NCBI GenBank assembly: GCA_015689735.1 | Contig: WVSP01000002.1 | Span: 1 to 64,000, forward strand | Source of the DNA: Rhodobacterales bacterium LSUCC0031 | Lineage (GTDB): Bacteria > Pseudomonadota > Alphaproteobacteria > Rhodobacterales > Rhodobacteraceae | DNA length: 64,000 nucleotides | Direction of reading: 5' to 3' | Shown: one piece after another, positions 1 to 64,000 of the stretch | Layout: each line of letters opens with the position of its first letter | Numbering within the stretch: the first letter of the stretch is position 1 | Notes under the pieces: model-generated | Database searches by the model: none | Told to the model about the DNA's origin: nothing | What the model saw: only the letters and a program-made list of their open reading frames with translations | Translations under genes and position numbers: made by a program

Positions 1-166
1 GACATGTTGCCGGGATAACCCCGGCACATCACGACCCGGCCCCTGACACGGGGCCGGCGATATCTGGCTCAGGCCAGACCCGCGACAAGGCCCGGAAGGA
101 GGAGCCGGACCGTGTCAGACGACCGCACCCCACGTGTCGGGGAGAGATCTTAGGGAGGAAACCAAG
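1..166 (+). promoter_or_regulatory. Structured leader of the purine permease gene, possible riboswitch
   Basis: The bases ahead of the permease are rich in inverted repeats. Bases 43-51 (CTGACACGG) are a perfect complement of 110-118 (CCGTGTCAG). The core GACACG at 45-50 could instead pair with a second CGTGTC at 133-138, which also lies in the loop of a short CCCC/GGGG hairpin (128-142) just ahead of the ribosome site. Two mutually exclusive pairings ahead of a xanthine-type permease would suit a translational switch. The xanthine-I (NMT1) riboswitch is known upstream of such permeases in alphaproteobacteria, but I cannot confirm its consensus by eye. A purely fortuitous GC-rich fold is possible. 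Confidence 0.3.
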
Positions 167-1582
167 ATGGCCAATGCTTCGATTGGGACGCCGGAACAGC
201 TGCGCGATCCCAACTACACACCACCGCTCGGCAAGGCGATACCTTTGGGTATCCAGCATGTGCTGGCGATGTTCGTCTCCAACGTCACGCCGGCGATTAT
301 CGTTTGCGGCGCAGCCGGTTTCGGCTTTGGCTCGAACAGCCCCGATTTCCCGCAGATGATCTACATGATCCAGATGTGCATGTTCTTTGCAGGAGTTGCG
401 ACGCTGTTTCAGACGATCGGAATCGGCCCGGTCGGCGCGCGCCTGCCCATCGTGCAAGGCACGTCCTTTGCCTTTATTCCGATCATGATCCCACTTGTCG
501 CCGGTAAGGGCGTCGATGCGATGGCGGTCCTGATGGGCGGTATCTTGGTGGGTGGTCTGTTCCATGCTGGCTTGGCGCTGTTTATCGGGCGCATCCGCTT
601 TGCGCTTCCACCCTTGGTGACGGGGTTGGTCGTGATGATGATCGGCTTGGCCTTGGTCAAGGTCGGCATCCAATACGCCGCGGGCGGCGTGCCGGCGATC
701 GGAACGCCCGAATATGGCAGCCTGCAAAACTGGGTGGTCGCAGGCACCGTGGTGGTGGTCACGCTGCTGCTCAAGTTCTTTGCGCGTGGCATGCTGTCGA
801 TCTCGGCGGTATTGCTCGGGATATTGGCAGGTTATGGCGTTGCTTGGGCCTTTGGGATGGTCAGTTTCGGTGCGGTCGGGCGTGCGGCTGTCCTGGCCTT
901 ACCCAACCCGCTCCATTTCGGGCTGGAGTTCTCGGTCGCAGCGATCATCGGGTTCTGCCTGATGGCCTTTGTCTCGGCGGTTGAGACCGTGGGCGATGTC
1001 TCGGGGATCTGTAAAGGTGGGGCTGGGCGCGAAGCGACCGATCGCGAGATCGAGGGCGCAACCTATGCCGATGGGTTCGGGACCGCCGTATCCGGGATTT
1101 TTGGCGCGCTTCCCAACACCTCCTTTAGCCAGAATGTCGGGCTCATCGCGATGACAGGCGTCATGAGTCGCCATGTTGTGACCATCGGCGCGCTCTTCCT
1201 GATCCTTTGTGGTGTGATGCCAAAGGTGGGGGCAATCATCTCGACCGTTCCGATCGAAGTTTTGGGCGGTGGCGTGATCGTGATGTTTGGCATGGTGGTC
1301 GCGGCTGGTATCTCGATGTTGTCGGATGTCCATTGGAACAGGCGCAACATGGTGATCTTTGCCATTGCGTTGTCGCTTGGCCTTGGTTTGCAACTTGAAC
1401 CACAGGCGCTTCAGTATCTGCCCGACACGGTGAAGGTCTTGGCGACCTCGGGGATCTTGCCCGCCGCACTGATCGCAATTGTGCTGAATCTCGTGTTGCC
1501 CAAAGACCTTGCCGCCGAGGCAACCGAGGAGGTCTCGGGTGGGCTGTCCGGCCATGGCAGCGGCAGCATGCCCGGCGAGTAA
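167..1582 (+). CDS. NCS2-family purine (xanthine/uracil-type) permease
   Basis: A 471-residue polytopic inner-membrane protein of the nucleobase:cation symporter-2 family, which imports xanthine, urate or uracil with protons or sodium. Visible family features are the N-terminal PPLGKAIPLGIQHVLAMF segment, the QTIGIGPVGARLPIVQGTSF segment (family motif around TM3), the ETVGD substrate-site motif in TM8 near residue 285, and NTSFSQNVGLI in TM10. The NTSFSQNVG form is typical of xanthine/urate members rather than uracil ones. The ATG at 167 is preferred over an upstream GTG because AGGGAGGA sits 7 bases before it. The gene stands alone and ends in a strong terminator. The exact substrate is inferred. 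Confidence 0.9.
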   Translation: MANASIGTPEQLRDPNYTPPLGKAIPLGIQHVLAMFVSNVTPAIIVCGAAGFGFGSNSPDFPQMIYMIQMCMFFAGVATLFQTIGIGPVGARLPIVQGTSFAFIPIMIPLVAGKGVDAMAVLMGGILVGGLFHAGLALFIGRIRFALPPLVTGLVVMMIGLALVKVGIQYAAGGVPAIGTPEYGSLQNWVVAGTVVVVTLLLKFFARGMLSISAVLLGILAGYGVAWAFGMVSFGAVGRAAVLALPNPLHFGLEFSVAAIIGFCLMAFVSAVETVGDVSGICKGGAGREATDREIEGATYADGFGTAVSGIFGALPNTSFSQNVGLIAMTGVMSRHVVTIGALFLILCGVMPKVGAIISTVPIEVLGGGVIVMFGMVVAAGISMLSDVHWNRRNMVIFAIALSLGLGLQLEPQALQYLPDTVKVLATSGILPAALIAIVLNLVLPKDLAAEATEEVSGGLSGHGSGSMPGE

Positions 1583-1613
1583 GGCCGTCTTATTGCCGCG
1601 CCTTACAGGGCAG

Positions 1614-1645
1614 GACCCCGGTGCCTTTGTGCCGGGGTCTTTTTT
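1614..1645 (+). terminator. Rho-independent terminator of the permease gene
   Basis: An 8-bp stem GACCCCGG/CCGGGGTC (1614-1621 with 1632-1639) is followed directly by six T residues. It lies 31 bases past the permease stop codon. Confidence 0.85.
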
Positions 1646-1783
1646 CTTTGCGCGTCATGCATGGGCCGTCGCACTCATCGCCCGGTTGTCGGCGATCACG
1701 GCCCTTGTGCGCACAGAGTTCAAGTCCTGATGGTCACCAGCGTGGCACCGCAGGCCGACGCCGGCACGGTGATCGCGGAAATT

Positions 1784-1857
1784 TGGAGCGGGCGGCGGGA
1801 ATCGAACCCGCGTCTCTTGCTTGGAAGGCAAGGGTCTTACCATTACACAACGCCCGC
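1784..1857 (-). tRNA. tRNA-Gly (UCC)
   Basis: On the minus strand the acceptor arms GCGGGCG/CGCCCGC, a GGTTCGATTCC T arm and the anticodon stem CTTGC/GCAAG with loop CTTCCAA are all present, giving anticodon UCC. CCA is encoded (plus-strand tgg at 1784-1786). It borders the AT-rich exporter cassette on its 5' side. Confidence 0.95.
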
Positions 1858-2065
1858 ATCACACCTGCCGAGGTAAAGCCCCCCGACCGCCCCGTCAAGC
1901 ACCCAAGCCCCTGCCAAAATGAAGTCACCAATGTCGTGCCAATCGACGGTGACACATGACAACAAGATGGTATTGCAGCGGCCTGCGAAAAGCCGTGTCG
2001 CTCGCTCAACTTGAATCCAGACGCAGACATCAACGGCATGATCATTTACAAGAACACGCAGCATC

Positions 2066-4183
2066 TTAACTGAGCTTGCGGCCCTTCTTTACTTCGACAA
2101 CCTGGCTCTCTTGGATTTCAAAAAGACGGTCAAGGGACTGAATTGTGTTTGGGCGATGTGCGACCACAACACGGGTAATCCCAAGACTTTTAATAGCGGT
2201 ATTTACCTTATGCTCGGTTGCAACATCCAAATTCGATGTGCCTTCGTCAATAAAAAGGATCGATGGGCGGCGATACAATGCGCGTGCCAACTGAAGCCGT
2301 TGAACTTGTCCACCTGAAAGGCTTGACCCCGTGTCACCAACCAAAGTCTCATAGCCCATTGACATCTCAGCGATGTCATCATGGATACATGCAAGCTTTG
2401 CGCAATGTTGAATCCAATCGACATCAGGACTTGGATCAAAAAGTGCAATATTATCTGCAATACTTCCCGAGAAAAGCAGATCATCTTGCATCACAACGGC
2501 AACTTGTCTTCTGAAGTTATTCATATCCAATCGAGAAAGTGGTACATCATCGATCAAGATCTCACCGCTGGTCTTGGGAAGAAGGCCCATCATCATTTTG
2601 AGCAGGGTGGTTTTTCCTGAACCTGATGGTCCGATCAAGCCGACACTTTCACCCTTATTGATTACAAAGCTCGCTTCGTTGATAACTTCCGGTTGCCCGT
2701 CATCATAGCGAAAGGAAACGGATTGAAATTCAATCTTTCCCCTTTCGATTTTTAAAGGAGCTCCTCCGTCTTGATCGGGAGGCGTGGTTGCAATATCTGA
2801 GAGTCTTTCAAGGTGAAGACTTAACATTCTAAATTCAATGACAAGGTCGATCAAGGAAGTGAGGCTCGAATTAAAATGATCGCGATAGGCCATGAAGGCG
2901 AAAATTGCCCCAATTGTAAAGTCGCCTTGCAGAGACATCCTCGCCGCAAGAAAAACAATCAATATACTTGAAAGCCCCTCGATAAGATCCTCAAATGACG
3001 AGAAGCCAATCTCAAATTTTTGAACACGCACTCGTTCGTTGAAGCTTGCAGTAAGGAAGTGCTGCCACCTTTCTTGCCTCGACCGCTCGAGAGCAAAGGC
3101 CTTAATCGTTTGCATGCCCCGCATGTTCTCAATGAACGAACTATTTTCGGCTGCGTTGGCAACGATTTCCGCTTCTGTTGCCCTGTAAAATGATCGGAAA
3201 AGAATAAGCCGCAAGAGAAGAATAGCCGAAAGCGCTCCCAGGCTAACGATTGCCAAAGTCGGGCTGTATAGAAACATAAGCACAAGAGTGCCGATGGCCA
3301 TGATTCCGTCGATAATCCCACTTGTCACTCCCTGGGTCAGGAAATCCTTAATTGGCTCGATAGAGCCAAACCTCGCGACGATGTCGCCCACATGACGACG
3401 TGAAAAGTAAGATAAAGGTAGTCGCAAAAGATGTGAAAACAGATTTATCGAAATATGATAGGCCATCGTAGTCCCGGCATGTAAAATAACCATGCTGCGG
3501 AGTGTTTTTGCCGCAATTTCAAAAACTTGAAAAAGTGCAAATCCGATTGCTATTACAATTAACAGGCTTCGATCGGACGATGGTAAAACATGATCAACAA
3601 CGGTTTGTAGATACTGTGGTATAGCCAGCGTAAAGGCAAGAATGATCGCGCTGAGCAAGAGAACCTGGAGGATGGCACGTCGTAATCCATTTATTCTTGT
3701 CCAGAGTGAAGAAAGACCTAATTTTGTACGTTCATCCTGTGGACGAAAATCTGAGCGTGGTACAAGTTCTAAAGCAATACCTGTGTAGTGTTTTCCGAAT
3801 TCGACTAAGCTTAGCTTGCGTATGCCGATTGCTGGATCATGTATGATCGCCGATTTGTTCGAAATTTGGGCAAGTACGACAAAGTGGTTTAAGTCCCAAT
3901 GAAGGATAGCTGGTCTTTCGACCTTTTCCAAATGTTCGATGTCTACTTTCAATGCACGCGTCGAAAATCCGAGTGTGTTCGCATTCTCCATTAAATCGCG
4001 CAATGTTACACCGCGCGCAGAACCGGGGAACCTACGGCGTAGCGCGGCCATGTCTGTTTGCAGCCCGTAACTACCCGCGACCATCGCCAAACATGCGTTC
4101 GCGCATTCGGCGACTTCAGTTTGGCGGATCATGGGCAAGCTGCCGCGACTGCCGAACAAAGTTTGTGACGGGGGTAGCTGCAT
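2066..4183 (-). CDS. Peptidase-C39 ABC exporter (bacteriocin/double-glycine peptide type)
   Basis: A 705-residue fusion of a C39 leader peptidase (about 15-140), six-helix ABC transmembrane domain (about 160-440) and nucleotide-binding domain (about 470-700). Such proteins cut peptides after a Gly-Gly leader and export the rest with an HlyD-type adaptor and an outer-membrane channel. The peptidase is intact: oxyanion Q21, catalytic C27 in EVAECANACLAM, H100 in DLNHFVVL and D116 in IIHDPA. The NBD has Walker A GPSGSGKTT, signature LSGGQVQRLQLARAL and Walker B ILFIDEGTS. The start lies 3 bases after the adaptor stop codon, so the two are co-translated. The gene is clearly more AT-rich than its neighbours, which suggests acquisition. 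No TolC-like gene is nearby. Confidence 0.92.
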   Translation of the reverse strand: MQLPPSQTLFGSRGSLPMIRQTEVAECANACLAMVAGSYGLQTDMAALRRRFPGSARGVTLRDLMENANTLGFSTRALKVDIEHLEKVERPAILHWDLNHFVVLAQISNKSAIIHDPAIGIRKLSLVEFGKHYTGIALELVPRSDFRPQDERTKLGLSSLWTRINGLRRAILQVLLLSAIILAFTLAIPQYLQTVVDHVLPSSDRSLLIVIAIGFALFQVFEIAAKTLRSMVILHAGTTMAYHISINLFSHLLRLPLSYFSRRHVGDIVARFGSIEPIKDFLTQGVTSGIIDGIMAIGTLVLMFLYSPTLAIVSLGALSAILLLRLILFRSFYRATEAEIVANAAENSSFIENMRGMQTIKAFALERSRQERWQHFLTASFNERVRVQKFEIGFSSFEDLIEGLSSILIVFLAARMSLQGDFTIGAIFAFMAYRDHFNSSLTSLIDLVIEFRMLSLHLERLSDIATTPPDQDGGAPLKIERGKIEFQSVSFRYDDGQPEVINEASFVINKGESVGLIGPSGSGKTTLLKMMMGLLPKTSGEILIDDVPLSRLDMNNFRRQVAVVMQDDLLFSGSIADNIALFDPSPDVDWIQHCAKLACIHDDIAEMSMGYETLVGDTGSSLSGGQVQRLQLARALYRRPSILFIDEGTSNLDVATEHKVNTAIKSLGITRVVVAHRPNTIQSLDRLFEIQESQVVEVKKGRKLS

Positions 4184-4186
4184 TTT

Positions 4187-5425
4187 TTATGTTCTTCTTG
4201 CGACGGAAAGCAACGGATCAAGTAACCAGACAAGAACAGAACGTTCTTCAAGTATGATGTTTGCGTTCAATGTCATGCCGGGTTGAAGTGCTCGTTCTTG
4301 CCCCCTTGCAAACATCGTTTGCTGCGAAAGTGCCACGCGCACACGGTAAACAGGCGCATTTGTTTGAACGGGAAGTGGCGCTCCGCCATGTGGAAGTACC
4401 GTCGCGGAAATGTCGGTAACGCTCCCTTCAAGAGTACCAAAGCGCTGATATGGGAATGCGTCGAGCATTAAATTGACTGACTGGCCGAGTTGGATAAATC
4501 CAATGGCACTACTAGGCACCAAAACTTCAGCTTGTAGCTGCGTATCTGGCGGCAGAACTGAGAAAAGCGTTTGTCCGCTCGTGACACGCTGGCCTGATCG
4601 CGCTTGAACTGTTGTGATGCTTCCGGCGAACGGTGCTTTTACTTCAAAAATTTGTCTGCCCTCGATGATTGCGCGTTCGCTTTCTGCGGCGTTGAGTTCT
4701 GCCGAGATCATCATTTGCTCCATCTCAGCGCGCGCCTGTGCCTGTGCGCGCGCGATGGGAAGAGCCTCATGTTCCGCGATAAGAGTTTCGAGCGCATTCT
4801 CGCTTTCTTGCACCGATGTGCGCGCGCTCAGTAGGCGAATTACCTGTTCAGATAGGGCGGAGACAGCAACAGTGCCGCGTTCAACCAGTGCGCGTTGGCG
4901 CTCTTCGATCGCTTCGTATTCCTGCAAAATTCGCTTTCTGAGGTCTAACTGATCTTGGAGGCGCTCAATCTGTGCAGAAAGGGTTGTTTCACGCCTTTGC
5001 AAATTCTCCAGCTCTAATCTTGCTGCTTCCATCGCAACGTCTTGTCTGACCCGCAGTCCTGCGATCCGCGTATCTAGCCCACGCAATTGTGCCGCTATTC
5101 GTGATGCATTTATGGGGGCCTCGCTGGCTGCACTAACCGATCCGAGAGTTTGCCCTGCCATTACTTTTTGCCCTTCATAAACATTAAGGGCGCTGATTAC
5201 GCCTTCGGCAGGCGATGCAACGATGATCATGCCCGCGCTGGGGACCAAATAGCCGCCGACGCGCTCAATCCTCGGGAACGCGGCGAGAGCGATGAAGGTG
5301 AGCGCGGTCGTCACAAATATGAATAATAAAAAGGTAACGATGCTATATGAAAACGGCGTAGAAACGAGGACATGCCCCGACAGACGTGATCGCCTTTCTT
5401 CAAGTACGGCATCACGAAAAAGCAT
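4187..5425 (-). CDS. HlyD-family membrane fusion (adaptor) protein
   Basis: A 412-residue type I secretion adaptor. One N-terminal membrane helix (about 28-50) follows a short cytoplasmic tail. It is followed by a biotinyl/lipoyl-like half (GMIIVASPAEGVISALNVYEGQKVMAGQ), a long coiled coil (about 95-235, with LENLQRRETTLSAQIERLQDQL) and a second lipoyl half (IFEVKAPFAGSITTVQARSGQRVTSGQ) with the beta-barrel end. This is the CvaA/HlyD layout that links the inner-membrane ABC exporter to an outer-membrane channel. ATG at 5425 is chosen; a GTG two codons earlier is possible and neither has a clear ribosome site. It lies between the leader-peptide gene and the C39 exporter. Confidence 0.88.
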   Translation of the reverse strand: MLFRDAVLEERRSRLSGHVLVSTPFSYSIVTFLLFIFVTTALTFIALAAFPRIERVGGYLVPSAGMIIVASPAEGVISALNVYEGQKVMAGQTLGSVSAASEAPINASRIAAQLRGLDTRIAGLRVRQDVAMEAARLELENLQRRETTLSAQIERLQDQLDLRKRILQEYEAIEERQRALVERGTVAVSALSEQVIRLLSARTSVQESENALETLIAEHEALPIARAQAQARAEMEQMMISAELNAAESERAIIEGRQIFEVKAPFAGSITTVQARSGQRVTSGQTLFSVLPPDTQLQAEVLVPSSAIGFIQLGQSVNLMLDAFPYQRFGTLEGSVTDISATVLPHGGAPLPVQTNAPVYRVRVALSQQTMFARGQERALQPGMTLNANIILEERSVLVWLLDPLLSVARRT

Positions 5426-5514
5426 GGTCACACAGGCACAATGTTAACAATCGAGGCACCTCAGCTTGGCACTGGCAAAGCGGCCTGTTGCTGGCCTCAA
5501 GCAGGCGCGCAAGA

Positions 5515-5551
5515 CCGAAAAATAACAGGCCTCGATTTTCACAAGGCCTGT
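5515..5551 (-). terminator. Minus-strand hairpin terminator/attenuator between precursor and adaptor genes
   Basis: Read on the minus strand, ACAGGCCT and AGGCCTGT (5544-5551 and 5525-5532) form a perfect 8-bp stem around an 11-base loop, followed by TTATTTTTT. It sits between the 186-aa precursor gene and the HlyD gene. It would partly terminate transcription, so that the exported protein outnumbers its exporter, an arrangement common in bacteriocin clusters. Confidence 0.7.
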
Positions 5552-5585
5552 CAATTTCATGAAATCAGGTCAGATCAGATTGGCG

Positions 5586-6146
5586 TTACGCCGTCGCATG
5601 CTCTTGCAAAAGCAGCGAATTGACGTCGCCATTGAACGCCTCAGCAGGCAGGCAGCGCAGGCCGAGTTGATCGTAGTTTACGCCGTAAAACCCTTTGAAC
5701 GGACCTTCGGCAAAGGTGAAGACAGCCGAGGCGAGGTCAGCGCGCGCCAAAAGATCTTGCGCCATGACGCCAACAAAGCGTTCACCGGGCAGATCCGTGT
5801 ACTCCCAAGAGTAAATCGTCAGCGCGTGGCTGGAAAGATGTCCCTCAACCCGCACATCAGTCTTGATGCGGATGTCGGAGCCGAAACCGCCGCTCATCGC
5901 GTTACGAACCTTCTTTGCGCTGGCTCTCCGGCTATGACCATGTGCTGTTGCTGGTTGGACAGTCCCTCTTCCCCGCTTTGCCGCATTTTTAATGAGCGCC
6001 CCCTTGGCCAAGATCGCAATCTTGGTAGCCACCAACATCCCAAGAAGCTGGAATGCCCCGCCTGCAACAGTTTCGCATTGTGCTGGGCTCAATTCTACCA
6101 GCCCGTCAGATTTGTTGTTCGCCTTACGCGTTGCGATCACTTCCAT
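5586..6146 (-). CDS. Double-glycine leader protein with C-terminal Peptidase_S74-like domain
   Basis: A 186-residue protein read as the exported substrate of the adjacent transporter. Residues 18-30 (ELSPAQCETVAGG) match a Gly-Gly leader: L at -12, hydrophobic residues at -7 and -4, GG at -2/-1. Residues 31-56 are hydrophobic and 57-82 strongly basic (Arg, Lys, His). A second GG (86-87) precedes SDIRIKTD at 90-97, which opens a region resembling the intramolecular chaperone/peptidase S74 domain of phage tail fibres: IYSWEY (111-116), RFVGVMAQD (123-131), GVNYDQLGL (155-163). The S90/K95 spacing matches the Ser-Lys pair used for self-cleavage in S74 proteins. The ATG has GGGAGA upstream. What the released product does is unknown. 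Confidence 0.75.
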   Translation of the reverse strand: MEVIATRKANNKSDGLVELSPAQCETVAGGAFQLLGMLVATKIAILAKGALIKNAAKRGRGTVQPATAHGHSRRASAKKVRNAMSGGFGSDIRIKTDVRVEGHLSSHALTIYSWEYTDLPGERFVGVMAQDLLARADLASAVFTFAEGPFKGFYGVNYDQLGLRCLPAEAFNGDVNSLLLQEHATA

Positions 6147-6228
6147 CGCATTCTCCCTTACTTGAGTTACTGAATTCGATGCCTGCGCTTGGCAGCGTCC
6201 TCCCTTTGCAGCACACCGAAAATCAAAA

Positions 6229-6256
6229 GATATAGTTATTACAATTTAGTCAACAA
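6229..6256 (-). promoter_or_regulatory. Possible promoter of the GG-leader precursor gene
   Basis: On the minus strand, TTGTTG (6251-6256) and TATATC (6229-6234) are 16 bases apart, in an AT-rich stretch 83 bases ahead of the precursor start. This is a sigma-70-like match by eye only. Confidence 0.3.
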
Positions 6257-6277
6257 ATTTTACCATAAGTGATTATA

Positions 6278-6330
6278 GGGTGAGTTTGGCAGCCGCCAGG
6301 CAGCCACATAGGGGTCAATTTTACACAACA
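6278..6330 (-). repeat. Possible relic of an IS21-type insertion-sequence end
   Basis: Read on the minus strand from 6330, the tract starts with TGT and carries TAAAATTGACCCCTATG followed about 25 bases later by CAAACTCACCCTATAA. The two related blocks recall the multiple terminal repeats of IS21-family ends. No istA or istB gene is visible, so this is at most a remnant. It coincides with the right edge of the AT-rich cassette. Confidence 0.22.
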
Positions 6331-6633
6331 TCTCAGGTGTTTGATCGGATCTTCGTTCATGGCGATGATTGGTGGCATGGGAGATGGGGTGCAACACGCC
6401 CACGCGGTCTCAGAGGGGTTGCGAGGCAGAGCATTTTCGGTTTTGCGGTGTTCGAATCGCACCGGGTTGGGATGGGCATGACGGCCAAAAGCCTGCTGAT
6501 GCGGTTGCAACCCAAGGTTGCATCACGCGCGTCCTGACCCTTTTCGCCTTCACGCGGTGACGCGTCAGCCCGTCCTCTTGCGTCGATGCCGCCCTGCCTG
6601 TAACGCCAAGGAAAGCAACGCGCAGAAGGCCTG

Positions 6634-8454
6634 ATGACGTCACAATCCACCACCAGCCCGAAAGCCGCAGCGCCCGTTGGGGCCAGCGAAGAACGGGCCA
6701 AATCCCGCCACATCGGCAGCTTGCGCGCGCTTTTACCCTTCATGGCGCCCTATCGCGCGATGATCATGGCCGCGATGGCCGCGCTGATCGTGACGGCGAT
6801 GGTGTCGCTTACGCTTCCCCTTGCGGTCAGGCGCGTCGTCGATGGGTTCGAATCCGAAGCCGCGGCGCTGCTCGACAAGTATTTCCTTGCGGCCCTTGGC
6901 ATCGCCACACTGCTCGCGCTGGGAACTGGCCTGCGCTACTATCTTGTGACGCGGCTGGGCGAACGTGTCGTGGCCGATATCCGCAAGGCCGTGTTCGACC
7001 GCATGATCGCGATGAGCCCGGCCTTCTATGAAAAGATCATGACCGGCGAGGTCTTGAGCCGGATCACGACCGATACCACGCTCTTGCTCTCGGTCATCTC
7101 CTCCTCGGTGTCGGTGGCGTTGCGCAACCTTCTGATCCTGATCGGTGGCTTGGCGCTGATGATGGTGACATCGCCCAAGCTGACGGGGGCGGTTTTGCTG
7201 ATCGTGCCATTGATCATCGTGCCGATCGTGGTTTTGGGCCGCCGCCTGCGTAACCTCAGCCGCGAAAATCAGGATTGGATCGCCGAAAGCTCGGGCAACG
7301 CGTCCGAGGCGCTGTTGTCGGTGCAGACGGTGCAGGCCTTTACCCATGAGCGCGCATCGGCCGGCACCTTCGACGCGGTGACCGAGAAAAGTTTTGACAG
7401 CGCCAAGAAACGCATCGCCACCCGCGCGGTGATGACGGTGATCGTGATTGCGTTGGTTTTCGCGGGCATTGTCGGCGTCTTGTGGACAGGCGCGCGCGAT
7501 GTCCGCGCCGATGCGATGAGCGTGGGGGAGCTGATCCAATTCCTGATCTATGCCATCATGGTCGCGGGTTCCGTCGGCGCGCTGTCGGAAATCTGGGGCG
7601 AGTTGCAGCGCGCCTCGGGCGCGACCGAGCGGCTGGTGGAACTGCTGCGCACCGATGATAGCGTCGCCGACCCCGCCCAGCCCATCGCCTTGCCCCAGGG
7701 CGGGCGCGGTGCCATCGCCTTTGAGGATGTGCGCTTTTCCTACCCCACCCGGCCCGAGACTTCGGCGCTTGACGGGGTCGGTTTCACCATCCGGCCCGGC
7801 GAGACCGTGGCGTTGGTTGGGCCTTCGGGCGCTGGCAAATCGACGATTTTCCAGCTGCTTTTGCGCTTTTACGATCCGATTTCTGGGCGCATCACGCTCG
7901 ATGGGGCCGATCTGCGCGACATGACGCGCGCCAATTTCCGCGCGGCGATGGCCTTGGTGCCACAAGACCCTGTGATCTTTGCGGCCTCGGCGCGTGAAAA
8001 CATCCGCTTCGGCCGCCCCGATGCCTCTGATGCCGAGGTGGAAGAGGCCGCAAAAGCCGCCGCCGCGCACGATTTCCTGACTGCCTTGCCGCAGGGCTAT
8101 GACACCTATGTGGGCGAGCGTGGCCTGATGCTGTCGGGTGGGCAGAAGCAGCGCATCGCCATCGCCCGCGCCATCTTGCGCGACGCGCCCATTCTTTTGT
8201 TGGATGAGGCGACAAGCGCGCTGGATGCGGAATCTGAGCGCGCGGTGCAGGACGCGGTCACACGCCTTTCGGCGGGGCGGACGACACTGATCGTGGCGCA
8301 TCGCTTGGCCACCGTGAAACAGGCCGACCGCATCCTTGTGTTCGAGGCGGGCAAGATCGTCGCCGAAGGCACGCATGACGCGCTTGTAGCCCAAGGCGGG
8401 CTTTACGCGCGTCTGGCGCGGCTGCAATTCACTGAAGGTTTGGCCGCCGAATAA
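6634..8454 (+). CDS. MsbA-like ABC exporter (fused permease/ATPase)
   Basis: A 606-residue half-transporter that works as a homodimer in the inner membrane. The transmembrane domain spans about 35-325; the ATPase follows from about 355 with Walker A GPSGAGKST, Q loop PQDPVIFAAS, signature LSGGQKQRIAIARAIL, Walker B ILLLDEATSALD and switch His in VAHRLATV. Its layout matches the lipid/drug exporter group (MsbA, BmrA, LmrA). The stop codon lies 25 bases before the DNA glycosylase gene, so the two are probably co-transcribed. The substrate cannot be read from the sequence; lipid A, a lipid or a toxic compound are all possible. Confidence 0.85.
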   Translation: MTSQSTTSPKAAAPVGASEERAKSRHIGSLRALLPFMAPYRAMIMAAMAALIVTAMVSLTLPLAVRRVVDGFESEAAALLDKYFLAALGIATLLALGTGLRYYLVTRLGERVVADIRKAVFDRMIAMSPAFYEKIMTGEVLSRITTDTTLLLSVISSSVSVALRNLLILIGGLALMMVTSPKLTGAVLLIVPLIIVPIVVLGRRLRNLSRENQDWIAESSGNASEALLSVQTVQAFTHERASAGTFDAVTEKSFDSAKKRIATRAVMTVIVIALVFAGIVGVLWTGARDVRADAMSVGELIQFLIYAIMVAGSVGALSEIWGELQRASGATERLVELLRTDDSVADPAQPIALPQGGRGAIAFEDVRFSYPTRPETSALDGVGFTIRPGETVALVGPSGAGKSTIFQLLLRFYDPISGRITLDGADLRDMTRANFRAAMALVPQDPVIFAASARENIRFGRPDASDAEVEEAAKAAAAHDFLTALPQGYDTYVGERGLMLSGGQKQRIAIARAILRDAPILLLDEATSALDAESERAVQDAVTRLSAGRTTLIVAHRLATVKQADRILVFEAGKIVAEGTHDALVAQGGLYARLARLQFTEGLAAE

Positions 8455-8479
8455 GGCGGGTAGGGGCAGGGCGTGTGAG

Positions 8480-9682
8480 ATGAACCTGCCTGTGATCGAC
8501 AACCAGAGCGCGCGGCGGCTGTTTCTCGATGCCCATGCGCTGATGGAGCGGCCAACGGGGCTGGGGAAGGGCGCGGACCTGGCCGATCTGATCGGGCGCT
8601 TGGGCTTTGTGCAGGTCGATAGCGTCAACACGATGGCGCGCGCCCACGACTTGATCTTGTGGTCGCGCCAGAACGCCTATCGCCCCGAAGCGCTGCGCAT
8701 GCTCAACGACCGCGACCGCGCCACCTTCGAGCATTGGACCCATGATGCCGCCGTGATCCCGGCGGCTTTCTTTCCCTATTGGCGGTTGCGTTTTGCCCGC
8801 GACCGAGCGCGCCTGCGGGAGAGGTGGAAGGATTGGCATGGATCCGCTTTCCATGCCGAGATCGACACGGTCTTGCGCCACGTCAGCGACCATGGCGCGG
8901 TTCATTCCGCCGAGATTGGAGAAAAGCGCGCCGAGAAATCGACTGGCTGGTGGGATTGGCACCCCTCCAAGATCGCGCTGGAATACCTCTGGCGCACGGG
9001 AGACTTGGCGATCACGCGGCGCGAGGGGTTCCGCAAATTCTACGATCTGACCGCGCGCGTGATCCCGCCTGCGCATCTGAACGCCCATATCCCCGAGAAT
9101 GGCGTGATCGACTGGGCCTGCCGCAGCGCGCTTGACCGCTTGGGCTTTGCCACGCCTGGGGAACTCGCGGCTTTCTGGGCGCTGATCACGCCGCTTGAGG
9201 CCAAGGCTTGGGCTGAGGCAGCGCGCGCGCGCGGTGAACTTGCCGAGGCGATGATCGTGGATGCGACAGGCGCGCAGCGGCGCGTCGTGATCTGGCCCGA
9301 CACCTTGGCGGGCCTCCTGCATGATTTGCCAAATCCTGTACCGCGCATGCGGGTGCTGTCGCCCTTCGACCCCGCCCTACGCGACCGCAAACGCGCCGAG
9401 CGGCTGTTTGGGTTTTCCTATCGGATCGAGATATTCGTGCCGGAGGCGCAGCGCCGCTATGGCTATTATGTCTTTCCGCTGATGGAGGGCGACCGCATGG
9501 TGGGCCGTATCGACATGCGCGCTGAACGCGAGACTGGGCGCTTGCATGTCCGCGCGCTGTGGCCCGAGGCAGGGATCGATTGGGGCCAAGGACGGCAAGG
9601 CAGGCTTGAGGCAGAGTTGCACAGGCTTTTGCCATTGGCCGGGTGTGAGAGCGTCATCTTTGCCAATAATTTCCTACAATAA
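8480..9682 (+). CDS. YcaQ/AlkX-type winged-helix DNA glycosylase
   Basis: A 400-residue HTH_42 (DUF1006) family protein. Members fold as three winged helices and remove alkylated or crosslinked bases; E. coli YcaQ (AlkX) unhooks interstrand crosslinks. The catalytic Q-hydrophobic-D motif is present as Q45-V46-D47 in GFVQVDSVNTM, followed by the family stretch RAHDLILWSR. The conserved FEHWTHDAAVIP segment and the C-terminal PFDPALRDRKRAERLFGFSYRIE...RYGYYVFPLMEG segment are also typical. The QxD form places it with AlkX rather than with AlkZ (QxQ). It follows the ABC exporter after 25 bases, a pairing that could serve tolerance to DNA-crosslinking compounds (inference). Confidence 0.85.
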   Translation: MNLPVIDNQSARRLFLDAHALMERPTGLGKGADLADLIGRLGFVQVDSVNTMARAHDLILWSRQNAYRPEALRMLNDRDRATFEHWTHDAAVIPAAFFPYWRLRFARDRARLRERWKDWHGSAFHAEIDTVLRHVSDHGAVHSAEIGEKRAEKSTGWWDWHPSKIALEYLWRTGDLAITRREGFRKFYDLTARVIPPAHLNAHIPENGVIDWACRSALDRLGFATPGELAAFWALITPLEAKAWAEAARARGELAEAMIVDATGAQRRVVIWPDTLAGLLHDLPNPVPRMRVLSPFDPALRDRKRAERLFGFSYRIEIFVPEAQRRYGYYVFPLMEGDRMVGRIDMRAERETGRLHVRALWPEAGIDWGQGRQGRLEAELHRLLPLAGCESVIFANNFLQ

Positions 9683-9744
9683 TATTTTATAATCAGAGCT
9701 TTGGTAGTATTTTTTAATGTAAAACCTTAATCTGCGTATCTGTG

Positions 9745-10548
9745 TTAGGTCATGCGTCGCGCAAGATCGGTCAGCGCTGAAAAAGCAAAAGCCACCGCTG
9801 CCACGCATACGATCGAAGGACCAGCTGGTGTATCGAGGTGATAGGCCAAGATCATGCCCAGCACCGCTGACCCTGCGCCGATACTCGCCGCGATCAGCGC
9901 CATCGCTTCGGGTGTGCGGGCAAAGCTGCGTGCGGCTGCGGCCGGAATGATCAGCAGCGCTGCGATCAACAACACCCCCACCACCTTGATCGCGACGGCC
10001 ACGACCACGGCAAGCGCCAAGGTCAGGATCATCTGCTCGCGGCGGGGTGCGATACCTGCCGCCGTTGCCAGATCAGCCGAGAGTGTTGCTGTCAACAGCG
10101 CCGACCAGCGCGCCCAGATCAGCGCGATGACCAACACCGCCCCGGCCCAGATGACCGCAAGATCGGCGCGCCCCACCGCCAAGATATCACCAAACAGATA
10201 GGCCGACAGATCTAGCCGTACGCCCTGCAAGAGCGAGACCGCGACCAGACCCGCGGCCAAGGCCGAATGTGACAAGACCCCCAAAAGCGTGTCCATCGCG
10301 CGCCCCCGTCCCGCCAGGGCCGAGACCGACAGCGCCATGGCCAAGGCCATGACGAGCGTCCCGATCATGATGGACAGGTTAAAGGCCAAGGCCAATGCGA
10401 CGCCCAGGATCGCGGCATGTGCGGTGGCATCACCGAAATAGGCCATGCGCCGCCAGACGATGAAACACCCCAAGGGGGCGGCCGCTAGCGCCACGCCGAT
10501 CCCCGCCAGCGTCGCGCGGATCAAGAAATCATCCAAGAGTGCGCTCAT
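9745..10548 (-). CDS. znuB: Zinc ABC transporter permease ZnuB
   Basis: A 267-residue ABC-3 family membrane subunit with about eight hydrophobic segments, starting with FLIRATLAGIGVALAAAPLGCFIVWRRMAYFGDATAHAAILG, the family's N-terminal signature. It forms the channel for zinc passed on by ZnuA, with ZnuC as ATPase. The start codon overlaps the znuC stop (ATGA), so it is the last gene of a zur-znuC-znuB operon. The neighbouring Zur regulator and the His-rich binding protein point to zinc rather than manganese or iron. Confidence 0.93.
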   Translation of the reverse strand: MSALLDDFLIRATLAGIGVALAAAPLGCFIVWRRMAYFGDATAHAAILGVALALAFNLSIMIGTLVMALAMALSVSALAGRGRAMDTLLGVLSHSALAAGLVAVSLLQGVRLDLSAYLFGDILAVGRADLAVIWAGAVLVIALIWARWSALLTATLSADLATAAGIAPRREQMILTLALAVVVAVAIKVVGVLLIAALLIIPAAAARSFARTPEAMALIAASIGAGSAVLGMILAYHLDTPAGPSIVCVAAVAFAFSALTDLARRMT

Positions 10549-11300
10549 GGTGCCGCCTCGTGGTGGTGAACATGCGGATGGTCATGATCGTGATCATGTC
10601 CATGGGCATGTTCGTGCCGGTAAAGCGCCAGCGCCCCTTGCGTGCCGGTGCCGAAAAGCGCGCGATATTCGGGGGCCGAGGCCACCTGTTCGGGATGCCC
10701 CGCGCAGCAGACATGCCCGTTGAGGCAGATCACCCGGTCGGAGGCCGCCATCACCACATGCAATTCATGGCTGACCATGACAACGGCACACCCAAGCTCG
10801 GCCCGCACCTCGGCAATGCGGCGGTAAAACGCTGCCGATCCGGGTTGGTCCAAGCCTTGGGTCGGTTCGTCGAGGATCAACAGATCGGGCTTGGATAGGA
10901 TCGCCCGCGCGAGAAGCACACGCTGGAATTGCCCACCCGAGAGATCGGCCATCTGCCGTGCGCCCAAGCTGCCGGCACCCGCCCTTATCAGTGCTTCGGT
11001 CGCGACCGCTTCGGGGATGCGCGTGGGCAGGTCGAGAAAGCGCCGCACCGTGAGTGGCAATGTCGGGTCGATATGCAGCTTTTGCGGCACATAACCAATG
11101 CGCAGTCCCGGCTTGCGCCAGACAACACCCGAAAACGGCCGCTCTGCCCCGATCAAAAGCCGCAACAAGGTTGATTTGCCCGACCCGTTCGGGCCAACAA
11201 TCGTCACGATCTCACCCGGTGAGATGTCGAAATCCACTCCTTGCAACACGCTTTGGCCACCAAAGCGCATATCGACCTTGTCCAATCTGGCAAGATTCAT
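10545..11300 (-). CDS. znuC: Zinc ABC transporter ATP-binding protein ZnuC
   Basis: A 251-residue ABC ATPase with Walker A GPNGSGKST near residue 37, signature LSGGQFQRVLLARAIL, Walker B LLILDEPTQGLD and switch MVSHELHVV. The C-terminus is His-rich (HEHAHGHDHDHDHPHVHHHE), which is seen in ZnuC proteins and fits zinc handling. ATG at 11300 is chosen because it overlaps the zur stop (ATGA); znuC in turn overlaps znuB by 4 bases. It powers zinc import across the inner membrane. Confidence 0.93.
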   Translation of the reverse strand: MNLARLDKVDMRFGGQSVLQGVDFDISPGEIVTIVGPNGSGKSTLLRLLIGAERPFSGVVWRKPGLRIGYVPQKLHIDPTLPLTVRRFLDLPTRIPEAVATEALIRAGAGSLGARQMADLSGGQFQRVLLARAILSKPDLLILDEPTQGLDQPGSAAFYRRIAEVRAELGCAVVMVSHELHVVMAASDRVICLNGHVCCAGHPEQVASAPEYRALFGTGTQGALALYRHEHAHGHDHDHDHPHVHHHEAAP

Positions 11301-11800
11301 GATGGGTTGGCCTTGCCACAGCTTGGGCAAAGCCCTTCGGCCTCGATCACGCTACGGGTGATGGTAAAGCCGACGGTCTTGGCAGTTTGTGACAAGGCAG
11401 CGCGCGCGGCATCCGGCACGGCCTCGGCCACGCTGCCGCAGCCTGTGCAAATCAAGAAAGCCGCATCGTGATCGGCGCCGGGATGGCTACAGGCCGCAAA
11501 GGCGTTCAGCCGCTCGATCCGGTGGGCAAAGCCGTGCTTGGTCAAAAACTCCAAGGCGCGATAGGCGACCGGCGGTTGCGAGCCCAACCCTTCGTCCCGC
11601 AAGACATCGAGGATTTCATAGGCGCCCAAGGCGCGGTGGCGTTCCAGCAAGATCTCCAGCACGCGGCGGCGCACCGGGGTCAGGTGTAATCCATCTTCGG
11701 CACAGCGCATGGCCACCGCCGCGACCGTATCCGCGATGCATGCGCTATGGTCGTGACGGGCAAAGCCGATCGGTTGGGGCAGGGTGGGCGTGGCTGTCAT
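11297..11800 (-). CDS. zur: Zinc uptake regulator Zur (Fur family)
   Basis: A 167-residue Fur-type repressor. The N-terminal winged helix (LTPVRRRVLEILLERHRALGAYEILDVLRDEG) is followed by a dimerisation half with the His-rich metal site (CSHPGADHDAAFLICTGCGSV) and a second Cys pair (CPSC), together the structural zinc site. With zinc bound it represses zinc uptake genes. It heads the zur-znuC-znuB operon and is divergent from znuA; two candidate Zur boxes lie in the 74 bases between, so it probably represses itself as well. Confidence 0.93.
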   Translation of the reverse strand: MTATPTLPQPIGFARHDHSACIADTVAAVAMRCAEDGLHLTPVRRRVLEILLERHRALGAYEILDVLRDEGLGSQPPVAYRALEFLTKHGFAHRIERLNAFAACSHPGADHDAAFLICTGCGSVAEAVPDAARAALSQTAKTVGFTITRSVIEAEGLCPSCGKANPS

Positions 11801-11811
11801 GGGCTATTGAT

Positions 11812-11823
11812 ATGTTATTGCAT
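11812..11823. promoter_or_regulatory. Candidate Zur box 1
   Basis: ATGTTATTGCAT matches the 12-base palindrome ATGTTATAACAT at 10 of 12 positions. It lies 11 bases upstream of the zur start, between zur and znuA. Confidence 0.55.
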
Positions 11824-11850
11824 TACGTCTAACAAGTGGCCGAAGTTGTT

Positions 11851-11862
11851 ATGTTATCACAT
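11851..11862. promoter_or_regulatory. Candidate Zur box 2
   Basis: ATGTTATCACAT matches the palindrome ATGTTATAACAT at 11 of 12 positions. It lies 12 bases before the znuA start and 27 bases from box 1, so one or both could serve the divergent promoters. Confidence 0.6.
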
Positions 11863-11874
11863 ATGAGGATTGCG

Positions 11875-12996
11875 ATGCACACGCCCAAGCTGGTTTGTCT
11901 GACTGCTTTGCCCTTGCTTTTTGGCGCAGCTGCGCATGCCGAGGTGCCTCGGGTGGCGGTTGATACCGCGCCGGTCCATGCCTTGGTCGCCCAAGTGATG
12001 GACGGGGTCGGGGCGCCGATACTGGTGGTGCCGCCCGGTGCTTCGCCGCATGGCTACGCGCTGCGCCCGTCTGAGGCGGCGGCGCTGCAAGGGGCCGATC
12101 TGGTGGTCTGGGTCGGGCCAGAGCTGACACCCTGGCTGGCCGATCCGCTGGCGACACTTGCCCCCGATGCGGCGCGGCTGGCCCTGCTTGGCGTCGAAAA
12201 TGTGCGTTTGCTGGACTATCGCGACGGTGTTCGCTTTGCCGATCATGATCACGGCGACCATGCAGAACAGGGCGAGACACACGCTCATGACGATCATGCC
12301 GAGGATGACCACAAGCATGGCGCGCATGATCATCATGATGACCATAAAAATGACGACCACGACCATCATGATCACGGCCACGGCCATGATGACCATGGGC
12401 ATGAGGAGCACGGCCACGAGGACCATGGCAATGGCCACGGTCACGAAGACCACGATCACGAAGACCACGGGCATGACCATTCCGGCACCGATCCGCATGC
12501 GTGGCTTGACCCGGTCAATGCGGCCCTGTGGCTTGGCGCCATCGCCGATGAATTGTCGCGCCTCGACCCCGACAATGCCGCGCATTACGCGGCGAATGCG
12601 ACACGCGCACAGGCAGGCTTGACCGCGCTGGAGGCCGACATCGCGGCGCGTATGGCGCCGCTGCGGGGCAAATTCATCGTCTTCCACGATGCCTATCACT
12701 ATTTCGAGGCACGCTTCGGCGTCGAGGCGGCAGGCGCAATCAGCCTGTCAGATGCCGCACCGCCCGGCCCTGCGCGCGTCGCCGAGATTCGCGATCTCGT
12801 TGCCGATCAGTCCATCACCTGTGTCTTTGCCGAGCCGCAATTCAACCGTGGTTTGGTTGATGCGGTCTTTGAGGGGACAGGCGTCACCATCGGTGTGATC
12901 GATCCGATCGGTGCCACGTTGAGCCCCGGGGGCGCGCTTTACGGGGCGCTGTTGGAGGGTGTGGCCGCGTCGTTCGAGGCGTGTTTGGGCAATTAA
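11875..12996 (+). CDS. znuA: Zinc-binding periplasmic protein ZnuA with long His-rich loop
   Basis: A 373-residue cluster-9 solute-binding protein. A signal peptide (MHTPKLVCLTALPLLFGAAAHAE) is followed by two alpha/beta lobes; zinc ligands are expected from SPHGYALRPSEAAALQ (first His), TDPHAWLDP and FHDAYHYF. Between the first two lies an unusually long run of His, Asp and Glu (about residues 121-204) made of HDH/HGH repeats, the charged metal-sensing loop of ZnuA, here very large. ATG at 11875 is preferred since GAGGA lies 5 bases upstream; an in-frame ATG at 11863 is possible. Transcribed divergently from zur. Confidence 0.93.
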   Translation: MHTPKLVCLTALPLLFGAAAHAEVPRVAVDTAPVHALVAQVMDGVGAPILVVPPGASPHGYALRPSEAAALQGADLVVWVGPELTPWLADPLATLAPDAARLALLGVENVRLLDYRDGVRFADHDHGDHAEQGETHAHDDHAEDDHKHGAHDHHDDHKNDDHDHHDHGHGHDDHGHEEHGHEDHGNGHGHEDHDHEDHGHDHSGTDPHAWLDPVNAALWLGAIADELSRLDPDNAAHYAANATRAQAGLTALEADIAARMAPLRGKFIVFHDAYHYFEARFGVEAAGAISLSDAAPPGPARVAEIRDLVADQSITCVFAEPQFNRGLVDAVFEGTGVTIGVIDPIGATLSPGGALYGALLEGVAASFEACLGN

Positions 12997-14651
12997 CCAT
13001 CGGCGCTCTGCGCGCGGATGGCTGCAATATGGCTGAGGGTCGCTTGCGCCTTTTCGGTGGCCAAGGCGAGGTTTTCACCCAAGTGGTCGAGCGCAGCGGC
13101 ATCGGATTGGTTGGTTGTGGCTTGCTCGATTGCGCGCAAGGCGGCGCCCAGCTCGTGAAATCCGGCCATCAAGGCCGCACCTGCGGCGCGATGTGCGGTC
13201 TCGGCGCAACGTGATCGGTCTTGTGCGATCTCGTCCAAGGCTTGGGTGGCCAAATTCACCGTATCTTGCAAAAGCGCCATGCCAAGCGTGTCGCCGCACA
13301 TCTCGAGTGTCGCCGATAACAGCGCCAACTCGTCCGCGCTGAGTGCAAAGCTGCCAGGGTCGGGCAAGGGTGGCCCGATCTTGAGGCAGGACTGCAACTC
13401 CACCAAACCGAAAGGCTTCAACAAGACATGCCCAAAAGATCCTGTCGTCATGGCTGCGCCTATGGCATCGATCTGTGCCGTAATCCCGATGATTGCGGCG
13501 TCGGCCGATGGCCCGGCTGATCTGATCCGCGCGGCTGCGTCTTGGCCGCTCATGCCGGGCAGTTGGAAATCCATCAAGATCAGCCCATAGGCGGTCCTTG
13601 CGGTTTGCGCGACCGCGTCTTCGCCAGAAAAGGCAACATCAACGTGAAAGCCAAGCGCAGAGAGCATCTGTGCGACCAAGGTGCAGTTTACCTCGGCATC
13701 ATCGACCACAAGCGCGGTGTTGCGCCTCACCTCAAGCCGGCTTGGTGTATGCGGCAGGGCGGGGACGGGCATGTCGGCGGGGCGGGCATTATCCAAGTAC
13801 TGATCTGTTTGGCGCAGGGCCTCCGCGCAGTTTTGCTGGGCTACTTTCACCAATTGCAGCGCCGATCCAGTGAGCGATTGCCGCCGCAGCAAATCGAGCG
13901 CGGCGCGCAAGCCCTGGAGCGGCGTGCGCATGTCGTGGTTCATGCTTGCCAAGAAACCGCGCTGCGCAGTCACTTGTGCAGGGGTCGCGTGGTCGGCAGC
14001 GTGTTCGCGCCCCAACATCAGGGCAAAGCCAGTTGCCAAGCTTGCCAGCACCAGCATTGTCGCACTCAAGCAGATCATAGCACCATTCATATAGCGCGCT
14101 TGCGCGCGCTGAGCCGTTATTTTTGCTAATAAATCTTGCTGTGCCTCGCGTTTGAGCCGTTCCACTTTCTCGCCGAGTGCGCCGGCCTCTTGATGCAGGA
14201 GGGCCATCATGCGGGTAAATTCGGGTGTTATCTTTGCGGCGCGTATTTTCGCGTCCATGGCAATGCATCCGGCATGGAGCTCGGTCATGAGTGCCGCGAA
14301 TTCAGGTGAAAGACCGTGATGGTCCAATTCCGCGAAGGCCAGTCGCATCCCGGCATCGAAGCGGTCAAAAGCCATTTTCAAATGCGCCATCGCGATGACC
14401 GTGTCGGGGTAGGGCGACGTACGGGTGATCAATTCTGCCATATGCGCAGCGGTTACCAGATCGCGATACTCGGCTGCGAATTGCGTGATTTTCCAAATGT
14501 CCGTGCCTGCATCGTCACGGTGCGAGGTGTAGACCGTTTCCGAAAGTTTGATCGCCGAACACACAAACAAGAGGGCGAGAACAACCAATAGTGCAATGCG
14601 CATGCGGGCGTTCCGCTCCATGTCCCACAATGACAAAAATGGGCGGTTCAT
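12993..14651 (-). CDS. Hybrid histidine-kinase-like protein lacking the ATPase domain (HisKA-REC-Hpt)
   Basis: A 552-residue membrane protein. Transmembrane helices (about 18-36 and 188-212) enclose a helical periplasmic sensor. A HisKA helix pair follows with the H box SMNHDMRTPLQG (H239), then at once a receiver (about 310-420; D360 in LILMDFQLPGMSG, KPFG near 411) and an Hpt-like end (H486 in TAHRAAGAALMAG). No N, G1 or G2 boxes of an HATPase_c domain lie between the HisKA helices (ending near 285) and the receiver, so it cannot bind ATP in the usual way. It may relay phosphate from another kinase or act as a phosphatase. The divergent NarL-type regulator is a likely partner. The start at 14651 is uncertain; 14621 is an alternative. 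Confidence 0.75.
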   Translation of the reverse strand: MNRPFLSLWDMERNARMRIALLVVLALLFVCSAIKLSETVYTSHRDDAGTDIWKITQFAAEYRDLVTAAHMAELITRTSPYPDTVIAMAHLKMAFDRFDAGMRLAFAELDHHGLSPEFAALMTELHAGCIAMDAKIRAAKITPEFTRMMALLHQEAGALGEKVERLKREAQQDLLAKITAQRAQARYMNGAMICLSATMLVLASLATGFALMLGREHAADHATPAQVTAQRGFLASMNHDMRTPLQGLRAALDLLRRQSLTGSALQLVKVAQQNCAEALRQTDQYLDNARPADMPVPALPHTPSRLEVRRNTALVVDDAEVNCTLVAQMLSALGFHVDVAFSGEDAVAQTARTAYGLILMDFQLPGMSGQDAAARIRSAGPSADAAIIGITAQIDAIGAAMTTGSFGHVLLKPFGLVELQSCLKIGPPLPDPGSFALSADELALLSATLEMCGDTLGMALLQDTVNLATQALDEIAQDRSRCAETAHRAAGAALMAGFHELGAALRAIEQATTNQSDAAALDHLGENLALATEKAQATLSHIAAIRAQSADG

Positions 14652-15321
14652 TGGGGGCGCGCTTTGCAGGTTTGATCCGCGTGCATCGCGTGGCGGTGTC
14701 CATAACCCACGCGACACAGGTACGACCGCGGCAGAATTGTCGCCACAGTGTTTGGCAACGCCGGGCGGCACAACGCCAAGCAAATGGCTGAATACGTCGC
14801 CCGCATTTGCCGACCTGAGCGGGTATCAACGGCGTTGGCGGACAAATTCCGCAGGGCTGGTCCGTTCTTTAGTCCCACTCCTCGTCTTGAACATGTGCGC
14901 CCATCGCTGGGCGAACAGGATTGCGTCGTTACCTTGCGCCGCAGCGTCCTTTCCGCCGAAAGGCAAATGTGCGTCAATCGTTCCGGCTTTGTCACTTTTG
15001 TATATGCCAAGCTTGCAACGAAGCGCCTTGCCACGGAACATAGGTCGCACTGCGGCACAAGTCGTTTCATTTGCAAATTTTGAACACACATAAAAGAGCT
15101 AATCGTGCATCACGTCACACTTTTTATGCCATAAATGCTATTCCTTTGAGAAACAAGATTATCAAAAGTTGAATAATTATCTTTCGTGTGAAACTCTTGC
15201 GAAAGCTAATAAAAAGAGACACGAATGTTTTGTGGATCGTAAGGCGACATGCGTCGTAGTCGGTCGAAAGACTGCCCCCGACAAAGGATATGAAATCGTG
15301 GAAAGAAATCGTGCAAGCGAC
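14652..15321. other. Long intergenic region between divergent kinase-like and regulator genes
   Basis: 670 bases without a convincing gene. The right part (about 15080-15240) is markedly AT-rich and probably holds the promoter of the response regulator. Short open frames here show no family features. Confidence 0.5.
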
Positions 15322-15936
15322 ATGAAAGTTCTCATTGCCGATGATCACGCATTGTTGGCGCAAGCCGTGGCGCATGCGCTGCGCGAGGAGGCAGGTTTTG
15401 ACGTTGCCGTCACGACCTCGCGCCAAGGTGCGGTCGATGAGCTTGAGAAATCACTCTATGACGTTGTGCTTTTGGACCTGCGCATGCCTGGCATGCACGG
15501 CCTGTCAAGCGTGGCTGAAGTGGTCAAGCGCGCAGGTGATGGTCAGGTGGTTTTGTTCACCGGTCAGCTTGATCGGCAGTTCTTGGATGACTCGATCAAG
15601 CTTGGTCTGAGCGGCTATATTCCCAAGACCATGCCGCTCAAGTCGCTGCAAAGCGCGCTGCAACTGATCCGCAGCGGTCAAACCTTTATTCCCCATATTG
15701 ATGCCCCGGCGGAAACCATCCCCCCGGTTGTGCCGGCCAAGCGCGATCCCGTCTCCGACCGCGAGGTGCATGTCTTGCGCCTTGCCGCCGATGGTGACAC
15801 CAACAAGGAAATCGCACGTGCATTGGCAGTGACGGAAACGCAGGTCAAAATGATCATGCGCAACATTTGCACCAAGCTGGGTGCGCGCAACCGGGCGCAT
15901 GCCTGTATCATCGCGCGCGAGCGCATGTTGATCTGA
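15322..15936 (+). CDS. NarL/FixJ-type response regulator
   Basis: A 204-residue two-domain regulator. The receiver (1-118) has the acidic pair DD at 7-8, phosphoacceptor D52 in VVLLDLRMPGMHG, a Thr in LFTGQ and the Lys in YIPKTMP. A LuxR-type helix-turn-helix ends it (about 138-200: SDREVHVLRLAADGDTNKEIARALAVTETQVKMIMRNICTKLGARNRAHA). ATG at 15322 is chosen because MKVLIADDH is the usual beginning of the fold; a ribosome site is weak. It is divergent from the HisKA-REC-Hpt protein, which could pass it phosphate. Targets are not visible. Confidence 0.88.
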   Translation: MKVLIADDHALLAQAVAHALREEAGFDVAVTTSRQGAVDELEKSLYDVVLLDLRMPGMHGLSSVAEVVKRAGDGQVVLFTGQLDRQFLDDSIKLGLSGYIPKTMPLKSLQSALQLIRSGQTFIPHIDAPAETIPPVVPAKRDPVSDREVHVLRLAADGDTNKEIARALAVTETQVKMIMRNICTKLGARNRAHACIIARERMLI

Positions 15937-15972
15937 CGCCATGTTCGGTGAATAGCGCCATGATACAAAAGA

Positions 15973-15995
15973 CCCCGCCACTGGCGGGGTTTTTT
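15973..15995 (+). terminator. Rho-independent terminator of the response regulator gene
   Basis: A 7-bp stem CCCCGCC/GGCGGGG with a 3-base loop is followed by six T residues, 37 bases after the regulator stop. Confidence 0.85.
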
Positions 15996-16014
15996 CTTCC
16001 ATCGCGTGGCGCAA

Positions 16015-16371
16015 TCACACCTCTGCGTGCTTGCCCCAGACTTGCATGAAATGCGCAAGGGCTGCGACCTGTGGTGGCGCATCGGCGGTGTCTTGAGCGC
16101 TGACAAGTGCTGTGGCCCTTGTCCAGTCATCGGGTAAGCGTGCCGCCAATTCATGTGCGACCACCTGTGCAACTGCGCTGGTCGATTTGCCTCCGATCCC
16201 GCGGGTATGCAACAGGTCGAACCAAGCCGCCTCGGGTGCTTCGAGTATCCGCTTCAGCGAATAGTCGCGGAAGAACTCCGATCGGATCACGCTTGGGCGC
16301 AAGATCTCGGCCTTTGGTTCTCCGCCCAACAGGCGGCACAGGTCTTGGTCAAGAAAGGATGGTGTGGTCAT
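16015..16371 (-). CDS. Hypothetical protein, 118 aa
   Basis: Not assigned to a family. It starts MTTPSFLDQDLCRLLGGEPK, is mainly helical and lacks a signal peptide or membrane segments. GAGGAG lies 10 bases upstream of the ATG at 16371, and codon use resembles neighbouring genes, so it is probably real. It stands alone on the minus strand, convergent with the response regulator. Confidence 0.5.
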   Translation of the reverse strand: MTTPSFLDQDLCRLLGGEPKAEILRPSVIRSEFFRDYSLKRILEAPEAAWFDLLHTRGIGGKSTSAVAQVVAHELAARLPDDWTRATALVSAQDTADAPPQVAALAHFMQVWGKHAEV

Positions 16372-16644
16372 TATTGCTCTGCTCCTCGCGTGCATGCGTG
16401 CGATCAACCGGCAGGGTCGGTCCGTGGCGCAGCTTCGCCGTGGTGCGCTAGTCTAGAAACTCCCCAAGTTTGTCACAAACTATCCTTCGTCGTCTCGAAG
16501 ACGCTTCCGCTTGGCCTTTTGCCGAGCCGTGCGGCCCGCGCCCCATGTCGCGGGCTGCCATACGTTTTGCGCAAGGCGCTCTGCCCTGCCACTGGCCTGT
16601 CACGCGGGTGGGGATGTTGGCCCAAGGTGCCAGAATAAAGGGGG

Positions 16645-16719
16645 TGGTGCCGTAGGGGAGGATTGAACTCCCGACCTCACCCTTACCAAGGGTGCGCTCT
16701 GCCACTGAGCTACTACGGC
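16645..16719 (-). tRNA. tRNA-Thr (GGU)
   Basis: Minus-strand cloverleaf with acceptor GCCGTAG/CTACGGC, anticodon stem CACCC/GGGTG, loop TTGGTAA (anticodon GGU), GAGTTCAATTCTC T arm and encoded CCA. Confidence 0.95.
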
Positions 16720-16803
16720 ATGTGGGCGGTCACATAAAAGCATCTTCCACGCACTGCAAGCGCAATCTGGACGCCCCCGGCGCAGAGGGGTAAACCCTCA
16801 CCC

Positions 16804-16995
16804 ATGGCAGCGAAAGATACCGAAAAACGACCAGCCAAATCGCCTAGCGATCCGCGCGCTGCGCGGCTGAAGGCGGCGCTCAAGGCCAATCTTGCGCGCC
16901 GCAAGCAACAGGCGCGCGCCCGCGCAATTCAAAGCGGCGCAGATGACGAGAACGACACGCCGGCACAGACCGGCCCCAACCTACACGAGCAGTAA
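16804..16995 (+). CDS. Small conserved basic protein upstream of murA
   Basis: A 63-residue protein, Lys/Arg/Ala-rich in its first 40 residues (RAARLKAALKANLARRKQQARAR) and acidic after that, so probably a disordered or helical nucleic-acid- or protein-binding peptide. It ends 12 bases before murA, and short proteins of this kind sit ahead of murA in other Rhodobacterales as far as I recall. Function unknown. Confidence 0.6.
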   Translation: MAAKDTEKRPAKSPSDPRAARLKAALKANLARRKQQARARAIQSGADDENDTPAQTGPNLHEQ

Positions 16996-17007
16996 AAGGG
17001 CAGTCAC

Positions 17008-18279
17008 ATGGATAAGATCGTGGTCAAGGGCGGTGGTGCGCTGTCAGGGCAAATCCCCATTGCGGGTGCCAAGAACGCATGCCTGACATTGATGCCTGCC
17101 ACGCTATTGAGCGATGAGCCGCTCACGCTGACCAATGCGCCACGCTTAAGCGACATCCGCACCATGACCACACTCCTGCAATCGCTGGGTGCCGAGGTGA
17201 CGGCGCTCAATGGTGGGCGGGTCTTGGCCCTATCCTCGCATGGGTTGAACAATCACACCGCTGATTATGACATCGTGCGCAAGATGCGCGCCTCGATCCT
17301 GGTGCTTGGCCCCATGCTGGCCCGCGATGGGCGCGCGATCGTGTCGCTGCCTGGCGGCTGCGCCATTGGCGCTCGGCCTGTTGATCTGCATCTCAAGGCG
17401 CTCGAGGCGATGGGCGCCGATCTGGAGCTGCGCGATGGCTATGTCCATGCAGAGGCCAAGGGCGGGCTCAAGGGGGCCGTGGTGGAATTCCCTGTGGTAT
17501 CGGTTGGTGCAACGGAAAACGCGCTGATGGCGGCCACGCTCGCCAAGGGGACGACGGTGCTGAAAAACGCCGCGCGCGAGCCAGAGATCGTCGATCTGGC
17601 CCAATGCTTGCGCCGCATGGGCGCCCAGATCGAAGGCGAGGGGACATCGATCATCACCATCCAAGGTGTTGACCGTCTGGGGGGCGCGACCCACCCCGTT
17701 GTGACCGATCGGATCGAGCTTGGCACCTATATGCTGGCCCCCGCTATAGCAGGCGGCGAGGTGGAGTTGCTGGGCGGGCGCATGGAACTTGTTGCAGCCT
17801 TCGCCGAGAAACTCGATGCCGCCGGGGTCTCGGTCACGCAGACCGCCTTGGGCCTCAAGGTCGCGCGCAAGAATGGCCGCGTCAGCGCTGTCGATGTGCG
17901 CACCGAGCCTTTCCCCGGCTTTCCCACCGATCTGCAAGCGCAGATGATGGCGCTCTTGTGCTGCGCCGACGGGGTTTCGTTGCTGGAAGAGACGATTTTC
18001 GAAAACCGCTTCATGCATGCGCCGGAATTGATGCGGATGGGGGCCAAGATCGATGTACATGGCGGCACGGCCACCGTGACGGGTGTCGCGCGCCTCAAGG
18101 GGGCGCCTGTCATGGCCACCGATTTGCGCGCATCGGTCAGCCTGATCTTGGCGGGGCTCGCCGCCGAGGGGGAAACTGTCGTCAACCGCGTCTATCACCT
18201 TGATCGCGGCTATGAGCGCGTTGAAGAAAAACTCGGCAATGTTGGGGCCGCAATCGAACGGGTGCGCGAACATGACTGA
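17008..18279 (+). CDS. murA: UDP-N-acetylglucosamine 1-carboxyvinyltransferase MurA
   Basis: A 423-residue enzyme of normal length that joins enolpyruvate from PEP to UDP-GlcNAc, the first committed step of peptidoglycan synthesis in the cytoplasm. Visible features are [20 protein letters not shown] with the catalytic Lys (K22 region), the [13 protein letters not shown] loop, and the substrate-loop segment [16 protein letters not shown] with the catalytic Cys of the CxIGxRPxD motif. ATG at 17008 follows the small basic gene by 12 bases. Its end overlaps the DUF2948 gene. Confidence 0.97.
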
Positions 18280-18736
18280 GGATGCGCGCTTCGAGGATGC
18301 AGCTCCGCGCCCCATCGCCTTGCGCGCCTACGATGCCGCCGATCTTGAGGTCATCTCTGCCTTGTCCCAAGACGCGGTCTTTCCCATTGCCGAAATGTCA
18401 TGGCATCGCCGCCGCCGTCGCCTTTCGTTCTTGCTCAACCGCTTTCGTTGGGAAGATGCGGGTGCAAGCACGCCCCAGCGTGTGCAGGCCGTGCTGGTCA
18501 TCGATGATGCAACCCATGTTGCGACCCAAGGCTTTGATCGCGATGCGCGCGATCTGGTTCTGTCGCTGCTGACATTGGCATGGACGCCGGGCGAAGATGG
18601 CACCGGCCAGGTTTTGCTCACCTTGGCAGGTGACGGGGCCATCGCGGTCGAGGTCGAGGCGCTTGACGTCACCTTGCGCGATGTCACCCGGCCCTACATG
18701 GCCCCCTCGGGCAAGACGCCGCGCCATCCGGATTAG
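18272..18736 (+). CDS. DUF2948 family protein
   Basis: A 154-residue protein of a family found mainly in alphaproteobacteria, function unknown. It has the recognisable [25 protein letters not shown] opening and [16 protein letters not shown] segment. Its ATG overlaps the last 8 bases of murA, so the two are translationally linked. No membrane or secretion signals. Confidence 0.8.
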
Positions 18737-18746
18737 GCCGCGCCGG

Positions 18747-19160
18747 CTATTGCTGGATCGCTTCGAGATAAGTGGCCAAGGCCAAGATACGGCCGCGCAC
18801 GGCGATTTCCGTTCCGACATCGCCGCGTTGCGCGATCACCGCGGTCTCGAAGCGGTCGCCCCAGATCGGCATCGGCCCGCCATGGCCGCGCAACCCCGAG
18901 CGGCCATCGATCAGGTGAATGATGTTGAGCATTGGAAAGTCACCGCCATTACGCGCGCGGATCTGGGTCAGGTCAGGCACGGGGATCGTCATATATTCTG
19001 CCAATGGCCCGTCGCCCCGACCGGTCAACCCGTGGCAGCTTGCGCAAGAGCGTGTAAATTCTTCTGCGCCTGCGACCGATTGCGCCATGCTCGCCCCGGT
19101 GGTGGCGAGCATCGTCAGCATGATCGTGCATGCGAAAAAACCCTGTCTGACCTTGCCCAT
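18747..19160 (-). CDS. Secreted c-type cytochrome
   Basis: A 137-residue protein with a signal peptide (MGKVRQGFFACTIMLTMLATTGASMAQ) and one haem-binding CASCH motif near residue 41, followed by GLTGRGDGPL as in small class I cytochromes. A later Met (PMPIWGDRFE) is the likely sixth haem ligand. It would carry electrons in the periplasm. It is oriented against the murA and hisD genes on either side, and no obvious redox partner is adjacent. Confidence 0.85.
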   Translation of the reverse strand: MGKVRQGFFACTIMLTMLATTGASMAQSVAGAEEFTRSCASCHGLTGRGDGPLAEYMTIPVPDLTQIRARNGGDFPMLNIIHLIDGRSGLRGHGGPMPIWGDRFETAVIAQRGDVGTEIAVRGRILALATYLEAIQQ

Positions 19161-19337
19161 TGCGCATTCTCCTTGGATTGGTGAGGGACACGAGGCCGCA
19201 AGCGACCCGGTCACAGACTAGGGCTATGCGCGGGGGTTGTTCTTGACGAAACGCATTGCTGCCGCAGATCGGGCAATGTCCACTTCACCCCCGCGCCCGG
19301 AACGGGTAGAGGGGCTTGGTGCAGGAACGGAACAAAG

Positions 19338-20663
19338 ATGGCAATTTTCCTCGATAGCCGAGACGCAGATTTCGCGCAGCGGTTCGCCGCACTGCTCGAG
19401 ATGAAGCGCGAAGATGCGCCCGATGTTGACCACACAGTGGCCGAGATCATCGCCGATGTGCGCGCACGCGGTGATCAAGCCGTGATCGATCTGACCGCGC
19501 GCTTTGACCGCCTGAGCCTGACACCCGCCAGCATGGCCTTCAGCGCTGCCGAGATTGCGCAGGCCATTGGCACGGTGCCAGCCGATGAGCGCGCGGCGCT
19601 GGAACTGGCCGCTGCCCGCATCCGCGCCTATCACGAACGCCAACGCCCCGCCGACGCGCAATGGACCGATACGGCAGGTGCTACGCTTGGTTGGCGCTGG
19701 ACGCCTGTCGATGCCGCTGGGCTTTACGTGCCGGGCGGGCTGGCTTCATATCCCTCCAGCGTCTTGATGAACGCGATCCCGGCACAGGTTGCGGGGGTAA
19801 GGCGTTTGGTGATGTGCGCCCCAACGCCCGGCGGTGTTGCCAATCCGTTGGTGCTGTTGGCCGCGCATTTGTCGGGTGTCGAGACCATCTACCGCATCGG
19901 CGGCGCACAGGCCGTGGCTGCCATGGCCTATGGCACTGCAACCATTGCGCCAGTCGATAAAATCACTGGCCCCGGCAATGCCTATGTCGCCGCCGCCAAG
20001 CGCCGCGTCTTTGGGCGAGTGGGGATCGATATGATCGCGGGGCCGTCGGAAATCCTTGTCGTGGCTGACGGCGAAAACGACCCTGACTGGATCGCGCTCG
20101 ATCTGCTTTCCCAAGCCGAGCATGACGAAAGCGCGCAATCGATCTTGATCACCACCGATGGAGATTTCGGCAAAGCCGTTGTGGCCGCTGTCGAAAATCG
20201 CCTGGAAACCCTCGAGCGGCGCGCCATCGCCGGGGCAAGCTGGCGCGACTATGGTGCTATCGTGACCGTGCGCGACCTTGATGAGGCCGCTGAATTGACC
20301 AACCGCATCGCCCCCGAACATCTGGAGCTATGCGTCGCCGACCCCGAAGCGCTCGCAGCCCAGATCACCCATGCCGGTGCCATCTTCCTCGGGCAATGGA
20401 CGCCCGAGGCGATCGGCGATTACATCGGGGGGCCGAACCATGTCTTGCCCACCGCACGCTCGGCCCGCTTTTCAAGCGGACTTTCGGTGCTTGATTTCAT
20501 GAAGCGGACCACAATGGCGCGCATGTCGCCCACAGCCCTCAAGGCTATCGGCCCCGCCGCCGAGACGCTGGCGCGCTCTGAAAGCCTCGAGGCGCATGGG
20601 CTTTCGGTTACGGCGCGTCTGGCCCGGCTAAACGGCAGCGCGCGCGAGGGAAAAGGGGAATGA
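19338..20663 (+). CDS. hisD: Histidinol dehydrogenase
   Basis: A 441-residue zinc enzyme that oxidises L-histidinol to L-histidine in two NAD-linked steps, the end of histidine synthesis. Seen are GLYVPGGLASYPSSVLMNAIPAQVAGV, the GGAQAVAAMAYGT and KITGPGNAYVAAAKR segments, IDMIAGPSEILVVAD, the SQAEHDESAQSILIT stretch with zinc and catalytic residues, and GGPNHVLPTARSARFSSGLSV. The ATG overlaps nothing upstream; its stop overlaps the UPF0262 start (ATGA). Confidence 0.97.
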   Translation: MAIFLDSRDADFAQRFAALLEMKREDAPDVDHTVAEIIADVRARGDQAVIDLTARFDRLSLTPASMAFSAAEIAQAIGTVPADERAALELAAARIRAYHERQRPADAQWTDTAGATLGWRWTPVDAAGLYVPGGLASYPSSVLMNAIPAQVAGVRRLVMCAPTPGGVANPLVLLAAHLSGVETIYRIGGAQAVAAMAYGTATIAPVDKITGPGNAYVAAAKRRVFGRVGIDMIAGPSEILVVADGENDPDWIALDLLSQAEHDESAQSILITTDGDFGKAVVAAVENRLETLERRAIAGASWRDYGAIVTVRDLDEAAELTNRIAPEHLELCVADPEALAAQITHAGAIFLGQWTPEAIGDYIGGPNHVLPTARSARFSSGLSVLDFMKRTTMARMSPTALKAIGPAAETLARSESLEAHGLSVTARLARLNGSAREGKGE

Positions 20664-21142
20664 CCATGCACATTACCCATATCGAAATCGACATGACGGG
20701 CATGCCCGCCCCGACGCCCGAGATCGAACAAGAACGCCGTGTGGCGATCTTCGATCTGCTCGAAGATAATTCCTTTCGCCTGCCTGCCCGCGACGACCGG
20801 CCCGAGGCATCCGGCCCCTATCATGTGACGCTTGCCATCCGCGACAAGCGGCTGGTCTTCGATGTTGATACCGAAGATGCGCGCGACGCGGCCGAGTTTC
20901 ACCTCTCGCTTTCGCCCTTCCGGCAGGTGGTCAAGGATTACTGGCAGATCTGCGAAAGCTATTATGACGCGGTCAAGCGCCTGCCGCCCAGCCAGATCGA
21001 GGCAATCGATATGGCACGCCGCGGCATCCACAACGAAGGAGCGCGCGTCTTGCAAGAGCGCTTGGATGGCAAGGCCGAGGTGGATTACGATACAGCGCGC
21101 CGCCTGTTCACATTGATCTGCGTCTTGCATTTCGGGGTCTGA
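20660..21142 (+). CDS. UPF0262 family protein
   Basis: A 160-residue member of UPF0262, a family of unknown function seen next to hisD in alphaproteobacteria. It overlaps hisD by 4 bases and precedes the phosphatase gene by 7, so it is part of that operon. The LRPF-like SLSPFRQVVKDYWQICESYYDA and DMARRGIHNEGARVLQERL segments are the conserved core. No secretion signal. Confidence 0.85.
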   Translation: MTMHITHIEIDMTGMPAPTPEIEQERRVAIFDLLEDNSFRLPARDDRPEASGPYHVTLAIRDKRLVFDVDTEDARDAAEFHLSLSPFRQVVKDYWQICESYYDAVKRLPPSQIEAIDMARRGIHNEGARVLQERLDGKAEVDYDTARRLFTLICVLHFGV

Positions 21143-21149
21143 GACGGCG

Positions 21150-21605
21150 GTGGATCAAGATTTCCCCTCATCGGTCTTATTTTGTTGCGACCACAACGCG
21201 ACGCGCTCGCCCATGGCCGAAGGGATCATGAAGAAATTCTACGGCCAGCGGGCCTATGTACAGTCCGCCGGTGTCAAGAATGACCTTGAGATCGACGGGT
21301 TCGCCGTCGCAGTCTGTGCCGAACTCGGCGTGGAGTTGCAGCGCCATCGCGTGCGTAGCTTCGACGAAATGGCCCAATGGGGTGATGACCTGTCTGGCTT
21401 TGACCTGATCGTGGCGCTGTCGCCTGCCAGCCAAAGGCATGCGCTTGAATTGACGCGTCATTTTCACCTCGCGGTGGAGTATTGGCCAATCCTCGACCCG
21501 ACCGGCCTTGGCGAAACGCGCGAGGCCAAGCTGAGCGCCTATCGCCAAGCACGTGACCAGATTGCCGCGCGCATCATCGCCCGCTTTGGACCGGCCCAGG
21601 GCTGA
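21150..21605 (+). CDS. Low-molecular-weight protein-tyrosine-phosphatase-like protein
   Basis: A 151-residue protein with the P-loop C-x5-R-S of the low-Mr phosphatase/ArsC fold near its N-terminus (VLFCCDHNATRSPMAEG; Cys 12/13, Arg 18/19). The second acidic catalytic region may be WPILDPTGLGE. The start is a GTG at 21150, 7 bases after the UPF0262 stop. The function could be tyrosine phosphatase or arsenate-reductase-like; context within a housekeeping operon gives no hint of arsenic handling. Confidence 0.8.
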   Translation: MDQDFPSSVLFCCDHNATRSPMAEGIMKKFYGQRAYVQSAGVKNDLEIDGFAVAVCAELGVELQRHRVRSFDEMAQWGDDLSGFDLIVALSPASQRHALELTRHFHLAVEYWPILDPTGLGETREAKLSAYRQARDQIAARIIARFGPAQG

Positions 21606-21749
21606 TCCATGCAGCACGGGCCGATCCGCCCCATGCGAGCGCTTTGCGCCCCAATGCCGCGCCGTCCGCAGTTTGGCCTTGAAAAAAAACCGCAACCGGC
21701 GCATCTACCCGCCACCTGCACCACATGGTGCGTATAAAACGGAGTGACC

Positions 21750-21968
21750 ATGGCCAAGGAAGAAATGCTCGAATTCCCCGGTGTCGTGAAGGAACTCCTG
21801 CCCAATGCGACGTTCCGGGTCGAGCTTGAAAACGGCCATGAGATCATCGCACATACGGCAGGAAAGATGCGCAAGAACCGCATCCGGGTTCTGGCCGGCG
21901 ACAAGGTTCAGGTGGAGATGACCCCCTATGACCTGACCAAGGGGCGCATCAATTACCGCTTCAAGTAA
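21750..21968 (+). CDS. infA: Translation initiation factor IF-1
   Basis: A 72-residue S1-like OB-fold protein that binds the ribosomal A site during initiation: [53 protein letters not shown] is near the family consensus. The ATG at 21750 follows GGAGTG; an in-frame GTG 6 bases earlier is less likely. It ends one base before the maf start. Confidence 0.97.
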
Positions 21969-21969
21969 G

Positions 21970-22545
21970 GTGCGGCTGATCCTCGGATCGGGCAGCCCCC
22001 GCCGCAAGGAATTGCTGGCGGTCTTGGGTATCGTGCCTGACGCGATCTTGCCCCCTGATATCGACGAAGACCCCCAAAAGGGCGAACTGCCGCATCTGTA
22101 TTGCGCACGCATTGCCCGCGAAAAGGCCGCGGCCATTCCTGCGGGGCCTGATGATATCGTGCTCTCGGCCGATACGACGGTGGCTTTGGGGCGGCGCATC
22201 TTGGGGAAACCCGCCGACGAAGCCGAAGCCCGGCGCTTTCTGGACCTGCTCGCCGGGCGGCGTCACCGTGTATTTACAGCCCTTGCCGTGCGGCGAGGCG
22301 CGCAGAACTGGGAACGGCTAATCGAGGCGAGGGTCAAGATGAAACCCCTCAGCGCGGTTGAACGCGACGCCTATATCGCGACCGGCGATTGGCAGGGCAA
22401 GGCAGGCGGCTATTCCATCCAAGGGCCTGCCGGGGCCTTTATCCCGTGGATATCTGGCAGCTACACGGCCATTGTGGGGCTTCCGCTGGCCGAAACCGCG
22501 CAAATCCTGCAAGCTGCGGGTTGGCCAGTCTGGAGGCACGGATGA
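21970..22545 (+). CDS. maf: Maf-family nucleotide pyrophosphatase
   Basis: A 191-residue Maf/YhdE-type nucleoside triphosphate pyrophosphatase, which hydrolyses non-canonical or modified NTPs. The opening [18 protein letters not shown], the AREKAAA segment, [39 protein letters not shown] and the [16 protein letters not shown] stretch are diagnostic. The start is GTG at 21970, two bases after the infA stop, and its own stop overlaps the RNase E/G gene by 4 bases. Confidence 0.93.
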
Positions 22546-23582
22546 AGGGGCGGGTAATCTTGCTCGACTGGATCGGGGATCGCAGCGCCGCCGCCTTGAT
22601 GGTGGATGGACGCCTTGCCGATCTCTTGATCGATCCGGCCAGTGAAATGGCGCTGCCTGGTGCCATCTACCGCGCCGTGGCCGATCGCCCGATGCCGGGG
22701 CAGGGTGGCGTGACGCTCAACATGGGCGATCACAAGGGCTATCTGCGCCAAGCCAAAGGGGTCGCACCGGGAGACCGGCTCTTGGTTCAGGTGTCAGCCA
22801 CGGCCGAGCCGGGCAAAGCCGCACCTGTCACCCCCCGACTTCTGTTCAAAAGCCGCTATGCGATCGTGACCCCCGAGGCACCTGGCCTCAATATCTCTCG
22901 CCAGATCCGCGACGAGGCCGAGCGCGACCGCCTGCAAGAAATCGCGCATGAGGCGATGACGGGCGCCCCTGACGGGTTTGGCCTGATCCTGCGCTCGGCC
23001 GCCGAGGAGGTGGCAAGCGATCCCCTTGCCGATGACATCGCCGCGATGCGTGATCTGGCAGCCGCCGTTCTGGTCGACACCGACGGGCCGCCCGAATGCC
23101 TCGTTGCGGCCCCCGATGCGCATGAGCTGGCTTGGCGCGATTGGGCGGTACCTGACCCTGACGAAGTGATCGAGACACCCGGCTGTTTCGAGACCCATGG
23201 CGTTATCGATGCGATCACGGACATGCTTGATGCGCATGTGGCACTGCCCGGTGGTGCCTTCGCCTATGTCGAACCTACGCACGCGCTTGTCGCGGTCGAT
23301 GTGAATACCGGGGCTGATACCTCGCTTGCAGCGGGGCTCAAGGCCAACCTCGCGCTTGCACGCGCCCTGCCGCGGCTGTTGAGGGTCAAGGGCCTTGCAG
23401 GACAGATCACGCTTGACCTTGCACCCATGCCCAAGAAAGACCGCCGCGTGATCGAAGACGCGCTGCGACGCGCCTTCCGCGAAGACGGGGCCGAGGTTGT
23501 TCTGGCAGGTTGGACACCATTGGGCTGTTTCGAATTGCAAAAGAAACGCGATCGCCTCCCTTTGGCGCAGCTCTGGCCGTGA
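22542..23582 (+). CDS. Ribonuclease E/G family protein (short form)
   Basis: A 346-residue protein, only the catalytic core of RNase E/G. It includes an N-terminal S1-like part ([32 protein letters not shown]), [25 protein letters not shown] and the metal site with [16 protein letters not shown] and [12 protein letters not shown]. The Cys pair of the RNase E/G zinc link is not visible after this point, and no membrane or scaffold domain follows. It is common downstream of maf in Rhodobacteraceae. It probably processes rRNA or mRNA. The ATG overlaps the maf stop (ATGA). Confidence 0.85.
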
Positions 23583-23665
23583 TCTCTTGGGAACGCCTGC
23601 CCAGGTTGCGATCGTGCCTATCGCCTTGCATAGTTGGGCCAAGATAATCCCAAGGAGCCTCGCCC

Positions 23666-23848
23666 ATGGCCTGTCCGATCTGCGCGCGTGAGACGCACCC
23701 CGATACACGCCCCTTCTGCTCGCGCCGATGTGCTGATGTCGATCTCGCGCGCTGGCTGAACGGCAGCTATGCGATCGCCTCAGACAGCCCCGAGGATTTG
23801 GTCGCCGCGGCCGAGGCGATGGAAGAGCTTCCTCGCAAGCCGCATTGA
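23666..23848 (+). CDS. yacG: DNA gyrase inhibitor / zinc-ribbon protein YacG
   Basis: A 60-residue protein with a CPIC...FCSRRC four-Cys zinc ribbon and the DLARWLNGSYAI stretch typical of YacG, which binds GyrB and inhibits gyrase in E. coli. AAGGAG lies upstream of the ATG. Last gene of the infA-maf-rng run. Confidence 0.9.
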   Translation: MACPICARETHPDTRPFCSRRCADVDLARWLNGSYAIASDSPEDLVAAAEAMEELPRKPH

Positions 23849-24127
23849 TCCCGATGACCTGTGACACCTCACGCATGACAACCAAGGCAATCTGCAAGGC
23901 GCATATCGCAGGCATCCGCTGGTAAAGCGAAAGATTTGTGAAATGTGCGGGCCGCGCCTGGGGTATTGCTACCATGCAAGCCATGTGGCCCACACGCTTA
24001 CTCAAGCCGCCGATCGGGTGGTTTGTGCAAGGGAGATTGCGTGGCAAAAAGATTTTTGCCCTTACCCTCTGGACAGCGCTTTGGCCCTCGCTTAGACGTC
24101 TGCCACCCGAACGGTTCCCGTTCCCCT

Positions 24128-24202
24128 GCCCGGGTAGCTCAGGGGTAGAGCAGTGGATTGAAAATCCTCGTGTCGGTGGTTCGATTCCGCCCCCGGGCAC
24201 CA
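24128..24202 (+). tRNA. tRNA-Phe (GAA)
   Basis: Acceptor GCCCGGG/CCCGGGC, D arm GCTCAGGGGTAGAGC, anticodon loop TTGAAAA (GAA), T arm GGTTCGATTCC and encoded CCA. Confidence 0.95.
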
Positions 24203-24528
24203 TTTTCCTGAAGTTTAGCGCACAAGATTAAAGCCGTGGGCTCATGGATCTTTGGTCAATCGACCGATCGATCCGGCTCGTCTCGGCTGTGCTGGAGGCC
24301 ATCGACCGAGATATGGGTGATCGCTACCGCAAAACGCAAAGCGTCTGCAAATCTGGGGGCACCTCAGCGGTTTGACAGCGCGGCCATGCTGGCTCTGAAC
24401 GCACCTGCCATCTCCGTCGCCTTTGGTCGGTTTGACTTTCATCAATGCGCGGTCACGAGGGCGATACTCTACCTCGTCGTTCATGCAGCGTTTTCGCAAA
24501 TGCGTGGCTTCGGGCTTGGTGAGGTCCC
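24203..24528. other. Intergenic region after tRNA-Phe with no recognisable gene
   Basis: 326 bases. Short open frames on both strands exist (a 43-codon one starts at 24244) but none resembles a known family. No hairpin terminator or direct copy of the tRNA 3' end was seen. Confidence 0.4.
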
Positions 24529-26298
24529 ATGACAGTCTCACTTCCGCATCCGACATTCGTCGGTGATGAGATCGACGCACGGCTGTTCGGGGGCAATCTC
24601 GTCTTCAGCCAGGACCGCGTCACGGGCACCTATCCTGCCCGCGCCGAGGCAGCGGGGCTTGAACTTATCCGCTTTCCTGGCGGGTCTGTCACCGAAACTT
24701 TTTTCGATCCCGCCAAGCCGGATGCGCAGAGCACCAGCTACGTCAACGATCTGGGCCAGACCGTTACCCTCACGCTGGTGCCGCTCAGCGACTTTCTGGA
24801 TTACGCCATCGCGGCTGACCTTGGCGCCATCATCGTTGTTCCCATTCAACGCTACGTGACCGCCTGGAAAGCCGAAGGCGAAACGCGCGCCACCATCCTG
24901 ACCCAAGCCGACGAGATCGCCATTCGCGACTATGTGACCACGGTTCTGCAAAGCGGCGTGCCCGTTCACGCCATCGAGATCGGCAACGAACCCTGCCTCG
25001 GCGGGGTCACGGACGCCGATTACGGCAAGATCGCAGACGAGATGGCGCATGTCATCCACGACGCAACCGAAGAGTTTCAGGCAGCAGGAAATCTGCCCGA
25101 AGGCTATGTGCATCCGCTGCTCAGCCTGGTGACCACGCCTTACCACTTAAAAGCGGACATCGATGGCGACGGCATCGCGACCTATGAGGAGTCGCTGCAG
25201 GAACGCTTCGCGCAGATCACGCCCGAGGCCTTGGCCAAGATCGACGCCATCACCATCCACCGCTATGTCAGCAGGGACTACGAGGCGATCGACAATTTTC
25301 AGGCGCCTTGGATCAAGGCCGAAGAGGTTGATGCCTTGGTGGGTCGCGATCTGGAGCTGATCGTGACCGAATGGAACATCAGCGCGACACAGAACGGCGT
25401 TCTGCATTGGGCGAGCGCAACCGAAGCAGAGCGCGAGGGGTTGGACACCGGCCTTAAACATGCCGGTGCCGTTGCGGCCATGTTCCACGAAATAGCGGTC
25501 AACGATGTCGAGGTGGCGGCGTTCTGGGCGGTGCAGCAGCAAAACGATGTGTCGCTCGCACAGCGCGAGGGCACCAATACCGACCTGCGCCCAGGCGGCA
25601 AGATGTTCTCCTACCTGTCGGAGAATACCCAAGGACTGCGCGCCATCGAGCTGGATCGACCGAGCCGGGATTTCGACCTTCACGCCTTCGGCAGCGACGC
25701 GCGGCAATTTCTTGTCATCAACGCGCGCTTGGGCGAGGCGCAGACGATCGAACTTGACCTGACCCGTTTCAGCGGCAGCGTTGACAGCGGCTGGGTTCAC
25801 ATCCTGACCGCCGCCGAAGGGCAGGACCCGCGCGATCCGAATGTCGATACAGAGATCGAGGATGTGCCGCTTGCGGAGGTTTTTAATGCCGGTGCGCTGA
25901 GCCTGACCCTTGATCCTTGGGAAGTGGCCTTCGTGTCGCTCGAACTTGACGCCACCGGCGACGATAACGGGGCGCCCGACGAAGGCGACGTCGCGGATGA
26001 CGACGATGACGAACAGCCCGAAGATGATGAGGCCGGAACCGGCGGGACATGCTTTGTCGCCACTTGCGCCTATGGCAACGCCAATCACCCCGATGTGGTC
26101 TATCTGCGCCTTTACCGGGACAATGTGCTGTTCCAAACGGTGCTCGGGCGTCATTTTATCAGCCTCTATTACCGCTTTGGGCCATATCTCGCCCGACGGT
26201 TGCAGCCCTATCCGCGTCTCAGGCACCTGACAAAGCTCGCTTTGTCAGGATTTGTGAAGCGCTACAGTCAACGTATGGCTGCACGAACAAAAGCGTGA
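24529..26298 (+). CDS. Glycoside-hydrolase-like (clan A) protein with C-terminal CFI-box
   Basis: A 589-residue protein. Residues about 15-400 form a TIM-barrel glycosidase-like part with a clan GH-A pattern: acid/base candidate E154 in HAIEIGNEPCLGG and nucleophile candidate E281 in LELIVTEWNIS. An EF-hand-like calcium loop lies in DIDGDGIATYEES. A beta-rich part follows, then an Asp/Glu-rich linker, then a C-terminal domain starting CFVATCAYGNANHPDVVYLRLYRD (C508 on), which matches the CFI-box C-terminal domain found on diverse surface or secreted proteins. No signal peptide is visible. Family and substrate are unknown; arabinofuranosidase- or GH39-like relatives are the nearest guess. Confidence 0.7.
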   Translation: MTVSLPHPTFVGDEIDARLFGGNLVFSQDRVTGTYPARAEAAGLELIRFPGGSVTETFFDPAKPDAQSTSYVNDLGQTVTLTLVPLSDFLDYAIAADLGAIIVVPIQRYVTAWKAEGETRATILTQADEIAIRDYVTTVLQSGVPVHAIEIGNEPCLGGVTDADYGKIADEMAHVIHDATEEFQAAGNLPEGYVHPLLSLVTTPYHLKADIDGDGIATYEESLQERFAQITPEALAKIDAITIHRYVSRDYEAIDNFQAPWIKAEEVDALVGRDLELIVTEWNISATQNGVLHWASATEAEREGLDTGLKHAGAVAAMFHEIAVNDVEVAAFWAVQQQNDVSLAQREGTNTDLRPGGKMFSYLSENTQGLRAIELDRPSRDFDLHAFGSDARQFLVINARLGEAQTIELDLTRFSGSVDSGWVHILTAAEGQDPRDPNVDTEIEDVPLAEVFNAGALSLTLDPWEVAFVSLELDATGDDNGAPDEGDVADDDDDEQPEDDEAGTGGTCFVATCAYGNANHPDVVYLRLYRDNVLFQTVLGRHFISLYYRFGPYLARRLQPYPRLRHLTKLALSGFVKRYSQRMAARTKA

Positions 26299-26621
26299 AC
26301 CGCGCCATGTTGCCCGCCCCGCGAACCAGATCCACGCCGCATCCTCGCCTGTGGTGATGCCAGATTATCCGGCAGGCCTGTTCTGTGAATGACAGCCTCG
26401 CGCTGCGGGTATGTGTGCCGCCGCGATGGGGAAAGCCGCAATTTGCTCGGCAGAGGGGCGGGTGCGTTCCCTGCGGGCGGTCCCCGATGGCGTGCGCGGT
26501 GCGGGCAATGCTGCCAAGGCATCGCCAGCCACATGGCCTGCGCGCCACGATTGCAGGAGCGCCAGATCAGATCGCGACGGGGCTCGCCCGGCCCTTGGGA
26601 GCTGCCGACGCGACCCTGCCT
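26299..26621. other. Intergenic region with no recognisable gene
   Basis: 323 bases between the glycosidase-like gene and the small membrane protein. Open frames in it show no family features; no clear terminator hairpin was seen. Confidence 0.4.
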
Positions 26622-26813
26622 TCAGCCGCCGACGGTGATGTTACCCATCTCGCCCAGAACGCCGAAAGCGCTCAACAGCCACAGGGCCACGGCGATCACG
26701 ATCACGACATTCAGGATGGATTTGATCTTTCCGTCCATCGGGATGTAGGCGTTCACAAGCCACAGCAAGACCCCGACCACGATGAGGGTCACGACAAGAT
26801 TGATCAGTGGCAT
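26622..26813 (-). CDS. Small membrane protein (Thivi_2564 family)
   Basis: A 63-residue protein with two hydrophobic segments: MPLINLVVTLIVVGVLLWLVNAYIP and IKSILNVVIVIAVALWLLSAFG. The pattern, including the MDGKIKSILNVVI loop, matches the Thivi_2564 family of small membrane proteins of unknown function. The ATG at 26813 is preceded by AAGGAAC on the minus strand. Confidence 0.75.
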   Translation of the reverse strand: MPLINLVVTLIVVGVLLWLVNAYIPMDGKIKSILNVVIVIAVALWLLSAFGVLGEMGNITVGG

Positions 26814-27367
26814 TGGCAGGTTCCTTTTCCTTGGGTGGCGCCATGCTGCCCATGGGCTGCATACACCGCATTTCGCGCCGGGCCACGGCGCGACCCGATC
26901 ACCCCGCATCCTAGGCCCGCCCCGCGATGGTGGCATTGATGGCACGCGGATCGTGGCATTGCGGTGGATGACCCCACTGGTCCTGCTGCGGATCGGGTTT
27001 GGCGCTGTTCGGGGAGGGGGCTGCCAATCTTCGCCTGTCGTGCGGTTCTAGTCGGCGAGGGGGGGCAGTGCGCGAATAATGCCGCTCTGAGCCTCCGCGG
27101 CGTGACGCGCGCGGATGTGGTCGTGGCTCGATCATGTTTTGCTGTGTTCGGAGCGCTTATGTAGCGTGCAATCTTGAAGTTGGGCCAAGGCGTTCGATGC
27201 TCGAGAGGTCCTAAATTGCCGACCAACATGCGTCAGGCGCAAGGATCAGGCTCGCCCAGACTATACTATGGCGCATGATCTCGTGACAAATGCGGTGACA
27301 AATGCAGAAAGCAGACTTTAGGGGGTGCTATACCCCCAATTTAAGCTTACGATTTTCTTGGAATTTT
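26814..27367. other. Long intergenic region before tRNA-Asn
   Basis: 554 bases with no convincing gene. A short inverted repeat GGGGGT/ACCCCC (27321-27326 with 27332-27337) lies near tRNA-Asn, without a strong T run on either side. Confidence 0.4.
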
Positions 27368-27442
27368 TGGCTCCGGCGGTAGGGATCGAACCTACGACCA
27401 ATTGATTAACAGTCAACTGCTCTACCGCTGAGCTACGCCGGA
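27368..27442 (-). tRNA. tRNA-Asn (GUU)
   Basis: Minus-strand cloverleaf with acceptor TCCGGCG/CGCCGGA, anticodon loop CTGTTAA (GUU), T arm GGTTCGATCCC and encoded CCA. Confidence 0.95.
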
Positions 27443-27510
27443 ACTGGGGGTGCGTATAGCAAGGGTGGTTTCGGGCGTCCAGTGGGGCGGCACAAAAATT
27501 CCGCAGGCTG

Positions 27511-28404
27511 CTACAAAAGGGAAAAGGCGGCCTCTGCGGTCAGGGGTGCTGCGCATGCGACGCGTTTTCTTTCATAAAGATCAATCAGATGTGCCAGTAC
27601 ATTGCGTGCAGCCGCAGGAAGGAGGGTAGGGGCGAGGCCGGTGTAAATCTGTGTGGCCAATGCAGACGCGGTCATGGATGGTTTATTTTCCAGGGTGGCG
27701 AGGATGTCAGCCTCGCGGCTTTGACGATGGGCAATCAGTGCAGCGACGCGGTCTTGAGGGGTGTCCACCGCCGGGCCATGTCCGGGAAAATAGACCCGGT
27801 CGGTGCGCCCTGATAACCGCGCGCAGGAGCGCATGAAGGCCCCCATATCTCCATCGGGTGGGGAGATGAGCGAGGTGGACCACCCCATCACTAAATCGCC
27901 CGTGAACAGTGCGCCGCGCCAGGCGAAACTGAGATGATTGGCCATATGGCCGGGCGTGTGCAGCACTGCGATCTCGCCCCATGGGCCTGTGATGCGCTCA
28001 CCGTCACTGATCCTCTCGTCGGGGGCGAAATCAGGATCGACACCTTCGCCGCCCCCAACGGCCCCTTGCGCCGCGAGGGCCGCCATCGTCGTGCTGCGCC
28101 CCCAATCCGAGGGGCCAGCCGCCATCACCGGGGCGCCGGTCCTTTGTGACAAGTGTCGCGCCAAAGGCGAATGGTCGCGATGCGAATGGGTGACCAAGAT
28201 CGCGCCGATCCGTTCGCCTGAGGTCAGTCCGGCAAGAATGGCGTCAAGATGGGCGGGCAGGGCCGGGCCGGGGTCGATCACCACCACCTCACCCTCGCCC
28301 ACAAGATAGGTATTGGTGCCATGCAGCGTCATGGGCGAGGGGTTTGGCGCAGTGATGCGCCTGAGCCCCGGCTCTAGCATGACCATGCCGCTTTCGCTTT
28401 CCAT
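27511..28404 (-). CDS. MBL-fold metallo-hydrolase (LACTB2-like)
   Basis: A 297-residue metallo-beta-lactamase-fold protein. It carries NTYLVGEGEVVVIDPGP, the metal motif THSHRDHSPLARHL (HxHxDH with Ser/Arg between), a further His in HTPGHMANHLSF, and Asp in ALFTGDLVMGW, so both metal sites look complete. A winged-helix tail (about 215-297, HRQSREADILATLE...YERKRVA) places it with LACTB2/RNase-like hydrolases. The start at 28404 is uncertain; the region overlaps the presumed promoter of the divergent sensor kinase. Substrate unknown. Confidence 0.82.
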   Translation of the reverse strand: MESESGMVMLEPGLRRITAPNPSPMTLHGTNTYLVGEGEVVVIDPGPALPAHLDAILAGLTSGERIGAILVTHSHRDHSPLARHLSQRTGAPVMAAGPSDWGRSTTMAALAAQGAVGGGEGVDPDFAPDERISDGERITGPWGEIAVLHTPGHMANHLSFAWRGALFTGDLVMGWSTSLISPPDGDMGAFMRSCARLSGRTDRVYFPGHGPAVDTPQDRVAALIAHRQSREADILATLENKPSMTASALATQIYTGLAPTLLPAAARNVLAHLIDLYERKRVACAAPLTAEAAFSLL

Positions 28405-28432
28405 CTGCCTGCCTGCCCGTTTATGTGGGTGC

Positions 28433-29734
28433 ATGATGTTTCGATGGCTCAAACACATGATGCCGCGGGGGCTTTATGGCCGGGCCGCATTGATCTTGCT
28501 TGTGCCGATCATCACCTTGCAGATTGTCGTGTCAGCGCAAATCCTGCAACGCTATTTCCAAGAAGTTGCCGCGCAAATGTCAAGCGCGCTTGCCTTGGAG
28601 TTGCGGCTGATCGTCGATGCCGTTGCCGCGGGAGAGGGGCGCGCGCGCGGGCTTGCCGATGCGCTCGAGATCGAGATCGCGCTTGCCTCACCCGGGATCT
28701 CGGCCGATCGGCGCGTCTTTTACGATTTGACAGGGATCGAGGCGATTGCCGTTCTGCGCCGGGAGGTGCCGGGGCTGGTGGCCGTTGACCTGGTCGAAGA
28801 TTGGCGTCGGCCTGTCATCATCGTCGATACGCGCGAAGGCAATCTTGCTCTTTCGGTCGCCCGCAGCCGGATTTCGGCATCCAATCCCCATCAGCTTTTG
28901 GTGCTGATGGTGGCATTTGGTCTGTTCATGACATGGGTCGCCTATCTGTTTCTGCGCAACCAGTTGAAGCCGATCAAGCGGTTAGCAGATGCTGCCGATG
29001 CCTTCGGCAAGGGGCGGGTGGTCACCTATCATCCGTCAGGTGCCGCCGAGGTCCGCAGCGCAGGCCTTGCGTTCTTGGATATGCGCGCGCGCATCGAAGG
29101 GATGATCGAGCAACGCACCTTGATGCTATCGGGCGTCAGCCACGACCTGCGTACGCCGCTGACACGCATGAAGCTTGGCCTGTCGATGCTGGACGAGGGG
29201 CCGGAGGTTGCCGCGCTCTTGCGCGATGTGGCCGAGATGGAGGCGCTCTTGGCCACCTTTCTCGATTTCGCCCGGGGTGAGGCGCTGGATGATCCTGTTG
29301 CAACCGACCCGATCGTCTTGGTGCAACGCTTGGCCGATGATTGGGCGCGTCTGGGAACAAGGATCGATCTTGTGCTGCCCGCAGCCGGCGGCGCGGTGAT
29401 GTTGCGGCCTCAGGCTGTTCGGCGCTGCTTGACCAATCTGATTTCGAATGCCCAACGCTATGGCACCACCGTGCGTCTGACCCTCTCCCTGCCCAACCGT
29501 GCCATACGGTTTACCGTCGAGGATGATGGCCCCGGCATCCCCGCCGCTCGCCGCGCCGAGGCGTTGGTGCCTTTCGCGCGGCTGGATGAGGCGCGCAATC
29601 AAGACAAGGGCTCTGGCGTCGGGCTGGGCCTCGCCATCGCGCGCGATATCGCACAGCGCCACGGCGGGAGCCTCAACCTGGGCGAGAGCGCGGCGCTTGG
29701 CGGTCTGCGGGTCGATCTGGTCTTGCCGCGGTGA
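28433..29734 (+). CDS. EnvZ-like sensor histidine kinase
   Basis: A 433-residue kinase. TM1 (about 13-33) and TM2 (about 150-172, LLVLMVAFGLFMTWVAYLFL) enclose a periplasmic domain; a HAMP segment follows, then the H box LSGVSHDLRTPLTRMK, N box CLTNLISNAQRY, G1 DDGPGIP and G2 GVGLGLAIA. The layout is that of the EnvZ/OmpR group, and Rhodobacteraceae relatives are annotated that way. No response regulator gene is adjacent, so the partner is elsewhere. The start lies in overlapping ATGATG at 28433/28436 and 29 bases from the divergent MBL gene. Confidence 0.85.
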   Translation: MMFRWLKHMMPRGLYGRAALILLVPIITLQIVVSAQILQRYFQEVAAQMSSALALELRLIVDAVAAGEGRARGLADALEIEIALASPGISADRRVFYDLTGIEAIAVLRREVPGLVAVDLVEDWRRPVIIVDTREGNLALSVARSRISASNPHQLLVLMVAFGLFMTWVAYLFLRNQLKPIKRLADAADAFGKGRVVTYHPSGAAEVRSAGLAFLDMRARIEGMIEQRTLMLSGVSHDLRTPLTRMKLGLSMLDEGPEVAALLRDVAEMEALLATFLDFARGEALDDPVATDPIVLVQRLADDWARLGTRIDLVLPAAGGAVMLRPQAVRRCLTNLISNAQRYGTTVRLTLSLPNRAIRFTVEDDGPGIPAARRAEALVPFARLDEARNQDKGSGVGLGLAIARDIAQRHGGSLNLGESAALGGLRVDLVLPR

Positions 29735-29740
29735 AGGCCG

Positions 29741-29926
29741 TCAGCCGGGCGGCTCTGGGGGTATGCGGTTATGCAACAGCCCTTCCATCGCGGCGTGGAC
29801 AAGTTGACCATGCGCTTTTGCGCGTCGGCGACGATGATCGCCGCCGATCCACTCTGCCCCGGCGCGGTCGATGGCCATGGCGGAAAATTGGTTCAACGCA
29901 AAAAGGGCGAGCTTTACCTTGGTCAT
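29741..29926 (-). CDS. Possible small protein, 61 aa
   Basis: An open frame of 61 codons starting MTKVKLALFALNQFSAMAIDRAGAEWI, with TAGGA about 9 bases before the ATG. No family is recognised. It lies tail to tail with the EnvZ-like kinase. It may not be expressed. Confidence 0.35.
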   Translation of the reverse strand: MTKVKLALFALNQFSAMAIDRAGAEWIGGDHRRRRAKAHGQLVHAAMEGLLHNRIPPEPPG

Positions 29927-30145
29927 GTCACATTGTCCTAAGTGATCCGCGCGACCTGCCGCACGCAAGCGACAGAGCAGCATGGCAATGGTTGCAGATC
30001 GGTAAAGCATCGCATGCGCGCCGCCTTTTTTTTGGTTAGGTCGCGCGGTTCTGCGGGTTGCGATAGGGGAGTTTGCCCAAAACACAGGCAAGGCGCCATG
30101 GCCTGCCCAAAAGGTTGGCGACCATGACGATCTTGAACAAGGGCG

Positions 30146-30221
30146 TGGTAGGCCCGGAGGGACTTGAACCCCCAACCAAAGCGTTATGAGCGCTCTGCTC
30201 TAACCATTGAGCTACAGGCCC
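30146..30221 (-). tRNA. tRNA with CAU anticodon (elongator Met or Ile2)
   Basis: Minus-strand cloverleaf: acceptor GGGCCTG/CGGGCCT, anticodon stem AGCG/CGCT with loop CTCATAA (CAU), T arm GGGTTCAAGTCCC, encoded CCA. Base 1 (G) faces base 72 (U), a wobble pair at the end of the acceptor. CAU tRNAs read AUG (Met) or, when C34 is lysidine-modified, AUA (Ile); which applies cannot be settled by the anticodon alone. It is not the initiator type, since the anticodon stem lacks GGG/CCC. Confidence 0.9.
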
Positions 30222-30328
30222 GCCAGCACATGGCTTACCAGACAGCGCCCCCCCGTCAAGCGTTGCGACTTGCCCGATGGCAGTGCTTGGCCTATGCCCT
30301 GCGGCAAGACATCCAAAGGATAAAGCCC

Positions 30329-30727
30329 ATGCCACATCTGCCGATGCTTGCCCTGCGTTATCTGGCGTGGCTTGTGGGGCTGAGGGTGGTTTATGCGATC
30401 TTGGTGCAAGTTGCGGGCTTGCCGAACGCCATGGCGACAGCCGTCATCCTTGCGGCCGCACCGCTTGCCGATATTGGTTACCAAGCGGCGCGCAAGGCCA
30501 CGCATCCCCTTGGCTATCGGGATTGGTCGCTCATTTGGGGCATGTGCCTGGGGATTTTCGCGGGTGTCCAGATCATCTTGCCCGCCATGTTCATCGCCCC
30601 GATGCGCGCGCTGCTGGCCGATCCGGCTGGGTTGCAGCAAACGCTCTTGGTGTTGGTCTCGACCGGCGGCATGATGGCGCTGTTTCTCTGGATCGGGCGC
30701 CGTGTGTCAGCGCGCGGCGGACGCTAA
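30329..30727 (+). CDS. Small integral membrane protein of unknown function
   Basis: A 132-residue protein with about four hydrophobic segments (LRYLAWLVGLRVVYAILVQVAG; AMATAVILAAAPLADIGY; GMCLGIFAGVQIILPAMFIAP; LLVLVSTGGMMALFLWIG). AAAGGA lies 8 bases before the ATG. It may belong to the ABZJ_00895 group of small membrane proteins, but this is weak. Its end overlaps the convergent glycosyltransferase gene by 21 bases. Confidence 0.6.
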   Translation: MPHLPMLALRYLAWLVGLRVVYAILVQVAGLPNAMATAVILAAAPLADIGYQAARKATHPLGYRDWSLIWGMCLGIFAGVQIILPAMFIAPMRALLADPAGLQQTLLVLVSTGGMMALFLWIGRRVSARGGR

Positions 30728-31669
30728 GCCGGGCTGCTCCAATCCCGCGAGATGGTGCTTCATGCGTTTGCGTTTGGCGAAGGCGCCAAACGTGTCAAGA
30801 AAGCGGATGATCACATCTGGCCCCATCAGGGCGACCAAGTGATCCAAGGCGTAGCGCCCATGACGCTCATGCGCCCATAAAATCCCAAGCCGATGATAAT
30901 GGGCGATGCTTTGCCGTTGCCCTTCGCCCTGACCAAAGCTTTCGATGTTGAAATTGAACCGCTGCGCAAGGGGCTTGACCGGGTTGCCGCGCAGGTAGCC
31001 AAGGATCGGCAGGCTGAATTGGTCAATATTGACCCGGTCATAGGGCCGCGTGACTTTTTGCTCGAACTGCAAGGCGGTTTTCAGCCAATCCCGCCCGATA
31101 TGGGTGGGCTTGCCCTTTGCATTGCGCGTGCGCCAAACAATGACGCCGGCATTGAAATAGGGGAGCGAGGTCAACCGCCGACCTCCGTGAAACCGGACCC
31201 GCTCCGACGGGAGCGCAAGATCGAAGGCTGCATAGAAATGCGCCCAATCTTCGTCGCTGCCCGCCGAGGGCGCATAGTCCGAGACACAGGCCGCGATCTG
31301 TGCCTGTCCCAGCTCATGGGCAAAATCGATCGGTTCGGCGATGATCACATCGGTGTCGAGAAAAACAACCACATCGCTATCGCGTTCATCGGCTGCGGCA
31401 AGGATCTTGTTGCCATGCGGATAGGGGGCTGCCCATGGCCCATGGGTGCCGCCTTGCCATGGAATATCGCGGATCGCGATGCCTGCCCGCGCGAGGATCT
31501 CGACGGTCAGCGGGTTCAGATCGTGGCGGTATTCTGCCCGCACATAAGCGACCGCCCGTTGCCCGGGCAACATGTTGGCGCAAAGCGTTGGTGCAAGCAG
31601 ACAGGCTTGCGCCTCGAGCCGTGGGCCATCCACGATGAAATAGATCTCCGTTGATGGTGTCTTGGCCAT
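30707..31669 (-). CDS. Glycosyltransferase-like protein with DxD motif
   Basis: A 320-residue soluble protein. A GT-A-like fold is suggested by the metal-binding DTD in VVVFLDTDVIIAEPI (about 99-113), preceded by HGNKILAA and followed by SLPYFNAGVIVWR, the pattern of family 8-like transferases, and by NIDQFSLPIL. The donor sugar and acceptor are unknown. AGGGAA lies upstream of the chosen ATG at 31669. The gene is alone on its strand between purM and the small membrane protein. Confidence 0.65.
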   Translation of the reverse strand: MAKTPSTEIYFIVDGPRLEAQACLLAPTLCANMLPGQRAVAYVRAEYRHDLNPLTVEILARAGIAIRDIPWQGGTHGPWAAPYPHGNKILAAADERDSDVVVFLDTDVIIAEPIDFAHELGQAQIAACVSDYAPSAGSDEDWAHFYAAFDLALPSERVRFHGGRRLTSLPYFNAGVIVWRTRNAKGKPTHIGRDWLKTALQFEQKVTRPYDRVNIDQFSLPILGYLRGNPVKPLAQRFNFNIESFGQGEGQRQSIAHYHRLGILWAHERHGRYALDHLVALMGPDVIIRFLDTFGAFAKRKRMKHHLAGLEQPGLASAAR

Positions 31670-31847
31670 CCCGCTTCCCTGCACTCGTTACCCATGCCCG
31701 CGATCCGCACTGCATCGCGTGGCTGCAACTATGCCCTGATCCCGCCGATCGCGGCAAGCCGGTAGCACCGATCGTCCGCAACCCGCATGGACGGGCCGCG
31801 CAAGCCCTGCTATCGCGTGGCGCAAGAGCGAATTGCTGGGGGCCGAT

Positions 31848-32897
31848 ATGCGCGAAGACAATCCAAAGCCGCTGACCTATGCCGAGGCCGGTGTCGATAT
31901 CGACGCAGGCAATGCGTTGGTCGATCGTATCAAGCCCGCCGCTGCCGCCACTACGCGCCCCGGCGTGATGAGCGGGCTTGGCGGGTTTGGCGCGCTGTTT
32001 GACCTGAAGGCCGCAGGCTATGACGACCCGATCCTTGTCGCGGCGACCGATGGGGTTGGCACCAAGCTCAAGATCGCGATCGACACCGGGATTTACGACA
32101 CGATCGGCATCGACCTTGTCGCGATGTGCGTCAATGATCTTGTCTGCCAAGGAGCAGAGCCCTTGTTCTTCCTCGACTATTTCGCCACCGGCAAGCTCGA
32201 GGTCGCGGCCGCGGCGCGCATCATCGAAGGGATAGCCCAGGGCTGCAGCTTGTCGGGCTGCGCGCTGGTGGGCGGTGAGACGGCGGAAATGCCGGGCATG
32301 TATGCTCCGGGGGATTTCGATCTGGCGGGCTTTGCCGTCGGTGCGATGAACCGTGGTGCCGCACTGCCTGCCGGGGTGGTTGCGGGCGATGTGCTCTTGG
32401 GCCTTGCCTCGGACGGGGTGCATTCGAACGGCTATTCCTTGGTGCGCCGGGTGGTGGAGCGCACGGGCGTTGCATGGGACGCGCCCGCGCCCTTTGGCGA
32501 GGGCAGCCTTGGCGCAGCACTATTGGCGCCCACGCGGCTTTACGTCAAACCCGCCCTCGCCGCGATCCGGGCGGGCGGCGTGCATGGGCTGGCCCATATC
32601 ACCGGCGGCGGTCTGACCGAAAACCTGCCGCGTGTCCTGCCCGAAGGCCTGGGCGCCCAGATAGATCTGGGCGCATGGCGCTTGCCGCCTGTATTCAGAT
32701 GGTTGGCCGCCGAGGGTAGCTTGGCCGAGGCCGAGATGCTCAAGACCTTCAACGCAGGCATCGGCATGGTGCTCGTCGTCGCGGCCGACCGCGCCGATGC
32801 CCTGACGGCGCTCTTGGCCGAGGCAGGCGAAAGCGTGTATCGCTTGGGCCATGTCACGCCGGGTGCGGGGGTCAGCTACACGGGCGCACTTGCGTGA
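31848..32897 (+). CDS. purM: Phosphoribosylformylglycinamidine cyclo-ligase PurM
   Basis: A 349-residue AIR synthetase that closes the imidazole ring of AIR, the fifth step of purine synthesis. Family motifs are [22 protein letters not shown], the glycine-rich [39 protein letters not shown] and [13 protein letters not shown]. The upstream GGGGG before ATG at 31848 acts as ribosome site. The GTG of purN overlaps its stop codon. Confidence 0.97.
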
Positions 32898-33484
32898 GCT
32901 TACGCGTCGCCATCCTGCTCTCGGGCGGCGGCTCGAACATGGTGGCGCTGGTCGACAGCATGACCGGCACCCACCCCGCGCGCGCCTGTCTGGTGCTTGC
33001 CAATGATCCGGCGGCAGGTGGGTTGGCCAAGGCAAAAGCGCGCGGTGTGCCGACGGCGGTGGTCGATCACCGCCCCTTTGGCCCCGATCGCGCAAGTTTC
33101 GAGGCCGAACTGACCTGTGTGCTGGAAACCCACGCGCCCGATATCATCTGCCTTGCGGGCTTCATGCGCGTGCTGACCCCCGCTTTCGTCACGCGCTGGC
33201 AGGGGCGGATGCTGAACATCCACCCCTCGCTCTTGCCGAAATATCCCGGCCTGCACACCCATGCCCGCGCGCTCGCGGCAGGCGATGCCGAGGCAGGTTG
33301 CAGTGTGCATGAGGTGACAGCCGAGCTTGATGGCGGCCCGATCCTGGGCCAGGCGCGGGTGCCGGTCTTGGCCGACGACACGCCCGACAGCCTGGCCGCC
33401 CGCGTGCTGGTGCAAGAGCACCGTCTTTATCCGATGGTCCTGCGCCGTTTCGCCGATGGGGATCGGGGCAGGCTGGATATCTGA
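32894..33484 (+). CDS. purN: Phosphoribosylglycinamide formyltransferase PurN
   Basis: A 196-residue GAR transformylase that uses 10-formyl-THF in purine synthesis. Seen are [17 protein letters not shown] (phosphate loop), [18 protein letters not shown] with the active-site Asn/His region in [22 protein letters not shown], and the folate site [18 protein letters not shown]. Starts with GTG, overlapping purM by 4 bases. Confidence 0.96.
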
Positions 33485-33512
33485 AAAGAAAAGCTGCGCC
33501 CGAAGGCGCAGC
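33483..33512 (-). terminator. Terminator of the transketolase gene
   Basis: On the minus strand an 8-bp stem GCTGCGCC/GGCGCAGC closes a TTCG tetraloop and is followed by TTTTCTTTTC. It lies 57 bases past the tkt stop and abuts purN, which ends from the other side. Confidence 0.75.
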
Positions 33513-33568
33513 CAATCCTTAGTGCTTGTGGTCGGCGGCGGTACCTTTCGGCACAGCCATTGCGCTGA

Positions 33569-35584
33569 TCATAACAGCGACTTGACCTTTGCGGCCACCG
33601 CTTCGGCGGTGATGCCGAAATGACGGTAGAGGTCTTCCGCCGGGGCCGAGGCGCCAAAACCATGCATGCCGACAAAGCCCGATTTCTCGCGCCGTCCGCG
33701 TTCGCCGTAAAGCCAGCGGTCCCAGCCAAAGCGAATGCCAGCCTCGACTGCGACGCGCACGGGGCCTGCGGGCAGGACGCGCTTGCGATAGGCTTCGTCG
33801 GTCTCCTCGAAAATCTCCCAGCAGGGCATCGAGACGACGCGCGTGCCGATCCCTTCGGCCTGCAACAGATCACGCGCGGCCATGGCGATCGCCACTTCCG
33901 ATCCCGTCGCCATCAGCAACGCCTGCCGCTTGCCTTCCGCATCGGCCAGCACATAGCCGCCTTGGGCGACCATGTTCTTGGCCGTATGGGTTTGGCGCAG
34001 CGTCGGCAGGTTCTGACGGCTGAGCGCCAGCACCGTGGGCGTGGTCTTTTGCGACAGCGCCACTTCCCAGGCTTCGGCGGTCTCGACCGCATCGGCGGGA
34101 CGGATGACCAGCGTGTTGGGCGTGGCGCGCAGCATCGCGAGATGCTCGACCGGCTGGTGGGTCGGTCCATCCTCGCCCAGACCGATGCTGTCATGGGTCA
34201 TCACATAGGTCACGGGCAGTCCCATCAGCGCCGATAGCCGCATCGAGGGCCGGGCGTAATCGGTGAAGACCATGAAGGTGCCGCCATAGGGCCGCACGCC
34301 GCCATGCAGCGCCATGCCGTTCATCGCGGCCGCCATCCCATGTTCGCGGATGCCGTAATGGATGTGGCGCCCGCGGCGATCCTCAGGCCCGAAGGTGCCG
34401 ATATCCTTGGTGTTGGTGTTGTTCGACCCTGTCAGATCCGCCGAACCGCCCAGATGTTCGCCCAAGATCGGGTTGATCACCTCGAGCGCCAATTGGCTGG
34501 CGGTACGGGTGGCGATCTTGGGTGCTTTTTCGACATGCGCCTTTTTCAGTGCGCGGAGCGCGGCGGGCAGCTTCTTGGGCATCTCGCAGGCAAAGGCGCG
34601 GGTGAATTCCGCTTTTTTACCATCCGACAGCGCGGCGAAATCTGCCTCCCATGCGTGGCGCGCGGCTTGACCCTTGGCGCCCACGGCCTCCCACCAGCTT
34701 TTCAGGTCTGCGGGGATCTCGAAGGGGCCATGCGGCCAGCCATAGGCATCTTTCGCGGCCTTGAGCTGGGCGGCATCGGTCAAGGCGCCATGGCCCTTGG
34801 CGGTGTCTTGGGCGGCGTGGCCAATTGCAATATGGGTCTTGCAGGCGATCATCGCGGGGCGCGGGGATGCCTTGGCCGCAGTGATGGCCGCGTCAATCGC
34901 GTCGGGGTCATGCCCGTCACAGGAAAACACATCCCACCCGCTTGCCGCGAAGCGCGCCATCTGGTCGGTGCGATCGGCGATCGACACCTTGCCGTCAATG
35001 GTGATGCCGTTGTCATCCCACAAGACGATCAGCCGCGACAATTCCTGGCGGCCGGCAAGCCCGATCGCCTCTTGGCTGACACCCTCCATCAAGCAGCCAT
35101 CGCCGGCGATGCAATAGGTGTAGTGATCGATGATCTTCTTGCCCCATTTGGCGCGCAGGAATTCCTCGGCCATGGCAAAACCGACCGCGTTGGCGATGCC
35201 TTGGCCCAAGGGGCCGGTGGTGGTTTCGATCCCCTTGGCGTGGCCGTATTCGGGGTGGCCCGCCGTGATCGCGCCGAGTTGGCGGAAATTCTTGACCTGC
35301 TCCAGCGTCATGTCAGGCGAGCCGGTCAGGTAGAGCAGCGCGTATAGCAGCATCGAGCCATGGCCTGCCGACAGAATGAAGCGGTCGCGATTGGCCCAAT
35401 CGGGGGCAGAGGCGTCAAAGCGCAGATGGTTGTCGAACAGGACCGTCGCCACATCGGCCATGCCCATTGGCATGCCGGAATGGCCCGAATTTGCCGCAGC
35501 CACGGCGTCGAGCGCCAAGGTGCGAATACAGGTTGCCCGCCGCCAATGATCGGGATGGCGTGCGGCGCGTGCGGTGAGGTCCAT
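33569..35584 (-). CDS. tkt: Transketolase
   Basis: A 671-residue thiamine-diphosphate enzyme of usual length that moves two-carbon units between sugar phosphates in the pentose phosphate and Calvin pathways. Visible are [19 protein letters not shown], the ThDP motif [18 protein letters not shown]...LIVLWDDN, the catalytic Glu in [20 protein letters not shown], and [29 protein letters not shown] precedes the ATG by 8 bases. No Calvin-cycle genes are adjacent, so the gene may serve central metabolism only. Confidence 0.97.
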
Positions 35585-35866
35585 AGTGATGTCCTTCGAT
35601 TGGCAGCTTGGCGTGATCCCAAGCAAGGCAGCATGAGGCAAATACGCCCATCACCGCCAGAGTCGGGCGGATGCGCCCGCTTCTAGCAGAGGCGCATGTT
35701 GGCGCAACCAGTAAGCACGGGGCAAAATGTCCATTTCTCGCCTAGGACATTCAAATTGACGCGGAAATCCTTGCAAATCCGGGGAAATTGCATTTCGCTA
35801 TGGCGCAAGATCAGACGGTGTTTCCGGCGGCGGGCCGGACATGGAAAAGTCGGGGCGACGGACACG

Positions 35867-36607
35867 ATGGGCGAGACGGCCGAATTCGAGAAACTCAATA
35901 CGCTAGAGGCGCGATTGGCCGCGGCGCTTGATCGGATCGCTGCGGGCATTGGTACCATGCCAGCTCACCCACCTTTGGAAGATCCGGGCCTGAGTTCGGC
36001 GGCAGCCGAAGATGCCCTGATCCGTGCCGAAGCCGCCGAGGCGCGCATGGCCGCACTTGAGGCACAGATGGCAGGAATGATCGACGCTGCTGAGGCTGTC
36101 GCCGCCGCGCAAGCGGCCGCTGCAACCCTTGCTGCCCGCGACGCCGAAATTGCCCGGCTGCATGCGATGATCGCGCAAAGTGACAGCGCGCCTGCGACCA
36201 TGGCGACTGATACGGCGGAACACGCCGCGCGGATCGCCGCGCTTGAATCCACGCTGGCGACACTTAGCCAAGATCGCGATGCCGCCCTTGCCGCCGCGCG
36301 CGCCGCACAAGATGAAATGGCACGTCTGCACACTCAACAGGCCGCTTTGCCCGAAGGCGGCGGGGCAGATCTGCGCGCCGAGATCGCGAGTTTGCTCTCG
36401 TCCAATGCGCAGCTTGTCGAAACCATTGCAAAACTGCGCCGAGAAGGTGCGGGTGATCCATCCCTGCGCGAGGCAAGTCTTGCTGCCGAACTTGATGCGC
36501 TACGTACCCTGCGCAGTTCCGAGGCGGCCGAGCTTCACCGCATCTTGGCCGATCTGGAGGGGGGCATGTCCGCATCAGCCGCAACGCAAGGGGGCGCACA
36601 TGCCTGA
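35867..36607 (+). CDS. Coiled-coil protein upstream of zapA
   Basis: A 246-residue, Ala/Glu-rich protein that looks like a long alpha-helical coiled coil almost throughout (EARLAAALDRI..., AEAAEARMAALEAQMAGMIDAAEAVAAAQAAAATLAARDAEIARLHAM). No membrane helix or signal peptide. Its end overlaps the zapA ATG by 8 bases, so the two are likely made together and may act together at the division site. No named family is recognised. ATG at 35867 is used. Confidence 0.6.
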   Translation: MGETAEFEKLNTLEARLAAALDRIAAGIGTMPAHPPLEDPGLSSAAAEDALIRAEAAEARMAALEAQMAGMIDAAEAVAAAQAAAATLAARDAEIARLHAMIAQSDSAPATMATDTAEHAARIAALESTLATLSQDRDAALAAARAAQDEMARLHTQQAALPEGGGADLRAEIASLLSSNAQLVETIAKLRREGAGDPSLREASLAAELDALRTLRSSEAAELHRILADLEGGMSASAATQGGAHA

Positions 36608-37013
36608 AATCAGTATCCAGATCGGTGGCCGCGATTTCACCGTGGCCTGCCAGCCGGGGGAGGAGCCATACCTCCATGCCGCGGCCCGCATGCTTGACAC
36701 GGAGGCCACTGTGATCTTGGGCCAGATCGGTCGCATGCCTGTCGATCGCATGCTGTTGATGGCGGGGCTGATGTTGGCCGACAAGACCGCCGCCCTAGAG
36801 GACGAGGTCACGTCGTTGCAAGGCAAGCTGGCCGCACAGGAAAAAACTCTTGCCGCATCCGAAGAACGTTTGGCCGATCGCGCGCGGCGCATCGCGGAAT
36901 TGCAGGACGCTGCACCACGGACCGAATTGCCCGACCGCTTCACCGATGGTTTGGCCGAGTTGGCCGCCCGCGCCGAAGCGATCGCTGACGAGTTGGACGC
37001 GCGCCGCGCCTAG
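36600..37013 (+). CDS. zapA: Cell division protein ZapA
   Basis: A 137-residue FtsZ-ring-associated protein. The N-terminal domain is typical (MPEISIQIGGRDFTVACQPGEEPYLHAAARMLD...MLLMAGLMLADK), and a C-terminal coiled coil follows (EDEVTSLQGKLAAQEKTLAASEERLADRARRIAELQ). ZapA bundles FtsZ filaments in the cytoplasm. It overlaps the preceding coiled-coil gene by 8 bases. Confidence 0.88.
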   Translation: MPEISIQIGGRDFTVACQPGEEPYLHAAARMLDTEATVILGQIGRMPVDRMLLMAGLMLADKTAALEDEVTSLQGKLAAQEKTLAASEERLADRARRIAELQDAAPRTELPDRFTDGLAELAARAEAIADELDARRA

Positions 37014-37025
37014 GCGCGTGCCACG

Positions 37026-37688
37026 CTAGCCCAGCAGAACCGACAAAAGCCGCGCGGCCTCGTCCTGGGGATGGATGAGTGCGCTGCGATCTTCGCCGGG
37101 GTAGAAGCGGGCGCGCACGGCGGTGGGCATCGGGCGCGGCTGCACCAGATGCACGGCCAGCGGGAATTTCACCGTCTCGGCTTGCCAAGCTTGGATCATC
37201 GCGCGTTGGGCCGCCTTGCACATGCCATAGGGGCCGGCGAATTTGGTATCCCACCCGTCGTCGAAGAAGAGTGCTTGCGGCTTGGGGGCAGGTGCGATCA
37301 GCGGATCGACCAGTGCCATCAACCGCGCAAAGGCGCGGATATTGGTCGCAATCAGCTTATCGAGATCCTTGGCCGCAAGATGGGGCGCCGGTGTCAACGC
37401 GGTGACATGGATCGCGCTATGCACCCAGACATCGGCCCGGCCCCAGCGATCATGGATAGACCGGCACAGATGCGCCATGGCGCCTTCGTCGGTAATATCC
37501 ATCGGCGCAAGCGTGGCTTGCCCGCCCGCCGCCTTGATGCGGTCGTCAAGCTCTTCAAGCGCGCCGACATTGCGGGCAACGGCCACGACATGCGCCCCGC
37601 GTGCCGCCAACCATTCGGCACTTGCCGCACCGATCCCGCGTGATGCGCCGGTCACCAGCGCAATTTGTCCATCAAAAGGCTTTTCCAT
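37026..37688 (-). CDS. Short-chain dehydrogenase/reductase with atypical active site
   Basis: A 220-residue SDR protein. The Rossmann motif TGASRGIG is near residue 13, D of PMDITDE follows, and the catalytic YGMCK pair (Tyr/Lys) is present. The Ser usually found about 13 residues before that Tyr is missing: the strand reads ALFFDDGWDTKFAGPYGMCK, with Asp/Gly where Ser is expected. It may be inactive, use another substrate, or keep a different oxyanion donor. The start follows no strong ribosome site. It is divergent from bioY and convergent with zapA. Confidence 0.75.
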   Translation of the reverse strand: MEKPFDGQIALVTGASRGIGAASAEWLAARGAHVVAVARNVGALEELDDRIKAAGGQATLAPMDITDEGAMAHLCRSIHDRWGRADVWVHSAIHVTALTPAPHLAAKDLDKLIATNIRAFARLMALVDPLIAPAPKPQALFFDDGWDTKFAGPYGMCKAAQRAMIQAWQAETVKFPLAVHLVQPRPMPTAVRARFYPGEDRSALIHPQDEAARLLSVLLG

Positions 37689-37816
37689 GCGCTGCCAACT
37701 GCCTTTTTCGCGCAACAAAGGCAAGGGGCTGCGGCGGTGCGGCGCGCTTGACTTGCCGCGCGCGCGCGAAGATACCGACAAAAAGGGACACGTTCCGTTG
37801 TATCAAGGAGGCGACC

Positions 37817-38419
37817 ATGGGCCGCGACACATTATTGACTGCAACATTCGGTGATCAGGGTGTATTGCGCAAAACCATGCTGGTGCTGGCGGGTGCGCTT
37901 TTCATCGCCTTGGCCGCCCAGATCAGCGTGCCAATGTGGCCGGTACCTGTCACCATGCAAACGCTGGCGATCTTGCTGGTTGGCTTTGCCTATGGCAGCC
38001 GCTTGGGTGCGGCCACAGTGATCGTTTACCTGGCACAGGGGTTCATGGGCCTGCCGGTCTTCACCCCCACCACCATGCAGGGGCTGGCGGCGTTGATCGG
38101 CCCGACGGGCGGTTTTTTGATTGGCTTTGTCGCGCTGGCATGGATCGCGGGCTTTGCCGCAGAGCGCAATTTGGCGCGCGGCGTGGTCGGCACAGGTCTC
38201 GCTGCCATTGTCGCCAGTGCCGCCCTCTATCTCCCCGGTGTGCTTTGGCCGATGAACCTTGCCGCGCTTGCCGGTGTCGATGCAGGCTGGGCAGCACAAG
38301 GCTTGGGCTTTTATTGGGCGCACTTCGTGGCACCCTTCATGATCGGCGATGCGATCAAGGCGGTTTTGGCCGCGCTGATCGTGACCGGCGCCTGGTCAGC
38401 CTTGTCGCGCAAAGCCTGA
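37817..38419 (+). CDS. bioY: Biotin transporter S-component BioY
   Basis: A 200-residue, six-helix membrane protein, the biotin-binding unit of an ECF transporter. It shows the family pattern ISVPMWPVPVTMQTLAILLVG, GAATVIVYLAQGFMGLPVF and GPTGGFLIGFVALAWIAG. AAGGAGG lies 5 bases before the ATG. No bioM/bioN genes are adjacent; BioY can act alone or with modules coded elsewhere. Ends at a bidirectional terminator. Confidence 0.92.
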   Translation: MGRDTLLTATFGDQGVLRKTMLVLAGALFIALAAQISVPMWPVPVTMQTLAILLVGFAYGSRLGAATVIVYLAQGFMGLPVFTPTTMQGLAALIGPTGGFLIGFVALAWIAGFAAERNLARGVVGTGLAAIVASAALYLPGVLWPMNLAALAGVDAGWAAQGLGFYWAHFVAPFMIGDAIKAVLAALIVTGAWSALSRKA

Positions 38420-38440
38420 TCCAAGACCTCTTGCCAATCG

Positions 38441-38471
38441 AAAAAGGCCGCCCTGCGAGGGCGGCCTTTTT
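38441..38471. terminator. Bidirectional terminator between bioY and purF
   Basis: AAAAA, an 8-bp GGCCGCCC/GGGCGGCC stem with a 5-base loop, then TTTTT. Both converging genes (bioY on plus, purF on minus) end here. Confidence 0.9.
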
Positions 38472-38492
38472 CATGCCACGGGTTGTTCCGCC

Positions 38493-39965
38493 TTAAGCGA
38501 GGACCTCGGCGAGTTTAAAGCCGCGCGCCATTTGGTCGGTTGGCTTGACGGGATAATCGCCCGAGAAACAGGCATCACAATAGGCCGGTGCCTTGGGGTC
38601 GCGCCCGGCGGCCACGCCGACCGCGCGATATAGACCGTCAAGCGAGATGAACTTGAGGGAGGCGACGCCAAGATGATGGCGCATCTCGTCCTCGGACATG
38701 GTGGCGGCCAAGAGCTTTTCGCGCTCAGGCGTGTCCACACCGTAGAAACAGGGCCATGCCGTGGGCGGGCTGGCGATACGGAAATGCACCTCGGCCGCAC
38801 CCGCATCAAGGATCATCTCCTTGATCTTGCGGCTGGTCGTGCCGCGTACCACGCTGTCATCGACCAAGATCACCCGCTTGCCGCGAATAAGTGCGCGGTT
38901 GACGTTGAGTTTCAGGCGCACACCCATATTGCGGATCTGCTCGGTCGGCTCAATAAAGGTGCGGCCCATATACTGGTTGCGGATGATCCCCATGGCATAG
39001 GGGATGCCGCTTTCCAGCGAATAGCCGATCGCCGCAGGCGTACCGCTATCGGGGACAGGACACACGAGATCAGCTTCGACCGGCGATTCCTTGGCCAATT
39101 CGCGGCCGATCGCCTCGCGGGTTTCATAAACAGAGTGGCCGCCGATGATGCTGTCTGGGCGCGAGAAATAAACATGCTCGAAGATGCAAAAGCGCGCGCG
39201 CTTTTGTTCGAATGGGTGAAAGCTTTCGATCTTGTCGCCCGAGATGACGACCATCTCGCCCGGCTCCACCTCGCGCAGGAATTCCGCGCCGATGATGTCG
39301 AGGGCGCAAGTCTCGGACGACAACGCATAGCCATCGCCGACACGACCCAAGACCAAGGGGCGCACACCCAAGGCATCGCGCACGCCGATCAGCTTTGTGC
39401 GCGTCATTGCCACGACCGAAAACGCACCTTCGACGCGCCGCAGCGCATCTTTCATCCGCTCGGGGATCGTCTTTTGCAAGGACCGCGCCATCAGGTGGAT
39501 GATACATTCGCTGTCCGAGGAGGATTGAAAGATCGACCCCCGCTCGATCAATTCGCGCCGCAGCTCATCGGCGTTGACGATGTTGCCGTTATGCGCAATC
39601 GCGGCACCGCCCATGGCAAACTCGCCAAAAAAGGGCTGCACGTCGCGGATCTGCGTCGCGCCCTTTGATCCGGCGGTGGAATAACGCACATGGCCGATGC
39701 CGATCGCGCCGGGCAGGGTTTCCATTACGCTGGCCGAGGTGAAGTTATCCCGCACAAGGCCAAAGCGGCGCGCCGATGAAAAGCCATGTTCTGGATGGTG
39801 GGTGACGATGCCGCCCGCCTCTTGCCCGCGATGCTGAAGCGCGTGCAGGCCGAGGGCGATGAAGTTGGCGGCATCCGAGACACCGATCACGCCAAAGACG
39901 CCACATTCCTCGCGTAGCTTGTCGTCATCGCCAAGGTCGAAAGGGTGACGGGGGAGGGATTGCAT
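38493..39965 (-). CDS. purF: Amidophosphoribosyltransferase PurF
   Basis: A 490-residue glutamine PRPP amidotransferase, the first committed step of purine synthesis. The N-terminal Ntn-hydrolase Cys is in REECGVFGVIGV (Cys 21 of the chosen start, likely exposed by removal of a propeptide), with the glutaminase pattern GHVRYSTAGSK and AHNGNIVNADELR. The PRTase end has the PRPP loop VILVDDSVVRGTT and VCPVPDSGTPAAIGY. Met at 39965 is chosen over an upstream in-frame ATG because the Cys is then near the N-terminus. Ends at the shared terminator with bioY. Confidence 0.96.
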   Translation of the reverse strand: MQSLPRHPFDLGDDDKLREECGVFGVIGVSDAANFIALGLHALQHRGQEAGGIVTHHPEHGFSSARRFGLVRDNFTSASVMETLPGAIGIGHVRYSTAGSKGATQIRDVQPFFGEFAMGGAAIAHNGNIVNADELRRELIERGSIFQSSSDSECIIHLMARSLQKTIPERMKDALRRVEGAFSVVAMTRTKLIGVRDALGVRPLVLGRVGDGYALSSETCALDIIGAEFLREVEPGEMVVISGDKIESFHPFEQKRARFCIFEHVYFSRPDSIIGGHSVYETREAIGRELAKESPVEADLVCPVPDSGTPAAIGYSLESGIPYAMGIIRNQYMGRTFIEPTEQIRNMGVRLKLNVNRALIRGKRVILVDDSVVRGTTSRKIKEMILDAGAAEVHFRIASPPTAWPCFYGVDTPEREKLLAATMSEDEMRHHLGVASLKFISLDGLYRAVGVAAGRDPKAPAYCDACFSGDYPVKPTDQMARGFKLAEVLA

Positions 39966-40119
39966 CTTGGCCGAATCTCCGGGCTGCGTCCTTGGGCTTG
40001 ACATAGGGCAGACAGGCGTCACTGTCACGAAACGATCACACATTTCGCCCCTTGAGGGTCTGGGTCACGCCTTTAAGGTCTGACTTTCCGAAGGGTCGTC
40101 TTTGCGTTTGGGGGGTGCG

Positions 40120-40575
40120 ATGCGTTTGATCATTTTTCTGGCCGGGCTGAGCATGAGCTCGAGCTGGGGTTTGACTTGGATCGACCCACCCTTTGCGGGA
40201 AGCGCCGTATCTCCGATGGCCATGGCTGTCGATGGGCGTATTTCCCTCGGTCAGGGCAGCCCGTGGCAGGAATGGCTGTTCTTTGGCAGTTTTGCTTTGG
40301 CCGCATTGGCCGCGCTGATCGCACTGAGAGGGCGTGCTGCTGGATGGCTGGCGCTTTGTGCCGGCTTGTCGCCGCTGGTCGTTTTGGGTGATGCCGTCAT
40401 CCACGCCGAAAGTTTGCGCCGCGACCTTGGATTGCCCTTTACCGTCTCGCTTGGCGACCTGCGCGCAAGCTGGTCGCTTGTGGAGGCATTTGTGGGGATT
40501 GGCTTTTGGGCCTATGCGCTCGGTGCTGCGACCCTGCTATTGGCCGGTATCTGGCAGGTTTTGCCGCGCCGCTAA
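40120..40575 (+). CDS. Membrane protein of unknown function
   Basis: A 151-residue protein with an N-terminal hydrophobic helix (LIIFLAGLSMSSSWG, possibly a signal peptide or anchor) and three more hydrophobic stretches (FFGSFALAALAALIALRG; WLALCAGLSPLVVLGDAVI; AFVGIGFWAYALGAATLLLAG). No family recognised. Divergent from purF and convergent with cvpA. Confidence 0.5.
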   Translation: MRLIIFLAGLSMSSSWGLTWIDPPFAGSAVSPMAMAVDGRISLGQGSPWQEWLFFGSFALAALAALIALRGRAAGWLALCAGLSPLVVLGDAVIHAESLRRDLGLPFTVSLGDLRASWSLVEAFVGIGFWAYALGAATLLLAGIWQVLPRR

Positions 40576-40579
40576 GGCG

Positions 40580-41137
40580 TTATTGCGCGGTGCAAACAGC
40601 GGTCAGTTGCTCATAGCGGGCCAAGATCCAGCCCGGCGTGTCATCAGGGATTTGTGCCTCGACTTGGGTTTGTACCTGCGCGAAAACTTGTGCTGAGCGG
40701 CTTTCGGCTACCATCGCAACGGGTTCGTTGCCCACGATGCGCTCATAGGCGATGAAGGCCACGACCACGAGCAGAACACCGCGCGCGACCCCGAACAAAA
40801 AGCCCAAGCCCGCATCAATCCCACCAATCGCCGAACGCTGCACGGCGCTGGCGAACATCGGCGTGAACAGCGACACAACCACCAAGGCTATGGCAAACAC
40901 ACCGGCGAAACTGGCCAAGATGCCCAACTCGCAGCTCTCGCCGATGAAGTCGCCCAAGTACGGCACCTCGCGGATCAGCGGCAGCGCATTTGGGGCAAAG
41001 ATGAAGGCGATGATCGCCGCCGCGATCCAGCCGCCGATCGACAAGGTCTCGCGCACAAAGCCGCGTGCATAGGCCAAGATGGCCGAAACGACGATCACGC
41101 CGGCCACGATGCCATCAACAAGGGTGAAACCTTCCAT
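40580..41137 (-). CDS. CvpA family membrane protein
   Basis: A 185-residue protein with four predicted helices and the CvpA pattern TLVDGIVAGVIVVSAILAYARGFVRETLSIGGWIAAAIIAFIF. In E. coli CvpA is needed for colicin V production and has a role in envelope tolerance; it lies ahead of purF, as here on the same strand and close to it. Last gene of the dnaB-alr-mlaEF-radA-cvpA run. Confidence 0.88.
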   Translation of the reverse strand: MEGFTLVDGIVAGVIVVSAILAYARGFVRETLSIGGWIAAAIIAFIFAPNALPLIREVPYLGDFIGESCELGILASFAGVFAIALVVVSLFTPMFASAVQRSAIGGIDAGLGFLFGVARGVLLVVVAFIAYERIVGNEPVAMVAESRSAQVFAQVQTQVEAQIPDDTPGWILARYEQLTAVCTAQ

Positions 41138-41169
41138 ACGCTGCCCTTACCCGTTTACCCCTGCGGTTA

Positions 41170-42537
41170 CTATCCCGCCCCGAAGATCTCGCCCACAAAA
41201 CGGGGCAGATCGGCCATTTCTTGTACCTTCACACCGCCCGCCGTGCCGAATTTACAGCCCGTCGGCGCGATTGCCGTGGAAAAACCAAGTTTCGCAGCTT
41301 CTTTCAACCTGTTTTCCGCCTGTGCCACAGGGCGAAGCGCCCCCGAGAGCGACAATTCCCCGAAAATCACCCCATCTTGCGCAAGCGCAGTATCCTCGCG
41401 CGCCGACAACAGGGCGGCGGCCACCGCAAGATCGGCGGCGGGTTCCGATATTCGCAAACCACCCGCGATGTTGAGATAGACATCGAGACCAGCAAAGGAA
41501 ATGCCCGCCCGCGCCTCGAGCACGGCCAAGATCATCGACAGCCTCCCGCTATCCCAGCCCACCACCGCGCGGCGCGGCTGGCTAAGCGAGGAGGGTGCGA
41601 CAAGGGCTTGGATCTCAACCAAGACGGGCCGTGTCCCTTCCATCCCTGCAAAGACCACGGCACCGGGTGCAGGTGCGTCGCGGTCGGACAGGAACAAAGC
41701 AGAGGGGTTGGCGACCTCCGCCAAACCTGCACCTGTCATCTCGAACACCCCAATCTCGTCGGCGGGGCCGAAGCGGTTCTTGACCGAGCGTAGGATGCGA
41801 AACTGATGCCCGCGCTCGCCCTCGAAATAAAGCACGGTATCGACCATGTGCTCGACCACGCGGGGGCCTGCGATCTGACCCTCTTTGGTCACATGACCCA
41901 CCAACATGACCGAGACGCCGCGCCGCTTGGCGAAGGTGGTCAATTCATGCGCGCTTGCGCGCACTTGGCTGACCGATCCCGGCGCGGCCTCGACCGTGTC
42001 AAGCCACATGGTCTGGATCGAATCGATGATCGCCAGATCGGGCGCTTCGGCCTCAAGCGTCGTCAGGATGTCGCGCAGGTTGGTCTCAGCGGCCAACATC
42101 ACGGCGCTATCGGCCAGCCCAAGGCGCTGGGCGCGCATGCGCACCTGCGCCGTGGCCTCCTCGCCCGAGACATAGATGACCTTGGCACCTGCGCGTGCGA
42201 AACTGGCCGCCGCCTGCAACAATAGCGTGGATTTCCCGATCCCCGGATCGCCACCGACCAGTGTGGCTGATGCAGGGACCAGGCCGCCGCCCAAGACGCG
42301 GTCGAACTCTGCCATGCCCGAGGTGCGGCGCGGCGGTGGGGTTTCTTGGGTGCGCAGATCGCTCAGCCCAATACGCTTTCCCTTGGCCGCCCCTAGCGCC
42401 GCCTTGCCGGGACCGGCCGAAAGCGGTGCCTCTTCCGCGATGCAGTTCCATTCGCCGCATGCCTCGCATCGGCCTGACCATTTCTTATGGGTCGCGCCGC
42501 AGGCCGAACAGATGAATTGGGTGACGGGTTTTGCCAT
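41170..42537 (-). CDS. radA: DNA repair protein RadA
   Basis: A 455-residue RecA-like helicase that processes recombination intermediates. It has the C4 zinc finger FICSACGATHKKWSGRCEACGEWN, Walker A GGDPGIGKST, the RadA-specific KNRFG in RSVKNRFGPADEIG, and a C-terminal Lon-like domain (RAGISFAGLDVYLNIAGGLRISEPAADLAVAAALL). Follows mlaF at 47 bases and precedes cvpA at 32. Confidence 0.96.
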   Translation of the reverse strand: MAKPVTQFICSACGATHKKWSGRCEACGEWNCIAEEAPLSAGPGKAALGAAKGKRIGLSDLRTQETPPPRRTSGMAEFDRVLGGGLVPASATLVGGDPGIGKSTLLLQAAASFARAGAKVIYVSGEEATAQVRMRAQRLGLADSAVMLAAETNLRDILTTLEAEAPDLAIIDSIQTMWLDTVEAAPGSVSQVRASAHELTTFAKRRGVSVMLVGHVTKEGQIAGPRVVEHMVDTVLYFEGERGHQFRILRSVKNRFGPADEIGVFEMTGAGLAEVANPSALFLSDRDAPAPGAVVFAGMEGTRPVLVEIQALVAPSSLSQPRRAVVGWDSGRLSMILAVLEARAGISFAGLDVYLNIAGGLRISEPAADLAVAAALLSAREDTALAQDGVIFGELSLSGALRPVAQAENRLKEAAKLGFSTAIAPTGCKFGTAGGVKVQEMADLPRFVGEIFGAG

Positions 42538-42584
42538 GGCCCAGCCTTAGCGCGATGCCGCTTGCGGTGCGAGTGGGCGGACCA

Positions 42585-43331
42585 TCAGCGTACCGCCTCG
42601 ATCGGGCCATCTGCTGCGCCAGTGACGAATTGGCGCAAATATGGGTCATCGGCGATGTCGATCTGGGTCACGGGGCCATGCCAGCGGATCACCCCCTCAT
42701 GCAGCATCGCGACCTTGTCGGCGATGGCATGGACCGAGCGCATGTCATGGGTGATGGTCAGCGCGGTTGCGCCCATCTCGGTCACGATCTCGCGGATCAA
42801 ATCGTTGATGACGCCCGACATGATCGGATCGAGCCCGGTGGTGGGTTCGTCGAAAAAGATGATCTCGGGATCGGCGGCGATGGCGCGGGCAAGGCCCACC
42901 CGCTTTTGCATGCCGCCCGAAAGCTCGGAGGGGAAAAGATCGGCCACATCGGGCTTGAGGCCCACGCGCCGCAGCTTTTCAATCGCGATCTCGCGGGCCT
43001 GCGCCTTGGGCCGCTTTTGCGGCCCGCGTTGCAGCCGAAACGCCACGTTCTGCCAAACAGGCAGGGAATCGAACAAGGCCCCGCCTTGAAACAGCATCCC
43101 GAACCGCGCCAGAAAGGCATCGCGGTCACCCGATTGCACATCTTGCCCATCGACCGTGATCGCACCGCTGTCAGGCGTCACCAGCCCCAGCACGCATTTC
43201 AGGCAGACCGATTTGCCCGTGCCAGACCCGCCGATGATCACACAGCTTTCGCCACGCGCGACATCAAGCGTCAGGCCTTGCAAGACCCGTTTCGACCCAA
43301 AGGCCTTATGGACATTTTCAAGCCGGATCAT
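42585..43331 (-). CDS. MlaF-type ABC transporter ATP-binding protein
   Basis: A 248-residue ATPase of the Mla/MCE lipid-transport group: Walker A IGGSGTGKSV, Q-loop region FLARFGMLFQGGALFDSLPVWQN (the FQxxALFD pattern of MlaF), signature LSGGMQKRVGLARA, Walker B IIFFDEPTTGLDP. With MlaE it moves phospholipids across the inner membrane to keep outer-membrane asymmetry. ATG at 43331 overlaps the mlaE stop (ATGA). No MlaD (MCE) gene is adjacent. Confidence 0.88.
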   Translation of the reverse strand: MIRLENVHKAFGSKRVLQGLTLDVARGESCVIIGGSGTGKSVCLKCVLGLVTPDSGAITVDGQDVQSGDRDAFLARFGMLFQGGALFDSLPVWQNVAFRLQRGPQKRPKAQAREIAIEKLRRVGLKPDVADLFPSELSGGMQKRVGLARAIAADPEIIFFDEPTTGLDPIMSGVINDLIREIVTEMGATALTITHDMRSVHAIADKVAMLHEGVIRWHGPVTQIDIADDPYLRQFVTGAADGPIEAVR

Positions 43332-44113
43332 GCGGTGAAAAACAGCTCCGTCAGCAAGTAGTTTGCCGCCAAGATCATGATTGAGGACGAGACCACCGCA
43401 TTGGTTGTCGCCCGCCCCACACCTTGCGCGCCGCGCCCCGAATTCATCCCGTGATAGCAGCCCATCAAGGCCACGATGAAGCCAAAGACCGCGCCCTTGA
43501 TCAGCCCCGAGGTGACATCCCAAAGTTCAAGAAAATCGACCGTGTTGCGCAGGTAGGCCGCTTCGTTGAAGCCAAGCCGGGTGGTCGAGACGAGGTAACC
43601 GCCGAAAATCCCGATGGCGTCACCCACGGCTACCAGCACGGGCAGGCTGATCGTCGCCGCAAGGATACGCGGTACAGTGAGGTATTTCAGCGGGTTAGTT
43701 GACAAGGTGACCAGAGCGTCGATTTGTTCGGTGACTTTCATCGTTCCAAGTTCAGCTGCGATTGCCGCGGCCACGCGACCTGCCACCATCAAGCCGCCCA
43801 AAACCGGGCCAAGTTCGCGTACAATGCCGATGGCCACGATCTGGGGGACGACGGCCTCGGCGTTGAAGCGCGATCCACCGGCAAAGATCTGCAAGGCCAG
43901 CGCGCCGCCGGTGAAAAGCGCCGTCAAACCCACAACCGGCAATGAGAGCCAGCCGATCTGCAACAGCTGCCACAAAAGCTCGCGCGGGTAGAAGGGCGGG
44001 CGCAGGATATGGCTGACCGCTTGACCGGCGTAGAGCGTGACTTGGCCAATGACGCGCAGCATGCCAAGCGTCGAGCGCCCAATCGTGGCAAGGGGGAACA
44101 AGAGCGGGCTCAT
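43328..44113 (-). CDS. MlaE-type ABC transporter permease
   Basis: A 261-residue permease of the MlaE family, six membrane segments. The family core [62 protein letters not shown] is clear. Overlaps alr (upstream) and mlaF (downstream) by 4 bases each. Works with MlaF and an MCE protein coded elsewhere. Confidence 0.9.
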
Positions 44114-45147
44114 GCGCCGATATAGGCGCGTTGATAGCGCCCACCCAGCGAGGTGAGGATTTCATAGCCAATGGTACCGGCAGCTTCGGCCAGCGCATCG
44201 ACGCCCTGATGGGGGCCAAGAATATCCAGGCAATCGGGCGTGGCAGGCAAATCGGTGACATCAACCGTCAGCAGATCCATCGAGACACGGCCCGCAAGTC
44301 GGCAGCCGGCATCACCGGAAAACAGCCTTGCCTTGCCGCTCATCTGTCGAATGAGGCCGTCGGCGTAACCAGCTGAAACGGTAGCAATTTTTGTAGATCT
44401 CTCGGCGGTGAAACTGGCGGCATATCCAACCGTTTCGCCCCGCGCGACGTCTCGGATCTGCACCACGGGCAATGACAGCGTGACCACAGGTTGAGCCGTT
44501 GCGAAAGGCAGGCCGCCGTAAAGGCCGATACCGGGCCGTGTCAGGTCAAAATGATAATCGGGGCCAAGCAAGATGCCGCCGGTCGCCGAAAAACTGCGCG
44601 GCGCCGTGACACCCGCGCTCATCGCGGTGAAGGCGGCAAGCTGGGCGCCGTTTTGCGGGTGCGCAGGTTCATCGGCGCAGGCCAGATGTGACATGACGAG
44701 CGTCAGCGGGCCAGCTTCGAGATCGCCACGGGTCGCGGCCCAATCGGGGGCTTCCATCCCCAAACGGTTCATGCCGGTATCGAGTTGCACACCATAGGGG
44801 CGGTCGGGCAGGGCGGAGCGGTGGCGGTTGGCCTGCTCTGGGCTGTTGAGCATGGGCACGAGTCCATGATCGCGGATCAAGGCGGTATCGCCGCTCATAT
44901 GGCCGGAGAAGATGTTGATCACCGGCCCCGCGCCAAGCGCGTGGCGCAGTGTGGCGCCTTCTTCGGCGGTGGCCACGAAAAACTCCCGCGCGCCTTCGCG
45001 CGCCAAGCGGCGCGCTACATGGGACGCGCCGCAGCCATAGCCATCTGCCTTGACCACGGCACCGGTCGCGCCGCGTGACATTGCGGCCAGCGTGCGCCAA
45101 TTGGCAGCGATGGCGTCAAGATCGATGGTGAGAATGCCTGTACCCAT
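44110..45147 (-). CDS. alr: Alanine racemase
   Basis: A 345-residue PLP enzyme that makes D-alanine for peptidoglycan. The PLP-binding Lys is in [18 protein letters not shown], the second strand in [11 protein letters not shown], and the catalytic Tyr in the C-terminal half in [29 protein letters not shown] with the family [13 protein letters not shown]. Ends overlapping mlaE. A GC-rich hairpin repeat lies between it and dnaB. Confidence 0.95.
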
Positions 45148-45183
45148 GCGCCTGTGTGTCTTCCGTCATAGCCGCCGGGTCAA

Positions 45184-45328
45184 GAGGGCTCTGCCCCCGC
45201 CGCCTTTGGCGGCGATCATAAAATCAGGGGGCTCTGCCCCCGCCGCCCGAGGCGGCGATCATAAAGTCAGGGGGCGCTGCCCCCGTCGCCTTTGGCGACT
45301 CCCCCGGGATATTTGGGAAACGAAGAAG
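45184..45328 (+). repeat. Dispersed GC-rich hairpin repeat, copy A (three units)
   Basis: Two near-identical units of about 42 bases (CTCTGCCCCC...GCGATCATAAA.TCAG) are followed by a third that ends in the shared 3' block CCCCCGGGATATTTGGGAAACGAAGAAG. Each unit can fold into a GGGGGC/GCCCCC hairpin plus a CCGCC/GGCGG one. It lies between alr and dnaB. Copies B, C and D share the 3' block. Confidence 0.8.
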
Positions 45329-45365
45329 CGGCGGGCCTGTTCACCTTAACGCGCAGTAAACCGGT

Positions 45366-46865
45366 TCAATAGCTGCGATCGTCGTCTTGTTGCCAAGGTT
45401 TGACGAGGTTGCCAAAGCGGGTGAAACGGCCCTCGAAGCTGAGTTCCACGGTGCCGACGGGGCCATGCCGCTGCTTGCCGATAATCACTTCGGCCTTGCC
45501 ATGCAACATATCCATATCTTGCTGCCACTTGGCCATCGCCTCGAGGTTTTCTTCGCCGGGCTTTTCGCGCTCTTTGTAGTACTCGCCGCGATAAACGAAC
45601 ATAACGACATCGGCGTCTTGTTCGATGGAGCCGGATTCGCGCAGATCGGAGAGTTGCGGGCGCTTGTCTTCGCGGCTCTCGACCTGACGCGAGAGCTGCG
45701 AGAGTGCGATCACGGGAATGTCGAGTTCCTTGGCGATGGCTTTCAGACCTTGGGTGATTTCCGAGATCTCGTTGACACGGTTTTCCGACCGGCCCGAGCC
45801 GCGCAACAGCTGGAGGTAGTCAACGATCAGCAGATCGAGGCCACCCGGCGAACGCTTGAGGCGACGGGCGCGGGCCGCGACCTGCCCAATTGGCAATGCG
45901 GGCGTGTCGTCGATATAGAGCGGGCAGCGTTCAAGATCGCGCGCGGCATGCAAGTAGCGCTCGAACTCGGCCTCGGTCAGATCGCCCTTGCGGATCAGTT
46001 CCGAGGGGATCTCGGCGGCTTCGGACAAGACCCGCTGGGCGAGCTGTGCGGCCGACATTTCGAGGCTGAAAAACCCAACCACACCGCCATCCACCGTGCC
46101 TTCGGACCCGTCATCGCGGCGACCGCGCTTCCACGCCTTGGCGACATTGAAGGCGATATTGGTCGCAAGTGATGTTTTGCCCATCGAGGGACGCCCGGCG
46201 AGGATCAGGAGGTCGGATTTGTGCAACCCCCCGAGCATACGGTCCATATCGGTCAGCCCTGTCGAAATGCCCGCAAGCTTGCCGCCGCGATTGTAAGCCG
46301 CGTTGGCATTGTTGACCGCGTCGTAAAGCGCCGAGAGGAAGGATTGGAAACCACGCGCGGTGGTACCAGATGAGACGAGGTTGAAAAGCTCGGTCTCGGC
46401 CTCGACGATCTGCGCGTCGGGGGCGATGTCGTCGCGCATGCTGCGCGCGCGATCGGAGACACGCTGGCCGAGCGCGATCAATTCCCGCCGGATGGCGAGG
46501 TCATGGATGAGTTGGGCATAATCGCGCGCCGCCGAGGTCGCGATGGCCGAAAGCTGAAGCCGCAAGAGATATTCGCCGCCGCCAAGATCCTTGAGGCCGG
46601 GGATGTCGGCCACGAAATTCTTCAGCGTGGTGGCATCGGTTGCAAGCCCCTTTGCGATGCGCGCTTGCGCCATGGAGAAGATTGCGCGGTGGACGGGATC
46701 ATGGAAATGATCGGGCTTGATAAGATCATCGACACGGTCGAGCACATCATTGGCCGACAAGATCGCGCCCAAGAGCTGTTGCTCGGCCTCGATATTATGG
46801 GGCAGGCTTTGCGTGACGTCGGTCGTGGCCATCCCGGTCGCGGATACCGGCAGCTGCTCATTCAT
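45366..46865 (-). CDS. dnaB: Replicative DNA helicase DnaB
   Basis: A 499-residue hexameric helicase that unwinds the fork. The N-terminal DnaB domain (PHNIEAEQQLLGAILSANDVLDRV) is followed by the RecA-like motor with Walker A GRPSMGKTSLATN, FSLEMSAAQLAQR, LLIVDYLQLLRG and LSQLSRQVESREDKRPQLSDLRESGSIEQDADV. AAGGGGGA lies before the ATG at 46865. Upstream of alr in the same direction. Confidence 0.97.
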   Translation of the reverse strand: MNEQLPVSATGMATTDVTQSLPHNIEAEQQLLGAILSANDVLDRVDDLIKPDHFHDPVHRAIFSMAQARIAKGLATDATTLKNFVADIPGLKDLGGGEYLLRLQLSAIATSAARDYAQLIHDLAIRRELIALGQRVSDRARSMRDDIAPDAQIVEAETELFNLVSSGTTARGFQSFLSALYDAVNNANAAYNRGGKLAGISTGLTDMDRMLGGLHKSDLLILAGRPSMGKTSLATNIAFNVAKAWKRGRRDDGSEGTVDGGVVGFFSLEMSAAQLAQRVLSEAAEIPSELIRKGDLTEAEFERYLHAARDLERCPLYIDDTPALPIGQVAARARRLKRSPGGLDLLIVDYLQLLRGSGRSENRVNEISEITQGLKAIAKELDIPVIALSQLSRQVESREDKRPQLSDLRESGSIEQDADVVMFVYRGEYYKEREKPGEENLEAMAKWQQDMDMLHGKAEVIIGKQRHGPVGTVELSFEGRFTRFGNLVKPWQQDDDRSY

Positions 46866-47095
46866 CGCATGTCCCCCTTGTTGATCCCCCCGCAACCCGC
46901 GCCATACGGGGGTGCCAATGGGTATAGCCCCCGCGCGGGGGCAAGCGTCAATCGCCGAAAACTGTGCATAAGTTGTGAGTGGAATTGGTCGCAATATCTG
47001 GCGCAAGCGCCACGAGCGCCCACTGTATCTTGGGGTGGCGGCCGGGCATTGTGACGGATTGGCAACGCTTGAGGTGCGATGCGTCGGCGCCGTGG

Positions 47096-47776
47096 TCAGG
47101 CCAATCCGCGGACGGCCCGCCAGGCTTCGGGATCGGCGAGGAATCGTTCGACCTCGGTCAGGGTGGCTGCGTCGAAATCACCGCCGCGCCGCGCCTCGGC
47201 AATCACATCGGCCCATGTGGTCAGGTAGTGCAGCCGTAGCCCATGTTCTGCCAGACGATCCTCGGTGCCGGCCATGACGCCGTAGAAAAACACCACCGCC
47301 GTATGGCCGCAGGTCGCGCCTGCTTTGCGGATCGCATCGACGAATTTCAGCTTGGAGCCACCATCGGTGGTCAGATCCTCAACCAGAAGAACCCGAGAAC
47401 CCTCGCGCATCTCGCCCTCGATTTGGGCGGTGCGGCCATAGCCTTTGGGCTGTTTGCGGACATAGGACATGGGCAGGCCCATCCGCTCGGCGACAAAGGC
47501 CGCAAAGGGAATGCCCGCCGTCTCACCGCCCGCGATATTGTCGAAGGCTTCAAGGCCTGCGGCCTCCATGACCTTGCAGCATAGAAAATCCATCATGGTG
47601 GCGCGCACGCGCGGGTAGGAGATGATCTTGCGGCAATCGATATAGGTGGGCGCCTGCTTGCCGCTGGCGTGCGTATAGAGCTGATCGGTGTTGAAATGCA
47701 CCGCTCCGATATCGAGCAGCATGCGCGCGGACAGCCGGGCCATCGTGGCGTGGTCGGGATAGGCGGTGGGGATCAT
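47096..47776 (-). CDS. pyrE: Orotate phosphoribosyltransferase
   Basis: A 226-residue enzyme that joins orotate to PRPP in pyrimidine synthesis. Features are [23 protein letters not shown], the flexible loop [38 protein letters not shown] with the PRPP-binding motif [13 protein letters not shown]. Ends divergent from dnaB. Follows pyrC in the same direction after 49 bases; the two form a small pyrCE unit. Confidence 0.96.
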
Positions 47777-47825
47777 GGCAAGGGTCCGGATTTGCGTATT
47801 TTTGGAAAGGTGAAGGATCGCGCGC

Positions 47826-48869
47826 TTACGCGTCGATAACATGCCAGTAAAGCGGATGACCAGGATCGAAGACGGTCACCGGGCCTGCGCCTGTGTCGAT
47901 CTTGGCCGGGTAGGGGACGGGCGTCTGGCGCTTTTCCAGCGTGATGGTTTGGCTGGCGACAGGCAGGCCGTAGCGGGCCGGGCCGAAGAGCGAGGTGAAC
48001 CCTTCAAGCCGGTCAAGCGCGCCTTCCTCTTCGAAGACATGGGCGAGGCATGACAGGGTGTTTGTGGCCGAGAAAACGCCAGCGCAGCCACAGGCCGATT
48101 CCTTGGTCTCATCGGTATGGGGCGCGCTATCGGTGCCAAGAAAAAAGCGCGGATTGCCCGAGATGGCAGCTTTGCGCAGCGCTTGCTGGTGGCTGGCACG
48201 CTTGGCCACAGGCAGACAGTAGTAATGGGGCCTGATACCGCCGACCAGCATGTGGTTGCGGTTGATCATCAGGTGATGCGTGGTGATCGTACCTGCGATA
48301 TCGCCCGTGGCCCCCGCGACATAGTCGATGCCTTGGCTGGTGGTGATATGTTCGAGCGTCACCTTGAGGCCGGGGATGCGCTGGCGCAGCGGGTCGAGGA
48401 CGGTTTCAAGAAACACCGCCTCGCGGTCGAAGATATCGACATGGGATGCCGTCACCTCGCCATGGATGCAAAGGGGCAGGCCAATCTCGGCCATTTTCTC
48501 CAGCACGGGGATGACGGTCTCGATATTGCGCACACCTGATTGCGAATTGGTGGTGGCGCCTGCGGGGTAGAGCTTGACCGCCGTCACAACCCCTTCGTCT
48601 GCGGCGCGTGCCAGATCGGCGGGATCGGTCGCCTCGGTCAGATAAAGCGTCATCAGCGGCGTGAAATCCATGCCCGCGGGAAGGGCTGCCATGATCCGAT
48701 CACGATAGGCGCGCGCGTCATCGCCTGTGACCACCGGCGGAACCAGATTGGGCATGACGATGGCGCGGGCGAAATGGCGCGCGGTTTCAGGCAAAACACC
48801 AGCGAGCATCGCGCCGTCGCGCAGATGCAGGTGCCAGTCGTCGGGGCGGCGGATGGTCAGGCGTGTCAT
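47826..48869 (-). CDS. pyrC: Dihydroorotase (class II)
   Basis: A 347-residue zinc hydrolase like E. coli PyrC, closing carbamoyl aspartate to dihydroorotate. The metal motif DWHLHLRDG is at the N-terminus, the carbamylated Lys is in [15 protein letters not shown], further His in LCIHGEVT and LEHITTSQ, and the Asp in [12 protein letters not shown]. Of two adjacent ATG codons, 48869 has AAGGA at better spacing. Divergent from ureD. Confidence 0.95.
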
Positions 48870-49061
48870 CATATGTCCTTGGGTACAAGGTTCGGCAGCG
48901 GGCTGCAAAGGCAAATCATGCCGGGGGTTTGGCGCGTATTTTTGTTCAGTGATCGGATGTTGTGCAAGCTGCCTTATTTTTGTGCAACGGGGGCGGCGCC
49001 CCATGTCGGTTGCGGGGCATGGATTGTCAGTGATGCGCCGCACCGCCTAGCGTTTCGCAGC

Positions 49062-49880
49062 ATGTTTGACGAGATCAAAACCGCCTCCGCGATGCAACGC
49101 GTCAAAGGCCGTGCCGGTGCCGTGATTGGCCCCGAGGGGCGGTTGTGCCGGCTATGGCAAAGCGGCTCGGCCAAGGCGATCTTGCCGCGCATGCATGGCC
49201 GCGCGGCCGAGGTGGTGTTTCTCAACACCGCAGGTGGGCTGACGGGCGGCGATCGGCTGGACTATAGCATTGATCTGGCCACGGGTGCGCGGGCGGTTGG
49301 CACGACCCAAACGGCCGAGCGCGCTTATCTCAGCCGCACAGGCATGGCACAGGTCGATGTCACCCTGACCTTGGGCGCGGGCGCAAAGCTGCATTGGTTG
49401 CCGCAAGAGATGATTGTGTTCGATGGCGCCGCGATTGCACGCAATCTCCAGGTCGAGATGGCCGATGATGCGGAATTGGCAATGTTGGAGACCTTGGTTC
49501 TGGGCCGCGCTGCGATGGGAGAGCGGCTGGCTCGTATCCATCTGCGCGACCGGCGCAGGGTCATCCGTGGGGGGCGGCACGTGATGCTTGAGGCCATCGC
49601 GCTGGATGATGCCGATCTGATCCGCCCCGGCGTGGCGGGCTTGGGCGATGCGGTGGCGGTTGCGACCTTGGCGCTGTTCGCCCCCGATGCCGAGGATCGC
49701 TTGGCCGCATTGCGCGCGGTGCTCCCTGACGATGGGCCGGTGCGCGCGGCGGCCTCGGCTTGGGATGGGCGGGTGGTGGCGCGCTTCATGGCCCCTGCGG
49801 CATGGCCGCTGCGCCAAGCGGTGGCGCGCGCGGTGGCGACGGTGACCGGGGGCGCGCTGCCCCGTGTTTGGCAGATCTGA
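49062..49880 (+). CDS. ureD: Urease accessory protein UreD
   Basis: A 272-residue UreD/UreH-type chaperone that binds apo-urease and forms the UreD-UreF-UreG nickel delivery complex. Seen are LCRLWQSGSAKAILPRMHGRAAEVVFLNTAGGLTGGDRLDYSIDL and WLPQEMIVFDGAAIARNLQVEM, both family signatures. ATG at 49062 is chosen as the start; the frame is open further upstream but lacks similarity. First gene of a ureDABCEFG operon; it ends 15 bases before ureA. Confidence 0.94.
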   Translation: MFDEIKTASAMQRVKGRAGAVIGPEGRLCRLWQSGSAKAILPRMHGRAAEVVFLNTAGGLTGGDRLDYSIDLATGARAVGTTQTAERAYLSRTGMAQVDVTLTLGAGAKLHWLPQEMIVFDGAAIARNLQVEMADDAELAMLETLVLGRAAMGERLARIHLRDRRRVIRGGRHVMLEAIALDDADLIRPGVAGLGDAVAVATLALFAPDAEDRLAALRAVLPDDGPVRAAASAWDGRVVARFMAPAAWPLRQAVARAVATVTGGALPRVWQI

Positions 49881-49895
49881 CAAGGCGAGGATGCG

Positions 49896-50198
49896 ATGAA
49901 CCTGACCCCGCGTGAGAAAGACAAGCTGATGATCAGCCTTGCGGCGATGGTGGCGCGCGGGCGGCTGGCGCGCGGCGTCAAGCTCAACCATCCCGAGGCC
50001 ATCGCGCTGATCACCGATTTCGTGATGGAAGGCGCGCGCGATGGGCGCTCGGTCGCCGATCTGATGGAGGCGGGCGCCCATGTCGTGACCGCCGCGCAGT
50101 GCATGGCGGGCATCCCCGAGATGATCCACGATGTGCAGGTCGAGGCGACTTTCCCGGATGGCACAAAGCTTGTGACCGTCCATCATCCGATCCGTTGA
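49896..50198 (+). CDS. ureA: Urease gamma subunit
   Basis: A 100-residue subunit of normal size: [60 protein letters not shown] is close to consensus. Forms the (UreA-UreB-UreC)3 enzyme in the cytoplasm. GGCGAGGATGCG precedes the ATG. Gap to ureB is 13 bases. Confidence 0.97.
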
Positions 50199-50211
50199 CA
50201 GGAGGCCTGAC

Positions 50212-50517
50212 ATGATACCGGGTGAAATCATCACCGCGCCGGGCGAGATCGAGCTGAATGCAGGCCGCGCCGCCATCACGCTGATGGTGGCCAATACCGG
50301 CGACAGGCCCGTGCAGGTGGGCAGCCATTACCATTTTGCCGAAACCAATGCCGCGCTCGATTTCGACAGGGCGGCAGCGCGCGGGCATCGCCTCGATATC
50401 GCGGCAGGCACCGCCGTGCGCTTCGAGCCGGGCCAAACGCGCGCGGTGACGCTTGTCCCCTATGGCGGCGCGCGCGCGGTCTGGGGGTTCAACAAGGCCG
50501 TGATGGGCAAGCTCTGA
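50212..50517 (+). CDS. ureB: Urease beta subunit
   Basis: A 101-residue subunit with the typical [58 protein letters not shown] sequence. AGGAGG lies before the ATG. Precedes ureC by 33 bases. Confidence 0.97.
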
Positions 50518-50550
50518 TGGTCCAAGTTTTCAAGGCGAAGGAGTGATCCC

Positions 50551-52260
<1,710 letters not shown>

Positions 52261-52304
52261 CCGGCGCGATGCGCCAACATGGGACGGATGGAAGGGATGG
52301 GCCG

Positions 52305-52826
52305 ATGGCCGAAATGATGATCGCGCAAATTCGCCACGCGGCGGGCCAGTGGCAAGGCGAGGCCGCCGACAGCCTTGTCCTTGATTACGAGGGGCGTTTC
52401 TTGCGCCGTAAGCGGGTGGTCATGGCATCGGGGGCCGCCCTTCTGATCGATCTGGCCGAGACGATATCGCTTGGTGCCGGTGACGCGCTTGAGACGACGG
52501 CGGGTGCGCTGATCGAGATTGCCGCCGCCGCGGAGCCGCTGTTGATGGTCAAGGGCGATCTGGTGCGGCTGGCATGGCATATCGGCAATCGCCACACGCC
52601 CTGCCAGATCGCGGATGATCATCTGCTGATCCGCGAGGATCACGTGCTGGCCGGGATGTTGCGCCAATTAGGCGCCGAGGTGACGGCGCGTTGCGCCCCG
52701 TTCACCCCCGAAGGTGGGGCCTATGGGCATGGCCGCACGATGGGCCATGATCATGGCCACAGCCACAGCCAGAGCCACAGCCACAGCCATACCCACAGCC
52801 ATGATCACAGGCATGGCCGCGGGTGA
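52305..52826 (+). CDS. ureE: Urease accessory protein UreE (nickel carrier)
   Basis: A 173-residue metallochaperone with the two UreE domains and a His-rich tail (residues 140-173, repeats of HSHSHSH type) that stores nickel. MAEMMIAQI at 52305 is chosen because AAGGGA precedes it; an in-frame ATG at 52269 is less likely. The ureF GTG overlaps its stop codon by 4 bases. Confidence 0.92.
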   Translation: MAEMMIAQIRHAAGQWQGEAADSLVLDYEGRFLRRKRVVMASGAALLIDLAETISLGAGDALETTAGALIEIAAAAEPLLMVKGDLVRLAWHIGNRHTPCQIADDHLLIREDHVLAGMLRQLGAEVTARCAPFTPEGGAYGHGRTMGHDHGHSHSQSHSHSHTHSHDHRHGRG

Positions 52827-53467
52827 AGATGCACACCGACGATATCTTGCGCCTGACCCAGTGGCTTTCACCGGCCTTCCCGGTGTCGTCTTATGCCTAT
52901 TCGCATGGGCTTGAGGCCGAGGTCGTGGCAGGCAGGATGCGTGACGGTCGCGATGTGCAAGAGTGGATCAGCGCGGTCTTGGTGGTCGGGGCAGGGCGGA
53001 GCGACGCGATCTTGATGCGCGCTGCCCGCCATGGGCTGGCCGAATTGTCTGCGCTTGGGGATCTGGCCCTGGCCTTGGCGGGATCGCGTGAGCGTGTTGT
53101 CGAAACCACCGCGCAAGGCCGCGCCTTGGCCGAAACATTGGCGGCACTTGGCCATGGCGACGGTGTGGCGCGGCCTTACCCGGTGGTCTTGGGGCTTGCA
53201 GCGCGTGGGCTTGCTCTTGACGATGTGACGGTCGCAGCACTCTATCTGCAATCTTTTGCGGCTGGCCTTGTCTCTGCGGCTGTGCGCTTCGTGCCATTGG
53301 GCCAAGCCGAAGGGCAGCGTGTCTTGTCGGAATTGCAAGCCACCATCGCAGAGGTCGCCTCCGATGCGGCGCTTGCCGGCCTGGAGGACATTGGCGCGGC
53401 GGTTTTCGGCGCGGATCTCGCGGCAATGATCCATGAGACGCTGGAGGTGCGGATCTTTCGGACCTAA
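52823..53467 (+). CDS. ureF: Urease accessory protein UreF
   Basis: A 214-residue helical chaperone of the nickel insertion complex: LTQWLSPAFPVSSYAYSHGLEAEVVAGRMRDGRDVQEWI is the family opening, and FAAGLVSAAVRFVPLGQAEGQRVLSEL is near the end. The GTG at 52823 overlaps ureE; an ATG two codons later would serve as well. Between it and ureG lies a GC-rich repeat copy. Confidence 0.92.
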   Translation: MKMHTDDILRLTQWLSPAFPVSSYAYSHGLEAEVVAGRMRDGRDVQEWISAVLVVGAGRSDAILMRAARHGLAELSALGDLALALAGSRERVVETTAQGRALAETLAALGHGDGVARPYPVVLGLAARGLALDDVTVAALYLQSFAAGLVSAAVRFVPLGQAEGQRVLSELQATIAEVASDAALAGLEDIGAAVFGADLAAMIHETLEVRIFRT

Positions 53468-53487
53468 CCTGCGTGGGTGGCTTTGAC

Positions 53488-53592
53488 GAGGGGGCTCTGC
53501 CCCCGTCGCGGGACGCGACGATTTCTCGATGAGGGGGCTCTGCCCCCGTCGCCTTTGGCGACTCCCCCGGGATATTTGGGAAACGAAGAAGC
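53488..53592 (+). repeat. Dispersed GC-rich hairpin repeat, copy B (two units)
   Basis: Two GGGGGCTCTGCCCCCGTCGC units, the second continuing into the shared block ACTCCCCCGGGATATTTGGGAAACGAAGAAG. It lies inside the urease operon between ureF and ureG. Confidence 0.8.
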
Positions 53593-53642
53593 GGGACGCG
53601 CGTTAACCTTAATGACGGATGAACGATGAAGGAGACAAGGTG

Positions 53643-54254
53643 ATGGGCAAGCTGCATGGGCCATTGCGGGTCGGGATCGGCGGTCCGGTTGGCGCGGGCA
53701 AGACGACGCTGACCGAAAAGCTTTGCCGTGCCATGGCGGCGCAATATTCGGTCGCGGTGATCACCAACGACATCTATACGTCCGAGGATGCCGACTACCT
53801 TTTGCGCGCGCAGGTTTTGCCCGCGTCGCGGATCCTGGGGGTGGAAACAGGCGGTTGCCCGCATACCGCGATCCGCGAGGATGCCTCGATCAACCTTGCG
53901 GCGGTGGCAGATTTCCGCGCGCGCATTCCCGATCTGGATGTCATTTTCATCGAGTCCGGCGGTGATAACCTTGCCGCGACATTTTCGCCGGAACTGGCCG
54001 ATCTGACGCTTTATGTCATCGATACGGCGGCAGGGCAGGATATCCCGCGCAAGAAGGGGCCGGGGGTGACACGATCGGACCTGTTGATCGTGAACAAGAT
54101 CGATCTCGCCCCGCATGTGGGCGTTGATCCCTTGCAACTCGAGGCGGATGCGCGGCGCGCGCGCGGTGCGCGCCCCTTTATCATGGCCTCGCTGCGCCAT
54201 GATCGCGGTGTCGATGCGATCGTGACCTTTTTGCAGGAGGCAGGCGGGTTATGA
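53643..54254 (+). CDS. ureG: Urease accessory GTPase UreG
   Basis: A 203-residue SIMIBI GTPase that supplies energy for nickel insertion. P loop [13 protein letters not shown], switch [12 protein letters not shown], metal-binding Cys-Pro-His in [29 protein letters not shown] and [10 protein letters not shown] (NKxD) are all present. AAGGAG is upstream of the ATG at 53643. Its end overlaps the convergent next gene by 6 bases. Confidence 0.96.
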
Positions 54255-55178
54255 GCCGTTCTGTGAGGCAAGCCCGGCGGCCCGCATGGCAAAGCGCGCC
54301 TCGCCGGTGACGTCGGCAGCATAATCGGCGATGCGCCATGCCCGTGCAAACTGGCCCTGTCGTAGGGCGCGCTGCAATAAATCCCACAGATAGCTGGGAT
54401 CGGCGCGGCGCACGGGCCGAACCAAGGCGGCAAGTTTCGCACGCGTCAGGCGTTGATGGCTGAGCGCGCGCAAGAGCAGCATCAAAAGACCCCGCTGGCG
54501 CAGCAGCCGCTCAGGTGCGCCACCGGTGAAGCGGAGCGGCGCAAGTGTCACCTGCGGGCCGCGAAACTGTGCGGCGTGGGCGGTCGAGACGGCATCACAG
54601 GGATCATAGGCTATGACCACGCGGCTGGCCGAGGCGATGAGCTCTGGCCCATCCCCGTAGCGCGAGAAATCCGCCTTGCGATCGGCAAGAAAGCGGCGAT
54701 CAAAGCCCGCGCGCTCTGGGTTGAGCGTTGCCGCAGGCGCGCTGGCCAGAACCAAGGCACCGGGGGCCGCGGCGCTATAGGCACACGCCGCATGCCCCGC
54801 CGCCGGACCAAAGCCAAGAAAGATCACTTGGGCGAAGCTGTCGAAAAAGCCCCGGCCTTGCAGTGTATCGAAAAAGGCGATGAGATCGGTTGAGCGGTAC
54901 CAGTGATCGTCCAACGACATGATCGACAAGAGCGACCATTCCCGGCGCTGAACGGCCTCGAAGCCAAGCGGCAGGCCATCGGCTTCGGCGTGACAGACGC
55001 GGGCCGCTCGGTCGAAGCTGACGAGCAGCGTTTCGCCCTCCTGTACGAAAAGGGTCAGGTGATCTTTGCCAAGGCGTGCGAAAAACCCGTGGTCGCGGCC
55101 GATATCGGTCAGGCGATTATACCATGCCGCTTGATGGTCAAGAGAGGTGGTCACGTCGCTTTGGTCAATTTGGGTCAT
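54249..55178 (-). CDS. Alpha/beta-hydrolase-like protein of unknown function
   Basis: A 309-residue protein. It recalls a Rhodobacteraceae family often mis-labelled phosphoadenosine phosphosulfate reductase. The central part reads [74 protein letters not shown], like an alpha/beta hydrolase with a nucleophile elbow GFGPAAG in which the usual Ser (GxSxG) is absent, so it may not be catalytic. The C-terminus is Arg/Leu-rich and helical. Divergent from the molybdo-hydroxylase accessory genes. Confidence 0.5.
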
Positions 55179-55444
55179 GGTCGTGTGATTGCTTTACGGT
55201 CGAGTGCCGCTATGGAAACGAGGGGGTCAGCCACCGTGTGGCCTGCGCGTGACGTTGATGGCGGACTGTGGCAAAGCTGGGATGAGGATAGGGCATTTCG
55301 ATGGGATTTGCACAGGCCCTTGGCCCGATCATCTGCCCCCTCATGTCGCCGTCAGCAAGCGGCGCTGGCGCGCTATGGCCTTGACCCTTCGAGGGGATGG
55401 CGGGATTGATGGAGCAAGTGACCGGGATGCAAGGGGAGAGCATC

Positions 55445-56362
55445 ATGGGCTTTGCGACCATCGAGGCTGTGCAAGAGGCGCTATCGGCGGAAGATTACAT
55501 CTGTGGCCGGGAGCTTGCGACGGTCGTGTTCCTGTCGCTGAAGCTTGGCCGTCCGCTGTTCTTGGAAGGGGAGGCAGGGACCGGCAAGACCGAGATTGCC
55601 AAGGCCATTGCCGCAGCCTTGGGGCGGCCCTTGATCCGGCTCCAATGTTACGAGGGGTTAGATGCGGCAAGTGCGGTCTATGAGTGGAACTTTGCCGCCC
55701 AGATGGTCGCGATCCGCACCGCCGAGGCGCAGGGCGGTGTCGATGGCGCGGTGCTGAAGGATCGGCTGTTTTCAACCGAATACCTCATCGAGCGGCCGCT
55801 CTTGCGCGCGATGCGGCCTAACCCGGCCGGGGCGCCTGTGTTGTTGATCGACGAGATCGACCGCACCGACGAGCCCTTTGAGGCGTTCCTGCTCGAGGCC
55901 TTGAGCGATTTTCAAGTGACCATCCCGGAACTTGGTACCATCAAGGCGCCCGCGCCGCCGATCGTCATTCTGACCTCGAACCGCACGCGCGAGGTGCATG
56001 ATGCGCTCAAGCGGCGCTGCTTGTATCATTGGGTGGATTATCCCGACATGGCACGCGAATTGGCGATATTGCGCGCCCGCGTGCCGGGGGCGGCGGAGGC
56101 GCTGAGCCGCGCGGTCGTGGCCTTCGTGCAGGAATTGCGCGGCACGGATTTGTTCAAGCGCCCCGGTGTGGCCGAGACAATCGATTGGGCCAAATGTCTG
56201 CTTGCGCTCGATGTCATCGCGCTCAGCCCCGAGGTCATCGCCGATACGCTGGGGGCAATCTTGAAATATCAAGATGATATCCAGCGGCTCGCAGGGTCAG
56301 AAGCCAAGCGCATCTTGGACAAGATCGCCGCCGATGCGCCATTGCCGCTTGGCTCGGCATGA
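55445..56362 (+). CDS. coxD: CoxD-type MoxR AAA+ ATPase
   Basis: A 305-residue MoxR-family ATPase. Walker A is GEAGTGKTEIAKAIA, followed by LIRLQCYEGLDAASAVYEWNF, the CoxD-specific stretch; Walker B is VLLIDEIDR, sensor 1 LTSNRTREVHDALKRRC. In Oligotropha CoxD helps sulfurate and insert the Mo/Cu centre. ATG at 55445 follows AAGGGGAG. Its stop overlaps coxE (ATGA). Name is by similarity to the cox cluster; the actual substrate enzyme here is the form II type. Confidence 0.9.
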   Translation: MGFATIEAVQEALSAEDYICGRELATVVFLSLKLGRPLFLEGEAGTGKTEIAKAIAAALGRPLIRLQCYEGLDAASAVYEWNFAAQMVAIRTAEAQGGVDGAVLKDRLFSTEYLIERPLLRAMRPNPAGAPVLLIDEIDRTDEPFEAFLLEALSDFQVTIPELGTIKAPAPPIVILTSNRTREVHDALKRRCLYHWVDYPDMARELAILRARVPGAAEALSRAVVAFVQELRGTDLFKRPGVAETIDWAKCLLALDVIALSPEVIADTLGAILKYQDDIQRLAGSEAKRILDKIAADAPLPLGSA

Positions 56363-57612
56363 TGGAATACGCAGACCTTGGCTTGCCCGACAAGCCGCAG
56401 CTTGTGACCAATATCACCCATTTTGCCCGTGCCTTGCGGGTGGCGGGATTGCCGGTGGGGTCGGGCCGCGTGGCCGATGCGATCCGCGCGGTCGCCGCCA
56501 CGGGCTTTGACCGGCGCGAGGATTTCTATGTTACGTTGCGCGCCTGTTTTGTCAGCCGCCCCGAGCATCGGATGGTTTATGATCAGATCTTTCGGCTGTA
56601 TTGGCGCGATCCGCAGTTTCTTGAGCATATGATGTCGCTTCTGACACCGCAATTGCGGGGCGTGGCCGAAGAACGCGTGGCGCGTGCGGGGGAAAAGCGC
56701 GCGGCCGAAGCGCTGTTGCATGGTGTGGCCCGCGATCTCCCGCAGATGTCAGACGGTCCGGGAACCGAGATCGAGATCGACGCGTCGCTGACGATGAGTG
56801 CCGAGGAGCGCTTGAAGACGCTCGATTTCGAGCAGATGTCGGTGGCCGAGATGGCTGAGGCCAAGCGCATCTTGGCAAAGATGAAGTTCGCGGTGCCGCC
56901 CATGATCAGCCGTCGGTCGCAATCCGCGCCAAAGGGGCGCGCGGTGGATTGGCGCAAGACCATGCGGATGGCTGCAAGCCAAGGGGGCGAGGTGGCGCTT
57001 CTGGCGCGCAAATCGCCGCGCATCCGTTGGCCTGCGCTGGTCGCGCTGTGTGATATCTCGGGCTCTATGTCCGCGTATTCGCGCGCGGTTTTGCATTTCT
57101 TGCATGCAGCGGCCAATCAGCAAGGGGCGGGTTGGGCGCAGGTACATGGCTTCACCTTTGGCACGCGGCTGACCAATATCAGCCGCCATTTGGCTGCACG
57201 CGATGTCGATGCGGCGCTGGCAGCGGCAGGAGCCGAAGCGCAGGATTGGGATGGCGGCACGCGCATCGGCGCGTGCCTTGCGGCCTTTCACCGCGATTGG
57301 TCACGCCGCGTCATGGGGCAGGGGGCGGTGGTTTTGATCATTACTGATGGGCTCGACCGCGATGCGCCCGAGGCGCTGTCGGCGGCGATGGCGCGGTTGC
57401 AGCGCGCAGCCCGGCGCGTGATCTGGGTCAATCCACTGCTCCGCTGGGATGGGTTCGCGCCAAAGGCAGCAGGGATTCGCGCGATGCTGCCCCATGTCGA
57501 TAGTTTTCGTGCTGGCCATAACATCGCGGCCTTGGCTGGGCTGGCCGAGGCCTTGTCGCGGCCTGACGATACGGGCGAGAAAGCAAGGTTGATGAGGATG
57601 CTCTCAAGCTGA
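56359..57612 (+). CDS. coxE: CoxE-type protein with von Willebrand A domain
   Basis: A 417-residue VWA protein, partner of the MoxR ATPase. The C-terminal half has the MIDAS-type start VALCDISGSMSAYSRAVLHFLHA (DxSxS) and the later Thr and Asp in DWDGGTRIGACL and LIITDGLDRD. The N-terminal part, with ERLKTLDFEQMSVAEMAEAKRIL, is the CoxE family region. Required with CoxD for cofactor maturation in CO dehydrogenase. Overlaps coxD by 4 bases; a repeat copy separates it from the XdhC gene. Confidence 0.9.
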   Translation: MMEYADLGLPDKPQLVTNITHFARALRVAGLPVGSGRVADAIRAVAATGFDRREDFYVTLRACFVSRPEHRMVYDQIFRLYWRDPQFLEHMMSLLTPQLRGVAEERVARAGEKRAAEALLHGVARDLPQMSDGPGTEIEIDASLTMSAEERLKTLDFEQMSVAEMAEAKRILAKMKFAVPPMISRRSQSAPKGRAVDWRKTMRMAASQGGEVALLARKSPRIRWPALVALCDISGSMSAYSRAVLHFLHAAANQQGAGWAQVHGFTFGTRLTNISRHLAARDVDAALAAAGAEAQDWDGGTRIGACLAAFHRDWSRRVMGQGAVVLIITDGLDRDAPEALSAAMARLQRAARRVIWVNPLLRWDGFAPKAAGIRAMLPHVDSFRAGHNIAALAGLAEALSRPDDTGEKARLMRMLSS

Positions 57613-57647
57613 TCCAGCGGTGCGCGTGCCGCGCGCTGCTTTTGTTC

Positions 57648-57708
57648 GGGGGGCGCTGCCCCCATCGCCTTTGGCGATTCCCCCGGGATATTTTGGAAAC
57701 GAAGAAGG
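57648..57708 (+). repeat. Dispersed GC-rich hairpin repeat, copy C
   Basis: One hairpin unit GGGGGGCGCTGCCCCCATCGCC plus the shared block TCCCCCGGGATATTTTGGAAACGAAGAAGG, lying between coxE and the XdhC-type gene. Confidence 0.8.
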
Positions 57709-57760
57709 TGATTGTGATCATCTCTGGGCGTTGTAGGCTGGCGGTGAAGGGGTGGATGCG

Positions 57761-58729
57761 ATGATGGATCTGGAGAACATGCCCGAGCGGGCGCTGGCCT
57801 TGGTCGATGCCGGGCAGGCGGCGGTGATGGCCACCGTGGTCGAGACATGGGGATCGGCACCTCGGCAGGTGGGCGCGCAGATGGTCGTGTCCGGCATGGG
57901 CGAGATGGCGGGATCGGTCTCTGGGGGCTGTGTCGAGGGGGCGGTGGTTGTTGCAGCCGAGGAGGCTTTGGCCAGTGGCAAGGCCCAACTTTTGGATTTC
58001 GGCGTGTCAGATGAGGCGGCTTTTGCGGTTGGGCTGGCCTGCGGTGGGCGTATTCGTGTCTTGGTGGAACCCGTGGGCGCAGCGCTGCCGGTTGCGGTCT
58101 TGCGCGATCTGGTCGCTGCGCGGGCCGCGCGCCGCCCCGTCGCTTTGGTCAGCGATCTTGCGGGGGGCGCGCATCGGCTGGTGGGTCCGACAGCCTTTGC
58201 CGAGCGGTTTCGCATGGATCGCGCGGGTATGAGCGAGGATGGGCAGTCCTTCATCCATATCCATAATCCGCCCTTGCGGCTTTTCGTGGTGGGTGCGGTC
58301 CACATCGCCCAAGCGCTGGTGCCGATGGCGCGGATCGCGGGCCACGATGTCACGGTGATCGATCCGCGCGGGGCCTTTGGCTCGGCCGCGCGGTTTCCTG
58401 ATGTGGCCTTGGTTGCGGAATGGCCTGACGAGGCGTTGACGGCGCTCGGCCTTGATGCGCGCAGCGCCGTAGTGACCTTGACCCATGATGCCAAGCTTGA
58501 TGATCCCGCGATCATGACGGCCTTGGCCAGTGATGTGTATTACCTAGGCTGTCTGGGATCGACGCGGACCCATGCCAAGCGGGTGTCGCGATTGGTGGCG
58601 GCAGGGTTCGCGCAGGCGCAGATTGCACGGATCCATGCGCCGGTCGGGCTTGATATCGGGGCGCGCGGACCTGGTGAGATCGCCGTATCGGTGCTGGCCG
58701 AGATCACCCAAAGGCTGCGCCGGGGATGA
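57761..58729 (+). CDS. XdhC/CoxF-family molybdenum cofactor maturation protein
   Basis: A 322-residue protein with both XdhC halves: an N-terminal XdhC/CoxI domain (TVVETWGSAPRQVGAQMVV and SVSGGCVEGAVVVAAEEAL) and a C-terminal Rossmann domain (LRLFVVGAVHIAQALVPMA and YYLGCLGSTRTHAKR). Such proteins protect, sulfurate and deliver the cofactor to xanthine-dehydrogenase-type enzymes. ATG at 57761 is used; GTG at 57752 is an alternative. The stop overlaps the MoeA-like gene start (ATGATG). Confidence 0.88.
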   Translation: MMDLENMPERALALVDAGQAAVMATVVETWGSAPRQVGAQMVVSGMGEMAGSVSGGCVEGAVVVAAEEALASGKAQLLDFGVSDEAAFAVGLACGGRIRVLVEPVGAALPVAVLRDLVAARAARRPVALVSDLAGGAHRLVGPTAFAERFRMDRAGMSEDGQSFIHIHNPPLRLFVVGAVHIAQALVPMARIAGHDVTVIDPRGAFGSAARFPDVALVAEWPDEALTALGLDARSAVVTLTHDAKLDDPAIMTALASDVYYLGCLGSTRTHAKRVSRLVAAGFAQAQIARIHAPVGLDIGARGPGEIAVSVLAEITQRLRRG

Positions 58730-59736
58730 TGTTTGGTGCGGTGCGGCTGGCCGAGGCCCTGGGCGCGATCTTGGCCCATGCTGTGGTCTTGCCCGGTGGC
58801 AAGCTTGCCAAGGGGCGGATGCTTGACGCGGATGATCTGGCGCGGCTTGCCGCGGCAGGCCATACGCAGGTCATCGTGGCCCGCCCCCAGCCGGGAGATG
58901 TGACGGAGAACCGCGCCGCTCAACAATTGGCCGCAGCACTTGTCGCCGACCCGGCCGGGCAAGGTCTGATCTGTGATGCCGCCTTTACCGGGCGGGTGAA
59001 TATTCGAGCAGCCGGGCCAGGGGTGCTTGCGCTCGACGCCAATGCGATCGGGCGGCTGAACGCGGTTGATGCGATGATCACGCTGGCAACCATCCCCCCC
59101 TATCAGCGGGTTGCGGCGGGCATGATGGTGGCGACCGTCAAGATCATTTCTTATGCCGTCCCCGGTGACGCCTTGGCGCGCGCCTGTGCAGCGGGGGCGG
59201 TTGCTTTGCGGGTGATGCCGCCGGTGGTGGATCGGGTCGATCTGATCGTGACGGAGACCGCGGCGCAGCGCGCCGATCCCGCCGATAAGGGGGTGCGCGC
59301 GGTCTGGGCGCGGGTCGCAAGGCTGGGCATCGCAGAGGGCCAGACGCGGATCGTGGCCCATGAGGCGGGCGCGATTGCCGGCGCCATTGCCGCGTGCGAT
59401 GCGGGGATGATCTTGGTGCTGACGGGCTCTGCCACCTCGGACATTGCCGATGTGATGCCGATGGGATTGCAGGCGGCAGGTGGCGAAGTGGTCCGTTTTG
59501 GCATGCCGGTCGATCCTGGCAACCTGTTGGTGTTGGGGCGGCTCGGCGCGCGGCCTGTGATCGGCTTGCCGGGATGTGCGCGCAGCCCGGCATTGAACGG
59601 GGCGGATTGGGTCTTGGAGCGGCTGGCCTGTGGCGTCGCGGTCGGGGATGCCGATATCGCGGCGATGGGGGTTGGCGGGCTTCTCAAGGAAATTCCGACC
59701 CGACCACAGCCGCGTGCGCGCCCCATCAAGGGCTGA
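58726..59736 (+). CDS. Molybdopterin-binding (MoeA/MogA-like) protein, single-domain form
   Basis: A 336-residue protein with a MoCF-type molybdopterin-binding fold: ILVLTGSATSDIADVMPMGLQAAGGEVVRFGMPVDPGNLLVLGRL. In many relatives this part is fused to a C-terminal MobA/MocA nucleotidyltransferase; here the gene stops at RPQPRARPIKG, where that linker would begin, so the transferase seems lost or encoded elsewhere. It may ready molybdopterin for the hydroxylase. Overlaps the XdhC gene by 4 bases and ends 6 bases from the convergent acetyltransferase gene. Confidence 0.75.
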   Translation: MMFGAVRLAEALGAILAHAVVLPGGKLAKGRMLDADDLARLAAAGHTQVIVARPQPGDVTENRAAQQLAAALVADPAGQGLICDAAFTGRVNIRAAGPGVLALDANAIGRLNAVDAMITLATIPPYQRVAAGMMVATVKIISYAVPGDALARACAAGAVALRVMPPVVDRVDLIVTETAAQRADPADKGVRAVWARVARLGIAEGQTRIVAHEAGAIAGAIAACDAGMILVLTGSATSDIADVMPMGLQAAGGEVVRFGMPVDPGNLLVLGRLGARPVIGLPGCARSPALNGADWVLERLACGVAVGDADIAAMGVGGLLKEIPTRPQPRARPIKG

Positions 59737-59742
59737 GCGGTC

Positions 59743-60303
59743 TTACCAAAAGGCCGGATCGGCGAGCGGCGCGACGCAACGCACGGGGCCGATGCGCCGG
59801 GGCAGGGGCGCGCCTGTCAGGCTTTGGGCGATCCAGCCTTGGGGATGCGAGAGCGGATAGGGCGCGGCCAGGTCATCGGTGCTGACCGCGGAAAAGCCCA
59901 CGCGCCCGTAGAAGGCGGGATCGCCGTAGGTGACGGCGTGTTGCACGCCCGCGCCCGCCAGCCGCGCAAGCGCATGGGTGATCAGGGCTTGACCGATACC
60001 CTGACCCTGATGGGCGGTGGCAACCGCCATTGGCGACAGAAGCATCGTGTCCTGCGCACCATCGGCAAAGTGCAGCGGCGAGAAAAGGACGGCGCCAACC
60101 AAGGTTCGATCGTGCTGGGCCGTGAAGGCGCGTAACCCCGCATCTGTGGGCAGCGCGATCATTGCGCCGACCAGCGCAGCGATCGCGGCCCCTTCGTCCG
60201 CGCCCTCGGCGGCGGTGAAGACATCGCCGAAAAACGCCGGGAGAGTGTTGGCGATCTCGTCCGTGGCGGAGGTGATACGCAGATCGGCTTGGCTGATGGG
60301 CAT
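59743..60303 (-). CDS. GNAT-family N-acetyltransferase
   Basis: A 186-residue YhbS-like acetyltransferase. The acetyl-CoA loop is MAVATAHQGQGIGQALITHAL, followed by VTYGDPAFYGRVGFSAVS, a common YhbS pattern. Substrate unknown. It is inserted on the minus strand between the accessory genes and coxS, splitting the cluster into two transcription units. Confidence 0.88.
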   Translation of the reverse strand: MPISQADLRITSATDEIANTLPAFFGDVFTAAEGADEGAAIAALVGAMIALPTDAGLRAFTAQHDRTLVGAVLFSPLHFADGAQDTMLLSPMAVATAHQGQGIGQALITHALARLAGAGVQHAVTYGDPAFYGRVGFSAVSTDDLAAPYPLSHPQGWIAQSLTGAPLPRRIGPVRCVAPLADPAFW

Positions 60304-60473
60304 GCGTCCTCTGGGGATTGGAAAGCGCAGGGCGCAGGTTACGGGCGGGCGGTTCGGCCCGCAAGTGCGCGGCCCGCGGCCCGCGCGGCAGGCGAAGCGA
60401 ACCTTGGGTAAATTTCCAGTTTGCATCGCGTCTTTTCCATGCTTGAGTGAGGACGCAACCAAGGGAGGATTTG

Positions 60474-60959
60474 ATGACCAAGGTAACGATGACCGTGAAC
60501 GGCAAGTCCGTTTCCGGCGATGTGGAGGGCCGCACGCTCCTGGCCGAATTCCTGCGTGAAGGTCTTCGTCTGACCGGCACACATATCGGCTGCGATACCA
60601 GCCAATGCGGTGCATGCGTCGTGCATGTGAATGGCAATGCCATCAAGAGCTGCACAGCCTTGGCGGCCGATCTGGACGGGGCTGATGTGCGCACGATCGA
60701 GGGCATGGCAAATGCCGATGGGTCGCTTTCGGTGATCCAGCAGGCGTTTCAAGACCATCACGGGCTTCAGTGCGGCTTCTGCACGCCGGGCATGGTGATG
60801 TCCGCGGCGGCCTTGCTGAAGGAAAATCCCAAGCCGTCCGAGGCTGAGATCCGCACATATCTCGAAGGCAATATCTGCCGCTGCACGGGCTACCATAATA
60901 TCGTGAAGGCGATCATGGCGGCCAGCGGTCAGGATGTTTCGGCGATCGCGGCCGAATGA
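60474..60959 (+). CDS. coxS: Small 2Fe-2S subunit of form II CO-dehydrogenase-like hydroxylase
   Basis: A 161-residue iron-sulfur subunit carrying two [2Fe-2S] centres: the plant-type site [16 protein letters not shown]...CTA and the second site [18 protein letters not shown]...[16 protein letters not shown]. It passes electrons from the molybdenum site to FAD. AAGGGAGG precedes the ATG. First of coxS-coxL-coxM. Confidence 0.95.
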
Positions 60960-61010
60960 TCTGCGCGCGGCCTGCGGGGAGGTGGGCCGGGCTGTTCACG
61001 ACATGATGCG

Positions 61011-61027
61011 GGGGGCGCGAAGCCCCC
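61011..61027 (+). repeat. Short GC-rich hairpin between coxS and coxL
   Basis: GGGGGC (61011-61016) and GCCCCC (61022-61027) form a 6-bp stem around GCGAA. It resembles the first hairpin of the dispersed repeat family but lacks the shared 3' block. Confidence 0.45.
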
Positions 61028-61084
61028 ACCCCTCGATGCCCATGCTGTGATGGGCGGGGGCGGCAGATCCAAGGGAGGATGACA

Positions 61085-63463
61085 ATGCCCAAAGATACGG
61101 GAATCGGTGCAAGATCGAAGCGGCGCGAGGATGTGCGCTTTCTGACCGGGCGCGGGGCCTATACCGATGATCTGGCCATGCAGGGTCAGGTGCATGCGGT
61201 GATGGTGCGCTCAACCGTGGCGCATGGGCGGATCGTGTCGATCGACACCTCAGCCGCGGCCGCGATGCCGGGTGTTCTGGCGATCTTCACCGGCGAGGAT
61301 TTTGTCGCGGTGGGGGGCAACCCCGCTGGCTGGCTGATCAATTCGCGCGATGGCACGCCGATGCGCGAACCCAAGCGCCCGGTGCTGGCCCATGGCAAGG
61401 TGCGCCATGTGGGCGATGCCTATGCCGCCGTGATCGCGGAGACCCATGAGCAGGCCCGCGATGCCGCAGAAGCGGTCGCCGCCGGCACCGAGATCGAGGA
61501 ACTGCCCGCCATCGTCGATATGGCCGCAGCCGTCGCCAATGCGGGTAACCGCGTGCATGACGAGATCCCTGACAACCTGTGCTTTGACTGGGGCTGGATC
61601 GAGGACAACCGCGCGGCCGTCGATGCCGCGATGAAGGCGGCCCCCCATGTGACCACGCTGGAACTGGTCAACAACCGGCTGGTGCCAAATGCGATGGAGC
61701 CGCGCGCCTCGATCGGGGAATACAATCCCGGCACGGGCGACTACAAGCTGACGACGACCAGCCAGAACCCACATCTGACCAAGCTTCTGGTCTGTGCCTT
61801 TGTCTTGGGCATTCCCGAGCACAAGCTGACGGTCGTGGCCCCCGATGTGGGCGGCGGGTTCGGCTCGAAGATCTACCATTACGGCGAAGAGGCGCTGGTT
61901 CTGGCCGCCGCCAAGAAGCTGGGCCGCCCGGTGCGCTGGACGGCGGATCGGACGGAAAGCTTCCTGACCGATGCGCATGGGCGCGACCATGTCACCACGA
62001 TCGAGGTGGGCGCGACGCTGGATGGCGAGATCTTGGCCATCCGCACCAACACGCTGGCCAATGTCGGGGCCTATCTGTCGAATTTCTCGACCGCGACGCC
62101 GACCTTCCTGCACGGCACATTGATGGCCGGCCCCTACAAGGTGCCGCATGTCTATGTGAACTTGAAGGCGGTCTTTACCAACACCGCGCCTGTCGATGCC
62201 TACCGCGGTGCGGGGCGGCCCGAGGCGACCTACAGCCTCGAGCGGGCGATCGACAAGATGGCGCGCGAGTTGAAGCTCGATCCGGTCGCTGTGCGGCGCA
62301 AGAATCTTTTGAAGCCGGACCAGTTCCCCTACACCACCCCTGTTGGGCTGGTCTATGATATCGGCGATTACCACGCCACACTCGACAAGGCACTGGAGAT
62401 GGCCGATCTGGCGGGCTTCGAGGCGCGCGCGGCCAAAAGCCGGGCAGCAGGCAAGCTGCGCGGTGTGGGGCTTTCGACATGGATCGAGGCCTGCGGCATC
62501 GCGCCCTCGCATCTGGTGGGCCAGCTTGGCAGCCGGGTGGGGCTTTACGATGCGGCCACCGTGCGCGTGAGTGCCACCGGCACGATCCAGGTGATGACCG
62601 GCGCCCATAGTCACGGGCAGGGCCATGAGACGGTTTTCGCGCAAGTCGTGGCCGACAAGCTGGGTGTCGCCGAAAGTGCGGTCGAAATCGTGCATGGCGA
62701 CACCTCCAAGATCCCTTTCGGGATGGGCTCTTACGGGTCGCGTTCGCTGGCGGTGTGCGGCTCGGCGATGGATCGCGCGCTCGACAAGATCATCGACAAA
62801 GGCAAGAAGATCGCGGCCCATATGCTGGAAGCGGCCGAGGGTGACATCACCTTTGAAAACGGCAGCTTCTCGGTGGCCGGCACCGACAAGGCCAAATCCT
62901 TCGGCGAGATCGCCTTTTCCGCTTACGTGCCGCATAACTACCCGCTCGAAACGCTCGAGCCGGGGTTGGAGGAGACGGCGTTTTACGACCCCAACAACTT
63001 CACTTACCCGGCAGGCGCTTATCTGTGCGAGGTCGAGGTTGACCCCGACACCGGCAAGGTGACGATCTGCTCGTTCACCTGCGCCGATGATTTCGGCAAT
63101 GTGATGAACCCGATGGTCGTCGAGGGGCAGGTGCATGGCGGTGTCGCGCAAGGGATCGGTCAGGCCTTGGTCGAACACACGGCCTATGACGAGAACGGCC
63201 AGCTTTTGACGGCGTCCTACATGGATTACACCATGCCGCGCGCCGATGATCTGCCCTTCTACCAAGTCGATCATTCCTGTGCGACGCCTTGCACCCACAA
63301 CCCTTTGGGCGTGAAGGGCTGCGGCGAGGCAGGGGCCATCGGTTCGCCGCCCGCGGTGGTCAATGCGGTGATCGATGCGCTGCACCGTGGGGGAATGACC
63401 CAAGTCAGCCATATCGACATGCCGCTGACGCCCGCGCGCGTCTGGGCCGCCATGCAAGCGTGA
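61085..63463 (+). CDS. coxL: Large molybdenum subunit of form II CO-dehydrogenase-like hydroxylase
   Basis: A 792-residue subunit holding the molybdopterin cytosine dinucleotide cofactor. Xanthine-oxidase-family landmarks include GIGARSKRREDVRFLTGRG, the cofactor loop VVAPDVGGGFGSK, GAHSHGQGHETVFAQVVADKLG, and the catalytic Glu in KGCGEAGAIGSPPAVVNAV. The loop over the metal reads AYRGAGR (372-378), the form II signature; proven CO oxidisers (form I) read AYxCSFR, with a Cys for copper. CO activity is thus not assured. AAGGGAGG is 6 bases before the ATG at 61085. A repeat copy separates it from coxM. Confidence 0.93.
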   Translation: MPKDTGIGARSKRREDVRFLTGRGAYTDDLAMQGQVHAVMVRSTVAHGRIVSIDTSAAAAMPGVLAIFTGEDFVAVGGNPAGWLINSRDGTPMREPKRPVLAHGKVRHVGDAYAAVIAETHEQARDAAEAVAAGTEIEELPAIVDMAAAVANAGNRVHDEIPDNLCFDWGWIEDNRAAVDAAMKAAPHVTTLELVNNRLVPNAMEPRASIGEYNPGTGDYKLTTTSQNPHLTKLLVCAFVLGIPEHKLTVVAPDVGGGFGSKIYHYGEEALVLAAAKKLGRPVRWTADRTESFLTDAHGRDHVTTIEVGATLDGEILAIRTNTLANVGAYLSNFSTATPTFLHGTLMAGPYKVPHVYVNLKAVFTNTAPVDAYRGAGRPEATYSLERAIDKMARELKLDPVAVRRKNLLKPDQFPYTTPVGLVYDIGDYHATLDKALEMADLAGFEARAAKSRAAGKLRGVGLSTWIEACGIAPSHLVGQLGSRVGLYDAATVRVSATGTIQVMTGAHSHGQGHETVFAQVVADKLGVAESAVEIVHGDTSKIPFGMGSYGSRSLAVCGSAMDRALDKIIDKGKKIAAHMLEAAEGDITFENGSFSVAGTDKAKSFGEIAFSAYVPHNYPLETLEPGLEETAFYDPNNFTYPAGAYLCEVEVDPDTGKVTICSFTCADDFGNVMNPMVVEGQVHGGVAQGIGQALVEHTAYDENGQLLTASYMDYTMPRADDLPFYQVDHSCATPCTHNPLGVKGCGEAGAIGSPPAVVNAVIDALHRGGMTQVSHIDMPLTPARVWAAMQA

Positions 63464-63469
63464 TGGAAC

Positions 63470-63525
63470 AGGGGCGGGGGGGGCAGCCCCCCGCACCCCC
63501 CGGGATATTTATGAAACGAAGAAGG
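63470..63525 (+). repeat. Dispersed GC-rich hairpin repeat, copy D
   Basis: A GGGGGGCAGCCCCCC hairpin followed by the shared block CCCCCCGGGATATTTATGAAACGAAGAAGG, between coxL and coxM. Confidence 0.75.
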
Positions 63526-63549
63526 GGTTGGGCCCTTCGGGAGGAAGAG

Positions 63550-64000
63550 ATGTATAATTTTGAATTCGCAAAGGCCAAGACGATCGGCGATGCAGTCAAG
63601 GCGTTGGCGTCAGATGATGCACAGGCGCTGGGCGGCGGTCAGACGCTTCTGCCAACGATGAAGCAGCGGCTTGCCGCGCCCACCGTGCTGGTCAGTCTTA
63701 ATGCCATCCCTGAGATGATCGGGGTTTGTGTCAATGACGCGGGCGAGGTCTGTATCGGGGGGGCGACCACACATGCGGCCGTGGCGCGCGAGGTGGCCGC
63801 GCATTACCCCGCGCTGGCCGCCCTGGCCAGCCATATCGGTGATCCGGCCGTGCGCAATCGCGGCACGATCGGTGGCAGCCTTGCCAATAACGATCCGTCC
63901 GCATGTTACCCGGCGGCGGTGCTGGGTTCGGGGGCGACGGTCAAGACAAATGCCCGCGACATCGCAGCCGATGATTACTTCCTTGGCATGTTCACAACCG
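63550..64000 (+). CDS. coxM: Medium FAD subunit of form II CO-dehydrogenase-like hydroxylase (partial)
   Basis: The first 150 codons of the FAD-binding subunit; the gene continues beyond the window. The flavin motifs are both here: ALGGGQTLLPTMKQRLA and GDPAVRNRGTIGGSLANNDPSACYPAAV. It would carry electrons from the iron-sulfur centres to the quinone pool or another acceptor. GAGGAAGAG precedes the ATG. Encoded after coxL, so the gene order is S-L-M. Confidence 0.93.
   Translation, partial: MYNFEFAKAKTIGDAVKALASDDAQALGGGQTLLPTMKQRLAAPTVLVSLNAIPEMIGVCVNDAGEVCIGGATTHAAVAREVAAHYPALAALASHIGDPAVRNRGTIGGSLANNDPSACYPAAVLGSGATVKTNARDIAADDYFLGMFTT

Follow-up and report, generated by a model that had tools for sequence, protein, structure and literature searches.

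A short S74 domain on the predicted cargo of a class II microcin-like export cassette in a Rhodobacterales bacterium

Export systems of the microcin V type are composed of a precursor, an immunity protein, a C39 exporter, an adaptor and TolC. The S74 domain is familiar mainly from the tail fibres of phages, in which it aids folding and then cuts itself off. A precursor with a double-glycine (GG) leader is part of the definition of a class II microcin, and immunity proteins are described as hard to recognise (excerpts of PMC9746304). In the exporter CvaB, the residue pairs relevant here are Q26-C32 and H105-D121 (excerpt of PMC3335142). Self-cleavage of S74 requires the dyad residues S911/K916 in endoNF and S587/K592 in MyRF, and in MyRF it is stopped by alanine at either position; MyRF trimerizes chiefly through a three-helix coiled coil at its C-terminus, and cleavage requires the trimer (excerpts of PMC8326128). 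Although the earlier note on this DNA regarded S74 as a domain of phage fibres and spikes, it is not confined to phages, being found also in bacterial proteins with many different N-termini and in MYRF of animals and amoebae (excerpts of PMC3742443).

Here we describe a locus at which an S74 domain sits on what, judging from its sequence, is a precursor of the class II microcin type. This is a real fusion, met once more in another genome, in which the predicted cargo of a microcin-like export cassette (class II) ends in a short S74 domain.

The cassette and its genomic setting

The window is the whole stretch of DNA that was analysed, 64,000 nucleotides from Rhodobacterales bacterium LSUCC0031. 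The features discussed below are as follows.

1784..1857, minus strand: tRNA-Gly (tcc) adjoining the insert (tRNA call)
1905..6556, no strand: low-GC insert of 4.65 kb that holds the precursor, adaptor and exporter genes (GC content and break against genome G1029)
2066..4183, minus strand: C39 peptidase-containing ABC exporter, 705 aa (Peptidase_C39 E=1.1e-33, ABC_membrane, ABC_tran)
4187..5431, minus strand: HlyD-family membrane fusion protein, the adaptor, 414 aa (HlyD_3 E=6.4e-22)
5523..5553, minus strand: terminator-like hairpin, 12 pairs then a T run, separating the precursor from the exporter genes
5586..6146, minus strand: precursor with GG leader and S74 domain, 186 aa (ORF list; PF13884 18.6 bits; homologue in L042)
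6057..6146, minus strand: precursor leader, residues 1-30, ending LSPAQCETVAGG (strict GG motif)
5880..6056, minus strand: precursor middle segment, residues 31-89, hydrophobic and then strongly basic, charge about +11
5589..5879, minus strand: short S74 domain, residues 90-186, with S90/R93/K95 and GVMAQ (PF13884, alignment A3, L042 comparison)
6153..6158, minus strand: RBS-like AGGGAG, six bases 5' of the precursor ATG (sequence)

The open reading frame that the earlier note had picked out for its canonical GG leader lies at 5586..6146, and the leader motif LSPAQCETVAGG occupies residues 19-30. It is followed by a strongly basic middle segment, or core, of 59 residues and by an acidic S74 domain. 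The strict leader pattern matches 2 of the 691 window ORFs of 30-250 aa, and 23 of 18,447 such ORFs in 20 shuffled windows. Because about 0.9 matches are thus expected per window by chance, the motif by itself says little; it gains its weight from the fact that the ORF adjoins a C39 exporter, is the only strict match within window positions 1-14,000 and recurs in a second genome, that of Alphaproteobacteria bacterium AO1-B (L042).

A C39 exporter is encoded next to the precursor, and this linkage recurs in L042 in a different gene order. Its C39 catalytic triad (C27, H100, D116) is intact, and the Q21-C27 and H100-D116 spacings equal those of CvaB. A TolC-like protein is encoded outside the cassette, on contig C1, as one 498-residue frame with two OEP matches. 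The hairpin that follows the precursor gene would allow cargo to be produced in excess of exporter. A scan of the sequence returned 7 terminator-like sites against 6.5 expected in shuffles, and the stem at 5523..5553 is the longest of the 7; the promoter scan rose little above chance (5 versus 3.9 expected, sd 1.8). No immunity candidate was found near the precursor among leftover ORFs of at least 40 aa whose larger part falls outside the cassette genes (7 of them in window 1860-6640, 2 in L042 5868-11400), in which the highest 19-residue mean hydropathy is at most 1.15.

Related exporters help to place the cargo. When two candidates per genome were scored, 6 of 394 family genomes, the window's own included, contained an exporter match at E<=1e-100. 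The closest other exporters are those of L038 and L039, and the stretches read around them contain strict GG-leader ORFs of 57, 64, 75 and 105 aa (the strict pattern was applied to these two genomes, and a looser, noisy pattern to all five other exporter genomes). The exporter tree does not split the window and L042 from L038 and L039 with support. Since the exporters of L038 and L039 adjoin small GG-leader ORFs, the GG-S74 protein seems to occupy the slot of a microcin-like precursor. For the same reason we favour one half of the earlier suggestion of a peptide or adhesin export system: the peptide reading is the better supported, the adhesin reading less so. The glycine-rich 105-aa GG-leader ORF near the related C39 exporter at L039:4531-4848 has a weak Bacteriocin_IIc match (E=0.024, under the cut-off) and is, from its sequence features, a candidate alphaproteobacterial microcin-like peptide.

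The three genes lie in an insert. GC content is 0.43-0.55 in the cassette versus 0.57-0.66 in the flanks, and homology to the same-genus genome G1029 stops at window position 1904 and restarts at 6557, with 121 bases between these points in G1029. The cassette was apparently acquired. The insert contains no further ORF longer than 86 aa mainly outside the three genes, and thus has no room for a usual integrase. Its flanks encode Xan_ur_permease and AlkZ-like proteins (Pfam), and the ORF at 6634-8454 resembles an ABC exporter on inspection by eye. In three other members of the genus, about 0.5, 3 and 5 kb of other DNA lie between the tRNA-Gly and the next conserved gene; the different DNA at this site in two of them (L201:3291-6365, about 3 kb; L202:3027-7901, about 5 kb) suggests that the tRNA-Gly may be an insertion hot spot. 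We considered a phage remnant and rejected it, given ordinary flanking genes and a six-row S74 clade with no viral row in a poorly resolved tree. A search of the source genome with PF13884 at E<=0.001 returned nothing, a limit that the window's own domain also misses.

The S74 domain and its relatives

The C-terminal S74 pattern rested on four motifs, all of which we located: SDIRIKTD at residues 90-97, IYSWEY at 111-116, VGVMAQD at 125-131 and VNYDQL at 156-161. Within them lies a Ser-Lys dyad five residues apart with an Arg at +3 (S90, R93, K95). The PF13884 search proposed in the earlier note gave a divided answer, as the window protein alone falls below the cut-off (18.6 versus 22 bits, E=0.0023) and the L042 homologue passes it (31.3 bits, E=2.6e-7). 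In alignment A3, whose rows were mostly trimmed to the domain and chosen with an SD-type motif, 70 of 70 members match PF13884 at E<=0.01, the window protein included; K95, Y116, A129 and Q130 are present in 70/70 rows and R93 in 69/70. Similar stretches bear the annotation tail fiber domain or peptidase S74 in the 20 plasmid records listed out of 33 and in 4/4 phage records. Taken together, the L042 score, the A3 matches and these annotations settle the homology, so that the C-terminal region of the precursor is placed in the S74 family through its relatives. Matches to PDB sequences were not significant (A1 versus 6f45, E=0.061, and 3gud, E=0.071; A3 versus 8jov, E=0.12).

A scan of genomes from 84,980 species yielded 145 pattern matches and 90 relatives, of which the best 80 were kept (41 of these 80 loci are at least 20 kb long). 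Counted without preselection, the SDxRxK motif is present in 79 of the 80 S74 ORFs, the sole exception being an ORF that begins only within the domain. By crude patterns, the N-termini of these best 80 of 90 relatives comprise 15 long, 11 Sec-like, 9 lipobox-like, 5 lasso-like, 1 GG and 39 other. In the S74 tree (built from no more than 45 bacterial and 20 viral rows, chosen by best E-value), the window and L042 form a clade with support 100/92, and a six-row clade with support 100/99 unites them with L043-L046 and holds no viral row; beyond these clades the tree is poorly resolved, with few columns relative to its rows, many open forks and a bootstrap that had not settled. L043 and L046 are from Yoonia and Roseovarius, L044 and L045 are from uncultured bacteria, and all four are long S74-capped proteins, two with Ig/cadherin-like repeats.

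Several of the relatives occur in settings of their own. In a Roseovarius MAG (L046:65-9786), type III secretion genes (FliP, Bac_export_1, Bac_export_2) on one side and a T3SS ATPase gene on the other flank the gene of a 1436-aa protein that combines Big_9 and Cadherin_5 domains with a C-terminal S74. On Rhizobium plasmids, an S74 gene directly follows a caspase-family gene (L016:3016-7592, L017:3076-6339, L018:3047-7588) and in 2 of these 3 loci is itself followed by an isoprenylcysteine methyltransferase-like gene. One Rhizobiaceae MAG (L052:9668-10827) has two tandem S74 genes with YEKPTV-type N-termini. L061:8809-12146 is a RiPP-like cluster with PqqD, Transglut_core3, NTP_transf_5 and an ORF with a kinase-like P-loop (by eye), in which the S74 protein (9890-10291) has the lasso-like N-terminus YQKPTLDKRSKLSAIS; we take this N-terminus to resemble those of lasso precursors, and the neighbouring genes presumably correspond to ones with roles in lasso systems. 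Such enzymes were absent among the two neighbours scanned at L053, and the NCBIfam lasso models matched none of ten proteins scanned. The cluster at L061 hints at a wider theme.

Within the best 80 of 90 relatives, a C39 match lies nearby in only one, L042. The cassette there is complete, in the order adaptor, exporter, GG-S74, which differs from that of the window. Identity between the two genomes is 35% for the adaptor, 54% for the exporter and 47% over 178 columns for the precursor, whose leader in L042 ends LTLEECDQVSGG. In L042 3,000-14,000, the strict GG pattern matches the GG-S74 gene and one 50-aa ORF on the opposite strand 2.2 kb away. The same arrangement in another alphaproteobacterium makes the pairing of GG leader and S74 look real, and the difference in gene order speaks for a functional reason behind the preserved linkage. 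Identical residues number 7/30 in the leader, 18/48 in the middle and 59/96 aligned in the S74 domain, and the core charge is +11 in the window and -1 in L042; a diverging middle with a kept S74 domain is as expected of variable cargo with a constant processing part. Weak bacteriocin-profile matches (cyan_ocin_like, 0.013, for the window precursor; MccV, 0.069, and cerein 7B family, 0.034, for that of L042) all lie under their cut-offs and are not taken as proof.

Recurrence of the GG-S74 and C39 cassette therefore rests on two genomes: the search for further GG-leader S74 proteins next to C39 exporters, suggested in the earlier note, brought up L042 and no third case among 394 family, 385 class, 390 order and 398 phylum genomes (overlapping sets). 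The window protein found matches in 15/394 family genomes, its own included, and 12 of the 14 others align with the S74 part only. The other two look like chance, one (G062, residues 27-95) in a frame that holds a stop and one (G171, residues 59-151) in which the S74 motif is not visible. Thirteen of these 14 neighbourhoods were read, and they show no adaptor match and two generic ABC matches, in L029 and L031. A2 searches matched 2/385 class, 6/390 order and 3/398 phylum genomes, own included, with the leader covered by the own match only. C39, ABC and adaptor matches were all absent around 50 relatives from the viral scan, and none of the plasmid (33) and phage (4) protein records spans 80% of the query. 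Among the matches listed from open-licence PMC, S74 was not found paired with a GG-leader, microcin, bacteriocin or lasso precursor; in the excerpts of PMC9990079, an intramolecular chaperone comes up once, in a cited reference about an Rhs effector.

Proposed maturation and its alternatives

We propose that the precursor is the cargo of the neighbouring C39 exporter, that it is cut at GG30, and that its S74 cap then cleaves itself off and releases the middle peptide. We give this reading as a whole a probability of about 0.45. Export of the precursor and cleavage after GG30 by the C39 domain are very probable, and the exporter, the HlyD-type adaptor and the TolC-like protein encoded elsewhere would export the remainder. 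Once outside the cell, the S74 domain would fold and serve as a C-terminal assembly and processing cap. In the simplest outcome, the S90-K95 dyad would cut at G89/S90, freeing a peptide of about 59 residues with a hydrophobic start (62 residues in L042). Self-cleavage and activity of the peptide are the hypothetical part of this scheme; we speculate that the freed peptide would probably be used against, or sensed by, related bacteria. The CvaB-like triad spacing, the recurrence in L042, the GG-leader ORFs near the L038 and L039 exporters, the dyad spacing and the hairpin at 5523..5553 speak for the mechanism. Against it stand the absence of a MyRF-type trimer helix, the lack of an immunity candidate among the ORFs surveyed, core charges of +11 versus -1, low leader identity (7/30), a pairing seen in two genomes only and a GG motif hardly above chance.

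The missing helix bears on the S74 step. From length and sequence, a trimerizing C-terminal helix is absent from the precursor, in which 28 residues, Pro and Gly included, follow Y158. Across 79 bacterial relatives the S74 domains end 61-143 residues past the Ser (a contig end truncates the shortest), and among 36 viral S74 ORFs found by related motifs 32 end 65-87 residues past it, the remaining 4 falling outside the motif used; the short type of S74 thus exists in viral contigs too. Self-cleavage of the precursor domain is possible from its dyad, and with the helix absent we do not file the precursor as a trimeric self-cleaving ICA domain. Loss of this helix is also what one would expect if the protein were exported through C39 and trimmed at GG30 but its S74 domain stayed uncut, as a folded cap or binding head of a secreted or surface protein. 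Many bacterial proteins and viral ORFs end in short S74 domains, and the nearest domain relatives cap long proteins. Retention of SDxRxK even in short versions (79/80) tells against this idea, because a mere cap would not obviously need the motif, and we regard an uncut head as a tentative possibility.

It is rather improbable that S74 acts as a self-protection prodomain, which would mask a possibly membrane-active middle peptide in the producer, replace an immunity protein and be removed outside. That none of the leftover ORFs (7 in the window, 2 in L042) has a membrane segment, with 19-residue mean hydropathy never above 1.15, fits such a role, as does the pairing of an acidic S74 domain with a strongly basic window core; but the L042 core is not basic, and immunity proteins, being hard to recognise (excerpts of PMC9746304), could be encoded elsewhere. 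We consider it very improbable that the gene is an accidental fusion or decaying gene, in which a bacteriocin leader became joined, without function, to the end of a phage tail fibre. Such an accident would agree with a pairing found in two genomes only among the scans, but not readily with an open frame, a ribosome site and an intact exporter, nor with a 47% identical homologue that has the same linkage in L042. The six-row clade without a viral row points the same way, as does a source genome without a PF13884 match at E<=0.001, although the window's own domain misses that limit too.

The proposed release of the middle peptide by a self-removing S74 cap could have a broader counterpart, which we regard as doubtful at present: bacteria may have co-opted the S74 domain of phages, placing it at the C-terminus of secreted, leader-bearing peptides as a cap that removes itself. 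Peptides of this kind would mature at both ends, the leader being removed by C39, or by a transglutaminase-like protease in the RiPP-like cluster of L061, and the tail by S74 itself. The cap would act as folding sensor and self-protection, and the latter could explain the missing immunity gene.

Comparison with described systems

If the proposed maturation is correct, a GG-leader peptide carries its own second protease domain and matures at both ends, a double-ended maturation that we did not meet among the matches listed from the open-licence PMC literature. Peptide export would then join the settings of the S74/ICA domain, which has been studied in fibres of phages and in MYRF, and the cassette would offer a small system for asking whether S74 cuts without a trimer helix. 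These data also suggest that mining restricted to small precursors could miss genes of the GG-S74 type.

The S74 domains closest to that of the window are in the long S74-capped proteins L043-L046, which, unlike the window precursor, are 633-1436 aa in length (with L045, at 926 aa, truncated by the end of its contig) and are without GG in their first 60 residues. A short C-terminal S74 domain is shared with the Rhizobium-plasmid 'tail fiber domain-containing protein' and with Rhodobacteraceae relatives. The short bacterial S74 proteins differ from that of the window in having other N-termini, and the other 79 scanned loci have no C39 match nearby.

As in the S74/ICA domains of endoNF and MyRF, the precursor has a Ser-Lys dyad at +5 and an Arg at +3 (excerpts of PMC8326128), and, as in MyRF, a G-x-x-A-Q motif, which we tentatively map onto that of MyRF. 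Unlike those domains, it has no C-terminal coiled-coil helix, and what lies upstream of its S74 domain is a leader peptide and short core rather than a beta-helical stalk.

In contrast to class II microcin cassettes, the precursor is 186 aa long with an S74 domain, and an immunity gene was not found among the ORFs surveyed. For the latter reason we do not file the cassette as a microcin. What it shares with class II cassettes of the microcin V type is the GG leader, the C39 exporter with its triad, the HlyD-type adaptor and also a TolC-like protein, whose gene lies in another part of the genome.
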